This document shows, in pieces, positions 1-64,000 of a DNA stretch of 64,000 bases. Where the stretch lies: the NCBI RefSeq assembly GCF_000633535.1, contig NZ_AYMR01000009.1:434001-498000 (forward strand). The letters are read 5' to 3'. This stretch comes from Leifsonia aquatica H1aii. GTDB taxonomy: Bacteria > Actinomycetota > Actinomycetes > Actinomycetales > Microbacteriaceae. The position numbers and the translations under genes are program-made. Every line of letters begins with the position of its first letter. Positions within the stretch are counted from its first letter, which is position 1. The notes below the pieces were generated by a model that did no database searches, was not told where the DNA came from, and worked only from the letters and a program-made list of their open reading frames with translations.

Positions 1-2
1 CC

Positions 3-815
3 GCCAAGCGCATCACCGTGCGCAAGCACGTCTGCTCGTGGTTCGTCGCCCGGGTGAAGGTCACCGATCTGACCCTCGAGGACGTGCGTGTGATCGGCAA
101 GCCCAGCCTGGCCGGCTCCGGGATGCTGTGGATCAACGCCGACGGCGCCCGGCTCACCGGGTGCACGGCCGACAGCACCCTGGTGATCACCCAATCGTCG
201 ACGGCCTCCACCCGGCCGACCGTGATCCGCGACTCCTGGTTCGGATTCGCCGCGCCGGGCAGCCTGACGGACGCGAGTGTGAAGGTCCCGGTGACGTTCG
301 AGAACACGACGCTCGAGAACGTCGGCGGCATGAAGATCCTGGGCGCAGGCGAGGTCACGTTCCGCGGGTCGACGCTCCGGGCGCCGGCCGGGTCGGATGC
401 GGTGCAGACGGCCTCGGCGCGCACCCGGCTCACCGGCACGACGCTCGACAACGTGTCGCTCCAGGCGGTCGGGACCGCCGAGCAGACCATCGAGGTCACC
501 GCGGGAAGCGTCGTCACCGGCGCCGGCGGGACCGCCATCGGGCGCGGCGGGGACAAGGCGCTCACCCTGCTGCTGGCCGACAGCTCGTTCGCCCGCTCGG
601 AGTCGGGCGGCAAACACGTCTCGCTCACCGGCGGCTCGAACCACTACCGTGCCACGGGCTGCCGGTTCGAGGGCGGTGCGATCGAGCTCACGTCCGGCGG
701 GTTCGGCGGGTCGTCGACCCTGCTGCACACCGTGAACGTGGAAAGCTCGGTGACGCGCAGCGGATTCCCCGCGGACTCCGCACGCATCGTGACCGCCGGC
801 AACCTCACCGTCTGA
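3..815 (+). CDS. right-handed beta-helix (pectate-lyase-like) protein, 5' partial
   Basis: The reading frame is open from the window edge, so only the C-terminal 270 residues are seen. They form short repeats rich in V, T, G and N, of the kind FENTTLENV, FRGSTLRA, LTGTTLDNV and YRATGCRFEG. Each looks like one rung of a parallel beta-helix, as in pectate lyases and glycan hydrolases. No catalytic residues can be assigned in this fragment. The gene ends 59 bp before a short-chain dehydrogenase and is probably the last or accessory member of a sugar-utilisation cluster that begins outside the window. The fold call rests on repeat pattern only; an exact enzymatic role is not claimed. Confidence 0.6.
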   Translation, partial: AKRITVRKHVCSWFVARVKVTDLTLEDVRVIGKPSLAGSGMLWINADGARLTGCTADSTLVITQSSTASTRPTVIRDSWFGFAAPGSLTDASVKVPVTFENTTLENVGGMKILGAGEVTFRGSTLRAPAGSDAVQTASARTRLTGTTLDNVSLQAVGTAEQTIEVTAGSVVTGAGGTAIGRGGDKALTLLLADSSFARSESGGKHVSLTGGSNHYRATGCRFEGGAIELTSGGFGGSSTLLHTVNVESSVTRSGFPADSARIVTAGNLTV

Positions 816-874
816 ACCACCGCTCCGACCGCGGCCTGAATCGCCGCACCACGGCACCACTGGAAGGAACCCCC

Positions 875-1660
875 ATGCCCGCATCCGCATCCGAAACGGC
901 CGCCCCCGCTCCCGTCGCCCTCGTCACCGGAGGCGCGGCCGGCATCGGCTGGGAGATCGGCAAGCGCCTCGTGGCCGACGGCTACCGCGTCGTCGCCGCC
1001 GACCTCGTGCCGGGGCTGACCGCGACCGAGCCGGAGGCGGGGATCGTGCACCGCCGGCTCGATGTCACCGACCCGGCGGACGTCGACGCCGTGTTCGGCG
1101 GCGTCGTCGCCGAGTTCGGCAGGCTCGACGCCGTGGTCAACAACGCCGGGATCCAGCGTCACCGAGCGATCGAGGATCTCGCGTGGGACGAGTGGAAGGC
1201 CGTGGTCGACGTGAACCTGCACGGGGTCTTCCTCTGCCTCCAGGCCGCCGGCCGGCACATGCTGGCGGCCGGGGGCGGCCGGATCGTCAACATCTCGTCG
1301 ATCTCGTCCCGCGGCTCGGCCGGCCGGGCGCCCTACGCCTCGACCAAGGCGGCGGTGATCGGTCTGACCGCGACGGCGGGCGCAGAGTGGGCCGCGCGAG
1401 GCGTGCGTGTCAACGCGGTCGCGCCGGGCTACGTCGACACCGGGGTGTTCCGGCAGGGCGTCGCGGCCGGGACGCTGAGCGAGGAGACCATCCTCGCCCG
1501 CATCCCGGCCGGTCGGCTCGCGCAGGCGGCCGAGATCGCCGCGACGGTGTCGTTCCTGCTCTCCGACCAGGCGAGCTACTTCGCCGGGCAGACCCTGTAC
1601 GCCGACGGCGGCTTCATGGTCGACTACGGCGTGCCGCTCGCGTCGGTGCCGAAGCCGTGA
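875..1660 (+). CDS. SDR-family NAD(P)-dependent oxidoreductase
   Basis: A classical 261-residue short-chain dehydrogenase. It has the cofactor motif TGGAAGIG near residue 20, the NNAG motif (VVNNAGIQ), the catalytic Ser in NISSISS and the YASTK Tyr/Lys pair. The C-terminal YADGGFMVDYG is typical of sugar or sugar-acid dehydrogenases of the family. The ATG is preceded by GGAAGGA at a good distance. It overlaps the next gene by 4 nt (GTGA), so the two are co-translated. With the downstream enolase-superfamily gene, it may oxidise an aldose or a 2-keto-3-deoxy sugar acid. The substrate is inferred from neighbours only. Confidence 0.9.
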   Translation: MPASASETAAPAPVALVTGGAAGIGWEIGKRLVADGYRVVAADLVPGLTATEPEAGIVHRRLDVTDPADVDAVFGGVVAEFGRLDAVVNNAGIQRHRAIEDLAWDEWKAVVDVNLHGVFLCLQAAGRHMLAAGGGRIVNISSISSRGSAGRAPYASTKAAVIGLTATAGAEWAARGVRVNAVAPGYVDTGVFRQGVAAGTLSEETILARIPAGRLAQAAEIAATVSFLLSDQASYFAGQTLYADGGFMVDYGVPLASVPKP

Positions 1661-2739
1661 CGCGGGACCTGCGCACCGCCACGACCGCGCTGCCGCTGCC
1701 CGCCCCGCTCCAGCTCGGGGCCATGACGGTGACGCGCCGCGAGTTCGCCGCGGTCCGGGTGGAGGAGGGCGGCGAGGCCGGCGTCGCCTACGGCCTCACG
1801 CGGGAGGCGCCGATGGCGGAGATCGTGGAGCGGCTGATCGCTCCGCACGTGCTCGAGGGCGACCTCGACCCGGAGGCGCTCTGGGACCGGGCGTTCCGCG
1901 GCAGCGCGATCGTCGGCCGGGTCGGCCTGGTGCGTCGCGCGCTGGGACTGGTGGACGTCGCGTTGTGGGACCTGCACGCGCGTCGGCTCGGCGTCCCGGT
2001 CTGGAGCCTCCTTGGTTCCGGAGACGCGCCGCGCCCGGTGATGCTCGTCGCCGCCTATCCGACGCCGGGCCGGACCGTGGGCAGCCTGGTGGAGGAAGTC
2101 GTCGGCCAGGCGCGGGACGGCTGGCCGCAGGTGAAGATCTCCCGCTCGCCGGATCGTGCGCTGATGCGCGCCCTGCTCGCCGAGCTGGACCGGGAGCTGC
2201 CGGACGGCTGCGGTCTCGTGGTCGACGTGGGATTCGGCTGGCGCGATGCCGACGAGGCCCTCGAGGAGATCGCGGACTGGGGGAGCCCGCGGCTCGCCTG
2301 GCTGGAGGACCCCCTGCTCCCGGAGGACGTCGCGGGCTGTGCGCGCATCCGCCGGGAGACCGGACTGACGGTCGCGGTCGGCGACGAGGTCACCGACCCG
2401 ACCGTCCTGCAGGCTCTCGCCGAGGGCGGTGGCATCGATCTGGCGCGACTCGATGTCGTCGCCCTCGGCGGGATCACCCCGTCCCGGGCGTTCCTCTCCT
2501 GGGCGGCGGACCGGGGCCTCCCGGTCTCGTGCCACATCGGGCCGGAGATCAGCGTGCACCTGCCGGGGGTGCAGATCGAGACGTTCGCCCGCGGACCGCT
2601 GCCGAACCCGTACGACCCGTCACCGGTGCTCGTCACGGGCGGCCCGGCGTTCTCCGGTGGGCGAGCGACGCCGCCGCCCGGCGCCGGACTCGGTTTCGGT
2701 TTCGCGCCCGGTACGTTCGACTTCGGGAGGTCGTCATGA
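1657..2739 (+). CDS. mandelate racemase/enolase-superfamily sugar-acid dehydratase-like protein
   Basis: A 360-residue enolase-superfamily protein with an N-terminal capping domain and a C-terminal (beta/alpha)7 barrel. Acidic metal-ligand candidates are visible at the ends of successive barrel strands in VVDVGF, WLEDP and VGDEV. The His motif SCHIGPEIS matches the mandelate racemase subgroup base. The usual K-x-K on the second strand reads VKIS here, so the second Lys appears to be Ser. That change would alter racemisation or dehydration chemistry. GTG is chosen as start because it overlaps the upstream stop; an ATG at 1723 is an alternative. Dehydration of an aldonate such as fuconate or rhamnonate fits the context but is not proven. 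Confidence 0.8.
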   Translation: MTRDLRTATTALPLPAPLQLGAMTVTRREFAAVRVEEGGEAGVAYGLTREAPMAEIVERLIAPHVLEGDLDPEALWDRAFRGSAIVGRVGLVRRALGLVDVALWDLHARRLGVPVWSLLGSGDAPRPVMLVAAYPTPGRTVGSLVEEVVGQARDGWPQVKISRSPDRALMRALLAELDRELPDGCGLVVDVGFGWRDADEALEEIADWGSPRLAWLEDPLLPEDVAGCARIRRETGLTVAVGDEVTDPTVLQALAEGGGIDLARLDVVALGGITPSRAFLSWAADRGLPVSCHIGPEISVHLPGVQIETFARGPLPNPYDPSPVLVTGGPAFSGGRATPPPGAGLGFGFAPGTFDFGRSS

Positions 2740-3539
2740 GCAGCAGTGCCGCGCAGCCGCGCAGCGTCGTCGTCACCGGGAGCGGCAAGGGGATCGGCCG
2801 CGGGATCGCGGAACGGCTCACCGGCGACGGCTGGATCGTCGTGGGGATCGAGCGCTCCGCCTCGGACACGGTGGACGCCGGGCTCTGCGCCGCGGTCGTG
2901 CACGGTGACTCGGCCGAGCGCGACGTCCACACGCGGGCGGCCGACCGGGCGATGGAGCTCGCTCCGCTCGCGGGCTGGGTCAACAACGCCGGCATCACCG
3001 TCCGCACGCCGCTGCACGCCCTCGACGAGCGGGAGGTGCGACGCGTCGTCGAGACGAACGGTCTCGGCTACCTGTGGGGCTGCTCCGCCGCGGTGACCGC
3101 GTTCACCGGGCAGACGGCGGGCGGCGCGATCGTGAACGTGGGCTCCATCCACGGCCGGGCCAGCTTCGTCGACCACGCGGCGTACGAGTTCACCAAGGGC
3201 GGGATCGACGCGCTCACCCGCAGCGTCGCCGTGACCTACGGCCCCTTCGGCATCCGCGCGAACACCGTCGCCCCGGGCGGTGTGCGCACGCCGCACCTCG
3301 ACGCCCAGATCGCCAACGCCGCGGACCCGGCGGCGGAGGAGCGCGGTCTCGCCGAGGGGCCGCCGCTGCGTCGTATCGCCACGGTCGCCGAGGTCGCGTC
3401 CCTCACGGCGTACCTGCTCGGCGACGAGGCGTCGTACATCAGCGGTCAGTCCATCGCGGTGGACGGCGCCTGGACGTCGGCGTTCGGCCGCCCGGAGGCC
3501 GACGCCGAGCTGGCGGAGCGGTACGGGCTCGGGCGCTGA
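2736..3539 (+). CDS. SDR-family oxidoreductase
   Basis: A second short-chain dehydrogenase of 267 residues. It shows TGSGKGIGRG for the dinucleotide, VNNAGIT, the catalytic Ser region VGSIHG and the active-site pair YEFTK. The start ATG overlaps the stop of the enolase-superfamily gene (ATGA) and has CGGGAGG upstream. The three genes from 875 to 3539 are therefore one translationally coupled unit. In non-phosphorylative fucose/rhamnose routes, one SDR oxidises the sugar and another oxidises the 2-keto-3-deoxy acid. Either role is possible here. Confidence 0.88.
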   Translation: MSSSAAQPRSVVVTGSGKGIGRGIAERLTGDGWIVVGIERSASDTVDAGLCAAVVHGDSAERDVHTRAADRAMELAPLAGWVNNAGITVRTPLHALDEREVRRVVETNGLGYLWGCSAAVTAFTGQTAGGAIVNVGSIHGRASFVDHAAYEFTKGGIDALTRSVAVTYGPFGIRANTVAPGGVRTPHLDAQIANAADPAAEERGLAEGPPLRRIATVAEVASLTAYLLGDEASYISGQSIAVDGAWTSAFGRPEADAELAERYGLGR

Positions 3540-3564
3540 GGCGCCTGCGCCTGCTGCGACGCGC

Positions 3565-3900
3565 TCAGGCCTTGACCATGGATGCGCGGCGGATCAGCCC
3601 GTCGCGCACGTCGAAGGTCGCGATCGTCTCGGTCGCGACGCCGTCGCGGACGACGTACTCCTGCGCGACCACCCAGCGATCGCCGAACAGCGCGTGCGTG
3701 GCGACGGTGCAGCTGAGCCCGGGGGAGGAGAGCCGGTCGGCGTAGAACGCGCGGATCGCGTCCCGGCCCGCCACGGGGGCGTCGCCGACGCCGGTCACGA
3801 CGGCGTCCTCCGCGTACGTGGCGACGAAGGCGTCGAGGTCGTGGGCGTTGAACGCGTCGACCTGCTCGGTGACGACGCGGAGAGCGTCCAGTGCGGTCAT
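3565..3900 (-). CDS. SnoaL/NTF2-like nuclear transport factor 2 fold protein
   Basis: A 111-residue protein with the layout of the SnoaL/NTF2 alpha+beta cone. It has a first helix around VDAFNAHDLDAFVATYAED, an AGRDAIRAFYADRL segment, then beta strands including WVVAQEYVVRDG and IATFDVRDGLI. Such proteins are small isomerases, hydrolases or steroid-delta-isomerase-like enzymes, and many have no known substrate. The start ATG is preceded by AGGAGG. It lies downstream of the SDR gene at 3989-4738 on the same strand, separated by a 17-bp triple repeat, and is probably in the same transcript. Confidence 0.75.
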   Translation of the reverse strand: MTALDALRVVTEQVDAFNAHDLDAFVATYAEDAVVTGVGDAPVAGRDAIRAFYADRLSSPGLSCTVATHALFGDRWVVAQEYVVRDGVATETIATFDVRDGLIRRASMVKA

Positions 3901-3913
3901 AGGGTCCTCCTGA

Positions 3914-3964
3914 GGGGTGCGGCGGATCGAGGGGTGCGGCGGATCGAGGGGCGCGGCGGATCGA
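3914..3964. repeat. three tandem copies of a 17-bp unit
   Basis: The unit GGGGTGCGGCGGATCGA occurs at 3914-3930 and 3931-3947 exactly, and at 3948-3964 with one change. The array fills most of the 88-bp gap between two minus-strand genes, just upstream of the ribosome-binding site of the SnoaL-like gene. It could arise by replication slippage. No function can be assigned. Confidence 0.85.
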
Positions 3965-3988
3965 GGGATTCGGGCGGGACGGGCGACG

Positions 3989-4738
3989 TCAGTCGATCCG
4001 GACGCCGCCATTGACGTCGTAGGTGGCGCCGGTGACGAACCCGGCACGCTCGGAGGCGAGCGACGCGATCGTCCAGGCGACGTCGGCGGGGACGCCGAAC
4101 CTCCCGAGCGGGATGGACGACTCGAGCGCATCGTGCCCCTCCGCGGTCAGCTGGTCGGTGATCGCGCTCGACACCGGGCCGGGCGTGACCGCGTTGACCC
4201 GGATGCCCTCGGCGGCGAGGTGCCGGGCGAAGCTGCGGGTGAGGGCGAGCAGGGCACCCTTGCTGGCGGCGTAGTGCATTCCGGTCTGGAGGGCGCCGAG
4301 CTGCCCGGCGATCGAGGAGAGGTTGACCACGCTGCGATCGCCGGATGCGGCGCGCAGCAGCGGCAGCATCCCGCGCGTGAGCAGGAAGGTGCCGCGCACG
4401 TTCGTCTCCATGACCGCGTCCCACTCGTCGAGCTCGATGTCGTCGTAGTGGCGGTAGGGGCAGACGCCGCCGTTGTTGATCAGCACGTGCAGCTCGCCCC
4501 AGGTGTCGGCGACCTCGGCGACGAGGGCGGCGACGGAGTCGGGGGAGCGGAGGTCGAGCCGGCTGACACGCACGTCGGCGGCGCCTGCGGCGCGGCACTC
4601 CTCCGCCACGCGCTCCGCGGCGGAGCCTCCGGAGGTGAAGGTGAGCCAGACCGCGTGGCCCGCGGAGGCGAGCTCGACGGCGGTGGCGGATCCGATCCCG
4701 GAGCTTGCGCCGGTGATGAGGCTGCGTCGGAGAGTCAT
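3989..4738 (-). CDS. SDR-family oxidoreductase (FabG-like)
   Basis: A third short-chain dehydrogenase, 249 residues when started at MTLRRSLITGASSGIG. Motifs are TGASSGIG, INNGG (the NNAG position), NLSSIAG for the catalytic Ser, and YAASKG. A frame extension upstream to 4768 exists, but it would run through the divergent operator region and lacks a better ribosome-binding site, so ATG 4738 is preferred. It is transcribed divergently from the 2-hydroxyacid dehydrogenase, with a palindromic operator pair between. It probably acts on a sugar or sugar acid of the same pathway. Confidence 0.88.
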   Translation of the reverse strand: MTLRRSLITGASSGIGSATAVELASAGHAVWLTFTSGGSAAERVAEECRAAGAADVRVSRLDLRSPDSVAALVAEVADTWGELHVLINNGGVCPYRHYDDIELDEWDAVMETNVRGTFLLTRGMLPLLRAASGDRSVVNLSSIAGQLGALQTGMHYAASKGALLALTRSFARHLAAEGIRVNAVTPGPVSSAITDQLTAEGHDALESSIPLGRFGVPADVAWTIASLASERAGFVTGATYDVNGGVRID

Positions 4739-4743
4739 GAGGG

Positions 4744-4813
4744 AAACGCTATAGCAATTCGCTGCCAAACCGGGAGTGGACTGGCTCGAAAACGCTAGAT
4801 GCTATAGCGTTTT
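4744..4813. promoter_or_regulatory. paired palindromic operators in divergent promoter
   Basis: Two near-palindromes share the core GCTATAGC: AAACGCTATAGCAATT at 4744-4759 and a mirror-image copy ending GCTATAGCGTTTT at 4813. The 13-mer AAACGCTATAGCA (4744-4756) is exactly inverted as TGCTATAGCGTTT (4800-4812). A further half-site, AAAACGCTA (4789-4797), forms an inverted repeat with TAGCGTTTT (4805-4813). This is the layout of a LacI- or GntR-type repressor site controlling both diverging operons. The regulator gene is not in the window. Confidence 0.75.
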
Positions 4814-4817
4814 GGTC

Positions 4818-5795
4818 ATGACTTCCGATCTCGTTGTGATCACCGACTGCGATCTGCCCGGCACCGCCGCCGACGACGCCCTGACCGCGGCCGGCCTCCG
4901 GGTGCGCCGCGCCGCTTCGCCGTCCGCCGACGACATCGTGGCGGTCGCCGCCGACGCCTCCGCCCTGATCGTGCAGTGGGCGCCGATCACCGCCGACCTG
5001 CTCGACCGCCTCCCGAACCTGCGTTTCATCAGCCGGCTGGGGATCGGCTACGACATGATCGACGTCGACGCGGCGACCGAGCGCGGCATCCTGGTGGCGA
5101 ACACCCCGGCCTACTGCCTGGACGAGGTGGCGACCCACACACTGGCGATGATCCTCGCCCTGGGTCGCGGCCTGATCGGCTACGACCGTGCCGTCCGTGC
5201 GGGGGCGTGGTCGGCGGTCGACGCGCGTCCTCTCGCGTTCCGCCCCGCGGCGACCACGGTCTCCGTCATCGGCTACGGCCGCATCGGGTCGCTCGTCGCC
5301 CGGCGCTGCGCCGCCCTCGGCTTCCACGTCGTCGTCGCGGATCCGATGGTCCCGGACGTGGACATCCTCGCCGATGGCCTCGAACCGGCTCCGCCGGCCG
5401 AGGCCATCGCCCGGGCGGACGTTCTCACCCTGCACGCGCCGCTCACGGAGCAGACCCGGCACCTCGTCGACGCGGCGGCGCTCGCGACGATGAAGCCCAG
5501 CGCGGTGCTCGTCAACACCTGCCGCGGGCCGCTGGTGGACGAGGAGGCGCTGGCCGACGCGCTGGCGGCCGGGTCCCTCGCGGGCGCCGCGATCGACGTG
5601 TTCGAGAGCGAGCCGCTGCCGAGGAGCAGCCGTCTGCGCGGACTCGACAGCGTTCTGCTGACCCCGCACGCCGCCTGGTACTCGCCGGAGGCCCTCGTCG
5701 ACCTGCCGCTGCATGCGGCCGACAACGTCATCGACCACTGGGCCGGCCGCGCCGTCCCGGCGATCGTCAACCGGGTCGCCGCCGCGGCCGACTGA
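4818..5795 (+). CDS. D-isomer-specific 2-hydroxyacid dehydrogenase (C-terminal-binding-protein-like)
   Basis: A 325-residue NAD-dependent 2-hydroxyacid dehydrogenase. The nucleotide-binding GxGxxG reads VIGYGRIGSLVARR. The catalytic Arg sits in NTCRGPLVDEEAL, a Glu in DVFESEPLP and the His in LTPHAAW. Members reduce or oxidise 2-keto/2-hydroxy acids such as glyoxylate, hydroxypyruvate or phosphoglycerate. The start ATG follows the operator region directly. It lies 10 nt upstream of the fumarylacetoacetate-hydrolase-family gene, so the two are an operon. It could convert a 2-keto product of sugar-acid cleavage; the substrate is not known. Confidence 0.9.
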   Translation: MTSDLVVITDCDLPGTAADDALTAAGLRVRRAASPSADDIVAVAADASALIVQWAPITADLLDRLPNLRFISRLGIGYDMIDVDAATERGILVANTPAYCLDEVATHTLAMILALGRGLIGYDRAVRAGAWSAVDARPLAFRPAATTVSVIGYGRIGSLVARRCAALGFHVVVADPMVPDVDILADGLEPAPPAEAIARADVLTLHAPLTEQTRHLVDAAALATMKPSAVLVNTCRGPLVDEEALADALAAGSLAGAAIDVFESEPLPRSSRLRGLDSVLLTPHAAWYSPEALVDLPLHAADNVIDHWAGRAVPAIVNRVAAAAD

Positions 5796-5805
5796 GAGGA
5801 GCACC

Positions 5806-6663
5806 ATGCGCTTCCTGCGCCTCGGCCCCGCCGGCGCCGAACGACCGTTCGTCCGTGCCGGCGGCCGTCTGCACGAGCTCGACCTGATCACGCCGGACAT
5901 CGACCCGGCCTTCTTCGCCTCCGACGGCATCGCACGCACCGCGGCCGCCCTCGCCGCGGGCGACCTGCCCGAGGCCGCCCCGGGCGCAGCAGGCCTGCGG
6001 GTCGGGCCGCCGGTGACCCGGCCCGCGGCGATCGTCTGCATCGGTCAGAACTACGCGGCGCACGCGGCCGAGTCCGGCTCCGCGCCGCCCGAGCACCCGA
6101 TCGTGTTCTTCAAGCATCCGAACACGCTGGTCGGGCCGAACGACGACATCCTGCTGCCCCCGGCCGCCGAGCGCGTGGACTGGGAGGTCGAGCTCGCCGT
6201 GGTGATCGGCCGCCGCGCCCGCTACCTGGAGTCCGACGACGAGGCACTGGCGTGCATCGCCGGCTTCGCCGTCTCGGACGACGTCTCGGAACGCGCCTGG
6301 CAGCTCGACGTCTCCGGCGGCCAATGGTCCAAGGGCAAGAGCGCCGAGACCTTCAACCCGTTCGGGCCCGAGCTGGTGACGCCCGACGAGGTCGATCATG
6401 CCGCCCTGCGGCTCGCCTCCTGGGTGGACGACGCGCCGCGGCAGGACTCGTCGACGGCCGATCTGATCTTCGGCGTCCCATCGCTCATCCGCGACCTGAG
6501 CCAGTACCTGGTGCTGGAGCCGGGGGACATCGTCAACACCGGGACGCCGCAGGGCGTCGCGCTCTCCGGGCGCTTCCCGTATCTGGTGGACGGGAACACC
6601 GTCCGTGTCGCGATCGAGGGCCTCGGGGAGCAGCGCAACCGCGTGCGGCGCGCCACGCGCTGA
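5806..6663 (+). CDS. fumarylacetoacetate hydrolase family protein
   Basis: A 285-residue FAH-family enzyme. The typical motifs appear in order: IVCIGQNYAAHA, PIVFFKHPNTLVG, the metal-binding VDWEVELAVVIG, FNPFGPELVTPDE, and the C-terminal GDIVNTGTPQGVALS. The family comprises Mg2+-dependent C-C bond hydrolases and hydratases. One branch cleaves 2,4-diketo-3-deoxy-L-fuconate or -rhamnonate. That assignment fits the neighbouring SDR, enolase-superfamily and lactonase genes but remains inference. ATG at 5806 has GAGAGGAG upstream. Confidence 0.92.
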   Translation: MRFLRLGPAGAERPFVRAGGRLHELDLITPDIDPAFFASDGIARTAAALAAGDLPEAAPGAAGLRVGPPVTRPAAIVCIGQNYAAHAAESGSAPPEHPIVFFKHPNTLVGPNDDILLPPAAERVDWEVELAVVIGRRARYLESDDEALACIAGFAVSDDVSERAWQLDVSGGQWSKGKSAETFNPFGPELVTPDEVDHAALRLASWVDDAPRQDSSTADLIFGVPSLIRDLSQYLVLEPGDIVNTGTPQGVALSGRFPYLVDGNTVRVAIEGLGEQRNRVRRATR

Positions 6664-6671
6664 CCCGGGCG

Positions 6672-7559
6672 CTACGCCGCGCGGTACTCCGGCTGCGGGA
6701 GGCCACGTGCCTCCACGGCGACGGTGAACAGCGCACCGGAGGCCGGGGCGGCCGCGAGCCGGTCGGCATCCAGGCCCTCGCGGGCGGTGGTGATCACGAG
6801 CGTTCGCAGGTCCGGTCCGGCGAACGCCACGCTCGACGTGTGCGGGGCGTCGACGGCGACCGTGTCGACCACTGCCCCGGAGGCGTCGAAGCGGCGCACC
6901 TCGCTCCCGCCCCAGAACGCGATCCAGAGCATCCCGTCGGTGTCGGCGCACATGCCGTCGGGCATCCCGCTCCCCAGCTGCGGTGCGACGAGGTGCTCCC
7001 GTCGTGGTCCGGTCGCACCCGTGCGGGCGTCGTAGTCGCGTGCCCACACCGTGGAGGTGAGGGTGTCGACGGAGTAGAGGGTCCCCCCGTCCGGCGCCCA
7101 GCACAGACCGTTGGACAGCCGCAGATCGTCGTCGAGGACGCGCACCCGCTCGCCCTCGATCTGGACCAGGCGTTCCGGCCCGGTGCCGTCGTCGAGCGGA
7201 TGGGTGCCGACCAGGAGGCGACCGGCCGGGTCGACGGCGGCGTCGTTCGTACGGCTCCGTGCGCCCGCCGGGACGACGATCGGGCCCGGTCCGAGGGAGC
7301 CGTCGTCTCCGGCGAGCAGGACGCGGTCCCGGCCGACGACCGCCCATCGGCCGTCCCGCGAAGGCAGCACGGCCCCGACGGGTTCGCCGAAGGAGCGGCT
7401 CCCCGTGACCGTGATGCCGTCGTCGTCGAGGCGCCCGGTCAGCACGGTGCCGGCGAGGATGTCGACCCAGAGGAGACGGTCGCGTGGGGCGTCCCAGACG
7501 GGGCCCTCGGCGAGCGTGTAGGTCTCGGCCGTGGCGCGGTGCGCCCGGTAGCGCGTCAT
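6672..7559 (-). CDS. SMP-30/gluconolactonase/LRE family protein
   Basis: A 295-residue six-bladed beta-propeller lactonase. Metal-ligand motifs are visible in LAEGPVWD (Glu), RTNDAAVDPAGRLLVGT, LSNGLCWAPDG (Asn) and MPDGMCADTDGMLW (Asp). Enzymes of this family open sugar lactones such as glucono-, galactono-, fucono- or xylono-lactone. Here it would take the product of a sugar dehydrogenase to the aldonate used by the enolase-superfamily dehydratase. It converges on the FAH gene with only 8 bp between the stops, so it belongs to a separate transcript. Confidence 0.92.
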   Translation of the reverse strand: MTRYRAHRATAETYTLAEGPVWDAPRDRLLWVDILAGTVLTGRLDDDGITVTGSRSFGEPVGAVLPSRDGRWAVVGRDRVLLAGDDGSLGPGPIVVPAGARSRTNDAAVDPAGRLLVGTHPLDDGTGPERLVQIEGERVRVLDDDLRLSNGLCWAPDGGTLYSVDTLTSTVWARDYDARTGATGPRREHLVAPQLGSGMPDGMCADTDGMLWIAFWGGSEVRRFDASGAVVDTVAVDAPHTSSVAFAGPDLRTLVITTAREGLDADRLAAAPASGALFTVAVEARGLPQPEYRAA

Positions 7560-7608
7560 CCTCCGATCCTGGCAGAGCGGGGAGCGCGGCCGACGGCGCC
7601 CGGCGGGG

Positions 7609-8400
7609 TCAGGCGGAACCCGTGACGAATTCGAGCAGCGCCGGCGCGATCGCGTCGGGCTGGACGTCATGGGTCTGGCCGGGCAGCTCCACGTATCGGC
7701 CGTCCGCGGCTCCCGCCGCGATCTCGTGCGCGCCGTAGTGGAGGAACGCCGGACTCGCGCCGCCGGCGATCCCGAGCACCGGGACGCGCAGGGCGGCGAC
7801 GACCTCGTCCGGTACGAGGGAGTCGCCCAGCGCCGCGTCGTCGTAGGCCAGTGTGGGGGCGAGCGCCATCGTGCCCGCCCAGTGCGGCGACTGCCGGATC
7901 CCGGCGATCTGGTCCTCTGGCACACCCACACGGCGGAAGAACAGCTCGACGGCCGCATCCCGGTCGTCGCGTGCGAGGGCGTCGCCGAGAGCGGCCGTGT
8001 ACTCGAGCGCCGGAGCCTGGGCCTCCTCCGGGAGGTACGGCGGCTCGTACACGGCCAGCCGGTTCACCGTCTCGGGTCCGAGGGCGGCTGCCGCGGTGAG
8101 GGCGAGCGCACCCCCGGACGAGAAGCCGACGAGGGTGGCGGAGCCGCCCGCTGCGTCGACCAGGGCGGCGATGTCCTCGATCTCGCGGGCGACGGCGAAG
8201 GGGAGCGTGTCACCGCTCTCGCCGCGGCCACGGCGGTCGTAGACCACGACGGTGAGGCGGTCGGCGAGGGCGGCCGCGATCTCGCGGGACCGCCCGCCCG
8301 CGCGGTGCGCCGAGGCGCCGTCCACCAGGACCACCACCGGGCCGGAGCCCGAGGTCTCGAAGGCGATCGTGGTGCCGTCGGACGACGAGACGGTGGACAT
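7609..8400 (-). CDS. alpha/beta hydrolase
   Basis: A 263-residue alpha/beta hydrolase. The oxyanion region VVVLVDGAS follows the first strands. The nucleophile elbow is VGFSSGGALAL, with the expected Ser flanked by Gly. A C-terminal LPGQTHDV supplies a plausible catalytic His. The start ATG is preceded by CCGGAGGGAG. The gene lies 49 bp upstream of the SMP-30 gene on the same strand and may be co-transcribed with it. The family does not allow a substrate to be named. Confidence 0.85.
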   Translation of the reverse strand: MSTVSSSDGTTIAFETSGSGPVVVLVDGASAHRAGGRSREIAAALADRLTVVVYDRRGRGESGDTLPFAVAREIEDIAALVDAAGGSATLVGFSSGGALALTAAAALGPETVNRLAVYEPPYLPEEAQAPALEYTAALGDALARDDRDAAVELFFRRVGVPEDQIAGIRQSPHWAGTMALAPTLAYDDAALGDSLVPDEVVAALRVPVLGIAGGASPAFLHYGAHEIAAGAADGRYVELPGQTHDVQPDAIAPALLEFVTGSA

Positions 8401-8579
8401 GGGTGCTCCCTCCGGAAGGCTCCGCGCGTGCGCCGCGCGGACATGGCCGAGTCTAGGCAGCCTCCGATCGTACCGCCAGGACTGTCGGGAATCGGACCTC
8501 CCGCGTTCCGTCGGGCGCGGGTAGTGTTGGCCCACACAGTCCGTCCGCGCACCCGGGCGACGGACGGATGGGGGTGTCG

Positions 8580-9185
8580 ATGAGGTTCTTCCCCGAGCGC
8601 GAACAGCGTCCTGTGGACAGCCGCGACCCGTCGCGGTACCGCGCCCCGCGCTGGTCGCGGCCGCCCGAGGACGAGCTGCCGCACGCGCTTCCCGAGACGG
8701 CCGTGCTCGGCACGACCGACAACCTGGCGCTGCTGCTCAGCGGGGTGCGGGCCTACTCGGACGGGGCGCTGTTCCTGGTCGAGTGGAGGCTGCGCCGCCT
8801 GCACGAGGACGATGCGACCTGGGCCGCTCTCGTGCGCCGGGTGGGCGGCCCGCGCCTTCCCGGGGAGCAGGAACTCGGGTCGCTCCGCCTCGGCGTCGAG
8901 CTGGCGGACGGGGAACGGCTCGTGGCCGACGGCGATTCGTGGTGGCTGCCCGGTGAGCTCACCGAGCCCGACCGGCACGTCCTGGGGATGGCGAACTGGA
9001 GCGGCGGAGGCAGCGACGAGACGCAGCTGTTCGCGGGGGAGCTGTGGCTGTGGCCGTTGCCGCCGGACGGGCCGTTGACCCTGGCCTGGGAATGGCCCGC
9101 GTTCGGGCTGACCGAGGGCACGCACGAGCTGTCGGGCGGCAGGATCCGCGCGGCGGCGGGGGAGGCCCGCCCGATCTGGAGTTGA
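8580..9185 (+). CDS. conserved hypothetical protein
   Basis: An unrecognised soluble protein of 201 residues (205 if begun at ATG 8568). It is rich in Trp and acidic residues. Notable stretches are GELWLWPLPPDGPLTLAWEW and a C-terminal GLTEGTHELSGG, suggesting a beta-sandwich. There is no signal peptide or membrane segment. ATG 8580 is preferred because GGGGGTG lies 5 nt upstream, but the earlier ATG cannot be excluded. It diverges from the hydrolase at 8400. Confidence 0.6.
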   Translation: MRFFPEREQRPVDSRDPSRYRAPRWSRPPEDELPHALPETAVLGTTDNLALLLSGVRAYSDGALFLVEWRLRRLHEDDATWAALVRRVGGPRLPGEQELGSLRLGVELADGERLVADGDSWWLPGELTEPDRHVLGMANWSGGGSDETQLFAGELWLWPLPPDGPLTLAWEWPAFGLTEGTHELSGGRIRAAAGEARPIWS

Positions 9186-9196
9186 CGGCCGGACGG

Positions 9197-9260
9197 CCTG
9201 ACGCCATCAAGCCCTGACGCCATCAAGCCCTGACGCCATCACACCCTGACGGCATCACAT
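9197..9260. repeat. four tandem copies of a 16-bp unit at a convergent junction
   Basis: CCTGACGCCATCAAGC occurs exactly at 9197-9212 and 9213-9228, then in variant form at 9229-9244 and 9245-9260 (ending CACAC and CACAT). The array starts 12 nt after the stop of the plus-strand hypothetical gene and ends 29 nt before the stop of the minus-strand surface-protein gene. It contains no coding sequence and no strong hairpin. Confidence 0.9.
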
Positions 9261-9288
9261 CCGGGCCGCCGGAAGTCCTGGCGTCCTG

Positions 9289-11229
9289 TCAGTCCCGGTG
9301 GAGGCGTGCCCGGCGACGGGCGGCGACCGCGGTCCCCGCACCCGCGAGCGTGAGCAGGGCCGCGAGTCCGAGGAGCGGTGAGGCGTCCGTCGAGCCGGTG
9401 TCGGCGAGGACGCCGGTCGTCGAGGTGCCCCCGCCCGACGGGGTCGGTGTCGGCGTCGGTGTCGGTGCCACCGGGACGGCCGTGAGCGCGAAGTCCGCAC
9501 CGGTGACGGCGTCGCCGGCGGCCGTGATCGTCACCGTCCGGGTGAGCGGACCGGAGGCCGTGTAGCCGTCCGGGACGGCGAGCGTGATCGTGTAGTCCCC
9601 GGGCGGGAGTCCGCCCAGGTCGTACTGACCGCCGTCCGCGGTGGTGAGGGTCGTTGGCGCGCCCGGGCCGGCGACGACGACCGTCGCCCCGTCGACCGGA
9701 CCGGTGTCGGCCGTGACGACGCCGGCGACGGAACCGGTCTTCGCCAGCGCGAAGTCGATGCCGGTGACGTCGTCCGTCGCGACGGTCGCGTCCCGCTCGG
9801 CGGGACCGCTGGCGATGTACCCGTCGGGAGCGGTGACGGTGACGGCGTACCCGCCTGCGTCGAGCCGGGGCAGCGTGTACGTGCCGTCGGCCCCGGTGAC
9901 GGCGCCCACCGTTCCGCTCGGGCCGACCGCGGTGATCACGGCGCCGGCCACCGGCCCGGCGGCGTCGGTGACCGTACCGCTGAGGCTCGGGTTCTCGCGC
10001 ACCTGGAAGTCGACGCCGAGGATCGGGGTCTCCGATCCGGACGGCACGGTGACCGGCTGTCCCGGGGTGACGACCGTGTAGCCCGCCGGGACGCCCGTGA
10101 CCTGCACCGTGTACGAGCCGACATCCGCGTGGTCGAACAGGTAGGAGCCGTCCGGGCCGGTGACCGTGGTCACTCCGGGTGCGAGCTGGACGGTCGCACC
10201 CGGGACGGGGTCGCCGTGGGTGTCGCGCACCGTGCCTCCCACGGCCACGGGAACGATGACGTGCATCGAGAAGTCCGCGACGGCGTCCGCGGAGGAGAGA
10301 TCGGCGGGCCGCGACCGCGGCGCGTCGGCGATCCAGCCGGACGGCGGTGTGATCGACACGGTGTAGCCGGCGCTCGCCTGGACGCCCGGGAAGGAGTACG
10401 TGCCGTTCGCGGCCGACGTGGTGGTGGCGACGACCCGGCCGTCGGCATCGGTGAGCGTCAGGGTCGCCCCGGCGGGACTGCTGGCGTCCGTCGTCGAGAC
10501 CGTGCCGGTGACATCACGGGCGAGGGAGGCGAACCAGGTCTGGTAGACGGGGGCGCCGGAGCGCTGCGTGTAGACGAACGTCAGGGTGGAGATGGGGGCG
10601 TTCGGCTCGAACCATCCCGCCGCGCCTGCCGTGTCCGTCGCGGCCGCGTTGCCGGTGAGGGTCTGCGTGGACGCGTCCCACGTCGGCACGTCCGTCGCCG
10701 ACCCCGTGCACGACGGCTTGCCGACGATGCCGGGGGCGCAGTAGTTGAATCCGCCGTTGTAGCCCAGCTGGGCGGCGGTGAGTGGCGTGCCGTCCGGGCC
10801 GATCGCGCGCACCTGGACCTTGTCCGCGTCGATGTCGCCGAGCACGAAGGTCCAGCCGGAGGTCGGCGTCGGTGCGGCGAACGCATACGTCGTCGTCGAC
10901 GGGGAGGCCGCGTTGTCCGCCTTGGGCCGCAGGTTGAGGTACGGGCGGTTCAGGCTCGAGCCGTACTTCGCACCGACAGGGGTTCCCTGAGCGAGCCAGG
11001 TGGACGATCCCGTGATCACACCGACACCGCCTCCTCCGCGCGAGTCCGTGGTCACGTCGGCCGTCATCGCCGGGGTGTTCGCCACCTGCACGGAGTACGA
11101 CGACGGACCTGTCGCCGTCCATCCCGCCCACAGGCCGGTGGTCGCGGCGGTGGCCGGAGCGGCCGAGGCGAGCGGCAGCAGGGTGAGGGCGGCGATGGCT
11201 GTGAGGACGATCGGCAGGCGAGAGCGCAC
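9289..11229 (-). CDS. LAxTG-anchored surface protein with carboxypeptidase-regulatory-like (Cna-B type) repeats
   Basis: A 646-residue exported protein. GTG at 11229 opens a clean signal peptide (Arg-rich start, hydrophobic core, ASAAPATAA cleavage area). An N-terminal beta domain of about 240 residues follows. Then come four repeats of about 85 residues, each with GATV/GAVITAVG, a DGxYxL/F motif and a G-Y-V-S/T-PxGY strand, as in carboxypeptidase-regulatory and Cna-B domains. A PTPTPTPTPSGGG spacer leads to LADTG, a hydrophobic segment and RRRARLHRD, the sorting signal used by class E sortases. Likely an adhesin or cell-surface stalk. No sortase gene is adjacent. An in-frame extension to 11370 is rejected because it precedes the signal peptide and overlaps the neighbour. 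Confidence 0.85.
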   Translation of the reverse strand: MRSRLPIVLTAIAALTLLPLASAAPATAATTGLWAGWTATGPSSYSVQVANTPAMTADVTTDSRGGGGVGVITGSSTWLAQGTPVGAKYGSSLNRPYLNLRPKADNAASPSTTTYAFAAPTPTSGWTFVLGDIDADKVQVRAIGPDGTPLTAAQLGYNGGFNYCAPGIVGKPSCTGSATDVPTWDASTQTLTGNAAATDTAGAAGWFEPNAPISTLTFVYTQRSGAPVYQTWFASLARDVTGTVSTTDASSPAGATLTLTDADGRVVATTTSAANGTYSFPGVQASAGYTVSITPPSGWIADAPRSRPADLSSADAVADFSMHVIVPVAVGGTVRDTHGDPVPGATVQLAPGVTTVTGPDGSYLFDHADVGSYTVQVTGVPAGYTVVTPGQPVTVPSGSETPILGVDFQVRENPSLSGTVTDAAGPVAGAVITAVGPSGTVGAVTGADGTYTLPRLDAGGYAVTVTAPDGYIASGPAERDATVATDDVTGIDFALAKTGSVAGVVTADTGPVDGATVVVAGPGAPTTLTTADGGQYDLGGLPPGDYTITLAVPDGYTASGPLTRTVTITAAGDAVTGADFALTAVPVAPTPTPTPTPSGGGTSTTGVLADTGSTDASPLLGLAALLTLAGAGTAVAARRRARLHRD

Positions 11230-11282
11230 GACGCGACGGTACGCCCGGCCGCGAGGGCTGTCCAGATGGCCCAGGGACGACC

Positions 11283-11480
11283 TCAGCGGCCGTGACGGCG
11301 CCGGATCCCGAACCCGAGGAGCACTGCCCCGCCGATCGCCACGATCACACCGGCCCCGCGGACCAGCCACTGGACCTGGCCGGTCGCCGCGTCCACGAGC
11401 AGCGGCACGGCCAGGCCGAGGGCGATCAGCGCGATGCCCGCGATGAAGAACCAGGGGGAGCCGTTCGTGCGTTCGACCAT
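11283..11480 (-). CDS. small two-segment membrane protein
   Basis: A 65-residue protein with two hydrophobic stretches, FFIAGIALIALGLAVPLLV (about residues 11-29) and VIVAIGGAVLLGFGI (about 45-59). A basic tail RRRHGR follows. It lies 53 bp upstream of the surface-protein gene on the same strand and could be co-transcribed with it. Small proteins of this type are common in actinomycetes and lack assigned functions. Confidence 0.65.
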   Translation of the reverse strand: MVERTNGSPWFFIAGIALIALGLAVPLLVDAATGQVQWLVRGAGVIVAIGGAVLLGFGIRRRHGR

Positions 11481-11518
11481 CCCCTCAGCCTACCGAGCGG
11501 GCGGCCCGTGCACCCGCC

Positions 11519-12888
11519 TCAGGCGCTCCGGGCCGCTCGCGTGCGCCGGGTGAGCGGGGCGCGCAGCCCCAGGTTCTCGCGCAGGGTGGCCCCGGCGTAC
11601 TCCGTCGGATAGATGCCGCGCTCCTGCAGCTCCGGCACGAGCAGGTCGACGATGTCGTCGAGCCCCGAGGGGATGAGCCACGGGGTGATGTTGAACCCGT
11701 CGACCACCCCGGCGTCCGCGTAGCGCTGGAGCGTCGCCGCCACGGTTCCGGCGCTGCCCACGAAGCCCCGGGTCGAGTTCAACGCGATGACCAGCTCGCG
11801 GATGGACAGTCCCTCCGCCTCGGACCGCGCGCGCCAGGCGTCCGCGGTCGTCTTCGCCTGCGCCGCACGGAAGGCCGTCCCACGGGTCTCGCCCGTCGTC
11901 TCCTGCACCGGATCGAACGCCGGGAGCGGACCGTCCGGGTCGAGCGAGGAGAGGTCGGTGCCCCAGATGTTCTCGATGAAGGCGATCGCGGTCTGCGGCG
12001 AGATCTGGGCGCGACGCAGCCAGCGGGCCTTCTCCTCGGCCTCGGCGTCGGTGTCCGCGATGACGAACTCCTGGCCGGGGAAGATCTTCAGGTCGTCCGC
12101 CGGTCGCCCGGCACGCAGGGTGCGCTGCCGGATGTCGTCCGCGAACGCCGCCGCGTCGTCGAAGGCGCTGTGGGCGGAGAAGATCACGTCGGCCTGACGG
12201 GCCGCGAAGTCGCGGCCGTCGGGGGAGTCCCCGGCCTGGAACAGGACGGGGTGGCCTTGCGGGCTGCGGGGGAGGCGAGACACGGCCGCGGCCGTGTAGT
12301 GCAGGGTGCGCACCTCGGCGCCTCCGTCGCCGGTGCCGCGGCCGGCACGTGACCAGGCCGCCGCGTCCGACGTCTCGGCGATCTCGTCCTCCCACGCGTC
12401 CCAGAGCGCCTTGGCCGCCACGACGACAGCCTCGGCGTGGGTGTACCGGTCGGCGTGGTCGAGATAGCCGCCGCGACGGAAGTTCGCCCCCGTCCAGGCG
12501 TTGTCGGTGGTGACGATGTTCCACGCCGCCCGTCCGCCCGACAGCAGATCGAGGGTGTTCAACCGATGCGCCAGGTCGAACGGGTCGTTGTACGTCGTGT
12601 TCTGGGTGGCGACGAGCCCGATCCGGCTGGTCACCGCGGCCAGCGCGGCGAGCTGGGTCTGGGCGTCCGGGCGTCCCGCGACATCGAGCTGGTGCAGCTG
12701 CCCCAGGTGCTCGCGCAGACGCAGGCCCTCGCCGAGGAAGAACGCCGAGAACAGGCCGCGCTCGGCGGTCTGTGCGACGCGCCGGAAGCTCTCGAAGTCG
12801 ATCTGCGACCCGCTGGCCGGATCGGACCACACGGTGCTGAAGTTGACGCCCTGGAAGAAGACGCCGAAGCGGAGGACGGTGGGGGCGG

Positions 12889-12892
<4 letters not shown>
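11519..12892 (-). CDS. LLM-class flavin-dependent monooxygenase (NtaA/SnaA/DszA type)
   Basis: A 457-residue luciferase-like monooxygenase of the NtaA/SnaA/DszA branch. The N-terminus LRFGVFFQGVNFS, the family signature SGGRAAWNIVTT, NFRRGGYLDHADRY and PVLFQAGDSPDGRDFAA are all characteristic. Such enzymes use FMNH2 from a separate reductase and oxidise chelators, sulfones, sulfides or sulfonates. The start ATG overlaps the stop of the second LLM gene (ATGA), so the pair is co-translated. No flavin reductase is adjacent. Related enzymes attack S-modified cysteines in Bacillus, and the neighbouring transporter and acetyltransferase make an organosulfur substrate plausible. Confidence 0.92.
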
Positions 12893-16690
<3,798 letters not shown>

Positions 16691-16700
16691 CCACGCGGTC

Positions 16701-16788
16701 GCCAACGGAGGAGATCCCGGCACATCCGTGCGGGAACTCCTCCGTTGCCGGCCTCTGGGCCGTGAGTCTCGCGTGATCTCCTCCGTTG
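16701..16788. repeat. three-armed inverted-repeat cluster at a convergent junction
   Basis: The first arm (16701-16719, GCCAACGGAGGAGATCCCG) pairs with a second arm at 16731-16749 at 17 of 19 positions across an 11-nt loop. A third arm, GATCTCCTCCGTTG (16775-16788), is the exact complement of 16703-16716. The first arm can therefore form two alternative hairpins. The cluster lies between the stops of sufU and a minus-strand gene. A bidirectional terminator or a dispersed palindromic repeat are both possible. Confidence 0.85.
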
Positions 16789-16797
16789 CCCGCAGTG

Positions 16798-17079
16798 CTA
16801 CGGGACGGGCGCGAGGTCGACCTCGTCGGCGATGGCCTCCAAGGCCGAGGGGAGCGACGGGAACGTGGTGCCGTAGATGAGTCCGGACGGGCCGGCCGCC
16901 GTCCAGGCGGCGGTGCCGCGCTCGACGGTGCCGACGAGGTAGCGCTTGTGGCCGCCGAGCACCTGGCGCTGCGCGATGGGCAGCGTGAGCGGGAACGCGT
17001 ACACGTCGCCCTGGGGGCTGACCACCAGCTCCCACCGGGCCCTGCCGGGATTGAATTTACTCGTGAAGATGCGCGACAT
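16798..17079 (-). CDS. hypothetical protein
   Basis: A 93-residue protein with no recognised domain. It starts with SRIFTSKFNPGRARWELVVS, continues with a beta-rich middle (DVYAFPLTLPIAQRQVLGG, YLVGTVERG) and ends in an acidic helix (LEAIADEVDL). It has no signal peptide or membrane segment. It lies downstream of the ABC transporter operon's direction of travel in reverse order and may be an independent gene. Coding is supported by codon periodicity and a sensible composition only. Confidence 0.5.
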   Translation of the reverse strand: MSRIFTSKFNPGRARWELVVSPQGDVYAFPLTLPIAQRQVLGGHKRYLVGTVERGTAAWTAAGPSGLIYGTTFPSLPSALEAIADEVDLAPVP

Positions 17080-17140
17080 GATCGCTCGTTTCTACCCTCC
17101 TGACGGGTGCGGCCGCCATGTTCATGACGACCTGTTGCGA

Positions 17141-17183
17141 ACGGCCCGTCCGCCCGGCGCGATGGCCGGGGCGAGCGGGCCGT
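17141..17183. terminator. hairpin downstream of the ABC transporter operon
   Basis: ACGGCCCG (17141-17148) pairs exactly with CGGGCCGT (17176-17183), and an additional GC-rich stem is possible in the loop. It begins 10 nt after the stop of the substrate-binding protein on the minus strand. There is no T-run, as is usual in this GC-rich genome, so the terminator call is tentative. Confidence 0.45.
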
Positions 17184-17192
17184 CCGCGGTGC

Positions 17193-18212
17193 TCACTCGT
17201 TGCTGAGCGGCAGGCCGGCCGGGTTGACCTCGGAGGTCTCCACGGACTCGTTCGTGAGGTTGTACGCCTTCAGCACCGCCGCATACTGACCGTGCTCGAT
17301 CAGGTAGTTGAAGGCTGCGGCGACGGGCTCGGCGAGGCCGCTGCCCTTCTTGGAGGTGGCGGCGATCAGACCCTTGACGGTCTCGCCGGCGCCGGAGAAG
17401 GTGCCGGCCGTGCGGATCGGGTTTGCGGTCTTCGCGGACTGCGTCTCCTGGTAGGCGACGCCGGGGTTGGGGGAGAAGTAGGCGTCGATCTTGCCCGAGT
17501 TGAGCGCCAGGTAGACGGCGTTGGTGTCCGGGTAGTACTTCACGTCGAGGGTCTTGCCCTCGGCCTGGAGCTTCTGCTGCCATTCCAGCAGGATCTTCTC
17601 CTGGTTCGTCCCGCGGTCGGTCGCGACGGTCAGACCCGCGAGGTTCTGGTAGTCGCCGTCGAACTCCCACGTGTTCTTCTTCAGCACGGCGAACGCGAGG
17701 ATGTCCTGCCGGTAGGAGGCGAAGTCGTACTTCTGCTTGCGCTCCTCGGTCACCGTGATGTTCGAGAAGCCGGTGTCGATCGTGCCGTTGTCGATGCCGA
17801 TGAACAGGTTCTGCCAGGTGGCGTTCTTGAACTCCGGCTTCAGGCCGAGCACCTTCGCGACCAGGCGCGCCAGGTCGGGGTCGGTGCCGGTGTAGGTCTT
17901 CTGATCGTCGCCGACATAGGTGATGGGCGGGAAGCCGGAGGGGAGCGCTCCGAGGCCGACGACCAGCGTGCCGCTCTTCTTCACGCTCTCGGGGAGCGTG
18001 TCCCGGATGCTGTCGACCTGCTTCACCTCGACGGTGCTCTCGGTGGCGACCCCGTTCGAGTGGGCGCCGATGGTGACGGTGTCGGATCCGCCGCTCGTGC
18101 TGCTCGCCGACGCCTGTCCGGAGCAGGCCGCGAGGGAGGCGACGAGGGCGGTGGCGACGAGCGCGGCGGACACGACGGTCCGTCGGCGACGCCGGGGGAG
18201 GTGCTGTGACAT
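17193..18212 (-). CDS. polar amino-acid-type ABC transporter substrate-binding lipoprotein
   Basis: A 339-residue family 3 solute-binding protein. A twin basic start and hydrophobic core end in the lipobox SLAAC, with the lipidated Cys at residue 30. The mature part has KSGTLVVGLGALPSGFPPITYV, YTGTDPDLARLVAKVLG, and the TVTEERKQKYDFASYRQD segment typical of cystine/polar amino acid receptors. It is the last gene of an operon GNAT-permease-ATPase-receptor. The substrate is likely an amino acid or its S-substituted derivative, given the sulfur-linked genes around it. That is inference. Confidence 0.9.
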   Translation of the reverse strand: MSQHLPRRRRRTVVSAALVATALVASLAACSGQASASSTSGGSDTVTIGAHSNGVATESTVEVKQVDSIRDTLPESVKKSGTLVVGLGALPSGFPPITYVGDDQKTYTGTDPDLARLVAKVLGLKPEFKNATWQNLFIGIDNGTIDTGFSNITVTEERKQKYDFASYRQDILAFAVLKKNTWEFDGDYQNLAGLTVATDRGTNQEKILLEWQQKLQAEGKTLDVKYYPDTNAVYLALNSGKIDAYFSPNPGVAYQETQSAKTANPIRTAGTFSGAGETVKGLIAATSKKGSGLAEPVAAAFNYLIEHGQYAAVLKAYNLTNESVETSEVNPAGLPLSNE

Positions 18213-18257
18213 GGGATCTCCTGGGGTGTGCGGGTGGTGCGTCGGGCGGGTGGATGT

Positions 18258-19016
18258 TCAGAGCACGCGGCTCAGGAACTCTCTGGTGCGCTTCTCGCGC
18301 GGGGCGTCGAGCACCTCGGCCGGGGTGCCCTGCTCGACCACGAGTCCTTCGTCGAGGAAGACGACGCGGTCGGCGACCTCCCGGGCGAAGCCGATCTCGT
18401 GGGTGACGACGACGAGGGTCGCTCCGCTGCCGGCGAGGGAGCGGATGACCGCGAGCACCTCGCCGACGAGCTCCGGATCGAGTGCGCTGGTCGGCTCGTC
18501 GAAGAGCAGGACGTCGGGCTCCAGCGCGAGGGCGCGGGCGATGGCGACGCGCTGCTGCTGACCGCCGGAGAGCTGGCGGGGGTAGGCCGAGGCCTTCTCG
18601 GCGAGTCCGACACGCTCCAGCAGCGTGCGCGCACGCTCCCGGGCGGCGACCGGTGCCAGACCGTGCGCGATCGGTGCCTCGGTCACGTTCTCGAGGATCG
18701 TCAGGTGAGGAAAGAGGTTGAAGTTCTGGAAGACGAAGCCGATCCGGGCGCGCTGGGCGAGGATGCGGCGCTCGCTGAGCTCCTTCAACCGGCCGCGGTG
18801 CACGGTCACGCCGATCAGCTCGCCGCCGACGACGACGTAGCCCTCGTCGAGCGGCTCGAGATGGTTGATGGCGCGCAGGAGCGTCGACTTGCCCGATCCG
18901 GAAGGCCCGAGGATCACGGTCACGGTGCCGGCCTCGATCGTCAGATCGATGCCGCGCAGCACCGGGCGGTCGCCGAACGCCTTGGTCGCGTTGGCGATCT
19001 CGATGCCGGCGCTCAC
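18258..19016 (-). CDS. amino acid ABC transporter ATP-binding protein
   Basis: A 252-residue ABC ATPase. Walker A is GPSGSGKST, the Q-loop [12 protein letters not shown], the signature LSGGQQQR, Walker [13 protein letters not shown] and the switch His in VVVTHE. The sequence is the polar amino-acid (GlnQ/HisP) type. The GTG start overlaps the permease stop by 4 nt, so it is translationally coupled to it. It powers import of the ligand bound by the downstream receptor. Confidence 0.95.
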
Positions 19017-20038
19017 AGCGCACCGTCCAGGCGGTTGTTCTCCCGGCCGCGCACCCAGAGCCGCACCCGCTGGAAGGGGGTCGGCGGGAGGGCGCGCACC
19101 GAGCCGCGCGCGTAGTAGCGCTCGATGTAGTACTGGATGGTCGAGACGATGCTGGTGAGCACGAGATACCAGATGGTGGCGACGACCAGGAGGGGGATGA
19201 TGTCGCCGGGGTTCGTGCTCCCGATGCTCTGCACCACCCCGAACAGGTCGAGCAGCGAGACGTAGAACAGCAGCGAGCTCGCCTTCAGCAGCCCGATGAT
19301 CTGGTTCACATAGGCGGGGACGATCGACCGCAAGGCCTGGGGCAGGATCACCCGGCGGAACTGCCGCCCGCGGGAGAGGCCGAGAGCCTTGGCCGCCTCC
19401 TGCTGACCGGGGTCGACGGCGAGCACCCCGGCGCGCACGACCTCGGACGCGTAGGCGATCTCGCTCAGGCTCAACCCGATCACGCCCAGCGTGAGGTCGG
19501 AGAGCACGGTCACCGTCGGCACCGTCAGCTGCGGACCGAACGGGACCCCGACCCCGATCGACGGGTACAGGCTGCCCAGGTTGTACAGGAAGATCAGCAC
19601 CAGGATGAGCGGCACCGACCGGAACAGCCACACGTACAGCCAGCTCACCGAGCGCAGCACCGGGTTCGGCGACAACCGCCCGAGCGCGACCACGACGCCG
19701 CCGACGAAGCTCACCACCGCGCTGATCGCCGTCGCCGTCAGGGTGAGCTGCAGTCCGGTCAGGATCGCCGGGCTGAACAGCCAGGTGCCGACCTTCGCCC
19801 ACTCCCAGGACGGGTTCGTGAACAGCGACTGGCCGGCGTTCAGGAGCAGCAGCAGCACGACCGCCGCGCCCAGCCAGCGGCCGGGGTGGCGCAGCGCGAG
19901 CACGGGCCGGTCTGCGAGACGACGCAGTTCGTCGGCGCTCGGCAAGGGTGCCGCCCCGGTGCCCCGGATGGTCGCGGGCGGCGCGGCGCTCGTGGACGCC
20001 CCGGCGGTCTCGGCCGGCGCCGTCGTCGTCGCGCTCAT
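19013..20038 (-). CDS. amino acid ABC transporter permease
   Basis: A 341-residue HisM/GlnP-type permease. An N-terminal cytosolic extension of about 50 residues rich in Ala/Thr precedes the first membrane span ([18 protein letters not shown]). About five more spans follow. The EAA loop that contacts the ATPase reads [22 protein letters not shown]. The ATG overlaps the GNAT stop by 4 nt. Only one permease is encoded, so it probably works as a homodimer. Confidence 0.93.
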
Positions 20039-20553
20039 CGTCGCACCGCCGCGGGGGTGTGCAGGGTCTTCTCGAACGGGTGGATGCCGACCTCCTCGGC
20101 GCTCAGCGCGGTGTCGTACAGCGGGGTGTACCCCGCCGCCAGATACAGCGCCTTCGCCTCCGGCTGCCGCGGGCCCGTCGTCAGGTACACCCGCGTGTAG
20201 CCGCGCCGCACGGCCTCGGACTCCAGCTCGGCCACCACTCGGCGGGCGAGCCCCTCGCGGCGATGGGATGCGCTGGTCCAGATGCGCTTGAGTTCGGCGG
20301 TCCGCTCGTCGTAGCGCTTGAACGCGCCTCCCGCGATCGGCGCTCCGGCGCGCAGCAGGAGCACGAACGCTCCGTGCGGCACCGCGAAGTCCTCGGCGGG
20401 GTAGCGGCTCAGCTCCACCGAGGCGCGCTCGCCGAAGAAATCTCCGTAGCGGGTGTCGTACTCGAGCTCGAGCTCGGCGAGCAGCGGGCGGGCCAGCTCG
20501 TCGGTGGCGTCGACGTAGCGGAACTCGTCGGCGAGGACGGGGGATGCGGGCAT
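20035..20553 (-). CDS. GNAT-family N-acetyltransferase
   Basis: A 172-residue GNAT. The acetyl-CoA pyrophosphate loop reads RREGLARRV, preceded by strand [11 protein letters not shown] and followed by [27 protein letters not shown]. It is the first gene of the ABC transporter operon and overlaps the permease. In the Bacillus S-substituted-cysteine salvage routes, a GNAT acetylates the imported amino acid before monooxygenase attack. This operon has the same combination, so an amino-group substrate is plausible. Confidence 0.9.
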
Positions 20554-20608
20554 CGGCGGGCCTCCAATCGGATGGGAGCGGAAGGGATGCCGATGACCGT
20601 ACGGGCGC

Positions 20609-20661
20609 CCGTCAAGCGGGCGGGAGCTCCCGTTACGGATTGCGACGCGGCCGTCACACGG
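20609..20661. promoter_or_regulatory. two CCGTCANRCGG operator candidates in the GNAT / FAD-protein divergent promoter
   Basis: CCGTCAAGCGG (20609-20619, inside the 15-bp near-palindrome 20607-20621) and CCGTCACACGG (20651-20661) match the site upstream of sufS. They are 42 nt centre to centre, about four helical turns, in a 155-bp divergent intergenic region. The spacing and the sharing between both divergent promoters of the locus suggest a common regulator. Confidence 0.55.
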
Positions 20662-20708
20662 CGCAACGGGGGCTTGGTGAACGCGTCCCGGCGGGCGACG
20701 CTGCTCGG

Positions 20709-22712
20709 ATGCCGCCCACCGCCGACCTCGCCGCCTCCCCGGTCGCCGCCTCCGTCGTCCGGACCACCGCGGTCGCCGCCTCTGTCGCTCTCGTCGCCGC
20801 CTCTGTCGCTCTCGTCGGGGCCGGTCCGCGTGCGGCCGGGTGGCTGGAGCGGTTCGGTGCCGCGCGCTCGATGCGCGCCGCGCCGCCTCCCGTGACGGTG
20901 CACCTGATCGACCCGTTCCCGCCGGGTGCCGGCCGTATCTGGCGGCGCGAGCAGTCGCCGCTGCTCAAGCTGAACTCGATGGTCGAGGACGTCACGATGT
21001 TCACCGACGACTCGTGCACGCTCGAGGGCCCGGTGCGTCCCGGTCCCTCGCTGCTCGAGTGGATGGAGGCCGTGCGCTCCGGGTCCCTCGACGACGCCCG
21101 CATCGTCGATCCGCTCGTGTGGGCCGAGGTCGGCCGTCTGCGGCGGGGCGACTTCCCGACCCGACGGCTGCAGAGCCACTACCTGGACTGGTTCCTGCGC
21201 CTGGCGATCTCCGCCCTCGACGACGGCGTGACCGTCGTCGTCCACCGCGACCGCGTGCAGGCGGTCGCGGGCACGCACGGTCCGCAGACCGTGTCCATCG
21301 CCGGCGGCGGCAGCCTCGTGGTCGACGCTGTCGTCTATGCGCTGGGCCACGCGGGAAGCGACCCTGCGGGGGAGTCGGCCCGGTTCGCGGGGTTCGCCGC
21401 CCGGCATGGCCTCGACTACCTCGCTCCCGCCTTCACGGCCGACGCCGATCTGGACGCGTTCGGAGCGGGTCGCACGGTCGCCGTGCGCGGCTTCGGTCTT
21501 GCCGCGGTCGACCTGATCGTGCTGCTGACGGAGGGGCGGGGCGGCCGCTTCGTGCCGGACCGGGGCGGCGACGGTGTGCGCTACCTGCCGAGCGGGCGGG
21601 AGCCGCGCCTGCTGATCGGTTCGCGCCGCGGCGTCCCCTACCGGTCGAAGATCTCCTCGCGGCTCGTCGGCGATCCTCCCGCGCTCCGCCACCTGACCCC
21701 GGAGGTCGTGGCCGCGCTGGCCGCCTCCACGGAGAAGCTGGACTTCCGCGAGGCCGTGTGGCCTCTGATCGCCCGCGAGCTCGTGAACGGCTACTACCGG
21801 GAGCTGTTCACCGGCCATCCCGAACGGGTCCGCATCGCCTGGCCGGAGTTCGTCGCCGAACTCGACCGGGTCGGGCAGGAGGGCGACGGCTACCGCGCTC
21901 TCGTCGCGCGCGCCCTCCGGCATCCCGATGACGCCCTGCACCTGGACGCGTTCGACCGGCCGCTCGACGGGGCACGGTTCGCCGACGCCGACGCGGTGCA
22001 GGAGGGGGTCCGCGCCCACCTCCGCGCCGATCTGCGTCAGCGCACCGATCCGGACGGCAGCGCGACCCTCGGCCTGTTCACGGCGCTGCTCCACGCCCTC
22101 TTCGCGATCGCCCCGCACCTCGCGGGGGACCTCTGGACCGAGGAGTCCCGCCGGCGCGACGTCGTGGGATGGTGGCCCGGCTACTTCAGCTACGTCGCCT
22201 CCGGACCGCCCCCGCATCGGCTGGAGGAGCTGATCGCCCTCTCGGAGGCCGGGATCGTCCGCTTCGCCGGCGCCGGGATCGGCGTCACCGCGGACGAGGC
22301 CGCCGGCCGGTTCCGGGTCGGCAGTGCGAGCGTCGCCGGCGAGACCGAGGTCACCGCCTTGATCGACGCCTGGCTGCCGGCCGCGACGGCCGAGACGAGC
22401 GACGAGCCCGCCCTGCGCGACCTGGTCGCGTCCGGCGCCGGATCGGTGCGCCACGGCCAGGTGCGCGTCTCGGCGACCGATGCCCGGGTGCTGCGCCCGG
22501 ACGGCTCCCCGCATCCCGCGCGCTGGGCGATCGGCCCCTTCACGACGGCACCCTTCGCCGGCGCCTTCTCCCGTCCGGGCACCGACGCCCTCGCCTTCCG
22601 CGAGAACGACCGGGTCGCCCAGGCCGTGCTCGACGTGCTCACCGCGCGCTCGCGCTCGCCGCTCGCGACCCCCGCTCCCGCCCCCGCTCCCGCTCCCGCT
22701 CCCGCGAGGTGA
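20709..22712 (+). CDS. FAD/NAD(P)-binding protein (NAD_binding_9-like)
   Basis: A 667-residue flavoprotein. The dinucleotide-binding loop is VALVGAGPRAAGWLERF at about residues 33-49, followed by VTVHLIDPFPPGAGRIWRR and LLKLNSMVEDVTMF. An internal FAD-associated segment is VVDAVVYALGHAG. It matches the layout of large actinobacterial FAD/NAD(P) proteins of the NAD_binding_9 type, whose reactions are mostly unknown. The N-terminus carries two exact 7-residue repeats (VAASVAL) from a 21-nt tandem duplication. The C-terminus ends in Ala-Pro repeats, and the stop codon lies in the first unit of the adjoining hairpin array. It diverges from the GNAT-ABC operon and may supply electrons or an oxidase step to that pathway. 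Confidence 0.8.
   Translation: MPPTADLAASPVAASVVRTTAVAASVALVAASVALVGAGPRAAGWLERFGAARSMRAAPPPVTVHLIDPFPPGAGRIWRREQSPLLKLNSMVEDVTMFTDDSCTLEGPVRPGPSLLEWMEAVRSGSLDDARIVDPLVWAEVGRLRRGDFPTRRLQSHYLDWFLRLAISALDDGVTVVVHRDRVQAVAGTHGPQTVSIAGGGSLVVDAVVYALGHAGSDPAGESARFAGFAARHGLDYLAPAFTADADLDAFGAGRTVAVRGFGLAAVDLIVLLTEGRGGRFVPDRGGDGVRYLPSGREPRLLIGSRRGVPYRSKISSRLVGDPPALRHLTPEVVAALAASTEKLDFREAVWPLIARELVNGYYRELFTGHPERVRIAWPEFVAELDRVGQEGDGYRALVARALRHPDDALHLDAFDRPLDGARFADADAVQEGVRAHLRADLRQRTDPDGSATLGLFTALLHALFAIAPHLAGDLWTEESRRRDVVGWWPGYFSYVASGPPPHRLEELIALSEAGIVRFAGAGIGVTADEAAGRFRVGSASVAGETEVTALIDAWLPAATAETSDEPALRDLVASGAGSVRHGQVRVSATDARVLRPDGSPHPARWAIGPFTTAPFAGAFSRPGTDALAFRENDRVAQAVLDVLTARSRSPLATPAPAPAPAPAPAR
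20772..20813 (+). repeat. exact 21-nt tandem duplication inside a coding region
   Basis: The 21-nt unit at 20772-20792 is repeated exactly at 20793-20813. Each unit encodes VAASVAL. It lies immediately before the Gly-rich FAD/NAD loop of the flavoprotein, so changes in copy number keep the frame and lengthen the N-terminal arm. Confidence 0.9.
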
Positions 22713-23252
22713 GAGTCGTTGCGGGTATTCCGCCCGTTTACCCGCAAGAACTCACCCTTCGCCGGCGGCACCGCACCCCCGCTCCGCGAGGTGAGGGTTG
22801 TTGCGGGTATTCCGCGCGTTTACCCGCAACGACTCACCCTTCGTGGTCGGCACCGCCCCCCCCGCCCCCGCGAGGTGAGGGTTGTTGCGGGTATTCCGCG
22901 CGTTTACCCGCAATTACTCACCCTTCGTGGGCGCACCGTACCCCGCTCCCGCGAGGTGTGAGTTGTTGCGGGTATGTCGCGCGTTTACCCGCAACAACTC
23001 ACCCTTCGCGGGCGGCACCGCACCCCCCGCTGCGGCGAGGTGAGGGTTGTTGCGGGTGTTTCGCCCGTTTACCCGCAACTACTCACCCTTCGCGGGCGCA
23101 CCGCACCCCGCTGCGGCGAGGTGAGAGTCGTTGCGGGTATTCCGCGCGTTTACCCGCAACTACTCACCTTTCGTGGGCGCGCACAGCGCCCGACTCAGGC
23201 GAGGTGTGAGTTGTTGCGGGTATGTCGCGCGTTTACCCGCAACAACTCACCC
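22706..23252. repeat. array of seven tandem ~82-bp units, each with a long hairpin
   Basis: Units begin GAGGTG at 22706, 22788, 22872, 22953, 23037, 23118 and 23201, with spacings of 81-84 bp. Each has a left arm ending GTTGCGGGTA (GTTGCGGGTG in the fifth unit), a loop of about 10-12 nt and a right arm TACCCGCAA...CTCACC. In units 4 and 7 the 15-nt arms are exact complements. Others carry one or two mismatches or G-T pairs. Linkers are similar too (CCCTTCG..GGGCGGCACCGCACCCC). Variants occur in the order A B B C B A C. The array fills the gap between converging genes and supplies the stop codon of the flavoprotein gene. No protein or known element is recognised. Confidence 0.95.
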
Positions 23253-23302
23253 TTCGCGGGCGGCACCGCACCCGACGCCGGGGCGAGCGCGACGCAAGCG
23301 GG

Positions 23303-23812
23303 TCAGGGCTCCAGGGTGCCGAGCCAGCGGGTGAGGATGCGCTCGAGCGCCTGCGCGTCGGTCGGGGAGAGGTCGGCGAGGAGCCGCTGCTCGTTCGCCA
23401 TGTGCGCGGTGAAGGCGGCGTCGATCGTCGAGCGTCCGAGGGGGGTCAGCGCGACCACCCGTCCGCGGCCGTCGCCGTCGGCGGCGCGGCGCGTCACGAG
23501 TCCGGCATGCTCGAGCCGGTCCAGGCGCTTGGTCATCCCGCCGGTCGTGATCATCGTGTGTTCGGCCAGGTCGCCGGGCGTGCGCTCGTAGGGGGCTCCC
23601 GAGCGGCGCAGCGCGGCGAGCACGTCGAAGTCGCCTTCGCCGAGGCCGTGCTCGGCGTAGACGGCCGTGAGCTCGTCGGTCAGCCGGGCGGCGACGCGGT
23701 GGAGGCGGCCGATGACCCCCTGCGGCGCGACGTCGAGATCCGGGCGCTCGCGCCGCCACTCCTGCTGGATCCGCGCGACGTGATCGGGATGCTCCGGGAT
23801 GTCCTGCTGCAT
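23303..23812 (-). CDS. MarR-family transcriptional regulator
   Basis: A 169-residue winged-helix regulator. Helix-turn-helix and wing are seen in EGDFDVLAALRRSG, TPGDLAEHTMITTGGMTKRLDRLEHAGLV and the wing RRAADGDGRGRVVALTPLG. It diverges from an EamA transporter gene with 39 bp between the starts. That gap and the EamA start codon carry an 18-bp palindrome, so the protein probably represses the transporter and itself. The ligand is unknown. Confidence 0.92.
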   Translation of the reverse strand: MQQDIPEHPDHVARIQQEWRRERPDLDVAPQGVIGRLHRVAARLTDELTAVYAEHGLGEGDFDVLAALRRSGAPYERTPGDLAEHTMITTGGMTKRLDRLEHAGLVTRRAADGDGRGRVVALTPLGRSTIDAAFTAHMANEQRLLADLSPTDAQALERILTRWLGTLEP

Positions 23813-23843
23813 CCCACCACATTACCTTCCCGAGAAGCTAAAC

Positions 23844-23861
23844 TATCTTCCATGGAAGCTA
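23844..23861. promoter_or_regulatory. MarR operator candidate overlapping the EamA start codon
   Basis: TATCTTCCA-TGGAAGCTA is an 18-bp inverted repeat with 8 of 9 pairs, centred on the perfect TTCCATGGAA (23848-23857). The EamA ATG (23852-23854) is at its centre. A second half, GAAGCTAAA, occurs at 23834-23842, exactly 21 bp from its copy at 23855-23863. AGCTTCC-type palindromes are common MarR-family sites. Confidence 0.7.
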
Positions 23862-24769
23862 AATGGGGCTGGATCGCCCTCACCGCCGTCGCCCCGATCG
23901 CCTGGGGCTCCACCTACGTCGTCACCCGCGCCGTCCTCCCCGGCGAGCCGCTCTGGGGATCCGTGCTGCGTGCGCTGCCCGCCGGGCTGCTCCTCCTGTT
24001 GGTCAAACGGCGGATGCCGCGCGGCGCGTGGTGGTGGCGGTCGGCGGTGCTCGGGGTGCTCACCTCGGGCGGGTTCTTCGCGCTCGTCTACGCCGTGGCC
24101 CGGCTCCTGCCGTCCGGCGTCGCGTCCACGGTGATGGCCGCTTCGCCGCTCGCGATGATGGCGCTCGCCTGGATCGTGCTGGGCCAGCGGCCTCGCTTGC
24201 TCGCGTTGGCGGGCGGCGTCGCCGGCGCGATCGGGGTGGCGGTGATGCTCCTCGGTGCGGCGACGGGCGTCGATCCGCTCGGTGTCGTCGCGGCCGTGGC
24301 GGCGATGCTGCTGTCGTCCGTCGGCTATGTGCTCGTGACGCGGTGGGAGGGGGAGGTGGACGTGTTCTCGGCGACCTCCTGGCAGCTGATCGCGGGCGGC
24401 CTCCTGATGCTTCCGCTCGCGCTCGTGTTCGAGGGGGCGCCTCCCGCGCTCGACGGGCCGGCGATCGCGGGCTTCGCCTACGTGACGGTGATCGCGACCG
24501 CGGTCGCCTTCCTCGCGTGGTTCTCCGGACTGCGCCATCTCGGACCGGCGACCGTCGGGCTCATCGGCCTGCTGAACCCGGTCACGGGCGTGCTGCTCGG
24601 CGCCCTCGTCGCGGGGGAGACCCTGACCGGTCGGCAGCTGCTCGGTCTCGGGATCGTGCTCGCCGGGATCGCGGTCGGTCAGTCGGCCAAGGCGTCGAGA
24701 AAACCGCGGGTCGGAGCGAAGAACGTCGTGCCCGTGGCGGCGGTGGAGAAGTCCAGGATGCGGTCGTAG
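23852..24769 (+). CDS. EamA/DMT-superfamily transporter
   Basis: A 305-residue inner-membrane transporter with about ten hydrophobic segments in two EamA halves. The first half opens with WIALTAVAPIAWGSTYVVTR, the second with GVVAAVAAMLLSSVGYVLVTR. The conserved PIAWGSTY and GLIGLLNPVTGVLLGALVAGE motifs of DMT exporters are present. The C-terminal 30 residues run 91 nt into the 3' end of the converging DyP gene. It is probably an exporter of an amphipathic compound sensed by the MarR neighbour. Confidence 0.92.
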   Translation: MEAKWGWIALTAVAPIAWGSTYVVTRAVLPGEPLWGSVLRALPAGLLLLLVKRRMPRGAWWWRSAVLGVLTSGGFFALVYAVARLLPSGVASTVMAASPLAMMALAWIVLGQRPRLLALAGGVAGAIGVAVMLLGAATGVDPLGVVAAVAAMLLSSVGYVLVTRWEGEVDVFSATSWQLIAGGLLMLPLALVFEGAPPALDGPAIAGFAYVTVIATAVAFLAWFSGLRHLGPATVGLIGLLNPVTGVLLGALVAGETLTGRQLLGLGIVLAGIAVGQSAKASRKPRVGAKNVVPVAAVEKSRMRS

Positions 24770-25647
24770 GAGCCCGCCGGGTCGCCGATGAACATCCGTT
24801 CCAGCATCCGCTCGATCACCCACAGGGCGCGGGAGTAGCCGATGAAGTAGGTGCCGAACTCGGCCTGACCCGGACGGCCGAAGGGCATGTTGTCGCGCAG
24901 GATGTCGTGCTCGACGCCGTCCTCCCCGGTGATCGTCGCGAGCGTCTTGTGCGCCTTGCGGCCCTCCGTCACATCGTCGAGCTCGATGTTCTCGACCTTG
25001 GTCCGGCCGATCACGGCCTCCTGGTCGGGCACGGGCAGGGCGTTCCAGGCGCCGAGGTCGTGCAGGTACTTCTGCACGACGACGTAGCTCCCTCCGGCGT
25101 GCTCGGGATCCTCGTCGCCGACGATGGCGGCGCCGGGCAGGTCGGACCCCGTCGGGTTGGCGGTGCCGTCGACGAACCCGAGCAGGTCGCGGGAGTCGAA
25201 GTACCGGAAGCCCGTGACCTCGTCCACGACCGTCACCGCGTCGCCGAGGGAGGCCAGCAGCAGCCGCTCGAACTCGAACGTGAAGTCGCCGCGCTCGGCC
25301 CGGATGTGGAAGAGCAGGTCTCCGGGGGTCGAGATCGCGGTGTGCGCGCTTCCGCGGATCTCGCGGAACGGGTGCAGCTCGCGCGGTGGCGCCACCGCGG
25401 TGAGCCGGGGCCAGACGTCGGCGCCGATGGCGACGGTGCAGGACAGGTGCGCGTTCAGATCGCGGAACCCGACGGTCTTCACCAGTCCGGCGAGGTCGCC
25501 GAGCACGTCCGTGACGGTTGCGACGGCGTCCGGCGTGTCGCCGACCGTCACGACGAGGAAGACCGCCGCCCGCGAGAGCGGGGCGTCCACGCTCTGCGGG
25601 TCGATCGGGACGCGCTGCCAGCTGTGCTCTCCGGAGGTGTCGGGCAT
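24679..25647 (-). CDS. DyP-type heme peroxidase
   Basis: A 322-residue dye-decolourising peroxidase. The family motif GxxDG is GFVDGTANP with the catalytic Asp. The proximal His lies in the DDVTEGRKAHKTLATI region, and a conserved distal Arg in GYSRALWVIERML. It has no Tat signal, so it is cytosolic. It uses hydrogen peroxide to oxidise phenolic or porphyrin-like substrates. No encapsulin gene is adjacent and no encapsulin targeting tail is evident. ATG 25647 is chosen as the first start in line with the family length. Confidence 0.95.
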   Translation of the reverse strand: MPDTSGEHSWQRVPIDPQSVDAPLSRAAVFLVVTVGDTPDAVATVTDVLGDLAGLVKTVGFRDLNAHLSCTVAIGADVWPRLTAVAPPRELHPFREIRGSAHTAISTPGDLLFHIRAERGDFTFEFERLLLASLGDAVTVVDEVTGFRYFDSRDLLGFVDGTANPTGSDLPGAAIVGDEDPEHAGGSYVVVQKYLHDLGAWNALPVPDQEAVIGRTKVENIELDDVTEGRKAHKTLATITGEDGVEHDILRDNMPFGRPGQAEFGTYFIGYSRALWVIERMLERMFIGDPAGSYDRILDFSTAATGTTFFAPTRGFLDALAD

Positions 25648-25700
25648 GGCATCCACTCTGCCGTATCGCGGCCGTATCACGCATCGGCCGAAGAAGCGAT

Positions 25701-25990
25701 TTGGCATCCGACCCGCGACCGCTGATACCGTCGAAGGCGCCCCGGTGTGCTCCGACAGCACGGAACGGGGCCGTGAACCCAGCCCGCGACCCGGGCGCGC
25801 GGCCGTCACCAGCGGCCCGCCCAGGACGTACGGTCGGCTGGGCGTGGGTGCACCCCGATGGTCGCGCCGGCGGTGGTGATTCGCGTGGAAGGTCCGCGCT
25901 CGAGTCGCCCGGTTACCGCAGCACGCCCACCACCCGGGCGCAACCACCGGCCGACATCGCGCCTGTGCGATGCGTGCCTGCGGAGAGCAA
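25701..25990 (+). promoter_or_regulatory. promoter and ~255-nt structured leader of the osmoprotectant transporter
   Basis: TTGGCA (25701-25706) and GATACC (25724-25729) are 17 bp apart, giving a start of transcription near 25736. The leader opens with a strong two-part hairpin: GCCCCG and GTGCT pairing with AGCAC and CGGGGC (about 25738-25769). A later stem pairs CGCCCGG (25906-25912) with CCGGGCG (25934-25940). The leader ends at GGAGAG before GTG 25991. No reading frame or known riboswitch consensus was recognised in it. Confidence 0.5.
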
Positions 25991-27319
25991 GTGAGCGAGT
26001 CTGTCGCCGTCGAGGCGAGGAACATCTACAAGGTATTCGGGCGCAAGCCCCAGGAGGCGGTCCGCCGCCTCCGGGACGGCGCCACCCGGAAGGAGGTCTC
26101 CGGGCAGGGGACCGCGGCCGTGATCGACGCGAGCCTGACGGTCAACCGCGGCGAGATCTTCGTCGTCATGGGACTGTCCGGCTCCGGCAAGTCGACCCTG
26201 ATCCGCCTCCTGAACGGGCTCCTGGAGCCGACCGCGGGCGAGGTCGAGGTGATGGGGACGACCATCACCGGCCTGACCGGCAAGCGGCTGCGGGAGGTGC
26301 GCCAGCGCCACATCTCGATGGTGTTCCAGCACTTCGCCCTGCTGCCGCACCGCACGGTGCTCGACAACATCGCCTACGGGCTGGAGGTGCGCGGCACGCC
26401 GAGCGCCGAGCGCCGCGCCCGCGCCGAAGAGGTGCTGGAGCTCGTCGGCCTGGGCGGCTGGGGCGACAAGCTCCCCAGCGAGCTCTCCGGCGGGATGCAG
26501 CAGCGGGTCGGTCTCGGTCGCGCGCTGGCCGCCGACACCGATGTGCTGCTGATGGACGAGGCGTTCTCGGCCCTCGACCCGTTGATCCGCCGCGAGATGC
26601 AGGAGCAGCTGCTCGAGCTGCAGGGCACCCTCGGCAAGACGATCGTCTTCATCACCCACGATCTCAACGAGGCGATGTTCCTCGGCGACCGGATCGCCGT
26701 GATGCGCGACGGCCGGATCGTGCAGACGGGGACACCGGAGGAGATCCTCACCGACCCCGCCAACGATTACGTCGCCAGCTTCGTGCAGGACGTCGACCGG
26801 GCCCGCGTGCTGACCGCCGCGAGCGTGATGGAGCCGGCCCGCGCCCTCGTCACCGTCGCCGGAGGCCCGCGGGCCGCCATGCGCACGATGCGCGACCTCC
26901 AGACCTCCGCCGCGTTCGTCGTCGGCCAGGGGCGCACCCTGCTCGGCGCCGTGCGCGACCGAGACGTGATGCGTCAGGTGCGCGAGGGGCGCAGCGACTT
27001 GCGCGAGGTCATCCGGGAGGACATCGCCTCCGTCGACCGCGACGAGGTGCTGAGCGAGCTCGTCGAACCGTCGGTGGGCAGCGACCTGCCGCTGGCCGTC
27101 ATCGACGACAAGCAGAGGCTGCTCGGGGTCATCCCGCGCGTCACCCTGCTCGCCGCGCTCGGCAACGTCTCGAGCGACACGATGGAGATCCCCGTCATCG
27201 TGGAGCCGCCGGCGACCGTGTCGGTGGACGCGATGACCCTCGCGCTCAGCGAGACCGCGGGCGACGAACCGTCCGGTCGCGACGAACCGTCCGCCCGCGG
27301 TGAGGAGGTGCCCGCGTGA
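25991..27319 (+). CDS. glycine betaine/L-proline-type ABC transporter ATPase with CBS domains
   Basis: A 442-residue OpuAA/ProV-like ATPase. It starts VEARNIYKVFG, with Walker A GLSGSGKST, Q-loop VFQHFALLPHRT, signature LSGGMQQR, Walker B VLLMDEAFSALDP and switch His FITHDLNEAM. The last 150 residues hold two CBS motifs (MRTMRDLQTSAAFVV; PLAVIDDKQRLLGVI), which in OpuA sense ionic strength or c-di-AMP. GTG 25991 has GGAGAG 5 nt upstream. It overlaps the permease gene by 4 nt. Osmoprotectant uptake is the family role. Confidence 0.95.
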   Translation: MSESVAVEARNIYKVFGRKPQEAVRRLRDGATRKEVSGQGTAAVIDASLTVNRGEIFVVMGLSGSGKSTLIRLLNGLLEPTAGEVEVMGTTITGLTGKRLREVRQRHISMVFQHFALLPHRTVLDNIAYGLEVRGTPSAERRARAEEVLELVGLGGWGDKLPSELSGGMQQRVGLGRALAADTDVLLMDEAFSALDPLIRREMQEQLLELQGTLGKTIVFITHDLNEAMFLGDRIAVMRDGRIVQTGTPEEILTDPANDYVASFVQDVDRARVLTAASVMEPARALVTVAGGPRAAMRTMRDLQTSAAFVVGQGRTLLGAVRDRDVMRQVREGRSDLREVIREDIASVDRDEVLSELVEPSVGSDLPLAVIDDKQRLLGVIPRVTLLAALGNVSSDTMEIPVIVEPPATVSVDAMTLALSETAGDEPSGRDEPSARGEEVPA

Positions 27320-29031
27320 ACGGCTTCCGGCTCCCGCTCGGCGAGTGGGCCGACCACGTCGTCGACTTCGTGACCACGACCCTCGGCGGCTTCTTCGACA
27401 TCATCCGGATGATCTTCACCGGCCTGTTCGACGGGATGGACTGGCTGCTGCAGACGCCGCCGTTCTGGGGCATCATCCTCATCCTCGCCGTGCTCGCCGT
27501 CTGGTTGCGCGGCTGGATCTTCGGCGTCGGCACCGTCGTCGGGCTGCTCGTGATCGTGAGTGTCGACCAGTGGTCGAACGCCATGGACACGCTCGCGCTG
27601 GTGCTCGTCTCCGCGGCCATCGCCATCGCGATCAGTGTGCCGCTGGGCATCCTGGCCGCGCGGTCCAAGACGGCGTCCGCGATCATCCGGCCGGTGCTGG
27701 ACTTCATGCAGACGATGCCCGCCTTCGTGTACCTGATCCCGGCGCTCATCCTGTTCCGCGTCGGCGTCGTGCCCGGCATGGTCGCGACGATCGTCTTCGC
27801 GATGGCCCCGGGCGTGCGGCTCACCGAGCTCGGCATCCGCGGCGTCGACAACGAGCTGGTGGAGGCCGGACGAGCGTTCGGTTCGCCGCCGCGTCGCATC
27901 CTGCGCCAGATCCAGCTGCCGCTCGCGATGCCGTCGATCCTGGCCGGCGTCAACCAGGTGATCATGCTCTCCCTCTCGATGGTCGTCATCGCAGGCATGG
28001 TCGGCGCGGGCGGACTCGGGCGCGACATCGTCCAGGCGCTCAGCCGGGTGGATGTCGGGCTCGGCTTCGAGGCCGGTGTCTCCGTCGTGATCCTCGCGAT
28101 CATCCTCGACCGCCTCACCGCGTCGGTCGGCCGCGCCCGCCTGCGCATGCCCAAGCGTGCGCTCGCGGTGCTCGGCGCCGCCGTGCTCGTCGCGGTCGGC
28201 GGGACGGCCGTGACCGCCGCCTCCACCGCGTCCGGAGGCGAGAAGGGCACTGTGAAGGTCGCGGTGTTCAACGGCTGGCCCGAGGGCGAGGCCGTGTCGT
28301 ACCTGTGGAAGCACGTGCTCGAGAAGGAGGGCTACTCCGTCGACTTCGAGTACGCCGACGCCGGGCCCGCTTTCGCCGGCCTCTCCACCGGAGACTACGA
28401 CATCGCGTTCGACGGCTGGCTGCCGACCACCCACGAGGCCTACATGAAGAAGTACGGCTCGAAGGTCACCGACCTCGGTGCCTGGAACGACGAGGCCAAG
28501 CTCACGATCGCCGTGAACAAGGATGCGCCGATCGATTCGCTGGACGAGCTGGCCGCGCACTCCGCCGACTTCGGCAACCGCCTGGTCGGCATCGAACCCG
28601 GCGCCGGCTTGACGCAGGCGACGCAGGACAAGGTGATCCCCGGCTATGGCCTCGGCTCGATGGACTTCGTCACCTCGTCCACCCCGGCCATGCTCGCCGA
28701 GCTGACCGCGGCGATGAAGAAGGGCGACGACGTCGCGGTGACGCTGTGGCGGCCGCACTGGGCGTACGACGAGTTCGACCTGAAGGATCTGAAGGACCCG
28801 AAGGGCGCCCTCGGCGACGCCGAGTCCATCCACTCGATCGGCAGCGCGGACTTCACGAAGAAGTTCCCGGAGGTCGCCGGGTGGGTGAAGGGCTTCCGGC
28901 TGGACTCCGACCTGCTCTACTCGCTGGAGAACGTGATGTTCAACAGCGGGGCGCAGTCGTCCGAGTACGACGCGATCGTCACGAAGTGGATGGACGACCA
29001 CGCCGAATACGTGGAGTCCATCACCTCGTAG
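27316..29031 (+). CDS. fused osmoprotectant permease and substrate-binding protein (OpuAB-OpuAC type)
   Basis: A 571-residue protein in two parts. Residues 1 to about 290 are a ProW-like permease with about seven membrane spans and an EAA loop (VEAGRAFGSPPRRILRQIQLPLAMP). After a further hydrophobic segment (RALAVLGAAVLVAVGGTAV), residues 310-571 form an OpuAC-like receptor. It has FNGWPEGEAVSYLW, IAFDGWLPTTHE and VTLWRPHWAYDE, whose Trp residues form the aromatic betaine cage. The receptor thus stays tethered to the membrane and needs no lipobox. Gene order ATPase then fusion, with GTGA overlap, makes a two-gene complete importer. Confidence 0.95.
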   Translation: MNGFRLPLGEWADHVVDFVTTTLGGFFDIIRMIFTGLFDGMDWLLQTPPFWGIILILAVLAVWLRGWIFGVGTVVGLLVIVSVDQWSNAMDTLALVLVSAAIAIAISVPLGILAARSKTASAIIRPVLDFMQTMPAFVYLIPALILFRVGVVPGMVATIVFAMAPGVRLTELGIRGVDNELVEAGRAFGSPPRRILRQIQLPLAMPSILAGVNQVIMLSLSMVVIAGMVGAGGLGRDIVQALSRVDVGLGFEAGVSVVILAIILDRLTASVGRARLRMPKRALAVLGAAVLVAVGGTAVTAASTASGGEKGTVKVAVFNGWPEGEAVSYLWKHVLEKEGYSVDFEYADAGPAFAGLSTGDYDIAFDGWLPTTHEAYMKKYGSKVTDLGAWNDEAKLTIAVNKDAPIDSLDELAAHSADFGNRLVGIEPGAGLTQATQDKVIPGYGLGSMDFVTSSTPAMLAELTAAMKKGDDVAVTLWRPHWAYDEFDLKDLKDPKGALGDAESIHSIGSADFTKKFPEVAGWVKGFRLDSDLLYSLENVMFNSGAQSSEYDAIVTKWMDDHAEYVESITS

Positions 29032-30217
29032 CGTCGAGCGTCCCGCTCACTCCGACGGCGTGCAGCCAGTCGAAGAGCGAGCGGAGCGAGCGCAGCGCGA
29101 CGGTGGCGTGCGTGGCACCGGGGATCCGGTCATACGTCACCGTCGTGCCGTCCGCGCGCGCGGACGCCACGAACGCGTCGGTCGCGGACGGCCGCACGAG
29201 CTTGTCGCTCTCGCCCTGGGCGACGAACAACGGCATCGTGAGCGCCGAGCCGCCCGGCGTGTTCTGCGCGAGCAGACCCGACCACGGCTCCGCCGTCTCG
29301 GGATCGGACGTGAGGAAGCGCCCCACGAGCGGCTGCGCGATCGTGTGCAGCTCCTTGTTCTGCGAGAGCAGGCAGAGATCGTTCATCGCCGGCAGGGCGG
29401 TGATGGCGTGCGGGGTCAGGATGCTGTCGAGCGGTTCGTCGTACACCGTCGCGTACGCCTGGAACGCGTAGGAGCCGATCGTCACGCCCGAGACGTCGCC
29501 GATGTCGTCGCGCAGCAGGGACGCCAGGTCGGTGGCCGGCGCGGCGACGGCCGCGGCCCGCACGTCGAGCTCGGGGGCGTAGCTGCGGGCGAGCTGCGCC
29601 GCGAAGAGCACGGCCTGGCCGCCCTGCGAGTGGCCCCAGAGCACGACGCGGTCGCTCCCGTTCCGGCCGAGCACGGTGCGGGCCGCCCGTGCGGCGTCGA
29701 GCACATTGCGGCCCTCGGTGGAGCCGACCAGGTACGAGTCGGGGCCGGCCGTCCCCATCCCGGTGTAGTCCGTGTAGACGACGGCGTAGCCGCGGTTCAG
29801 GAAGTCGGTGAGCCCCTCGACGGTGTCATACGGGTCGAGCGAACGCGACGGCGCGCACTTCTCCGCCGCGCCGGTCGTCGGATGTCCCCAGGAGACGATG
29901 GTGCGGCCTCCCGCGGGGGCGGGGGAGTCGGGCTCGACCAGGAGCCCCGAGTTCACGACCGGCCGACCGTGCAGATCGGTCGAGCGGAAGAGGATGCGCG
30001 TGGCGACGGCGCCGGCGGGAGCCCCGAGCGTCGGAGCGACCCGGATGATGGCGCCGGGCGCCCCGGAGGGCAGCGGGGTGGGCTGCTCGTAGAATCGCGC
30101 GATGGACGGCGAGGAAGCGGCGTCCTCCTCCAGCCGGGCGGCCTGGAACGGCGTGCACGCGGAGAGGAGGCCGACGACGACGAGCGCCGCCACCGCACCT
30201 GCCGCTCGTCTGATCAC
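29021..30217 (-). CDS. secreted lipase-like alpha/beta hydrolase lipoprotein
   Basis: A 398-residue alpha/beta hydrolase. The signal peptide ends in the lipobox GLLSAC with Cys at residue 21, so it is membrane-anchored outside. The nucleophile elbow is GHSQGG, the catalytic Asp is likely in QGESDKLVRP and the His in PGATHATVA. The layout, with a long lid between LLRDD and the C-terminal core, resembles secretory lipases and cutinase-like esterases. The 3' end overlaps the converging transporter gene by 11 nt. Confidence 0.88.
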   Translation of the reverse strand: MIRRAAGAVAALVVVGLLSACTPFQAARLEEDAASSPSIARFYEQPTPLPSGAPGAIIRVAPTLGAPAGAVATRILFRSTDLHGRPVVNSGLLVEPDSPAPAGGRTIVSWGHPTTGAAEKCAPSRSLDPYDTVEGLTDFLNRGYAVVYTDYTGMGTAGPDSYLVGSTEGRNVLDAARAARTVLGRNGSDRVVLWGHSQGGQAVLFAAQLARSYAPELDVRAAAVAAPATDLASLLRDDIGDVSGVTIGSYAFQAYATVYDEPLDSILTPHAITALPAMNDLCLLSQNKELHTIAQPLVGRFLTSDPETAEPWSGLLAQNTPGGSALTMPLFVAQGESDKLVRPSATDAFVASARADGTTVTYDRIPGATHATVALRSLRSLFDWLHAVGVSGTLDATR

Positions 30218-30264
30218 GGCGTCAGCCTAGTGGCAGCTCCACGGCAGCCCCGTACGCTGGAGGG

Positions 30265-31140
30265 ATGACCCTCCCGCGGACCGACACCGTCGTCACCTAT
30301 CCCGACGGCGACCTCACCTCCACCGGCATCGTCGTGCATACGGCTCCGCTGCCCGACGGGCGCACCGCCGTCGTCCTCGACCGCACGGCGTTCCATGCCG
30401 TCGACCCGGTCTGGCCGGACCAGCCCGCCGATGTCGGCACGATCGCGGTGGACGGTCGCGCGCGCCCGATCGTCGACGCGGTGGTCGGTGCGACGGACGG
30501 CACCTCCCTCCATGTCGGCGACGCCCCGGTGCGCACCGGCACCGAGGGCTGGTCGTTCGTGGTGTGCCACCTGGTCGACGACGCCGCCGGGCTCGAGCCC
30601 GGCGCCCCCGTGACGGTGGAGGTGGACGCGGCGACCCGTCGCGCGCTCTCGGCCGGCCACACGGCGTGCCACCTCGCCTCCCTCGCGCTGAACGAGGCGC
30701 TCGCACCGCTCTGGACGAAGGAGGTGCCGGTCGACGGCCGTGGGCGTCCCGACTTCGACCGGCTGGCGATCGTGTCGTCGCGCATCCTCCCCGACGGCTC
30801 GCGCGACGAGTACCGCATCGGCAAGAGCCTGCGGAAGAAGGGCTTCCCGGCCGCCGACCTCCCGGCCCGGCTCGACGATGTCGTCCAGGCCGCGAACGCG
30901 TCGCTGGCGGGTTGGGTCGCCTCCGGCGCGGCGGTCGCGCTGCGGCGGGAGGCGGACGGCTTGGGCGACCGCCGCTTCTGGACGTGCGCGCTGCCCGAGG
31001 GCACCGCGTCCATCCCGTGCGGCGGGACGCATCTGCGGTCGCTGGCCGAACTGGAGGCGGTGGAGATCGCGCTGGAGGCCGTGGAGGCCGACGGGGCGCT
31101 GACCGTGGTGATGACCACGACCGCACGCCCGGCCTTCTAG
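30265..31140 (+). CDS. AlaX-like alanyl-tRNA editing hydrolase
   Basis: A 291-residue protein. The paired Zn motifs of alanyl-tRNA synthetase editing domains are present as GHTACHLASLALNEA (His-x3-His) and IPCGGTHLRSL (Cys-x3-His). An N-terminal beta-barrel like that of AlaX fits residues 1-120. Free AlaX enzymes hydrolyse Ser- or Gly-tRNA(Ala) in trans and guard translation. No synthetase catalytic domain is attached. ATG 30265 has GGAGGG upstream. It may also serve a non-standard aminoacyl substrate. Confidence 0.88.
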   Translation: MTLPRTDTVVTYPDGDLTSTGIVVHTAPLPDGRTAVVLDRTAFHAVDPVWPDQPADVGTIAVDGRARPIVDAVVGATDGTSLHVGDAPVRTGTEGWSFVVCHLVDDAAGLEPGAPVTVEVDAATRRALSAGHTACHLASLALNEALAPLWTKEVPVDGRGRPDFDRLAIVSSRILPDGSRDEYRIGKSLRKKGFPAADLPARLDDVVQAANASLAGWVASGAAVALRREADGLGDRRFWTCALPEGTASIPCGGTHLRSLAELEAVEIALEAVEADGALTVVMTTTARPAF

Positions 31141-31156
31141 GGGCCCGCTCGTCGTC

Positions 31157-31918
31157 TCAGCGCGGCAGGAGCGGCATCACCACGGCGAGCAGACCCAGCC
31201 CGGCGGCGATCGCCCAGCCGATCCGCACCAGCCGTGCGCAGCGGACCTCGCGCTCGATCGCCGCGAACCGGTCGGCGACGTCGGCGCGGGGCTCGGCCGC
31301 GCGCCACGTGCCCGGAGCGTCGGCCAGCCGCGCGACGGCCTCGACCGTCGCGGCATCGAGCACCGCGGGGCGTCGCACCAGCCAGCGCACGAGCGCCTCC
31401 CCGCGGACCACGTCCACGGCGCGCGGTCGGGCGCGCACCCGGAGCTCCTTCGCACCGAGGACCGCGACGATCGCACGCACGGGCGCTTCGATGCCCGCCG
31501 CCGTCAGCAGCCCACGCACCCGTGAGGTCTCCAGGTCGGCGTTGCGCAGGGCGGCGGTCTTCGTGCCGTTGACGAGCAGCGCGCGGTCGGCGACCCAGAC
31601 GCGCGCGCCACGGTGGTGCTTGGTGTTGATGACGAAGACGCCGCCCGGACCCACGACCAGATGGTCCAGGTCCGCATCCCCGTTCCCGACGGGCAGCGCG
31701 TGGAAGACACGCCACCCGCGAGGCAGGTGGGTGAGGCGGGCGCCGATCTCGCGTTCGCCGAGGGCGCCGACGAACCACGGGACCGTCTCGTCCGCCAGGG
31801 GCGTCACGCCGAGGGCGCGCGCGAGCGGAGAGCGGGGCGGGGCGGAGTCGTGCAGGCGCACCACCTGCGCCATGACCGCCGCACCAGGCGCCCGCTCGCT
31901 CATCCGTCCGCTGTCCAT
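31157..31918 (-). CDS. NERD (nuclease-related) domain protein with C-terminal membrane anchor
   Basis: A 253-residue protein. The NERD core spans GALGEREIGARLTHLPRGWRVFHALPVG, then DLDHLVVGPGGVFVINTK, which carries the D...xxK residues of restriction-like nucleases. The last 25 residues (IGWAIAAGLGLLAVVMPLL) form a membrane span. NERD proteins are thought to act on DNA or RNA; activity here is not shown. Convergent with the AlaX-like gene with a 16-bp gap. Confidence 0.85.
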   Translation of the reverse strand: MDSGRMSERAPGAAVMAQVVRLHDSAPPRSPLARALGVTPLADETVPWFVGALGEREIGARLTHLPRGWRVFHALPVGNGDADLDHLVVGPGGVFVINTKHHRGARVWVADRALLVNGTKTAALRNADLETSRVRGLLTAAGIEAPVRAIVAVLGAKELRVRARPRAVDVVRGEALVRWLVRRPAVLDAATVEAVARLADAPGTWRAAEPRADVADRFAAIEREVRCARLVRIGWAIAAGLGLLAVVMPLLPR

Positions 31919-31983
31919 CGCGCCACGGTATCGAGCGCCTGTGCGGCACCGGCAGTCCCCACTCCGGGCCGCTCCGGGGCGGC

Positions 31984-32250
31984 CTACCCCTGGTCGGGGG
32001 AGCCGTCCCGCGCGGCGTTGAGATCGTCGTCCGGGAGCCGGTCGGCGAGCGACGCGTTGCGCTCGGCCACGGTCTCCAGCTGATCCTCGGCGGTCTCGCC
32101 CAGACCGGCGACCGCGTCGGCCAGGGTGTCGGCCGGGGTGGCGCCGTGGGGGAGGGCGTCGGTGTCGGTCTCGGCGTCGGTGTCGGCGTCGGTGGGCGGG
32201 GTGGTGCCGGTCGGGTCGTCGTCGGCGGCGGAGGCGTGCGAATCGGTCAT
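31984..32250 (-). CDS. small acidic hypothetical protein
   Basis: An 88-residue, very acidic protein with a low-complexity start (PPTDADTDAETDTDALP) that mirrors a GTCGGT-type repeat in the DNA. A short helix ADTLADAVAGLGETAEDQLETVAER follows. It contains no Cys, signal peptide or membrane span. It diverges from the next gene with only 39 bp between starts. Probably disordered in part; no function is assigned. Confidence 0.5.
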   Translation of the reverse strand: MTDSHASAADDDPTGTTPPTDADTDAETDTDALPHGATPADTLADAVAGLGETAEDQLETVAERNASLADRLPDDDLNAARDGSPDQG

Positions 32251-32276
32251 GCGGCGCACAGTACGCGCCCGCGGAG

Positions 32277-32282
32277 TAGCAT
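32277..32282 (+). promoter_or_regulatory. -10 box (TAGCAT) for an apparently leaderless start
   Basis: TAGCAT lies 7 nt upstream of the ATG at 32290, so the mRNA would begin at or next to the start codon. No Shine-Dalgarno sequence is present between them. No clear -35 box is seen. Confidence 0.45.
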
Positions 32283-32289
32283 GCGCGGC

Positions 32290-32553
32290 ATGAGCCGCAT
32301 CGAAACCGGGATCGTCTCCTACACCCTCTCGGGTGACTACCTCGCCCGCGTCGGCGCCGACTTCGACGTGCAGGCGGTCGACGACGCCATCCTCGCCGAG
32401 CTCAACCGCCGCCTCCCGGACGGGGTCGTCGTCGAGCGCAGCGGCCGGGTGCTGGCCGACGAGTCGCGCGCCGACGAGGCGCGTGCGCTCGACTGGACCG
32501 CGCTGCTGGCCGGAATCGACGTGGACCAGATCCTGGCCGACCACGGGCGCTGA
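32290..32553 (+). CDS. conserved hypothetical protein
   Basis: An 87-residue soluble protein with an alternating helix and strand pattern: TGIVSYTLSGDYLARVG, then a helix VDDAILAELNRRLPDGV, strand VVERSGRVLADE, and a final helix LDWTALLAGIDVDQILAD. No family is recognised. The start is set by a -10 box 7 nt upstream and the absence of other starts. It converges on the photolyase gene, with the perfect palindrome GCCGAGCGCTCGGC (32561-32574) between. Confidence 0.55.
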   Translation: MSRIETGIVSYTLSGDYLARVGADFDVQAVDDAILAELNRRLPDGVVVERSGRVLADESRADEARALDWTALLAGIDVDQILADHGR

Positions 32554-32560
32554 GTCCGAG

Positions 32561-32574
32561 GCCGAGCGCTCGGC
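32561..32574. terminator. 14-bp palindrome between convergent genes
   Basis: GCCGAGCGCTCGGC is a perfect palindrome in the 51-bp gap between the 87-residue gene and the photolyase gene. It could act as a weak bidirectional terminator. There is no T-run. Confidence 0.35.
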
Positions 32575-32604
32575 GCTTCGCCGCGCACACCGCGGCATGA
32601 CTCC

Positions 32605-33987
32605 TCAGCGCGCCTTCTTCACCTGCTCGTAGGCCGCCAGCGCGGCCCGTCGGGTCTCGGCCAGGTCGACGATCGGCTCGGGGTAGTCGGAGGTGTCCCA
32701 CTCGGGCACCCAGCGGCGGACGTAGTCGCCGTGCGGGTCGAACTTCGTGCGCTGCAACTCGGGGTTGAAGACGCGGAAGTACGGCGCCGCATCGGCGCCG
32801 CTGCCCGCGACCCACTGCCAGTTGAACGGGTTGCTTGCGGGATCGGCGTCGACCAGCGTGTCCCAGAACCACTGCTCGCCGCGTCGCCAGTCGATCAGCA
32901 GGTTCTTGATCAGGAACGACGCGACCACCATGCGCACGCGATTGTGCATGGTGCCGGTTCTCCACAGTTCCCGCATCCCCGCGTCCACGAGGGGGATGCC
33001 GGTGCGACCCTGTTGCCAGGCCCGCAACGCCGTGGGGTGCAGGCGAGGCCAGGGGAAGGAGTCGTACTCGCGATGGATGTTGACGGTGGACAGCTCGGGT
33101 TGTTCGAAGAGCGTGTGATAGGCGAACTCACGCCATCCCAGCTCGCTGAGGAAGGTGCTCGCGCCGTCGGCGTTGGCGCGGTCGCGGGCGGCGGCGGTCG
33201 TGTGCCAGACCTGGTGCGGGCTGAGTTCGCCCCAACGCAGATGCGGGGAGAGCCGAGAGGTCGCGTCGATGCCCGGGGTGTCGCGGTCCTCCCGGTAGCG
33301 ACCGACGTCGTCCGCGAGGAACGCCGCGAGGCGTCGCCGGGCGGACCGCTCGCCCGGCTCCCACGTCTCGCGCAGGCCCGCCGCCCAATCGGGTCGGGTC
33401 GGCAGCAGTCCCAGGCCGTCGAGGCTCTCGCCGTCGATCGGATCGGCGGGCGTCACTCCCGTCGGAGTGGCGAGCGGCCGGCGTGGCGGGGGAGCGGCGA
33501 GGCAGGCGCGCCAGAACGGCGTGTAGACGGAGAACGGTGTGCCGGCGCCGGTCCGGATCGTCCACGGCTCGAAGAGCAGGGAGCCGGCGAAGCTCGTCGC
33601 CTCGCGGCCGTCCGCGCGCGCGGCGGTCTTGACCGCCTCGTCGATCCGCCGTTCCGCGGCGCCGTACCGCCGGTTCCAGAAGATCGCCGAGGCCCCCGTC
33701 TCACGCAGCACGGCGGCGATCTCCCGCTCGGCGGGGCCGCGCCGCAGCGTCAGCGTGGCGCCGAGACGGTCGAGCTCCTCGCCGAGCGCGCCGAGCGAGT
33801 GGTGCAGCCACCACCGGGCCGCACCGCCGGGAGCCCGCAGTCCCTCCGACTCCTCGTCCCAGACGTAGAGGCAGAGCACGGGGCGACCGGAATCGGCCGC
33901 CGCCCGCAGCGCGGGATTGTCCGCCACCCGCAGGTCGTCGCGGAACCAGACGACGACCGGGCCGTCGGTGCGATCCGTCGCGCTCAC
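32605..33987 (-). CDS. phr: deoxyribodipyrimidine photolyase
   Basis: A 460-residue class I photolyase/cryptochrome family protein. It begins VVVWFRDDLRVADNPAL in the antenna-binding alpha/beta domain. The FAD-binding domain shows TSRLSPHLRWGELSPHQVW, the LGWREFAYH segment, MHNRVRMVVASFLIKNLL and NPFNWQWVAGSG, matching DNA-repair CPD photolyases. It repairs UV-made cyclobutane dimers using blue light. GTG 33987 overlaps the stop of the upstream MBL-fold gene (GTGA). Confidence 0.96.
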   Translation of the reverse strand: MSATDRTDGPVVVWFRDDLRVADNPALRAAADSGRPVLCLYVWDEESEGLRAPGGAARWWLHHSLGALGEELDRLGATLTLRRGPAEREIAAVLRETGASAIFWNRRYGAAERRIDEAVKTAARADGREATSFAGSLLFEPWTIRTGAGTPFSVYTPFWRACLAAPPPRRPLATPTGVTPADPIDGESLDGLGLLPTRPDWAAGLRETWEPGERSARRRLAAFLADDVGRYREDRDTPGIDATSRLSPHLRWGELSPHQVWHTTAAARDRANADGASTFLSELGWREFAYHTLFEQPELSTVNIHREYDSFPWPRLHPTALRAWQQGRTGIPLVDAGMRELWRTGTMHNRVRMVVASFLIKNLLIDWRRGEQWFWDTLVDADPASNPFNWQWVAGSGADAAPYFRVFNPELQRTKFDPHGDYVRRWVPEWDTSDYPEPIVDLAETRRAALAAYEQVKKAR

Positions 33988-34622
33988 AGATCGAGGGTGT
34001 CGCCGGGCTCCAGGGCGAAGTGCTCGCCGCCGTTCTGCTCGGTCGCCCACGCGATCCGGGCATTCGACATGTCCTTGCCCGCCCGCGAGAGGACCATCTC
34101 GTGAGTCGGGAAGCTGCGCTTCGGCTTGACCGCCAGCACATAGTCCATCACGTCGGCCACCTTCATCCACGGCGCCCCCGACGGGGCGGCGAGCACGTCG
34201 ACCTCCACGCCCTCCGGGATGGTGAACGAGTCACCCGCGTAGTACAGCTCGTCGTTGATGAGCACGCCGAGGTTGTCGACGGTCGGGATGCTCGAGTGGA
34301 TCACCGCGTGCACCCCGCCGAAGAAGCGCAGGGTGAACGGGCCGGCCTCGACGGTGTCGCCGGCATGCACGACCGTGACGTCGAAGTCCGCCGCCGCCCG
34401 GGCGACGCCCTCGGGGGCGAAGATCTGCGCATCCGGGTTCAGCTCGAGCACCCGGTTCAACTGCTCGGGGGTCCAGTGGTCGGCGTGCTCGTGCGTGATG
34501 ACGACGGCGACGGTGTTCGCCGTGTCCGTCAGGGGCGTGGTGAAGCTGCCCGGGTCCACGAACAGCTTCTTCCCGGAGTCCTCGAGGAGCAGGGCGGCGT
34601 GTTCGAACTTGGTGAGTCTCAT
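33984..34622 (-). CDS. MBL-fold metal-dependent hydrolase (UlaG-like)
   Basis: A 212-residue metallo-beta-lactamase-fold protein. The metal site HxHxDH is visible as ITHEHADHW, with further ligands in FFGGVHAVIH and YYAGDSF. It starts MRLTKFEHAALLLED, the usual beginning of small UlaG-like hydrolases, so ATG 34622 is firm and upstream extensions are not needed. The substrate is unknown. It is co-translated with the photolyase. Confidence 0.9.
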   Translation of the reverse strand: MRLTKFEHAALLLEDSGKKLFVDPGSFTTPLTDTANTVAVVITHEHADHWTPEQLNRVLELNPDAQIFAPEGVARAAADFDVTVVHAGDTVEAGPFTLRFFGGVHAVIHSSIPTVDNLGVLINDELYYAGDSFTIPEGVEVDVLAAPSGAPWMKVADVMDYVLAVKPKRSFPTHEMVLSRAGKDMSNARIAWATEQNGGEHFALEPGDTLDL

Positions 34623-34704
34623 GTCACAAGGAAATACCGATCCCGCGGACCGTGCAAGCCGGGGGCGGATGAGCAGCGCCGGATCGATCCGAGGGTGGCG
34701 GAAT

Positions 34705-34721
34705 ATACCCGGTGGGGGTAT
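34705..34721. promoter_or_regulatory. CsoR-like copper operator
   Basis: ATACCC-N5-GGGTAT is a perfect 17-bp inverted repeat, 14 bp upstream of the copper ATPase ATG. It matches the known actinobacterial CsoR site (ATACCCC...GGGGTAT). CsoR represses copper-export genes until Cu(I) binds. No csoR gene is in the window. Confidence 0.75.
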
Positions 34722-34734
34722 CGTTCGAGGTGTC

Positions 34735-36933
34735 ATGGACAGCACGAACGCACACGAGGACCAGCGCACGGCGCACGAGCACGCGTCCGGCGAGCAGCAC
34801 GCGCACGACCACGGGGGGCCTGGGGGCGACCCGCATGGGGCGGGCGGCAATGATCACGGCGCCCCTGAGCACGGATCGCACGATCACGGTGACCACGATC
34901 ACAGCGTCCGCGATCACGGCGCTCCTGAGCACGGATCACATGATCACGGCGCCCACGATCACGGCGCGCACGCGGGACACGACCCGGCGATCTTCCGGCG
35001 CAAGTTCTGGCTCACTCTCGTCCTGACCATCCCGACGCTCGTGTTCTCGCACGGGCTGCAGGAGATCCTGGGGCTCTCGGGCCCGCGCTTCCCCGGAAGC
35101 CAGTACATCCCGGCCGTCTTCGGCATCGTGATCTTCTTCTACGGCGGACTCGTGTTCCTCCGCGGCGCGGTCGACGAACTGCGCACGCGCAGGCCGGGCA
35201 TGATGACGCTGATCTCCCTGGCGATCGTCGTCGCGTTCGGGTACAGCCTCGCCGTGACGCTGGGGCTGCCGGGGATGGACTTCTGGTGGGAGCTCGCCAC
35301 CCTCATCCTGATCATGCTGCTCGGGCACTGGATCGAGATGTCCGCGGTGATGGGCGCGCAGGACGCTCTCGGACAGCTCGCCAAGCTGCTGCCCGACACG
35401 GCGGAGCGCGTCGCCGACCCGCAGGCGGATCCCGACGTCGTCCCGGTGGGCGAGCTCCGCGTCGGCGACCTGGTGCGCGTCCGGCCCGGCGCGGCCGTCC
35501 CCGTCGACGGGGAGATCGTGGACGGCCGCAGCGACCTCGACGAGTCGCTTCTCACCGGAGAATCCAAGCCGGTCGGCCGGGGCCCGGGCGAGCAGGTCGT
35601 CGCCGGCAGCATCTCGGGGAGCGGATCGTTGGTGGTCCGCGTGGGCCGCACCGGCGGTGACACGGCGCTCGCCGGGATCATGCGACTGGTCTCCGACGCG
35701 CAGGCCAGCAAGTCGGAGACGCAGGTGCTCGCGGACCGTGCGGCGGCCTGGCTCTTCTACGTCGCCCTCGCGGTCGCGACGATGACCCTCGTCGCCTGGG
35801 TGATCCTTCGGCCGGGCGATCCCGCCTTCGTCCTCGAGCGGGTCGTCACCGTGCTCGTGATCGCCTGCCCGCACGCGCTCGGACTGGCGATCCCGCTCGT
35901 CGCGCAGATCTCCACCGCGATCGGCGCGCGCAACGGCCTGCTGATCCGCGATCGTCACGCGATGGAGGACGCCCGTCGCATCGACGTCGTCCTCTTCGAC
36001 AAGACGGGCACGCTGACCGAAGGGCGGCAAGGCGTCGCTTCCATCGCGGCGGACGACGACCAGGAGGACGCGCTCCTGACCCTCGCCGCGGCCGTCGAGG
36101 CGCCGGCGGAGCATCCGATCGGCCGGGCGATCGTCGCCGCCGCCCGCGAGCGCGGACTCGCCGTCCCGCCCGTGGACGGATTCGAGGCCCTCGGCGGACG
36201 GGGAGCGGCCGCCACGGTCGACGGCGAACGGATCGTCGTCGGCGCACCGCGACTCCTCGTCGAGCAGGGCCTCACGGCCGACGGGCGCATCGCCGCCGCG
36301 GCGGAGGAGGCCGCCCGGCTCGGACAGACCGTGGTGTACGTGCTCCGGGGCGAGCGGGTCGCCGGGGCGATCGCCCTCGCCGATGTGGTGCGTCCAGAGT
36401 CCGCGGAGGCCGTCCGGGCACTGCGTGATCGCGGGATCCGCGTCGCCATGCTCACCGGCGACTCGCGCGCGGTGGGCGAGGCCGTCGCCGCCCGGTTGGG
36501 CATCGACGAGGTCTACGCCGAGGTGCTGCCCGGAGACAAGTCCGGGACGGTCGCCCGGCTCCAGAAGGACGGGTCGCGCGTCGCGATGGTCGGAGACGGC
36601 GTGAACGACGCACCCGCGCTGGCTCAGGCCGACGTCGGCATCGCGATCGGGGCCGGGACCGACGTGGCGATCGAGTCCGCCGGGATCGTGCTCGCCTCCA
36701 GCGATCCGCGGGGCGTGGCGAAGGTGGTCGAGCTGTCGCGCGCGACCTATCGCAAGATGCTCCAGAACCTGGCGTGGGCGACGGGGTACAACGTGATCGC
36801 CCTCCCGCTCGCGGCGGGTGTCGCCACGGGGATCGGCGTGGTCGTCTCGCCGGCGTTCGGCGCCGTGCTCATGTCGGTCTCGACCATCGTTGTCGCCCTG
36901 AACGCGCAGTTGCTGCGCCGCGTGCGGCTCTAA
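34735..36933 (+). CDS. copB: CPH-type heavy-metal (copper) P1B-ATPase
   Basis: A 732-residue P1B-type ATPase. The first 85 residues are a His/Asp-rich metal-binding tail with about 20 His in HDHG-type repeats and no Cys. The ion-path motif is CPHALG, placing it in the CopB subgroup that exports Cu or Ag. Catalytic motifs are TGES, DKTGTLTEG (phosphorylated Asp), EHPIGRAI and GDGVNDAPALAQADVGIA. About eight spans are expected. A CsoR-like operator precedes the gene. A 60-nt direct repeat in the His-rich part (starting 34852 and 34912) points to expansion by duplication. Confidence 0.95.
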   Translation: MDSTNAHEDQRTAHEHASGEQHAHDHGGPGGDPHGAGGNDHGAPEHGSHDHGDHDHSVRDHGAPEHGSHDHGAHDHGAHAGHDPAIFRRKFWLTLVLTIPTLVFSHGLQEILGLSGPRFPGSQYIPAVFGIVIFFYGGLVFLRGAVDELRTRRPGMMTLISLAIVVAFGYSLAVTLGLPGMDFWWELATLILIMLLGHWIEMSAVMGAQDALGQLAKLLPDTAERVADPQADPDVVPVGELRVGDLVRVRPGAAVPVDGEIVDGRSDLDESLLTGESKPVGRGPGEQVVAGSISGSGSLVVRVGRTGGDTALAGIMRLVSDAQASKSETQVLADRAAAWLFYVALAVATMTLVAWVILRPGDPAFVLERVVTVLVIACPHALGLAIPLVAQISTAIGARNGLLIRDRHAMEDARRIDVVLFDKTGTLTEGRQGVASIAADDDQEDALLTLAAAVEAPAEHPIGRAIVAAARERGLAVPPVDGFEALGGRGAAATVDGERIVVGAPRLLVEQGLTADGRIAAAAEEAARLGQTVVYVLRGERVAGAIALADVVRPESAEAVRALRDRGIRVAMLTGDSRAVGEAVAARLGIDEVYAEVLPGDKSGTVARLQKDGSRVAMVGDGVNDAPALAQADVGIAIGAGTDVAIESAGIVLASSDPRGVAKVVELSRATYRKMLQNLAWATGYNVIALPLAAGVATGIGVVVSPAFGAVLMSVSTIVVALNAQLLRRVRL

Positions 36934-36958
36934 GCGGGGCAGCAGCGTCCGCGCGTCC

Positions 36959-37000
36959 GCGCGTCCGCGGGGCACCCGATCGGGGTCCCCGCGGACGCGC
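36959..37000 (+). terminator. strong GC hairpin after the copper ATPase
   Basis: GCGCGTCCGCGGGG (36959-36972) pairs exactly with CCCCGCGGACGCGC (36987-37000) across a 14-nt loop. It lies 26 nt after the stop codon and just before the next gene's start. No T-run follows. The left arm is part of a run of three GCGTCC repeats (36945-36966). Confidence 0.65.
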
Positions 37001-37024
37001 GCGCGTATGGGATCATCGTGCACT

Positions 37025-37927
37025 ATGGCCGCACCCCAGAGAACCGTCGTGGTCGCGGTCAACCCGATGGCCTCGTTCGGGCACCGGCGCGAGGTGGGAC
37101 CGCTCGTCGTCGAGCGCCTCCGCAGAGCGGGTTACGCCGTGGTCGCCGTCGACGAAGCCAACATCGAGCTCCTGCGGCGCGAGACCTCCCGGGCCGTGGC
37201 GGAGGGAGCCGACGCTCTCGTGGTGGTGGGCGGCGACGGGATGGCCAACCTGGGCATCAACATCGTCGCGCAGACCGCTCTGCCGCTCGGCATCGTCCCG
37301 AGCGGCACCGGCAACGACCTCGCCGACGGGCTCGGCATCCCGGTCGGCGACACGGAGGCCGCGATCGCCCACCTCCTCGCCGCACTCGAGCGCGAACCGC
37401 GCACCGTCGACGCCGGCGTGGTGCGTCACGGCGACCTGTCCACCTGGTTCGGCTCGGTGCTCTCGGCCGGCTTCGACGCCACCGTGAACGAGCGGGCCAA
37501 CCTGATGACGCGACCACGCGGCCGCAGCCGGTACATCGTCGCGCTGTTCCGCGAGCTCGCGACGCTGTCGCCGCGCCCGTACCGGATCGTCGCGGACGGC
37601 GAGACGCTCGACGTCGACGCCATGCTGGTCTCCGTCGCCAACAACCGCTCCCTCGGCGGCGGCATGCGCATCGTCCCGCACGCGTCCATCGACGATGGCC
37701 GGCTCGACCTCTTCGTCGTCGGACGGATGTCGCGGATGCGCTTCCTGCGGGTGTTCCCGAAAGTGTTCCGCGGCGAGCACACCGAACTCCCGGAGGTCTC
37801 GTTCCGGTCGTTGACCAGCGTGCGGATCGAGGCGGCGGACGTCGTGGCCTACGCGGACGGCGAGCGGATCGGCCCCCTCCCGGTCGAGGTCGCGGTCGTT
37901 CCCGGAGCCCTCCGGGTGCTCGCCTGA
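37025..37927 (+). CDS. diacylglycerol/sphingosine kinase-family lipid kinase
   Basis: A 300-residue DAGK-catalytic-domain protein. The nucleotide-binding motif GGDGMANLGIN and the PSGTGNDLADGLGI motif are both clear. SLGGGMRIVPHASIDDGRLDLFVV is the typical C-terminal lipid-binding domain. It phosphorylates a lipid head group, probably diacylglycerol. ATG 37025 (MAAPQRTVVV) is preferred over ATG 37007, which would overlap the hairpin's end and lacks a ribosome-binding site. Confidence 0.92.
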   Translation: MAAPQRTVVVAVNPMASFGHRREVGPLVVERLRRAGYAVVAVDEANIELLRRETSRAVAEGADALVVVGGDGMANLGINIVAQTALPLGIVPSGTGNDLADGLGIPVGDTEAAIAHLLAALEREPRTVDAGVVRHGDLSTWFGSVLSAGFDATVNERANLMTRPRGRSRYIVALFRELATLSPRPYRIVADGETLDVDAMLVSVANNRSLGGGMRIVPHASIDDGRLDLFVVGRMSRMRFLRVFPKVFRGEHTELPEVSFRSLTSVRIEAADVVAYADGERIGPLPVEVAVVPGALRVLA

Positions 37928-38007
37928 CCGGCGCGACACACCCGGAATCCGGGCTCGTTTTGGAGGATGCATCAGAACTGTGGCATGATCATTGAGTTGT
38001 AAAACAC

Positions 38008-38083
38008 GGCCCCATCGTCTAGCGGCCTAGGACGTCGCCCTCTCACGGCGGTAACGCGGGTTCAAATCCCGCTGGGGTCACCA
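38008..38083 (+). tRNA. tRNA-Glu (anticodon CTC)
   Basis: A full cloverleaf is visible. The acceptor stem GGCCCCA pairs with TGGGGTC (one G-T pair), the D-arm starts GTCTAG, and the anticodon stem TCGCC/GGCGG holds a CTCTCAC-type loop with CTC at 38042-38044. The T-arm is GCGGG TTCAAAT CCCGC. Discriminator A and an encoded CCA complete the 3' end. It decodes GAG. It is the only RNA gene seen in the window, and no integrase is adjacent. Confidence 0.97.
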
Positions 38084-38090
38084 CTCAGAA

Positions 38091-38123
38091 GAAGCCCTCT
38101 CGGACCATGTCCGGGAGGGCTTC
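38091..38123 (+). terminator. terminator hairpin after tRNA-Glu
   Basis: GAAGCCCTCTCGGAC (38091-38105) pairs at 14 of 15 positions plus one G-T with GTCCGGGAGGGCTTC (38109-38123). It begins 8 nt after the tRNA. The following TCGTCGTTG is mildly T-rich. Confidence 0.75.
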
Positions 38124-38174
38124 GTCGTTGCTGCGGGCCAGCCTCCCCGCCGGACGCCTGCCGGGCGGGCGACC

Positions 38175-38387
38175 TCAGGGGAGCCACTCGGTGGGGAAGT
38201 GGTCCCGGATGCGCTCGCTGAAGTACTGGCCGGCGGAGGGCGCGGAGCGGAACTCCCGCCAGACCCGGTCCGACACGAGGCGGTACCGGTAGCGCGCACC
38301 CGACATGAAGACGATCTCGAGGATGTGCTCGCGGTTGTCGAACCCCGCCGCCGCCACCACCGCGCTCTCGAACTCGACCCAGTCCAC
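38175..38387 (-). CDS. KTSC-domain protein
   Basis: A 70-residue protein matching the KTSC domain found at the C-terminus of some lysyl-tRNA synthetases. The pattern is ESAVVAAAGFDNREHILEIVFMSGARYRYRLVSDRVWREF, then SAGQYFSERIRDHFPTEWL. GTG 38387 gives exactly one domain. Longer frames upstream would overlap the terC promoter. Function is unknown; a nucleic-acid-binding role is often supposed. It lies between tRNA-Glu and terC on the opposite strand. Confidence 0.8.
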   Translation of the reverse strand: MDWVEFESAVVAAAGFDNREHILEIVFMSGARYRYRLVSDRVWREFRSAPSAGQYFSERIRDHFPTEWLP

Positions 38388-38430
38388 GCGGCGAACTGTA
38401 CGCGCGTGCACGACGGCTCGGGGAGTCCGG

Positions 38431-38598
38431 TAGAATAGGTCTTCGCGAAGGGGAGTATCCCGGACGGCCGCGGTCATGCACCGCCGCCGGCGCTGTGAAC
38501 GTCATCACGGTCCGTTCAGGACCCGGGCACGGCGGCACCCGTCAGGGTGCGGGAGAGACTTTCGGCTCTTTGTCGACGCCCCTTCCGAAAGGTCCTTC
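38431..38598 (+). promoter_or_regulatory. promoter and probable yybP-ykoY (Mn2+) riboswitch upstream of terC
   Basis: A -10 box TAGAAT (38431-38436) would start the RNA near 38443. The leader begins at once with CGCGAAGGGGAGTATCCC, containing the conserved GGGGAGUA loop of the yybP-ykoY family. The 3' part carries GAGAGACTTTCGGC (38553-38566), resembling the second conserved loop. GAAGGGG (38447-38453) is exactly complementary to CCCCTTC (38579-38585), which lies next to the ribosome-binding site GAAAGG. The family senses Mn2+ and often precedes terC/alx-type genes. No covariance test was possible. Confidence 0.6.
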
Positions 38599-39720
38599 AT
38601 GGAACTCGCCCTCCCGCTCTGGTTCGAGATCGGCTCGATGGTCGTGCTGCTGCTCGTCCTCGCCTTCGACCTGCTCATCGTGTTCAAGCGGCCGCACATC
38701 CCGAGCCCGAAGGAGTCGGCGCTCTGGGTGTCGTTCTATGTGGCGCTCGCGCTGGTGTTCGCGCTGCTCATGCTGCTGATCGGAGACGCGGAGCACGCAG
38801 GACAGTTCCTGGCCGGCTGGCTGACCGAGTACAGCCTGAGCATCGACAACCTGTTCGTCTTCGTGATCATCATGAGCAGGTTCGCCGTCCCCAGGAAGTA
38901 CCAGCAGGAGGTGCTCATGGTGGGCATCATCCTGGCGCTGATCTTCCGCGGGATCTTCATCGTCCTCGGCGCGAGCCTCATCGCCAGCTTCAGCTGGATC
39001 TTCTACATCTTCGGCGCCTTCCTGCTCTGGACGGCGATCAACCAGGCCTTCGGCAACCACGACGACGAGGGGCAGAACGACAGCTGGTTCATCCGCTTCA
39101 CGCGCCGGCGCCTGAAGGTGTCCGACCAGTACGAGGGCAACAAGCTGCGCACCACGGTCAACGGCCGGCGCATGTTCACGCCGCTCATCATCGTGTTCGT
39201 CGCCCTCGGCACCACGGACCTGCTCTTCGCACTCGACTCGATCCCGGCGATCTTCGGCATCACCCAGAGCCCGTTCATCGTGTTCACCGCGAACGTCTTC
39301 GCCCTGATGGGCCTGCGCCAGCTCTACTTCCTGCTCGGCCACCTGCTCGACAAGCTGGTGTACCTCAAGTACGGGATCGCCTTCATCCTCGCGTTCATCG
39401 GCGTGAAGCTGGTGTTCCACGCGATGCACGAGAACGAGCTGCCGTTCATCAACGGCGGCGAGCACATCGCGTGGGCGCCGGACATCGACACGTGGACCTC
39501 GCTCGCCGTCATCGTCGGGTCGATGGTTGTCGCTACCATTGCAAGTCTGGTGAAGCTGCGGATGAGCGGCTCCACCCTCGCCGAGGCGATCCACGGCGAT
39601 GATGAGGACGACGAGGCCGCCGAGGCCCCGGCGGCCGGGACCGGTGCGGTCGCGGCCCCGCGCGATCAGCAGGAGGACCCCGCACATGACCTCACACGTC
39701 GGAGTGAGCGCCCGGAGTGA
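38599..39720 (+). CDS. TerC/Alx-family integral membrane protein
   Basis: A 373-residue membrane protein with about nine spans. TerC signatures include WLTEYSLSIDNLFVFVIIM (Asp and Asn in the membrane) and GTTDLLFALDSIPAIFGIT. The C-terminus is acidic and disordered (HGDDEDDEAAEAPAAG). TerC homologues export Mn2+ or support metalated exoenzymes. The riboswitch-like leader upstream fits manganese control. The last 35 nt overlap the PP2C gene. Confidence 0.95.
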   Translation: MELALPLWFEIGSMVVLLLVLAFDLLIVFKRPHIPSPKESALWVSFYVALALVFALLMLLIGDAEHAGQFLAGWLTEYSLSIDNLFVFVIIMSRFAVPRKYQQEVLMVGIILALIFRGIFIVLGASLIASFSWIFYIFGAFLLWTAINQAFGNHDDEGQNDSWFIRFTRRRLKVSDQYEGNKLRTTVNGRRMFTPLIIVFVALGTTDLLFALDSIPAIFGITQSPFIVFTANVFALMGLRQLYFLLGHLLDKLVYLKYGIAFILAFIGVKLVFHAMHENELPFINGGEHIAWAPDIDTWTSLAVIVGSMVVATIASLVKLRMSGSTLAEAIHGDDEDDEAAEAPAAGTGAVAAPRDQQEDPAHDLTRRSERPE

Positions 39721-40459
39721 CATCGGGGCGGTGCGCCACGTGAACGAGGACGGCTTCCTCGCGGAGGACCCGGTCTACGCGGTCGCGGACGGCATGGGCG
39801 GCCACGCCCGTGGCGACCTGGCCAGCCGGACCGCGCTGGAGAGCCTCGCCCGCACCCTGCAGCCAGGGACCCGGCCGACGCCCGACGAAGTGGTGGCCGC
39901 CATCGACGAGGCGAACGCCGCGGTGCGGGCGCTCTCGGGAGCGGACGAGTCCGGTGCCGCCGTCGCCGGCACCACGCTGACCGGCGTCGTGCGCGTGCGC
40001 GTGCCCGAGCGGGCCGCAGAGCAGTGGATGGTCGTGAACGTCGGCGACTCGCGCGTCTACCGCTGGGACGGCAGCACCCTCGCCCAGCTCACCGTCGACC
40101 ATTCCGCCGTGCAGGAGCTCGTCGACGCCGGACTGATCACGCCGGCGCAGGCCGCCGTCCATCCCGAGCGCAACGTGATCACACGGGCGCTGGGCGCGGA
40201 GGACTTCGTGGACACGGACGTGGAGGTGCTGCCGGACGCGGCGCACCAGGTGTTCCTGGTCTGCTCCGACGGGCTGACCCGCGAGTTGAGCGACGACCGC
40301 ATCGCCGCGATCCTGGCGGAGCGGCCGGAGGACCCGGCGGGCGCCCTCGTGGACGCCGCGGTCGAGGCCGGCGGCCACGACAACGTCACCGTGCTCGTCG
40401 TCGAGGCGGACGACACCGCGGCCGCGGATGAGGCCGACGGACCGTCGGTGATATCCTGA
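39686..40459 (+). CDS. PP2C-family Ser/Thr protein phosphatase
   Basis: A 257-residue PPM phosphatase. Metal-binding motifs occur in order: RHVNEDGFL, VADGMGGHARGDLAS, VNVGDSRVYRW, VCSDGLTRELSDD and GGHDNVTVLVVE. It removes phosphate from Ser/Thr of targets of PknA/PknB-like kinases. There is no membrane anchor. ATG 39686 sits inside the 3' end of terC with AGGAGGA in frame upstream, so the two genes are likely co-expressed. Confidence 0.93.
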   Translation: MTSHVGVSARSDIGAVRHVNEDGFLAEDPVYAVADGMGGHARGDLASRTALESLARTLQPGTRPTPDEVVAAIDEANAAVRALSGADESGAAVAGTTLTGVVRVRVPERAAEQWMVVNVGDSRVYRWDGSTLAQLTVDHSAVQELVDAGLITPAQAAVHPERNVITRALGAEDFVDTDVEVLPDAAHQVFLVCSDGLTRELSDDRIAAILAERPEDPAGALVDAAVEAGGHDNVTVLVVEADDTAAADEADGPSVIS

Positions 40460-40545
40460 CAGGCGTGTACGCGGGTCGTCTCCTCCTTAGCCGCCGCGGC
40501 GAGTCCTAGCTCTCAGGCCACTCTCGCCGCGGAGTCCGTCGACGG
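40450..40545 (+). promoter_or_regulatory. leucine leader peptide and attenuator-like hairpins upstream of leuC
   Basis: An extended -10 element TGATATCCT (40449-40457) ends 7 nt before a GTG-started 14-codon frame (40465-40509) encoding VYAGRLLLSRRGES. It contains three consecutive Leu codons, CTC CTC CTT; CTT is rare in such a GC-rich genome. CCGCGGCGAG (40494-40503) pairs exactly with CTCGCCGCGG (40523-40532). A second palindrome, CCGTCGACGG, lies at 40536-40545. The layout is that of ribosome-mediated attenuation of a leucine operon. Leuleader peptides are known in Actinobacteria. Confidence 0.65.
40465..40509 (+). CDS. candidate leucine leader peptide
   Basis: Fourteen codons from GTG to TAG encode VYAGRLLLSRRGES. 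The three consecutive Leu codons at codons 6-8 lie just upstream of the left arm of a 10-bp perfect hairpin. The ORF has no Shine-Dalgarno sequence, but a -10 element 7 nt upstream suggests a leaderless mRNA. It is followed 70 nt later by leuC. Confidence 0.6.
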   Translation: MYAGRLLLSRRGES

Positions 40546-40579
40546 CTGATCCGCACGCAAGCTAAGGAGTACGAGAACA

Positions 40580-42070
40580 ATGACGACCGAAACCGATCGC
40601 TCTCCGCTGACTCTCGCAGAGAAGGTCTGGCGGGACCATCTGGTCGTGAAGGGCGAGGACGGCTCGCCCGACCTGATCTACATCGACCTGCACCTCGTCC
40701 ACGAGGTGACCAGCCCGCAGGCCTTCGACGGGCTGCGGATGGCGGGCCGCCCGGTCCGCCGCCCCGACCTCACGATCGCGACCGAGGACCACAACACGCC
40801 GACCATCGGCATCGACCGGCCGATCGCCGACCTGACCAGTCGCACGCAGATCGAGACCCTGCGCCGCAACGCCGAGGAGTTCGGCATCCGCCTGCACTCG
40901 CTGGGCGACATCGAGCAGGGGATCGTCCACGTGGTGGGACCCCAGCTCGGTCTGACCATGCCGGGGATCACGGTGGTCTGCGGAGACTCGCACACCTCCA
41001 CGCACGGCGCGTTCGGCGCGATGGCGTTCGGCATCGGCACCAGCGAGGTGGAGCACGTCATGGCCACCCAGACGCTGCCGCTGAAGGCGTTCAAGACGAT
41101 GGCGATCACCGTCGAAGGCGACCTGCGCCCCGGCGTGACCGCGAAGGACATCATCCTGGCCGTCATCGCCAAGATCGGAACCGGCGGAGGCCAGGGCTAC
41201 GTGCTGGAGTACCGCGGCAGCGCCATCCGCGCCCTCTCGATGGAGGGCCGCATGACGATCTGCAACATGTCGATCGAGGCGGGCGCCCGCGCCGGCATGG
41301 TCGCCCCCGACGAGACCACGTACGCGTACCTCAAGGGCCGTCCGCACGCTCCGGAGGGCGCCGACTGGGACGAGGCCGTCGCCTACTGGGACACCCTGGC
41401 CAGCGACGAGGACGCGGTGTTCGACGCCGAGGTCTATCTCGACGCGGCCGACATCGAACCGTTCGTCACCTGGGGCACCAATCCCGGCCAGGGCGTCTCG
41501 CTCAGCCAGTCCGTCCCGGACCCGGCGCAGATCGCCGACCCGAACGCCCGTGCCGCCGCCGAGCGTGCGCTGGAGTACATGGATCTGGAGGCCGGGACGC
41601 CGATGAAGAGCATCCCCGTCGACGCGGTGTTCATGGGCTCCTGCACCAACAGCCGGATCGAGGACCTCCGCGCCTTCGCCTCCCTGATCAAGGGCCGCAC
41701 GAAGGCCGACAACGTGCGCGTCATGGTCGTGCCCGGCAGCGCCCGCGTGCGGATCGAGGCCGAGGCCGAGGGGATCGACAAGATCGTCGAGGAGTTCGGC
41801 GCCGAATGGCGCTTCGCGGGCTGTTCGATGTGCCTGGGCATGAACCCGGACCAGCTGGCTCCGGGGGAGCGGTGCGCCTCCACGTCGAACCGCAACTTCG
41901 AGGGCAGGCAGGGCAAGGGCGGACGCACCCACCTGGTCTCGCCGCTCGTCGCAGCGGCCACCGCGATCCGCGGAACCCTGTCCAGTCCCTGGGACTTGGA
42001 TAACGATGGCGGCGACACGCCGGGGACCGGCGACGCGGACACCCGCGCGGGAGAGAAGGTGAACGCCTGA
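40580..42070 (+). CDS. leuC: 3-isopropylmalate dehydratase large subunit
   Basis: A 496-residue aconitase-family protein. The [4Fe-4S] Cys residues are in [27 protein letters not shown] and [15 protein letters not shown]. It isomerises 2- to 3-isopropylmalate in leucine synthesis together with LeuD. GGAG lies upstream of ATG 40580. The C-terminus has a short acidic tail beyond the usual end. It overlaps leuD by 1 nt. Confidence 0.98.
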
Positions 42071-42669
42071 TGGAGAAGTTCGAGACCGTGACCGGCGTGG
42101 CCGTCCCGCTGCGCCGTTCCAACGTGGACACCGACCAGATCATCCCTGCGGTGTTCCTCAAGCGTGTCACCAAGACCGGTTTCGAGGACGCCCTCTTCCA
42201 CGGCTGGCGCCAGGATCCGGACTTCATCCTCAACCAGGAGCCCTACCAGGGCGCCTCCGTGCTCGTGGCCGGTGCCGACTTCGGCACGGGATCCTCGCGC
42301 GAGCACGCGGTGTGGGCGCTGCGCGACTTCGGGTTCCAGGTGGTGCTGAGCCCCCGATTCGCGGACATCTTCCGCGGCAACTCCGGCAAGCAGGGTCTGC
42401 TCGCCGGCCAGATCTCCGAGGAGGACGCGGAGCGCCTCTGGGCGGCCATCGAGGCCGAGCCGGGAATAGCGGCCACGGTCGATCTGGTTGCCAAGACTGC
42501 GACGATCGGTGAAGTCCAGGTGTCTTTCGACATCGACGATTACACTCGCTGGCGTTTGCTCGAAGGGCTGGACGACATCGCCCTCACCCTGCGCGACGAG
42601 GCGCGCATCTCCGAATATGAAAGCGGCCGCGCTGGTTGGCGGCCCACGACACTCCCGGTGAAACTTTGA
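42070..42669 (+). CDS. leuD: 3-isopropylmalate dehydratase small subunit
   Basis: A 199-residue swivelling-domain subunit. Family motifs are [36 protein letters not shown] and [15 protein letters not shown]. It pairs with LeuC. ATG 42070 shares its A with the leuC stop, so the subunits are co-translated in equal amounts. Confidence 0.98.
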
Positions 42670-44036
42670 ACTCACTTCTTCAGGACGCTCAGGCAGCAGG
42701 AGCGCGCGTCGGCCTCAAGGGCGACCGCATCACGATCAACGGCGGCATCCCCCTGCGGGGCCGCATCGAGGTCCGTGGCGCCAAGAACTTCGTCACCAAG
42801 GCGATGGTGGCCGCGATCCTGGGCGAGGGCCCGAGCGTCCTGCGGAACGTCCCCGACATCAGCGACGTCCGCGTGGTGCGCGGGCTGCTGGAGGTGCACG
42901 GCGTCAAGGTGACCGACGGCGCCGAGGAGGGCGAGCTGCTGCTCGACCCGAGCGCCGTCGAGTCCGCCCACATGGCCGACATCGACGCGCACGCCGGCTC
43001 CAGCCGCATCCCGATCCTGTTCTGCGGGCCGCTGCTGCACCGTCTCGGCGAGGCGTTCATCCCCGACCTCGGCGGCTGCCGCATCGGCGACCGTCCGATC
43101 GACTACCACCTCGACGTGCTGCGCCAGTTCGGCGCCGTCGTCGACAAGCGCCCCAGCGGCATCCGGCTGAGCGCTCCCAACGGCCTCCACGGCGCGAAGC
43201 TCTCGCTTCCCTACCCGAGCGTCGGCGCGACCGAGCAGGTGCTGCTCACGGCCGTCCGCGCCGACGGCATCACCGAGCTCTCCGGCGCGGCGATCGAGCC
43301 CGAGATCATGGATCTGATCAACGTCCTGCAGAAGATGGGCGCGATCATCTCGGTCGACACCGACCGTGTCATCCGCATCGAGGGCGTCTCGAAGCTCGTC
43401 GGCTACAGCCACACGGCCCTGTTCGACCGCAACGAGGCCGCCAGCTGGGCCGCCGCGGCGCTCGCGACGAACGGCGACATCTACGTGGGAGGCGCGCGCC
43501 AGCCCGAGATGCTGACCTTCCTCAACGTCTTCCGCAAGGTCGGCGGCGCCTTCGAGATCCACGACGACGGCATCCGCTTCTTCCACCCGGGAGGCCCGCT
43601 CAAGCCCGTCGTGATCGAGACCGATGTGCACCCCGGCTTCATGACCGACTGGCAGCAGCCGCTGGTGATCGCCCTGGCGAAGGCCGAAGGCGTGTCGATC
43701 GTGCACGAGACCGTCTACGAGCAGCGTTTCGGCTTCGTCGACGCGCTCATCGACATGGGCGCGAAGATCCAGGTGCACAAGGAATGCCTCGGCGGACACG
43801 CGTGCCGCTTCGGTCAGCGCAACTTCAACCACTCCGCGGTCATCATGGGCCCGACGGAGCTCAAGGGCGCCGACATCGAGATCCCCGACCTGCGCGGCGG
43901 CTTCAGCCACCTCATCGCGGCACTCACCGCCGAGGGACGCTCGACCGTCAGCAACGTCGGCATCATCAGCCGCGGCTACGCGAACTTCATCACGAAGCTG
44001 GAGCAGCTCGGAGCGGACTTCGTCCTCGAAGGGTGA
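42666..44036 (+). CDS. murA: UDP-N-acetylglucosamine 1-carboxyvinyltransferase
   Basis: A 456-residue MurA. The catalytic Cys is in [19 protein letters not shown]. The fold repeats are evident in [16 protein letters not shown] and [15 protein letters not shown]. It catalyses the first committed step of peptidoglycan synthesis, enolpyruvyl transfer to UDP-GlcNAc. TTG 42666 is chosen because it overlaps the leuD stop (TTGA) and gives the usual length. A TTG at 42636 would extend it inside leuD. Confidence 0.95.
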
Positions 44037-44038
44037 CG

Positions 44039-44060
44039 CCGGTCTCACCGGTGATACACT
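44039..44060 (+). promoter_or_regulatory. promoter and operator of the vapBC-like pair
   Basis: CCGGT-CTC-ACCGG (44039-44051) is a perfect short inverted repeat overlapping the upstream edge of a -10 box TACACT (44055-44060). The box ends 7 nt before the antitoxin ATG at 44068, so the mRNA is probably leaderless. Autorepression by the antitoxin at such a palindrome is usual for these systems. Confidence 0.55.
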
Positions 44061-44067
44061 CCCTTTC

Positions 44068-44304
44068 ATGAGCACGGTCAGCGTTCGTGAACTGCGCAAT
44101 CACGGCGGGGAGATCCTCGATCGCGTGGCTCGCGGCGAGCACCTGACGGTGACGCGGGACGGTGCGGAGGTCGCCGAGCTCGCTCCGATGCCGCGACCGC
44201 GACGGAGCCTGGCGGTCCTCATCGCTCGGCGCCGCGCGATCCCGGCGGTCGACCCGCAGCTCCTGCGCGCGGACATCGACGACGTCATCGATCAGGCCAT
44301 CTGA
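44068..44304 (+). CDS. vapB: Phd/YefM- or VapB-like antitoxin
   Basis: A 78-residue antitoxin. The N-terminal half VSVRELRNHGGEILDRVARGEHLTVTRDG is the Phd/YefM DNA-binding fold. The C-terminal 30 residues, rich in Arg then Asp, would bind the toxin. It is followed 1 nt later by a PIN toxin. It both neutralises the toxin and represses the operon. Confidence 0.9.
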   Translation: MSTVSVRELRNHGGEILDRVARGEHLTVTRDGAEVAELAPMPRPRRSLAVLIARRRAIPAVDPQLLRADIDDVIDQAI

Positions 44305-44305
44305 G

Positions 44306-44710
44306 ATGACCGTCGGGCTCCTCGATACGTCCACCCTGATCCTGTTGGCCCGCATCGACGATCCGTCGTCGCTGCCGGACGAGCCGGTGATCAGCGCGAT
44401 CACACTCGCGGAGCTCTCTGTCGGACCGCTCGTGGCGAAGACGGAGGAGGAGCGCGTCGCACGACTCGCACATCTCCAGCTCGCCGAGGCGGATTTCGAG
44501 CCGATACCGTTCGACGAGCAGGCCGCGCGAGCGTTCGGCCGGGTGGCGAGCGCGCTCCGGGCGGCGGGTCGCAAGCCGTCTGCGCGGGCGTTCGATGCGC
44601 TGATCGCCGCGACCGCGATCTCACGCGACCTCCCGCTGCACACCTGCAATCCGTCGGACTTCGCCGGGATCCCGAGCCTCGATCTCCGACCCGCGACGGC
44701 GACTCCGTGA
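44306..44710 (+). CDS. vapC: VapC-family PIN-domain ribonuclease toxin
   Basis: A 134-residue PIN-domain toxin. The acidic active site is seen in LLDTSTLILL (Asp), SAITLAELSVG (Glu), SARAFDALIAATA (Asp) and HTCNPSDF (second Asp). VapC toxins cut tRNA or rRNA. It is intact and paired with an intact antitoxin. The pair interrupts the otherwise typical order murA-plsC. Confidence 0.92.
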   Translation: MTVGLLDTSTLILLARIDDPSSLPDEPVISAITLAELSVGPLVAKTEEERVARLAHLQLAEADFEPIPFDEQAARAFGRVASALRAAGRKPSARAFDALIAATAISRDLPLHTCNPSDFAGIPSLDLRPATATP

Positions 44711-44742
44711 GACGTATGCAGTCCCCGGAGGGTGACGGCACG

Positions 44743-44748
44743 GATAAT
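44743..44748 (+). promoter_or_regulatory. -10 box (GATAAT) for leaderless plsC
   Basis: GATAAT lies 6 nt before GTG 44755, so transcription would start on the start codon itself. This also supports the choice of GTG 44755 over upstream in-frame starts. No clear -35 is seen. Confidence 0.55.
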
Positions 44749-44754
44749 AGGGGT

Positions 44755-45543
44755 GTGTCACATCCCGAAGATCCCGCCGTCCCGCATCCGCCGACGAAAC
44801 GCCAGCGCTCGGAGAAGAGCCGTCCGTCGATCTTCTGGGTCCTCGCCGGTCTGATCGTCCCGATCGGGAGCCTGATGGCCCGGTTCCGGATCGTCGACCG
44901 CGAGAAGATGCCGCGCCACGGCGCGTACATCGTCGCCCCGAACCACTACAGCGAGATCGACCCGGTCATGGTCGGCATCGTGCTGTGGAAGCTGGGTCGG
45001 CTCCCGCGCTTCCTCGCCAAGGACAGCCTGTTCCGCATCCCGGTCGCGGGCTGGTTCCTGCGCAAGTCCGGCCAGGTGCCGGTCTCGCGCGGGGGAGCGG
45101 CCCGCGGGTCGGCCCCGCTGGAGGCCGCCCAGAAGATCATCGAGGAGGGGCGCATCGTCGTCGTCTACCCGGAGGGCTCGCTGACCCGCGATCCCGACAT
45201 GTGGCCGATGCGCGGCAAGACGGGCGCGGCCCGGATGGCCCTCGAGCACGGCATCCCGGTGATCCCGATCGCGCATTGGGGAACCCAGCAGGTCATGGCC
45301 CGGTACTCCAAGAAGATCAGCTTCTTCCCGCGCAAGACGATCGACGTCAAGGTGGGCGACCCGGTCGACCTGTCGGCGTTCGAGGGCCGCAACCTGGACA
45401 CGGCCACGCTGGCCGAGGCGACCGCCGTCATCATGCAGGCGATCACCGCCCTGCTCGAAGACCTCCGCGGCGAGCAGGCCCCCGCGGAGCGCTGGGACCC
45501 GACACAGCACAACCAGAAGGAGACCGGCCGCTTCGATGGCTAA
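44755..45543 (+). CDS. plsC: 1-acyl-sn-glycerol-3-phosphate acyltransferase
   Basis: A 262-residue PlsC-family acyltransferase. The catalytic HX4D is NHYSEIDP. The acceptor-binding motif YPEGSLTRD and the PVSRGG block are present. One hydrophobic segment (IFWVLAGLIVPIGSLMA) anchors it at the membrane. It makes phosphatidic acid for phospholipids. Overlaps gpsA by 8 nt, consistent with joint lipid precursor supply. Confidence 0.94.
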   Translation: MSHPEDPAVPHPPTKRQRSEKSRPSIFWVLAGLIVPIGSLMARFRIVDREKMPRHGAYIVAPNHYSEIDPVMVGIVLWKLGRLPRFLAKDSLFRIPVAGWFLRKSGQVPVSRGGAARGSAPLEAAQKIIEEGRIVVVYPEGSLTRDPDMWPMRGKTGAARMALEHGIPVIPIAHWGTQQVMARYSKKISFFPRKTIDVKVGDPVDLSAFEGRNLDTATLAEATAVIMQAITALLEDLRGEQAPAERWDPTQHNQKETGRFDG

Positions 45544-46684
45544 GACGGCTCGTAAGGCCCCGCCCACCCCGCCCCGCCGCATCGCGGTGCTCGGCGCCGG
45601 CAGCTGGGGAACCACATTCGCGAAGATCCTCGCCGACGGCGGCTCCGACGTCGTGCTCTGGGCCCGTCGGCCCGAGCTGGCGCGCGAGATCAACGAGGTG
45701 AAGCGCAACAGCGACTACCTGGAGGGGATCAACCTCCCGCGCACGCTGCGTGCGACCTCGAAGCTCGGGGAGGCGATGCGCGACGCGGAGGTCGTGTTCG
45801 TCTCCATCCCGAGCCAGACGCTGCGGGACAACCTGGAGGCGATGAAGCCGTACCTCGGGCCGTCCACGATCGTGGTCAGCCTGATGAAGGGCGTCGAGAA
45901 GGGCACCGGCCTGCGGATGAGCGAGGTGATCGCGCAGGGCCTGCCGATCGAGCCCGAGCGCATCGCCGTCGCCTCCGGACCGAACCTGGCGCTGGAGATC
46001 GCCCGCGAGCAGCCGACCGCGGCGGTCGTCTCCTCGGCGAGCCTGGAGACCGCGCAGCTGGTCGCCATGGCCGCCACCAACCGCTACTTCCGCAGCTTCG
46101 TCAACACGGATGTGATCGGCACGGAGTTCGGCGGCGTGCTGAAGAACCTGATCGCCGTCGCGATCGGCATCGTCGACGGCGTCGGCTACGGCGAGAACAC
46201 CAAGGCGTCGATCATCACGCGCGGTCTGGTCGAGATGACCGACTTCGCGGTGGCGTACGGCGCCGAGGCCCAGACCCTCTCGGGGCTCGCGGGCCTCGGC
46301 GACCTGATCGCGACCTGCGAGTCGTCGCTCAGCCGCAACAACACCGCCGGGCGACTGCTCGGCCAGGGCTACAGCTTCACCGACGTGGTGAAGCAGATGA
46401 ACCAGACGGCGGAGGGGCTGGCCTCGGTCGCCCCCGTGCTGAGCCTGGCAGAGGCGCGCGGGGTGGAGATGCCCATCGTGCGGCAGGTGAGCCAGGTGCT
46501 CGCCGGCACGCTCGATCCGAAGGACATCGCGCCGCACCTCACCACGGACTCGGACGAACCGCAAGGCGAAAGGACGACGGATGACGGACACGGCCACGGT
46601 GGCTCTTCTCTTCGGGGGGCGTTCAAGCGAGCACTCGATCAGCTGCGCAACGGCGGCCGGGGTCCTCGCAGCGATCGACCGTGA
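45536..46684 (+). CDS. gpsA: glycerol-3-phosphate dehydrogenase [NAD(P)+]
   Basis: A 382-residue GpsA. The NAD loop is VLGAGSWGTTFAKIL. Further motifs are VSLMKGVEKGTGLRMSEV, the catalytic Lys in EFGGVLKNLIAVAIG and SGLAGLGDLIATCESSLSRN. It makes sn-glycerol-3-phosphate for PlsC. The C-terminus is unusual: about 35 residues (GHGHGG, FKRALDQLRNGGRGPRSDRP) are encoded in the 104-nt overlap with ddl and are unlikely to be part of the core fold. Confidence 0.95.
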   Translation: MAKTARKAPPTPPRRIAVLGAGSWGTTFAKILADGGSDVVLWARRPELAREINEVKRNSDYLEGINLPRTLRATSKLGEAMRDAEVVFVSIPSQTLRDNLEAMKPYLGPSTIVVSLMKGVEKGTGLRMSEVIAQGLPIEPERIAVASGPNLALEIAREQPTAAVVSSASLETAQLVAMAATNRYFRSFVNTDVIGTEFGGVLKNLIAVAIGIVDGVGYGENTKASIITRGLVEMTDFAVAYGAEAQTLSGLAGLGDLIATCESSLSRNNTAGRLLGQGYSFTDVVKQMNQTAEGLASVAPVLSLAEARGVEMPIVRQVSQVLAGTLDPKDIAPHLTTDSDEPQGERTTDDGHGHGGSSLRGAFKRALDQLRNGGRGPRSDRP

Positions 46685-47678
46685 TGCGTACCGTGTCATC
46701 CCGATCGGGATCACCCACGACGGGGCGTTCACGCTCCAGCCGGACGACGCCGCCCGTTTCGCGCTGAACGCGGACGCGCTGCCGCAGGTCGAGGACAACG
46801 GCACGCGCATCCACTGGCCCGAGAGCGTGGCCACCCGTGCGCTGACCGTCACCCACCCGGACGGCTCTGTCGAGTCCCTGGGCGACATCGACATCGCCTT
46901 CCCGATCCTGCACGGACCGTGGGGCGAGGACGGCACGATCCAGGGCATGCTCGAGCTCGTGGGCCTGCCCTACGTCGGCAGCGGTGTGCTCGCCAGCGCC
47001 CTCGGGATGGACAAGCACTTCACCAAGTCGGTCCTGCTGCAGGCGGGCATCCCCGTGGCGCCCTGGCAGACGGTCACCGCACATCAGTGGCGGACGGCCC
47101 CGGACGCGGTGCGCGCCGCCGCGGAGGCGCTGGGACTGCCGGCGTTCGTGAAGCCGGCGCGGGCCGGCTCGAGCGTCGGGGTGACGAAGGTCTCGGATCG
47201 GGCGGACCTCGGCGCGGCGATCGAGATCGCCCTGGCCGAGGACGATCGCGCCCTCATCGAGTCGGCGCTGGTCGGGCGCGAGGTCGAGATCGCCGTCCTC
47301 GGCGGACGGCCGGGCGAGCCGTCGCGCGCCTCCGTCGCCGGCGAGGTCGTCGTCTCGGGCCGCGACTTCTACGACTTCGCGGCGAAGTACCTGGACGCGC
47401 CCGGCATCGACCTCATCTGCCCGGCGGACCTGAGCGAGGCGGAGCTCGCCGACATGGCGGACCTCGCCGTGCGCGCGTTCGACGCGATCGGCGGCGAGGG
47501 ACTGGCCCGCGTCGACTTCTTCCTCACCGCGGACGGCTTCGTCGTCAACGAGATCAACACGATGCCCGGCTTCACGCCGATCTCGATGTTCCCGCGCTGC
47601 TGGCAGGAGTCGGGGCTCTCGTACCCCGACCTCATCGACGAGCTGATCCAGGTGGCCCTGGCCCGCGCCGCCGCCTGA
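46581..47678 (+). CDS. ddl: D-alanine--D-alanine ligase
   Basis: A 365-residue ATP-grasp ligase. Ddl signatures are VALLFGGRSSEHSISC, FPILHGPWGEDGTIQG, FVKPARAGSSVGVTKV, LARVDFFLTADGFVVNEINTMPG-type metal site (seen at residues about 310-332) and GFTPISMFP. It joins two D-Ala for peptidoglycan. It overlaps gpsA by 104 nt, more than usual, so its start could be tested. AAGGACGACGG lies upstream of ATG 46581. Confidence 0.96.
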   Translation: MTDTATVALLFGGRSSEHSISCATAAGVLAAIDRDAYRVIPIGITHDGAFTLQPDDAARFALNADALPQVEDNGTRIHWPESVATRALTVTHPDGSVESLGDIDIAFPILHGPWGEDGTIQGMLELVGLPYVGSGVLASALGMDKHFTKSVLLQAGIPVAPWQTVTAHQWRTAPDAVRAAAEALGLPAFVKPARAGSSVGVTKVSDRADLGAAIEIALAEDDRALIESALVGREVEIAVLGGRPGEPSRASVAGEVVVSGRDFYDFAAKYLDAPGIDLICPADLSEAELADMADLAVRAFDAIGGEGLARVDFFLTADGFVVNEINTMPGFTPISMFPRCWQESGLSYPDLIDELIQVALARAAA

Positions 47679-47932
47679 CCGCCTCCGCAGCCGCGGCCTC
47701 GCCGCGTCTCGCGTGGGGGCGAGCGCTGCGGTTCGGGACGAACGCGGCGCGGCGCCCGACCGCGCACGTCCCGTGCGGCCGCGCACGTCCCGAGCGGCCG
47801 CGCACGTCCCGTGCGACCGCGGTCGCCGTGCTGTGGCGATTGGGGGCGGTCAGCGAGCGGCGGGTAGGCGGCCCGGTGCGCTGCGGTTCGGGACTTACGC
47901 GGCGCGGCGGCGCGTCGGCGACGCGGCGGCGG
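47679..47932. repeat. gene-free convergent gap with 19-bp triple repeat and a ~30-bp direct repeat
   Basis: Three 19-bp units CGCGCACGTCCCGTGCGGC lie at 47761-47779, 47780-47798 and 47799-47817 with one or two changes. A block containing GCGCTGCGGTTCGGGAC followed by ACGCGGCGCGGCG recurs on both sides (about 47724-47753 and 47879-47909). No gene is visible in the 254-bp gap between ddl and the DUF3515 gene. Confidence 0.85.
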
Positions 47933-48457
47933 TCAGCCGGCCGGGGTGCTGGTGGGCGCGGGCGTCGGGGTCGCGGTCGGGGTGAGGCTCGTGTCCAGCG
48001 TGGAGAGGCACTGGCGGGTCTGCTTGATCGTCGAGACGGCGGAGGCGAACTCCGGCAGCACCGACGAGTCGGAGGCTCCCGAGACGTGGTCGATCACGAC
48101 CTCCGTCGCCGGGGTGCGGCCGAAGGTCTGGTAGACGACGGTCTTGGCCGTCGGCTCGGTCATCAGGACCCAGTCCACGCCGTTCACGTTGACGCACGGT
48201 TGCGTGGTGGGGCCGATGGGAGGGACCCCGCAGCGCAGGATGACGGCGGCCGGGTCGCCCCAGGCGCCGGTGGCCTGGGCGTCGGTCACCCGCTTGTCCT
48301 TGCCGGCGACGGAGTCGGGCAGGCGCACGCTGATCTCCGCGCAGCCGGGGTCGTTGGCCGCGGCTCCGGGCTCGAGCGAGACGGTGGGCGCGCAGCCCGC
48401 GAGGGCGAGGGCGGCGGCGGCGAGGACGGCGGCGAGGGCGGTGCGGCGTACGGACAC
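47933..48457 (-). CDS. DUF3515 lipoprotein
   Basis: A 174-residue exported lipoprotein with lipobox ALAGC (Cys 22). The DUF3515 pattern is visible: a conserved ILRCGVPPIGPTT with Cys, and VNGVDWVLMTEP. The C-terminus ends in a Thr/Pro-rich tail. Found near thiL and ddl in many actinomycetes; function unknown. GTG 48457 is the only start giving a proper signal peptide. Confidence 0.88.
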   Translation of the reverse strand: MSVRRTALAAVLAAAALALAGCAPTVSLEPGAAANDPGCAEISVRLPDSVAGKDKRVTDAQATGAWGDPAAVILRCGVPPIGPTTQPCVNVNGVDWVLMTEPTAKTVVYQTFGRTPATEVVIDHVSGASDSSVLPEFASAVSTIKQTRQCLSTLDTSLTPTATPTPAPTSTPAG

Positions 48458-48483
48458 AATGATTCAGGCTAGCGTTTCCAGAC

Positions 48484-49485
48484 ATGGGAATGTCTGAGAG
48501 CACGGCGACCGGCGGCACGATCGGGGAGGCCTCCGAGCGGGAGGCGCTGCGCCGCATCTTCCCGCGGCTGCCCGGGTCGGCGGCGACGCTGGTCGGACCG
48601 GGGGACGACGCGGCGGTCCTGGCCGCTCCGGACGGACGGTACGTCGTGACGACGGACATGATGGTGCACGGCCCCGACTTCCGGCTGGCCTGGTCGTCGC
48701 CGGAGGATCTGGGCTGGAAGGCCGCGGCCACCAACCTGTCCGATGTCGCAGCGATGGGCGCCGTGCCGACCGCGCTCGTCGTCGCCATCGCAGCCCCGAC
48801 CACGATGGCCGTCGCCGACCTGGAGGCGATCGCTGACGGGCTCCGCCTCGCCTGCGAGGCACTCGCGCCGGGCTGCGGGGTCGTGGGAGGCGACCTGTCG
48901 GTCTCGGAGACCCTGACCTTCGCGGTGACGGCCTTCGGCGACCTCCAGGGTCGTCCGCCGGTCCTGCGCAGCGGCGCACGCCCGGGAGATGTGGTCGCGG
49001 TGTCGGGCACGCTGGGCGCCGCGGCGGACGGACTGCGGCTCTTGTTCTCCGAGGCCGTCGACGGGCAGGGGGTGCCCAGCCGGGAACGGTTCCACGCGGT
49101 GGCGGCCGAGCATCCCGAGGCCGTCATGGCCCAGCTGCGCCCGCGACCGCCGATCCTGGACGGGCCCCGGGCGGCGGAGGCGGGGGCGACCGCGATGCTC
49201 GACCTCAGCGACGGCCTGGCGCTGGACGCCCGCCGGGTGGCCGAGGCGAGCGGCGTGGCCATCGATCTCGATCCGACGCTGCTCGGGGGAGCCCCCCGTG
49301 CGGCGCTGACCGGGGGAGAGGACCACAGCCTCTTCGCCGCCTTCCCGCCCGACGCCGTGCTCCCGGGCGGCTTCCGGCGCATCGGCACGGTGCGGGAGGG
49401 CGCGGGCCTCCTCGTCGCCGGCCGACCCTTCGACGAGCGAGGCGGCTGGGACCCCTATCTCGAATGGGACGGCGCGGCCGGCTGA
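48484..49485 (+). CDS. thiL: thiamine-monophosphate kinase
   Basis: A 333-residue ThiL of the AIR-synthase fold. The Mg-ATP motif GPGDDAAVL, TTDMMVHGPDFR, the NLSDVAAMGAVP segment and LDLSDGLALDARRVAEAS are all present. It phosphorylates thiamine monophosphate to the diphosphate cofactor. It diverges from DUF3515 with 26 bp between starts. Confidence 0.95.
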   Translation: MGMSESTATGGTIGEASEREALRRIFPRLPGSAATLVGPGDDAAVLAAPDGRYVVTTDMMVHGPDFRLAWSSPEDLGWKAAATNLSDVAAMGAVPTALVVAIAAPTTMAVADLEAIADGLRLACEALAPGCGVVGGDLSVSETLTFAVTAFGDLQGRPPVLRSGARPGDVVAVSGTLGAAADGLRLLFSEAVDGQGVPSRERFHAVAAEHPEAVMAQLRPRPPILDGPRAAEAGATAMLDLSDGLALDARRVAEASGVAIDLDPTLLGGAPRAALTGGEDHSLFAAFPPDAVLPGGFRRIGTVREGAGLLVAGRPFDERGGWDPYLEWDGAAG

Positions 49486-49529
49486 CCGCCGGCTCACCCC
49501 TGCCCGCTCGTACGGCGGGGGCGCAGTTC

Positions 49530-49554
49530 GTCGCTCGGGCCCCGTCTGAGCGAC
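49530..49554. terminator. hairpin between convergent thiL and rsmD
   Basis: GTCGCTC (49530-49536) pairs exactly with GAGCGAC (49548-49554) over an 11-nt loop in the 96-bp convergent gap. It could terminate transcription from both sides. No T-run. Confidence 0.45.
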
Positions 49555-49581
49555 GGTTCGCGACCCCGCGGCTGCGCGCGG

Positions 49582-50154
49582 CTACGCCGCGACGGGCTCC
49601 AGCCAGAAGAGGACGGTCTCGCCGTAGTCCTTGCGGCGCACCAGCTCCAGCCCCGTGGGGAGCGACGGCTCGCCGGTGCGGGAGCTGCGCTCCACGCAGA
49701 CCGAGGCCTCGGGGGCCAGCAGCGGGACGAGCGCGGTCAGGACGCCGAGCAGCTCGGCGTCGTCCACGTCGTACGGCGGGTCGATGAAGACGAGGTCGAA
49801 CGGGCCGGAGGCTCCGCCGAGGTACGACTGCACGCTCGTCGCGCGCACGTCGACCCTCGGGCGGGCGGAGGCCGGCGCGGCCGCGGTGACGGCGGCGGCA
49901 TTGCGCTTGCACACCTGGGCGGCCGCGGGACCGCGCTCGACGAGCGTCACGGCGACGGCGCCGCGGCTCGCCGCCTCGAGGCCGAGGGCGCCGGAACCGG
50001 CGTAGAGGTCGAGCACGCGTGCGCCGTGCACGGCCCCGCGTGCGTCCAGTGCGGAGAAGGCGGCCTCGCGCACCCGGTCGCTCGTCGGCCGCGTGCCGCT
50101 CTTGGGCACTTGGAGGGTGAGGGAGCCGGCGAAGCCGGAGACGATGCGGGTCAT
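49582..50154 (-). CDS. rsmD: 16S rRNA (guanine(966)-N(2))-methyltransferase
   Basis: A 190-residue SAM-dependent methyltransferase. It starts TRIVSGFAGSLTLQVPKSG, the RsmD hallmark, with RPTSDRVREAAFSAL, the SAM loop VLDLYAGSGALGLEA and the catalytic FIDPPYD. It methylates G966 of 16S rRNA. Placement next to recG and coaD is the usual actinobacterial order. Confidence 0.96.
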   Translation of the reverse strand: MTRIVSGFAGSLTLQVPKSGTRPTSDRVREAAFSALDARGAVHGARVLDLYAGSGALGLEAASRGAVAVTLVERGPAAAQVCKRNAAAVTAAAPASARPRVDVRATSVQSYLGGASGPFDLVFIDPPYDVDDAELLGVLTALVPLLAPEASVCVERSSRTGEPSLPTGLELVRRKDYGETVLFWLEPVAA

Positions 50155-50232
50155 GGCATCCCGAGCCTAGCCGCACCGGATACGACCATCGCGCACTGGT
50201 CAACGGCGGGTGGTGCCACCAAGATAGGGGCC

Positions 50233-50973
50233 ATGGTGGAGCGCCTCGATCAACCCGAGCTCGACGCGTTGTGGGACTTCGACGACCCGGTGGGGTCCGC
50301 GGAGCGGTTCGCGACAGCCGCGGCCGAGCCGGACCGCGCGGAACTGCTCCGTGCCGAGCTGGAGACCCAGCGGGCGCGGGCCCTCGGGCTGCAGGGCCGG
50401 TTCGCGGAGGCCGATGCACTGCTCGCCTCGCTCGAACCGGCGACCGGGACGCTCCAGGTGCGGATCCTGCTGGAGCGAGGCCGGCTGCGGAACACGGAGG
50501 GGCGCACGGCCGAGGCGACGGAGCTGCTGGAGGCGGCGCTCCATGCCGCGCGACGGGAGGACGAGGTTTTCCTCGCGGTCGACGCGGCGCACATGCTCGC
50601 CATCACCGACCCCGGCCACGGCGAGCAGTGGACGGAGGAGGCCGACGCCGACCTCGCGCAGACGGCCGATCCCCGCACCCTGCGCTGGCGGGTCGCGCTC
50701 CGCAACAACCGCGGCTGGGCGCTCCTGGACGCCGGTGAGCCGCAGGCCGCGCTGCGCGAGTTCGAGCGAGCCCGGGAGGCAGCGGTCGAATACGGCACCG
50801 CCGATCAACGTTTCGCGGCGCGGTGGGCGGTGGGCCGGGGACTGCGCGCAGCCGGGCGGGGGGACGAAGCCCTCGCCGTGCAGCGCCGGCTCGCCGTCGA
50901 ACGCCCCGGCGACCCGCACGTCGACGCCGAGATCGCCGCGCTGACGGGGGCTGCGCCTACGATCGAAGCATGA
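50233..50973 (+). CDS. tetratricopeptide-repeat protein
   Basis: A 246-residue helical protein with about four TPR-like pairs. Recognisable helices include ALGLQGRFAEADALLASLEP, RNTEGRTAEATELLEAALHAA, NNRGWALLDAGEPQAALREFERA and LRAAGRGDEALAVQRRLAVE. It is soluble and likely a scaffold. It overlaps recG by 4 nt (ATGA), which suggests a conserved co-expression but does not reveal its partner. Confidence 0.82.
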   Translation: MVERLDQPELDALWDFDDPVGSAERFATAAAEPDRAELLRAELETQRARALGLQGRFAEADALLASLEPATGTLQVRILLERGRLRNTEGRTAEATELLEAALHAARREDEVFLAVDAAHMLAITDPGHGEQWTEEADADLAQTADPRTLRWRVALRNNRGWALLDAGEPQAALREFERAREAAVEYGTADQRFAARWAVGRGLRAAGRGDEALAVQRRLAVERPGDPHVDAEIAALTGAAPTIEA

Positions 50974-53186
50974 CCAACGCCTCCGTCCCGGCCGCCGAGG
51001 GCGCGATCACGCTCGACTCGCGGCTCAGCGGCGTGCTCGGCGGGCGCACCGCCTCCGCGTTCGAGAAGGCGTTCGGGATGCGCACGGTCGGCGACCTGCT
51101 GCACCACTTCCCGCGGCGGTACGCGCGCCGCGGCGAGCTCACCGCGCTGGCCAACCTCCCGCTCGACGAGAACGTGACCATCATCGCCGAGGTGCTGCGC
51201 GTGCAGGAGCGTTCGATGCGCGCCCGGCGCGGGTCGATCCTCGAGGTGAAGATCTCCGACGGCGAGGGGATCCTGACCCTGACGTTCTTCAACCAGTCCT
51301 GGCGGTCGAAGGACCTGGTGCCCGGCGTCCGCGGGATCTTCGCGGGCAAGGTCTCGGCCTACCGCGGGGCGCTCCAGCTGGCGCATCCCGACTACGAGCT
51401 GTTCGAGCCCGACTCCGACAACGCCGTCGACCCGGGCAGTGCGGCGGCGAAGTCGTGGGCGCAGACGCCCATCCCGATCTACCCGGCCACGGGCACGGTG
51501 GCGAGCTGGCAGGTGCAGAAGGCGGTCGAGCTCGCCCTCGATGCGCTCGACGCGGCCCCCGACCCGGTGCCGGCGTCCGTCGCCGCCGAGCGCGGCCTGG
51601 TGTCGTACCGGGACGCGCTCGAAGGCATCCACCGCCCGCAGAAGGATGCGCAGTGGCAGCGCGCCCGCGACGCGCTGCGCTTCCAGGAGGCGTTCGTGCT
51701 CCAGGCCGCGCTGCTGCAGCAGCGGGCGGCGGCCCGGGTCGTGGCCGCGACGCCCCGACGGGCGCAACCGGGCGGTCTGCTGGAGCGCTTCGACGCGGCG
51801 ATGCCGTTCACCCTCACGGACGACCAGGCCCTCGTCGGCAGCGAGATCAGCCGCGACCTGGACGGCACGGCCGCGATGCATCGCCTGGTGCAGGGCGAGG
51901 TCGGCTCCGGCAAGACCCTGGTCGCCCTGCGCGCGATGCTCGCGGTCGCCGACTCGGGAGGCCAGTCGGCGCTGCTCGCCCCGACCGAGGTGCTCGCCGC
52001 GCAGCACCTGCGGTCGATCGCGGCCATGCTCGGCCCCGACCTCTCCGCCCAGCTCATGCCGACCCTCCTCACCGGGCAGCTCGGCGCGGCCGAGCGCAAG
52101 CGGGCGCTGCTGCGCACCGTCTCCGGGCAGGCACGCATCGTGATCGGCACGCACGCGTTGCTGGGTGACGCCGTCACCTTCTTCGACCTCGGTCTCGTCG
52201 TGGTCGACGAGCAGCACCGGTTCGGCGTCGAGCAGCGCGAGGCGCTGCGCGCGAAGGGCGGCACTCCGCCGCACGTGCTCGTGCTGACCGCCACGCCCAT
52301 CCCGCGCACGGTGGCGATGACCGTGTTCGGCGACCTGGACGTCTCCACGATCGCCCAGCTTCCCGCCGGGCGGCAGGGGATCGAGAGCTTCGTCGTGCCG
52401 CTGGCGGACCGCCCCGGCTGGGAGCGCCGGATCTGGGAGCGCGCCTCGGAGGAGATCGCCAAGGGGCGGCAGGTCTTCGTGGTCTGCCCGGCGATCACCG
52501 GCAAGGAGGCCGAGGACGACGGCGAGGGCCAGGAGACGGACGATGCGGGCGCCGCCGACGGGCCGCCGCGCGCGGTCGCCAGCGTGGAGGCCGTGGCGGC
52601 GCAGGTGCGTGCCGATCCGCTGTTCGCCGCGTCCCGCATCGGCGTGCTGCACGGCAAGCTGCCGAGCGAGGCGAAGGACGAGGTCATGCGGGCGTTCGCC
52701 GCCGGAGACCTCGACCTCCTGATCGCGACCACCGTGATCGAGGTCGGCGTCAACGTTCCGAACGCCTCGGCGATGGTGGTGCTCGATGCCGACCGGTTCG
52801 GCGTGTCCCAGCTGCACCAGCTGCGCGGCCGGGTCGGCCGCGGCGACGTCCCCGGGCTCTGCCTGCTGGTCACGGCAGCGGAGGAGGGCTCGCTCGCCCG
52901 GGAGCGCGTGGAGGCGGTCGCGGCCACCCTCGACGGCTTCGAGCTCGCGAACGTCGATCTCGAGCTGCGCCGGGAGGGCGACGTGCTCGGGAGCCGGCAG
53001 TCGGGCGGGCGCTCGTCGCTGCGGCTGCTGCGGGTCGCCTCCGACGGAGACCTCATCGGCGAGGCGCGGGTCGCCGCCGCCGAGACGCTCGACTCCGACG
53101 GCGGCCTCGCCGGCCACCCCGCCCTCCAGGCCGCGCTGGCCCGGCGGCTCGACGAGGCCGAGCGCGCCTATCTCGGCAAGTCGTGA
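50970..53186 (+). CDS. recG: ATP-dependent DNA helicase RecG
   Basis: A 738-residue superfamily 2 helicase. The N-terminal wedge/OB domain contains [16 protein letters not shown]. Helicase motifs are [15 protein letters not shown] (Walker A), [13 protein letters not shown] (DEQH), [13 protein letters not shown] and [15 protein letters not shown] (motif VI). It rescues stalled replication forks and branch-migrates Holliday junctions. An acidic insert ([15 protein letters not shown]) lies between helicase lobes. Confidence 0.97.
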
Positions 53187-53227
53187 GAAGGTAACGGATT
53201 CACAACGAAATGACGGTTATCGCGGGA

Positions 53228-53233
53228 TAGTCT
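53228..53233 (+). promoter_or_regulatory. -10 box (TAGTCT) for apparently leaderless coaD
   Basis: TAGTCT ends 8 nt before the coaD ATG (53242), placing the transcription start on or next to the start codon. The region between has no Shine-Dalgarno sequence. The -35 is not clear. Confidence 0.5.
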
Positions 53234-53241
53234 GGTGCCCT

Positions 53242-53724
53242 ATGAACAGGATCGCCGTAGTCCCTGGATCGTTCGACCCGGTCACCCTCGGTCACCTCGA
53301 CGTGATCGAGCGCGCCGCTCGGCTCTGGGACGAGGTCCACGTGGTGGTGGTCCACAACCCGGACAAGTCGGCCCTGCTGCCCATCGCGCAGCGCGTCTCG
53401 CTGCTGGAGCGGTCGATCGAGGAGGCCGGGATCGCCGGCACCATCGTGGTCGCGTCCTGGTCGATGGGCCTGCTGGTCGACTACTGCACGGACGTGGGGG
53501 CGCACGTGCTGGTCAAGGGCATCCGGTCGCAGGTCGACGTCGCGTACGAGACGCCGATGGCGATCGTGAACCGCCACCTCGCCGACGTCGAGACGGTCTT
53601 CCTGCTGCCGAACCCCGCCAACGCGCACGTGTCCAGTTCGCTGGTGCGTCAGGTCTCCGCGCTGGGTGGCGACGTCAGCCCGTACGTCCCGCCCGCAGTC
53701 TTCGAACTGCTGTCATCGAGATGA
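53242..53724 (+). CDS. coaD: phosphopantetheine adenylyltransferase
   Basis: A 160-residue CoaD. The nucleotidyltransferase motif TLGH lies in [17 protein letters not shown]. The [21 protein letters not shown] block and [21 protein letters not shown] are typical. It performs the penultimate step of coenzyme A synthesis. Confidence 0.97.
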
Positions 53725-53737
53725 GAGTGCAGGAGCC

Positions 53738-54799
53738 ATGAACAGCTATGCGACGCGTCAGCCCACGGAGCCCTCGGTCGCACCGGAGGAGGATGACGGC
53801 CGCGTCGCGCCGACCATGGGTCTGACCGAGCTGCGCCGTGCCGCCGAGCAGATCACGGCGAACGTGGAGTCCGTGATCGACGGCAAGCACGACGCCGTGC
53901 GCACCGCCCTGGTGGTGCTGCTCGCCGAGGGCCACCTCCTGATCGAGGACGTCCCCGGGGTCGGCAAGACGATGCTGGCGAAGTCGCTCGCGAAGTCGGT
54001 GGACTGCACGGTCAGCCGCATCCAGTTCACGCCCGACCTGCTGCCGAGCGACGTGACCGGCGTCTCGGTCTACAACCAGGCCGAGCGGCGGTTCGAGTTC
54101 AAGCCGGGCGCGATCTTCGCGAACATCGTCATCGGTGACGAGATCAACCGCGCCAGCCCGAAGACCCAGTCGGCCTTGCTGGAGTGCATGGAGGAGCGGC
54201 AGGTCACCGTCGACGGGTCGACGTATCCGCTCGCCGCGCCCTTCATCGTCGTCGCGACGCAGAACCCGGTGGAGATGGAGGGCACCTACGCCCTTCCCGA
54301 GGCGCAGCGCGACCGCTTCATGGCGCGGATCGCCATGGGCTACCCGGACGAGGACTCCGAACTGGCCATGCTCACCACGCGGGACACCTCCAGCCCGCTC
54401 TCGCGGATCGGGCCGGTGGTGACGTCCGAACAGCTGCGCTCGATGATGACCACGGCGCGCAGCGTGTTCGCCTCGGCCCCCGTCAAGCAGTACGCGGTGG
54501 ACCTCGTACGGGCGACCCGTGAGGATCGCGACCTGCGGCTCGGGGCGAGTCCGCGGGCCACCCTGCAACTGGTCAGGGCGGCGAAGGCGCTCGCGGCGCT
54601 CGACGGCCGCGACTTCGTGCTCCCGGACGACATCGACGCACTCGCGGTGCCGGTGCTCGGGCACCGGCTGCTCCCCACGAGCCGCGCGCTGGGCCACCAC
54701 CACGAGAGCGCGCCGGTGATCGCGGACATCGTCCGGCGGATCGTCGCGGCGACGCCGGTCCCGGTGGGCTCGGGCGCGATCGGTGCGGGCGGGCGGTAG
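53738..54799 (+). CDS. MoxR-family AAA+ ATPase
   Basis: A 353-residue MoxR. Walker A is PGVGKTML, Walker B VIGDEINRASPKTQ, with LLECMEERQVTVDG and TQNPVEMEGTYALPEAQRDRF as sensor regions. MoxR ATPases act as chaperones for metal insertion or envelope proteins, usually with a DUF58/VWA partner. The next genes are DUF58 and transglutaminase, the canonical trio. GGAG lies upstream of ATG 53738. Confidence 0.95.
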   Translation: MNSYATRQPTEPSVAPEEDDGRVAPTMGLTELRRAAEQITANVESVIDGKHDAVRTALVVLLAEGHLLIEDVPGVGKTMLAKSLAKSVDCTVSRIQFTPDLLPSDVTGVSVYNQAERRFEFKPGAIFANIVIGDEINRASPKTQSALLECMEERQVTVDGSTYPLAAPFIVVATQNPVEMEGTYALPEAQRDRFMARIAMGYPDEDSELAMLTTRDTSSPLSRIGPVVTSEQLRSMMTTARSVFASAPVKQYAVDLVRATREDRDLRLGASPRATLQLVRAAKALAALDGRDFVLPDDIDALAVPVLGHRLLPTSRALGHHHESAPVIADIVRRIVAATPVPVGSGAIGAGGR

Positions 54800-56111
54800 C
54801 GGCGTGCCGGCGCGCGGCCGGGCCTCCAGCCCGCTGACCAAGCCGCGGCCCACCGCGCGCGGATGGACGCTGGGCGCCGTGGGCGTCGTGGCGCTGGTGG
54901 CCTCCGCCGTCCTGGGACGCACCGACGTGCTGTTCGTCGGCGTCTTCCTGACGGTCCTCCCGCTGGCGGCGATGATCTCGGTGACCTGGGACCGTCCGCG
55001 CCTCGGCGTGTCCCGGAGCTTCCACCCCGACGTCGTCGCGGTGGGGGAGCAGACGACCGTCGTCACGACCGCGCGCAACCTCGTCGGGCGCCCCAGCCCG
55101 GCGGCCCGGTGGCGGGAGTTCGCCCCGGCCGGCATCGAGGTGCAGCGGAGGGCGCCCTTCCCCCGTCTCGGCCCGCACGAGCCGAGCGGCATGCACGGGC
55201 GCGACACCGTGGTCCTCCGTCAGGACGTGGTGGCCGAGAAGCGCGGATCGCACCCGATCGGCCCGCTGGTCATCAGCCGCACCGACCCGTTCGGGATCGC
55301 CTACGCGGAGTATGCGCTCGGCCAGCCGCGGTCGCTGCTGGTCACGCCGCGGGTCGTGCCGCTGACGCGCGGGGAGCTCGACATCGCGCACAGCGAGGGC
55401 ACCGAGCACGAGCTGCTGCGGCACAGCATCCCGAGCGCCGACGAGCTGATCGCCCGCGAGTACCGGCCGGGCGACCCGCTGCGCCGCGTGCACTGGCGGG
55501 CCACGGCGCGCCACGACCAGTTGATGGTTCGGCAGGAAGAGCAGCGCAGCAACCCGGAGGCCTGGCTGCTGCTGGACACCCGCGGCGGTCTCGCCGGCGA
55601 GGCCGCTGTCGAGGCGCAGATGGATCTGGTCGCCTCGGTGGGCGTCCACCTGCTCGACGAGGGCTTCGCGGTCAACGTGGTCGAGACCGCCGAGCGTCAG
55701 CTGAACGGCCGCAGCGGCGCCGGTCGCACGGGGACCCTCGGGGCGACCAGCCCCACCTACGACCTCGGCGGGGCGGACCGCCTGCTGCTGGCGGACCTCG
55801 CGGGCGTGGAGGCGGGCGTGGCCCCGCGCGACGACGCCGTCGCCGAGCTCGCGACCGGGCTGCGGCGCGCCGGCCGTTCCGTCCCGGTCTTCGCCTTCTT
55901 CCTCGGCGGCACGGGGGAACTCGGATCCCTCGCCGCGCTGCGTTCGATGGGGGACCCGGCCGTGGCCTTCCTCGCCGCCTCGACGCCCGCGGACGTGGAG
56001 GAGGTGCTGGTGGATGCCGGCTGGCTCTGCGTCCCGTACGCGCCGGACGACGACCCGGCGGCCTGCTGGCAGCGGGCGCTGGTGCGGCAGCGGGCGGTGA
56101 GCCGTGGCTAG
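54783..56111 (+). CDS. DUF58 domain membrane protein
   Basis: A 442-residue protein with two N-terminal membrane spans (LGAVGVVALVASAVLG and VFLTVLPLAAMIS) and a soluble part. It carries the DUF58 signature YRPGDPLRRVHWRATARHD. The start is uncertain: GTG 54783 overlaps moxR by 17 nt and GTG 54804 follows the moxR stop. DUF58 proteins carry a VWA-like fold and work with MoxR. It overlaps the transglutaminase gene by 8 nt. Confidence 0.88.
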   Translation: MRAGGSGVPARGRASSPLTKPRPTARGWTLGAVGVVALVASAVLGRTDVLFVGVFLTVLPLAAMISVTWDRPRLGVSRSFHPDVVAVGEQTTVVTTARNLVGRPSPAARWREFAPAGIEVQRRAPFPRLGPHEPSGMHGRDTVVLRQDVVAEKRGSHPIGPLVISRTDPFGIAYAEYALGQPRSLLVTPRVVPLTRGELDIAHSEGTEHELLRHSIPSADELIAREYRPGDPLRRVHWRATARHDQLMVRQEEQRSNPEAWLLLDTRGGLAGEAAVEAQMDLVASVGVHLLDEGFAVNVVETAERQLNGRSGAGRTGTLGATSPTYDLGGADRLLLADLAGVEAGVAPRDDAVAELATGLRRAGRSVPVFAFFLGGTGELGSLAALRSMGDPAVAFLAASTPADVEEVLVDAGWLCVPYAPDDDPAACWQRALVRQRAVSRG

Positions 56112-58368
56112 CGAGTCCGTCGTCCTCCCCGCCTCCCGCACGATCCGGCGTCGTGTCGGCTATTGGCGGCTCACCGGGGCCATGATCCTGCAGATGCTCG
56201 CGGTGTCGGTGGCGCTGGTGGGGCTCATCCAGGGCGTGGGCTGGTGGTTCGCGCTCATGCTGACCGCCGCCTTCCTGCTCGTCGCCGGAGCGGGTCTGCG
56301 CACGCTGGGCGTGCACCGGGGCCTGGTGCCCGTGCTGGAGATCGTGCTGGGCGGGTTCGTCATGACGGCGGTCTTCGGTGGCGGGACGGGTCTGCTGGCC
56401 GTCGTGCCGACGCCGGCGACGTTCGCGCACTGGTGGAGCCTGCTGCAGCAGGCGATGCTCTCGATCTACCAGCAGGGCACCCCGGCGGACAGCCTTCCCG
56501 AGTTCCTCTTCCTGGTGACCGGCGGGGCGTGCCTCATCGCCGTCATCCTCGACACGGTCGCCGTTGCGATCCGGGCGCCCGCCTTCACCGCGCTCGGGGT
56601 GGGGGCGGTGCTGGTGGTCCCCGGTGCGCTGCTCGGCGACGGCCTCGATCCGAGCGCCCTGGCGCTCTCCGCCATCGCCTACCTCTGGCTGCTGCGGGCG
56701 GATGTGCGCACGCGGCGCCCGGGTTCGCCCCGACCGGGCGCTGCGCTCGCGGTCGGGGCCTCCGCCACGGTGGTCGCCCTGCTCCTGGCGGCGACGGCCC
56801 CGGGATTCGACCGCGGCGGCGCGGCCTCCTTCACCGCGGGCGGCATCAACATCGGGGGCACCGTCACCCCGCTGATCGATCTCGGCAAGGACCTCCGACG
56901 CCCGACCGCGGTGCGGGCGCTGACCTACACGACGACCGCGCCCACCGGCCAGTACCTGAAGCTCGCGTCGCTCGACCAGTTCACCGGCTCGGTCTGGAAG
57001 CACCGCGAGCGCGACACGAAACGCCTGGCCGAGGGGATGCCGATCGGTCCGGTCGCGGGGCTGTCGGCCGCCGTGCCGACCACCAAGATCACGACGACGG
57101 TGTCGATCGACAACATGCAGAGCCGTTGGCTGCCCGTGCCCGCACCGGTGCAGTCGATCAAGGGTCTGACCGGGACGTGGTCGTGGGACCCGGACGATCT
57201 GACCATCGGCGGCATCAACACCACCACGTCGGATCAGAAGTACACGGCGACCAGCCTGCTGCTGCAGCCGACCGCCGAACAGCTCAAGGAGGCGGGCGGA
57301 GTCGTGCCGGAGGACGTGCAGCGCGACCTCTTCCTTCCGCCGAACATGCCGGCGATCATCCAGAGCACGGCGGTCGCCGCGACGGAGGGGGCGACGTCGG
57401 AGTACGAGCAGGCCGTCGCCCTGCAGGACTACTTCCGCGACAACGGGTTCGTGTACTCCACCCAGACGCCGCTCAAGCAGGGCTACGACGGCGACGGGGC
57501 CCGCGTGATCGCGGCGTTCCTGGAGGCGAAGAGCGGGTACTGCGTGCACTTCGCGTCGGCGATGGCACTGATGGCCCGTTCCCTCGGCATCCCGTCGCGT
57601 GTGGCGGAGGGATACCTCCCCGGTGCGACAGGCGGCGGCACCGCCAACAACCCGGGCGAGTACACCGTGACCAGCGACGATCTGCACGCGTGGCCGGAGC
57701 TGTACTTCGCCGGTGTCGGCTGGGTCCCGTTCGAGCCGACGGTGGGTCGGGGCACCATCCCGAGCTACACCCGGGCGGACACCGCGGCCGCCGCGCCGAC
57801 GTCGGCCCCGAACTCCGGGGCCACCTCGGCGCCGAAGCGGATCGTGCCGACCGATCCGGCCCAGTCCTCCGGTGCGGCCGCCGTCTCCACGCCTTCGCCT
57901 CTGCAGCCCGTGCTCTCGGGCGTGGGCATCGCCGTCCTGGTGATCGCCGTGCTGCTCATCCCCGCGATCGCTCGCCGGGTGCGCCGCCGGCATCGGTTGA
58001 GACGACTGTCCGAGGCGTCGGGCGGTGCCGCCGTCGTCTGGGCGGAGCTGCGCGACACCGCGCGCGATCTGGGCTGGAGTGCTCCGGAGACCGAGACGCC
58101 GCGCGCCTTCGCGGGCCGGCTGGCCGTGGCCGTCGATGGGTCGCCGGGGCAGGAGGCCGTGCTGCGTCTGCTCGCCGTGCGGGAACGCGACTCGTACGGG
58201 CCGCCTGTGCGCGGATCGACGGTCGGCCTGCGCGACGATCTCGAGCGCGTGCTCAGTGCACTGGAGGAACGTGCCGGGCCCGGCCGGCGGCTGCGTGCGG
58301 TGCTCCTGCCTGTGTCCTTGCTGCCAGCAGGCTGGCCGGTCCCTGCGAGCCCGGGAAGCGCCGCGTAG
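56104..58368 (+). CDS. transglutaminase-like membrane protein (DUF3488/DUF4129 type)
   Basis: A 754-residue protein. Five or more spans in the first 230 residues precede an extracellular domain. The transglutaminase triad is seen in KSGYCVHFASAMALMARSLGIPSRVAEGY (Cys; at about 478-507 in two pieces), DDLHAWPELYF (His) and the WVPFEPT (Asp position replaced by Glu). A further span (VLSGVGIAVLVIAVLLIPAIA) lies near 610, and the cytosolic tail resembles DUF4129. It likely cross-links or proteolyses envelope proteins under MoxR control. Confidence 0.88.
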   Translation: MASESVVLPASRTIRRRVGYWRLTGAMILQMLAVSVALVGLIQGVGWWFALMLTAAFLLVAGAGLRTLGVHRGLVPVLEIVLGGFVMTAVFGGGTGLLAVVPTPATFAHWWSLLQQAMLSIYQQGTPADSLPEFLFLVTGGACLIAVILDTVAVAIRAPAFTALGVGAVLVVPGALLGDGLDPSALALSAIAYLWLLRADVRTRRPGSPRPGAALAVGASATVVALLLAATAPGFDRGGAASFTAGGINIGGTVTPLIDLGKDLRRPTAVRALTYTTTAPTGQYLKLASLDQFTGSVWKHRERDTKRLAEGMPIGPVAGLSAAVPTTKITTTVSIDNMQSRWLPVPAPVQSIKGLTGTWSWDPDDLTIGGINTTTSDQKYTATSLLLQPTAEQLKEAGGVVPEDVQRDLFLPPNMPAIIQSTAVAATEGATSEYEQAVALQDYFRDNGFVYSTQTPLKQGYDGDGARVIAAFLEAKSGYCVHFASAMALMARSLGIPSRVAEGYLPGATGGGTANNPGEYTVTSDDLHAWPELYFAGVGWVPFEPTVGRGTIPSYTRADTAAAAPTSAPNSGATSAPKRIVPTDPAQSSGAAAVSTPSPLQPVLSGVGIAVLVIAVLLIPAIARRVRRRHRLRRLSEASGGAAVVWAELRDTARDLGWSAPETETPRAFAGRLAVAVDGSPGQEAVLRLLAVRERDSYGPPVRGSTVGLRDDLERVLSALEERAGPGRRLRAVLLPVSLLPAGWPVPASPGSAA

Positions 58369-58371
58369 ACT
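58366..58371 (+). promoter_or_regulatory. -10 box (TAGACT) for leaderless yceD
   Basis: TAGACT overlaps the upstream stop codon (TAG 58366-58368) and ends 8 nt before GTG 58380. An mRNA would begin almost on the start codon. No Shine-Dalgarno sequence is visible. Confidence 0.5.
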
Positions 58372-58379
58372 AGCGGACC

Positions 58380-58943
58380 GTGACCACGTTCAAGAAGACT
58401 CCGTACACGGTCAATGTGTACGACCTCGTGCACAAGCCGGGGGCCATGCGCGAGCAGGAGCTGGCCATCCCCGTGCGGGAGAAGCTCGGCGAAGGACTGC
58501 TCGCGGTGCCGGAAGGGGCGAACCTCGATCTCGACCTGCGACTGGAGTCCGTGCACGAGGGGATCCTCGTCACCGGCGAGGGCTCGACGACCGCCACGGG
58601 TGTGTGCGGACGCTGCCTGATCGACATCGAACGGCCTGTCCAAGTCGATTTCCAGGAACTTTTCGCGTATCCTTCTGGAGAAGCTTTCGATTATGAGGTT
58701 CACGACGACCACGTGGATCTTGAACCTCTGATCAGGGACACGGTAGTGCTGTCACTGCCGTTTCAGCCGGTGTGCCGGCCGGATTGCCCAGGTCTTGACC
58801 CCGAGACCGGCGAACGGCTGGCGGATGTACCGGACCGGGAGCCCACCCAGCCCATCGATCATCGTTGGTCTGCGCTCGCGGCTTTCCAGGCTTCCGACAC
58901 CGATGAATCCACCCCGTCCACCGGGAACACAGAAGAGAGATAG
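58380..58943 (+). CDS. yceD: YceD family protein (DUF177)
   Basis: A 187-residue DUF177 protein. The conserved Cys motif VCGRCLIDIERP and a second Cys pair VCRPDCPGLDPETGE form the likely metal site. Its gene lies directly before rpmF, the universal arrangement. In plants and bacteria DUF177 proteins are linked to 23S rRNA accumulation. GTG start is leaderless. Confidence 0.92.
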   Translation: MTTFKKTPYTVNVYDLVHKPGAMREQELAIPVREKLGEGLLAVPEGANLDLDLRLESVHEGILVTGEGSTTATGVCGRCLIDIERPVQVDFQELFAYPSGEAFDYEVHDDHVDLEPLIRDTVVLSLPFQPVCRPDCPGLDPETGERLADVPDREPTQPIDHRWSALAAFQASDTDESTPSTGNTEER

Positions 58944-58945
58944 TC

Positions 58946-59149
58946 ATGGCCGTTCCGAAGCGGAAGCAGTCTCGCGCCAACACCCGCGCCCGTCGTTCGC
59001 AGTGGAAGGCCGAGGTCCCCACGCTCGTCAAGACGGTCGAGGGTGGCAAGGTCACCTACAGCCTCCCGCACCGTGCGAAGGTCGTCGAGGACTCGGCGGG
59101 CACCGCCCTCTTCCTCGAGTACAAGGGCCGCAAGGTCGCTGACGTCTGA
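58946..59149 (+). CDS. rpmF: 50S ribosomal protein L32 (Cys-free form)
   Basis: A 67-residue L32 starting AVPKRKQSRANTRARRSQWK. The zinc-ribbon Cys pairs present in most L32 proteins are missing altogether; the protein contains no Cys. That is the C-minus paralogue type, which functions without zinc. It lies 2 nt after yceD. GAGAGATAGTC precedes ATG 58946. Confidence 0.97.
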   Translation: MAVPKRKQSRANTRARRSQWKAEVPTLVKTVEGGKVTYSLPHRAKVVEDSAGTALFLEYKGRKVADV

Positions 59150-59162
59150 TCGTCCCTCAGCA

Positions 59163-59891
59163 ATGAGAGGGCACAGCGTCGTCGGGGAGAACTCCGACCG
59201 CACTGCACTCATCGAGAAGCTCGGAGTCGACATCGACCCCGAGCTTCTCGGGCTTGCGCTGACCCATCGCTCCTACGCGTACGAGCACGGCGGCATCCCG
59301 AACAACGAGCGCCTCGAGTTCCTCGGCGACTCGATCCTCGGCCAGGCCGTCACGGTCAAGCTGTTCCGCGAGAATCCCGACCTCGATGAGGGGGAGCTCG
59401 CCAAGCGGCGGGCCAGCCTGGTCAGCTCGGTCGCGCTGGCGGAGGTCGCCCGTGGCATCGGCTTGGGGGAGTACCTCCTGCTGGGCCGAGGCGAGAACCA
59501 GAGCGGAGGCCGCGAGAAGGCCTCCATCCTGGCCGACACGGTCGAGGCGATCATCGGCGCGGCCTACCTCGATGCCGGCGGCACCGAGGCGACGGCACTC
59601 GTGCTGCGCCTGGTCGAGCCGCTGCTGGGCGACCCGGCCCGCTTCGGTGCGGCGATGGACCCGAAGACGAGCCTGCAGGAGGCGGCCGCGCACCGCGGAG
59701 CCGGCCTTCCCGTCTACACGGTGACCAGCACCGGGCCGGACCACTCCAAGCTCTTCCACGCCTCCGTGGCGGTCGGCGAGCTCGTCACCGCCGAGGGCGA
59801 GGGGACCAGCAAGAAGCAGGCCGAGATGGCCGCCGCCCTCAACGCCTGGACCGAGCTGACGAGACGTCGTGCCCGAGCTTCCCGAGGTTGA
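59163..59891 (+). CDS. rnc: ribonuclease III
   Basis: A 242-residue RNase III. The signature ERLEFLGDSILG and the second acidic site DTVEAIIGAAYLD form the catalytic centre. The C-terminal dsRNA-binding domain runs from TSLQEAAAHRGAGLPVYTV to KKQAEMAAALNAW. It processes rRNA and mRNAs. It overlaps mutM by 23 nt. Confidence 0.96.
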   Translation: MRGHSVVGENSDRTALIEKLGVDIDPELLGLALTHRSYAYEHGGIPNNERLEFLGDSILGQAVTVKLFRENPDLDEGELAKRRASLVSSVALAEVARGIGLGEYLLLGRGENQSGGREKASILADTVEAIIGAAYLDAGGTEATALVLRLVEPLLGDPARFGAAMDPKTSLQEAAAHRGAGLPVYTVTSTGPDHSKLFHASVAVGELVTAEGEGTSKKQAEMAAALNAWTELTRRRARASRG

Positions 59892-60780
59892 GGTCGTCCG
59901 TGCCGGGCTCGCTCCCGCGGTCTCCGGTGCGACCGTCCTCGGCGTCGAGGTGCTCGAACCACGCTCGCTGAAGAGGCACGACCCGGTGGCGGGAGAGTTC
60001 GAGGCGCTGCTCACCGGCCGCGTGATGCGCACGCCTGCCCGTCGCGGCAAGTTCCTCTGGATCCCGTTGGACGGCGAACCCCGTCAGGCGATCGTCGCCC
60101 ACCTCGGCATGAGCGGGCAGATCCTGCTGCGCGACCCGGGTGCGGTGGAGTCCGGCCTGCTGCGCATCCGGCTGCACCTCGAGACGGCTCCCGCACCCGA
60201 CGGATCCCGTCGCGAGCTGTGGGTCCACTTCGTCGACCAGCGGATCTTCGGCTCGATGGCCGTGGACGCGCTCGTCCCCACCGCGGACGGCGCCCCGGCC
60301 GGTCTCGGCACCGACGAGCCCCTGGTGCCGACGCAGGTCGCCCACATCGCGCGCGACCCGCTGGACCCGGCGTTCGACGACCGTGCCTTCGCCGCTGCGC
60401 TGTCCCGCAAGAAGACCGGCATCAAGCGCGCCCTGCTCGACCAGACGCTGGTCAGCGGCATCGGGAACATCTACGCCGACGAGGCGCTCTGGGCGGCGCG
60501 CATCCACTACGCGCAGGAGGCGTCGACGCTGAGCCCGGCGAAGGTCCGCACCCTGCTCGCCGAGGTGCGGCACGTGCTCGAGAAGGCGCTGGCCGAGGGG
60601 GGCACCAGCTTCGACGCCCAGTACGTCAACGTCAACGGCAACTCCGGCTACTTCGCCCACAGCCTGAACGCCTACGGACAGCAGGGCAAGCCGTGCCCTC
60701 GCTGCGGGACGCCGATCGTGCGCGAGAACTTCATGAACCGCGGGAGCCACTTCTGCCCGCGCTGCCAGCGGGTGCGGTGA
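59869..60780 (+). CDS. mutM: formamidopyrimidine-DNA glycosylase
   Basis: A 303-residue Fpg/MutM. The catalytic Pro2-Glu3 start is PELPEVEVVR. The H2TH region appears in GIGNIYADEALWAARIHY, and the zinc finger CPRCG...CPRCQ closes the protein. It removes 8-oxoguanine. GTG start overlaps rnc. Together with rnc it forms the usual operon leading toward smc, which does not follow here. Confidence 0.96.
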   Translation: MPELPEVEVVRAGLAPAVSGATVLGVEVLEPRSLKRHDPVAGEFEALLTGRVMRTPARRGKFLWIPLDGEPRQAIVAHLGMSGQILLRDPGAVESGLLRIRLHLETAPAPDGSRRELWVHFVDQRIFGSMAVDALVPTADGAPAGLGTDEPLVPTQVAHIARDPLDPAFDDRAFAAALSRKKTGIKRALLDQTLVSGIGNIYADEALWAARIHYAQEASTLSPAKVRTLLAEVRHVLEKALAEGGTSFDAQYVNVNGNSGYFAHSLNAYGQQGKPCPRCGTPIVRENFMNRGSHFCPRCQRVR

Positions 60781-61553
60781 GCGACGTCGTCATGGCCAGA
60801 AGCCTGCTCCTCCCGCCGGATCTCACCCCGTCGGCGCGTCGGGTCCGCGACGCCGCGACGCGGCGCGGCCTGCTGGTCCGGCAGCCGGCACGGACGGACG
60901 ACATGGGGCCGGCCGCCCACCACGTGCACGCCGGCCCCACCTTCGCCGACGCCGTCGCGCCACGGCACGGCATCGCGCTGCTCGAGCCGCCGATGACGTG
61001 GCTGGCCGAGCTCCCGCACGCGATGCTGGGGCGCGAGATCGCGGCCATGCCGATCGCGGAGGCCTGGCGACTGCGGTACCCGGCGTTCATCAAGTCGCCG
61101 AACGACAAGTCGCTGCGCGCGATGGTCTATACGGACGGCACGCGCCTCCCGGGGGCGGACGCCGTCGACCCGGCGACGATCGTGCTGGTCAGCGGAGTGG
61201 TCGCCTTCACGGCCGAGTACCGCTTCCACCTCCTGGACGGAGGGGTGCACGCGTCGAGTCAGTACAGCGCCGACGGCGGGCAGATGCTCGGGCCGGTTCC
61301 CGAGAGCATCGCCGGGCCCGCGGCCGCGCTGCTCGCCGAGGTCGCCGCGACGCTTCCCTCGGGAATCGTCGTCGACCTGGGAGTGCTGGACGGCCGGCTC
61401 GTGGTGATCGAGGCCAACGCCGCCTGGGCCAGTGGCATCTACGCCGCCGATCCCGAGAAGGCTCTCGACGTCATCCTGCGCGCGTCCTGCCCCGCCGACG
61501 AGGTGGCCGCGCGGGACCGGCGGTTCCTCCGGCCGGCCGCCGGTCCCAGCTGA
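60777..61553 (+). CDS. ATP-grasp (DUF4343-like) protein
   Basis: A 258-residue protein that resembles the ATP-grasp DUF4343 group. Relevant segments are FIKSPNDKSLRAMVYTDG (ATP-binding Lys), VLVSGVVAFTAEYRFHLLDG and the metal site VVDLGVLDGRLVVIEANAAWASGIY. The GTG start overlaps the mutM stop; ATG 60792 is an alternative. It may ligate a small peptide or modify a protein. It sits where smc is found in many relatives. Confidence 0.75.
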   Translation: MSDVVMARSLLLPPDLTPSARRVRDAATRRGLLVRQPARTDDMGPAAHHVHAGPTFADAVAPRHGIALLEPPMTWLAELPHAMLGREIAAMPIAEAWRLRYPAFIKSPNDKSLRAMVYTDGTRLPGADAVDPATIVLVSGVVAFTAEYRFHLLDGGVHASSQYSADGGQMLGPVPESIAGPAAALLAEVAATLPSGIVVDLGVLDGRLVVIEANAAWASGIYAADPEKALDVILRASCPADEVAARDRRFLRPAAGPS

Positions 61554-61678
61554 CCGGTTGGCGCAGATGCGTGCGATACGGCATCGGCACTCGTCTCGTC
61601 TTCTCCATCGCCCGTGCCGACGGTGTCGACGTGATCCGGATCCTGCACCAGCGGATGGATCCGACGTTCCACGTGTGA
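61554..61678 (+). pseudogene. ParE/RelE-type toxin remnant (C-terminal fragment)
   Basis: The frame ending at 61678 reads GWRRCVRYGIGTRLVFSI and then VDVIRILHQRMDP near its end. This matches the last 40 residues of ParE-type toxins (an I-RILHQRMD motif is conserved at their C-terminus). No start codon or N-terminal half is present, and no antitoxin precedes it. It lies between the ATP-grasp gene and the GNAT gene and looks like the leftover of a lost toxin-antitoxin pair. Confidence 0.6.
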
Positions 61679-61700
61679 GCGGGTCCTTCGCTCGTCCGCC

Positions 61701-62771
61701 TCAGCCCAGCCGTTTCTGCCACGTCCCGGTCAGAGCGTGCGGGCGGAAGCCGAAGGCACGGTTGATCGCGATCATCGGCGCGTTCTCGTCGGCATTCCAG
61801 GTGAGCAGGCGTGTGATGTGCGGAGCGCGGTGCCCGAGCTCGTGGATGTTGTGGAGCTTGACGAGCGTGCCGAGCCGGTGGCCGCGATGGTCGGCCGCCA
61901 CCAGGGTGTCGTACTGCTCGGCCTTCACCCCGTCCGACGGCACCGCGATCTCGGTGTACGCGGCGAGGTCGCCGCTCGCCTCGCACTGCGCGACCGTCAC
62001 GAGCAGCGGCTCGCCGCGGGCGGCCAGCTCACGTTCCTGGGCGCGTACCCGGTCGCCGGTCCAGGCCTCGCGGTCGATGGCGATCCCGCTCTGCGGGACG
62101 TCCACCGCCATGCGCTCCTTGAGCGCGGCGAACCCGTCCAGCAGTTCGTCGGGCGCCGAGCCGAACCAGGAGACCACGCGGTAGCCGTCGGCCGTGGCGG
62201 CGGTGCTGGCGAGGGCGACCTCGCGCACAGCCGCCAACGGGAGCTCGAGCTGGCTGGAGCGCTCGATCTGGCCGAGCCGATAGCCGTGGCGCAGGGCGAA
62301 GCGCACGCCGGGGTCTTCGGCGGGCAGGCCGGCGGTGCCGACCGGCGCGTGCACCCAGGCGCCCTCCTCGGGCAGCGAGCGCACGGGGTGCTCGGTGTAG
62401 GTGCTCACGATCGTGCGGCCGCCGTCGGCCGCGAGCTCCTCGCCGGCCGCGAGCAGCGCCGACCCGATGCCGCGGCTGCGCAGGGCCGGGACCACGTCCA
62501 CGAGCAGGGACACGGTCTCGGCGTCCTCGTCGAGGGGGAAGTCGGCCTCCACCCGCCCGACGATGGCGCCCTCGTCCATCGCGACGAGGATGATCTTCTC
62601 GTGGTAGTCCTGCTCGCGGAGGGCGGCGAGCGCCTCCTCGGCCGTCTCGACGAAGTCGTCGTCGCCCCAGAGCCGGTAGACGATGCCGTTCAGGACGCCC
62701 ACGAGTTCTTCGAACGCGGCGGACTCGGGCGTTCCGAGCCGTTCGGGAGGCGGCAGCCGTCGGATCTCCAG
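61701..62771 (-). CDS. double GNAT-domain acetyltransferase, possible CTG start
   Basis: A 356-residue protein with two GNAT domains. The first has SRGIGSALLAAGEELAADGG; the second has DHRGHRLGTLVKLHNI and ITRLLTWNADENAPMIAINRAFGF. A conventional GTG at 62702 would cut off 23 residues (LEIRRLPPPERLGTPESAA...) that look like the usual family N-terminus. They begin at CTG 62771, which is placed 9 nt after GGAGG (62781-62785), ideal spacing. The frame is closed by TGA directly upstream. The substrate is unknown. Confidence 0.85.
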   Translation of the reverse strand: MEIRRLPPPERLGTPESAAFEELVGVLNGIVYRLWGDDDFVETAEEALAALREQDYHEKIILVAMDEGAIVGRVEADFPLDEDAETVSLLVDVVPALRSRGIGSALLAAGEELAADGGRTIVSTYTEHPVRSLPEEGAWVHAPVGTAGLPAEDPGVRFALRHGYRLGQIERSSQLELPLAAVREVALASTAATADGYRVVSWFGSAPDELLDGFAALKERMAVDVPQSGIAIDREAWTGDRVRAQERELAARGEPLLVTVAQCEASGDLAAYTEIAVPSDGVKAEQYDTLVAADHRGHRLGTLVKLHNIHELGHRAPHITRLLTWNADENAPMIAINRAFGFRPHALTGTWQKRLG

Positions 62772-62910
62772 CGCGCATCACCTCCGCCTCACGGGTCGTC
62801 GGGCAGCAGCGCCCGGCACCGGAACCACCCACCCTAATCCGCTCCAGGCCGCGTGTGAAGACGGGGGACGCGTTTGATTTCGATCGTGTAAATCCCGCCC
62901 GACGACCCGG

Positions 62911-62938
62911 TTGCAAAAGCTTGCATTGCATGTAGTCT
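62911..62938 (+). promoter_or_regulatory. promoter of the branched-chain amino acid receptor gene
   Basis: TTGCAA (62911-62916) and TAGTCT (62933-62938) are 16 bp apart. Transcription would start near 62945, giving a 67-nt leader before ATG 63012. The rest of 62786-63011 shows no gene. Confidence 0.5.
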
Positions 62939-63011
62939 CAGCACACATATTCGTGGTGCGACGTGGCAACTACGCCACGTTCGTGACGCATTTCACGTCG
63001 AGAGGCAGAAG

Positions 63012-64000
63012 ATGTTACGAAACAGAGTCACCATCGGTGCGGCCGTTGCAGCGTCGGTCGCACTGCTCCTCGCAGGGTGTGCCAATCAGCCGTCCAGCGG
63101 GGGATCGACCGATTCGAACTCGAAGGTCGACATTCCGGCGATCACCTCGATCGACACCCCGAAGGACGCGGTCCTCCCGGCCGGCGACGGCAAGGCGACC
63201 TGTCCCGCGGGCCTGACGATCGGCTACGTCGGGGCGGAGACGGGTCCGAACGCCCAGCTCGGCATCAACATCTACAACGGCATCCAACTCGCCATCAATC
63301 AGCACAACGAGGCGAACAAGGACTGCCAGGTCGGCTTCAAGAAGTTCGACACCGAGGGCGACCCGAACAAGGCGACTGGCCCGGTGACCCAGGCGGTCAA
63401 CGAGGCCGACATCGTCGGGGTCGTCGGCCTGCCGTTCTCGGGCGAGTCCAAGGCCACGGGCAACATCTTCGAGCAGCAGGGCCTGGTCCACATCACGCCG
63501 TCGGCCACCAACCCCGGCCTGACGCAGAACGGATGGAAGACCTTCTTCCGCGGCCTCGGCAATGACGCCGTGCAGGGCCCGGCGGCGGCGAAGTTCCTCA
63601 CCGGCCAGCTCAAGGCCAAGAAGGTCTACCTGGTCCAGGACGACTCCGACTACGGCATCGGCCTCGGGACCCAGACCTCGCAGGCCCTGGGCGACGCTCT
63701 GGTGGGCACCGACAAGGTGACCACGGGTCAGAAGGACTTCTCGGCCGTGGTGTCGAAGATCCTCAACGCCAAGCCGGACGCGGTCTACTACGCCGGCTAC
63801 TACGCCGAGGGCGCCCCGTTCGACCAGCAGCTGGTCAACAAGGGCTTCACCGGCACGTTCGTCGGCCCGGACGGTGTGAAGGACGACCAGTTCATCAAGC
63901 TGGCCGGCGACGCGTCGAGCAATGCCTACTTCACCTGCCCGTGCATCCCGGGTGAGCTGATCCCCGACTTCGAGTCCGCGTACAAGAAGCTCGCCAACGC
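63012..64000 (+). CDS. branched-chain amino acid ABC transporter substrate-binding lipoprotein, 3' partial
   Basis: The frame is open to the window end (329 codons). The signal peptide ends in the lipobox LLLAGC with Cys 23. The mature part matches LivJ-type receptors: LTIGYVGAETGPNAQLGINIYNGIQLAINQ, IVGVVGLPFSGESKAT, ITPSATNPGLT, VYLVQDDSDYGIGLG and DAVYYAGYYAEGAPFDQQL. It binds leucine, isoleucine, valine or relatives. Membrane and ATPase genes would be expected beyond the edge. GAGGCAGAAG precedes ATG 63012. Confidence 0.95.
   Translation, partial: MLRNRVTIGAAVAASVALLLAGCANQPSSGGSTDSNSKVDIPAITSIDTPKDAVLPAGDGKATCPAGLTIGYVGAETGPNAQLGINIYNGIQLAINQHNEANKDCQVGFKKFDTEGDPNKATGPVTQAVNEADIVGVVGLPFSGESKATGNIFEQQGLVHITPSATNPGLTQNGWKTFFRGLGNDAVQGPAAAKFLTGQLKAKKVYLVQDDSDYGIGLGTQTSQALGDALVGTDKVTTGQKDFSAVVSKILNAKPDAVYYAGYYAEGAPFDQQLVNKGFTGTFVGPDGVKDDQFIKLAGDASSNAYFTCPCIPGELIPDFESAYKKLAN

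Follow-up and report, generated by a model that had tools for sequence, protein, structure and literature searches.

A tandem palindrome array in Leifsonia aquatica belongs to a dispersed, REP-like family with a putative Vsr-like nuclease partner

Results

Seven palindromes close a convergent gene pair

The window analysed here is a 64,000-nucleotide stretch of the Leifsonia aquatica H1aii genome (GCF_000633535.1, contig NZ_AYMR01000009.1, positions 434,001 to 498,000 of the forward strand; the genome is called G000 below). At 22703-23258 it holds seven palindromes of about 61 nt each, arranged head to tail in a single orientation between two genes that converge on the array (Table 1). The units follow one another at intervals of 82, 84, 81, 84, 81 and 83 bp, and TRF reports a repeat at 22695-23273 with a period of 81, 7.0 copies, 85% matches and a score of 803. 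The TGA codon that ends the FAD-NAD(P)-binding-domain gene lies inside unit 1. This bears out the first-pass annotation, which had described seven units of one orientation that supply the stop codon of a flavoprotein gene at a convergent junction. Its variant order, A B B C B A C, is likewise what we read along the sequence, and the near-identity that it saw between units 4 and 7 amounts to 79 of 84 positions, or 60 of 61 over the first 61.

Table 1. Palindromic units and flanking genes at the array (window coordinates)
Feature	Position	Strand	Remarks
Upstream gene, FAD-NAD(P)-binding protein	20709..22712	+	start uncertain; longest ORF 20544-22712
Unit 1, variant A	22703..22763	.	contains upstream gene's stop codon, 22710-22712
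Unit 2, variant B	22785..22845	.	
Unit 3, variant B	22869..22929	.	
Unit 4, variant C	22950..23010	.	near-perfect palindrome
Unit 5, variant B	23034..23094	.	
Unit 6, variant A	23115..23175	.	
Unit 7, variant C	23198..23258	.	near-perfect palindrome
Downstream gene, convergent, MarR-family regulator	23303..23812	-	

The palindromes have arms of about 25 pairs around a loop of about 12 nt. The loop is close to the 10-12 nt given in the first reading; the arms are longer than its estimate of about 15 nt, and the scarcity of arm mismatches noted there applies to units 4 and 7, the only near-perfect palindromes of the array. Units 1, 2, 3, 5 and 6 have more mismatches and are partly eroded. All seven units fold better than their own 200 shuffles (z -4.3 to -9.2).

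A simple scan of 22500-23500 gave no sigma-70 promoter, and a consensus scan of the same interval with a loop limit of 8 gave 0 T-tailed terminators; by reading, no T-run follows the units. A known Rfam RNA was rejected, as an E-value search of 22000-24000 returned none at the gathering score, the top match being MIR1437 with 40.6 bits versus a cut-off of 168.

Across 12 arrays (the window array at 22703-23258 and those of L053-L071), 25 of 50 unit-to-unit intervals fall at 80-85, 18 at 94, 2 at 105 and 5 elsewhere. The corresponding spacers of about 21, 32 and 43 bp lie near 2, 3 and 4 helical turns, a clustering that common ancestry of the arrays may explain. Elsewhere in the window, a 19-nt tandem repeat with a partly palindromic unit (CCGCGCACGTCCCGTGCGG) occupies 47760-47821 in 3.3 copies, a 16-nt repeat occupies 9197-9257 in 3.8 copies and a 17-nt repeat occupies 3912-3967 in 3.3 copies.

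The stem is kept in a family dispersed through the genus

In an alignment of 90 units, 87.5% of cells are paired, against a shuffled mean of 85.8 (sd 0.4) and 34-50% when the partners are slid. Both sides have changed at 13 of 25 stem pairs, where the shuffled mean is 9.4 and 4 of 500 shuffles reach this count, and the covariation score is 0.137 versus 0.108, with none of 500 shuffles reaching 0.137; these shuffle tests overstate significance because many of the 90 rows are related, and the stem structure tested was derived from the same 90 sequences. Pairs 8/55 and 15/48 are open in about half of the units. Judged by eye, the arm sequence differs in other genera and both arms change together. 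The paired changes agree with the earlier view that the stem was kept while its sequence drifted.

A covariance model built from the 90 units was used to search the genome, the genus and the family. Genome-wide unit counts are lower bounds throughout, at most 150 candidates per genome having been scored, or at most 35 in the family survey of 150 genomes. G000 has matches at at least 29 places, namely the 7 of the window, two further arrays with 5 and 2 units, and 15 elsewhere, so that the unit is present at at least 22 places besides the window array. Matches occur in 22 of 28 Leifsonia genomes and, with stricter filters, in 29 of 150 genomes and 24 of 85 genera of the family (own genus included, with 2 of the 29). 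This search of the Microbacteriaceae, proposed with the first reading, returned single units as well as arrays. The array is not a chance local duplication, since by the two signs named beforehand, copies elsewhere and compensatory stem changes, both are present, and the unit recurs in its own genome, genus and family.

A strict sequence pattern matched, in the genome collection, only the species of G021 (Leifsonia aquatica DSM 20146) and G015 (Leifsonia sp. 71-9), the window genome's own records possibly having been left out; the first strict pattern gave no match in the genome search. No plasmid matched the window array and no viral contig carried the strict unit pattern, and a plasmid or viral home for the array was rejected on these grounds.

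The same two genes flank a 6-unit array in G015 (L060) and a 4-unit array in G021 (L068), with gene flanks 84-87% identical, so that copy number at this junction differs among the three arrays (7, 6 and 4). Mean unit identity within the array is 0.90 in the window, 0.77 in L060 and 0.86 in L068, compared with 0.78-0.83 between arrays, so that identity within the array clearly exceeds that between arrays for the window array alone. A second palindrome family, GGCACGTNGTTG, was found among the 28 genomes only in G026 (at least 32 copies), G007 (at least 34), G009 (at least 66), G027 (at least 42) and G024 (at least 3).

A predicted nuclease gene lies between paired units

REP palindromes have been studied intensively in bacteria, and RAYT transposases are their best-known drivers. 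The first-pass annotation had named a RAYT-type transposase as a possible neighbour of the unit. The transposase search covered the RAYT family (Y1_Tnp, PF01797) and found it in 0 of 28 genus genomes, while a control search detected it in 5 of 14 genomes already known; a RAYT partner was rejected on this result. In its position we find a gene for a putative Vsr-like nuclease: unit pairs about 1000 bp apart recur, and several enclose a gene for a protein of about 300 residues.

At E 0.01, the C-terminal part of this protein matches PF18741 (MTES_1575, Vsr-like REase) in 15 of 16 members and DUF559 (PF04480) in 9 of 16, with Pfam scores under the curated cut-offs in the three members listed singly. 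Among solved structures the closest, by a weak profile match, is 3r3p, a 'Mobile intron protein' (E 0.0049), which we take to be a Vsr-like (EDxHD) homing endonuclease. Five columns are invariant in all 16 members, E198, D231, E242, H248 and D258 (numbering of the first row). These candidate catalytic residues presumably fit the active site of a Vsr-like (EDxHD) nuclease. The N-terminal part of about 200 residues has no firm assignment, with an AbiEi_4 match in 1 of 16 members (E 0.0083). The protein had no transposase family match in Pfam and is predicted to be a DNA-cutting enzyme, a Vsr/DUF559-type PD-(D/E)XK nuclease. The system is widespread: 87 of 120 genomes of the family encode a related nuclease. 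No viral relative was confirmed, the phage collection giving one weak match of 31.8% identity.

Most nuclease genes have matching flanks

For the flank comparison, 70 nuclease loci were collected by protein match, the best 30 search hits and 40 chosen from the hit list; 69 were scorable, L260 being left unscored for an internal stop. The two flanks share sequence (local score of at least 14) in 50 of the 69 loci, or in 48 of 65 without the discovery-genome loci L246, L247, L250 and L251. Several seed-set nucleases had been found through their closeness to palindromes. When the left flank of one nuclease is set against the right flank of another, 11 of 815 pairs reach this score. So do 1 of 30 neighbour genes and 9 of 258 control genes, the control genes having been taken from loci selected around palindromes. 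With the threshold raised to 20, a match is seen in 33 of 69 nuclease loci, 2 of 815 mismatched pairs and 2 of 258 control genes. In many loci the common flank sequence is visibly palindromic on both sides, and 19 of the 69 have no flank match at score 14.

Among 50 nucleases, the best palindromes of different nucleases match at score 14 in 0 of 1225 pairs, which indicates that the palindrome is particular to its nuclease and evolves faster than the protein. A Mantel test came out weak and speaks against a partnership of nuclease and palindrome: the similarity of the one hardly tracks that of the other (whole protein, r 0.045, p 0.088; N-terminal part, r 0.08, p 0.016; C-terminal part, r 0.005, p 0.44).

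A shared locus allows the two ends to be compared across species. Here a conserved, putative aldo/keto reductase-like gene mostly faces a putative MFS transporter-like gene (AKR/MFS locus), and downstream of the former a nuclease is present in 21 of 26 genomes, with palindromes of score at least 10 at both ends in 12 of the 21. In the 11 species examined, the palindromes at the two ends of a nuclease agree with an identity of 0.77-0.95, compared with averages of 0.53-0.74 for left-end palindromes across species. Between close sister species, palindromes of the same side resemble each other more than the two ends do. In the Micrococcaceae, the match between the palindromes at the two ends is clear for two of 3 Arthrobacter plasmid nucleases and partial for the third. 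Genes other than this nuclease also lie between two matching units at L063 4066-4977 and L197 3091-5463.

The palindromes follow stop codons

Taking as a block any palindrome of score at least 17 and 44-85 nt in the fetched loci, together with the window array, and thus not this family alone, and with gene calls by a simple script, 63 of 101 blocks in 12 genomes lie at convergent junctions, 32 at tandem and 5 at divergent ones, and 1 is intragenic. The other junctions in the same loci comprise 60 convergent, 294 tandem and 107 divergent. For 95 blocks, the median distance to the closest stop codon upstream is 8 bp.

Such placement, the strong folds of the units and the recurrence of an array at this junction in three species would suit bidirectional terminators or boundaries, that is, hairpins under selection at convergent gene ends, with the nuclease genes merely using the same kind of hairpin. 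However, a stem suffices for a terminator and needs no common sequence across the genome, whereas the sequences described above are specific to each nuclease, with a match between the two flanks of its gene; the window stems also lack a following T-run. We regard this explanation of the palindromes as unlikely. A terminator role is nevertheless possible, given the site 3' of stop codons, and can coexist with a nuclease-linked system.

In several genomes, palindromes match the genome's own nuclease

We compared units with the flanks of 97 nuclease loci, some of these nucleases having been found through an adjoining unit. The best match is the own genome's nuclease for 8 of 8 units in G031, 6 of 6 in G121, 8 of 8 in G150, 10 of 10 in G175, 2 of 2 in G001 and 20 of 21 in G021. 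For G015 it is the own nuclease in 17 of 50 units, and in 46 of 50 when G021 is counted.

The window genome departs from this pattern. Its 29 units match best to G021 or G015 (20), G150 (5), G010 (2), G018 (1) and G000 itself (1). Within the window, units 4 and 7 point to G015 nuclease flanks (scores 34 and 33), units 5 and 6 to G021 (27 and 25), and units 1-3, weakly, to G150 of a distant genus (24 each). G000 has six nucleases, and of the four examined two (L228 and L229) have palindromes of two other kinds, L227 has a third palindrome type at one end and L230 has none of this type. Since the nucleases examined carry other palindromes, the window family looks orphaned in G000, its putative matching nuclease being seen in relatives. 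Further exceptions exist: 5 of 8 G010 units match G021 best, and all three G009 units match G023 or G024. At the AKR/MFS locus the nucleases of G009 and G027 carry the GGCACGTNGTTG type and those of G007 and G024 do not; G007 has at least 34 GGCACGT palindromes, yet its nuclease at this locus carries another type. The exceptions in G000 and G007 mean that the coupling of palindrome and nuclease is not one-to-one. In L229 (G000:C4:1-2600) the contig starts within the apparent left palindrome of the nuclease, the right one lying at 970-1007, and the assembly may break at such hairpins.

These exceptions bear on whether another, unseen transposase or host recombination spreads the palindromes, with the nuclease as a passenger or parasite of the repeats. 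Most G000 units match none of the four nucleases examined out of the six in that genome, and the nuclease loci without matched flanks would also fit. We consider such a process quite unlikely, as nuclease-specific palindromes occur in many genera and RAYT was not found in the genus. The palindromes might also be operators through which the nuclease, binding by its N-terminal part, regulates the gene that encodes it, with the dispersed copies acting as a regulon or as decoys. The weak AbiEi antitoxin match and a palindrome sequence particular to each nuclease could be cited for this. Against this, the palindromes are found 3' of genes and, at the nuclease gene, on either side, with 5 of 101 blocks at divergent junctions; an operator role appears very unlikely.

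Presence and absence differ between species

The nuclease gene with its palindromes is present in some species and absent from others. At the AKR/MFS locus the gene is missing in 5 genomes, with a gap of 28 bp in G026. One G027 palindrome, accompanied by about 35 bp of extra sequence, is missing at the matching site in seven relatives whose flanks are 79-93% identical; the gap there is at most 18 bp in six relatives and 42 bp in G010. This palindrome accounts for 7 of 12 empty-site comparisons. Another 2 concern units of G015 and G010, where relatives have 33 and 27 bp of other sequence at the sites, and 3 are artefacts within arrays. No clean target duplication was seen at the empty sites, which are much diverged. 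Movement by the nuclease would be consistent with these differences.

Discussion

The sequence comparisons show a module structure, nuclease-specific palindromes, dispersal, presence/absence differences, paired stem changes and placement within a few bases of a preceding stop codon. From these we think it fairly probable that the family consists of REP-like, mobile-element-like selfish palindromes that sit just behind stop codons and have a Vsr-like nuclease as their partner. The first-pass annotation had offered a multi-hairpin transcription barrier, a protein-binding array, an RNA with its own function and a REP-like selfish repeat. The last comes closest, given single copies, arrays, intergenic sites, compensatory changes and occurrence in many species, without the RAYT partner that had been envisaged.

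A complete module of about 1 kb would comprise the gene for the nuclease of about 300 residues between two palindromes of about 60 bp that share one sequence, with single palindromes and tandem arrays as the non-coding members of the system. We infer that the nuclease is a DNA-cutting enzyme able to recognise the palindrome that belongs to it, in duplex, cruciform or hairpin form. Repair or copying after the cut would then spread and homogenise the palindromes, and arrays would grow by unequal exchange. More tentatively, and at somewhat less than even confidence, these modules may represent a new class of mobile element, in which a nuclease gene bounded by two recognised palindromes of about 60 bp seeds and homogenises copies by cutting and repair, without a transposase. 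The window array represents a local amplification of the family, by now probably a relic, possibly kept as a boundary between the convergent genes.

This arrangement poses the question how the system relates to known ones. According to the available text of one account of REP/RAYT elements, the repeats measure 20-40 bp and bear a GTAG (or CGTC) tag at one end; in REPtrons, a RAYT gene is flanked by repeat copies, and the palindromes are extragenic and dispersed (PMC3733652). The present family shares with REP/BIME-RAYT systems the dispersed extragenic palindromes, occurring singly and in arrays, and the enzyme gene between its own repeats. In contrast, its partner is a putative Vsr-like nuclease instead of a RAYT, and the consensus of the 90 units, CGCGAG...CTCGCG over 62 columns, has no GTAG tag and exceeds the repeat length given in that text. 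The system works like a REPtron, yet on two tested features it falls outside the RAYT group.

Vsr-like (EDxHD) homing endonucleases such as 3r3p have a related nuclease domain, by the weak profile match, and a similar selfish logic is possible. Unlike them, the nuclease gene has no intron or intein seen around it, is flanked by palindromes and encodes the additional N-terminal part. As in MITEs and insertion sequences, a repeat lies at each end of the module and solo copies occur. Here, however, each end is a whole palindrome, and neither a transposase match nor a target duplication was seen. The MTES_1575 REase domain also occurs in giant multidomain HEPN proteins, which thus share the Pfam domain family; the available text of that account does not mention palindromes (PMC3710099).

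Our literature search, which covered few subscription papers, found no account of palindromes flanking DUF559/MTES_1575 genes. The link of the palindromes to a predicted DNA-cutting enzyme suggests a little-known kind of self-spreading repeat: a palindrome population unrelated to REP, in a genus where RAYT was not found, and linked to a predicted Vsr-like nuclease. Because each nuclease has its own palindrome, recognition can be tested pair by pair, and the system would give a role to some of the actinobacterial genes annotated as 'DUF559 / endonuclease domain'. The idea that another MTES_1575 subclass is without palindromes proved unsafe, as the flanks match at a score of at least 14 in 4 of the 10 genes compared. 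One MTES_1575-class gene of this other subclass (L240 in G175, at about 1311-2285) is flanked by a 79-nt near-repeat with palindromic ends and a longer loop, and the palindrome association may extend to more of the nuclease family.
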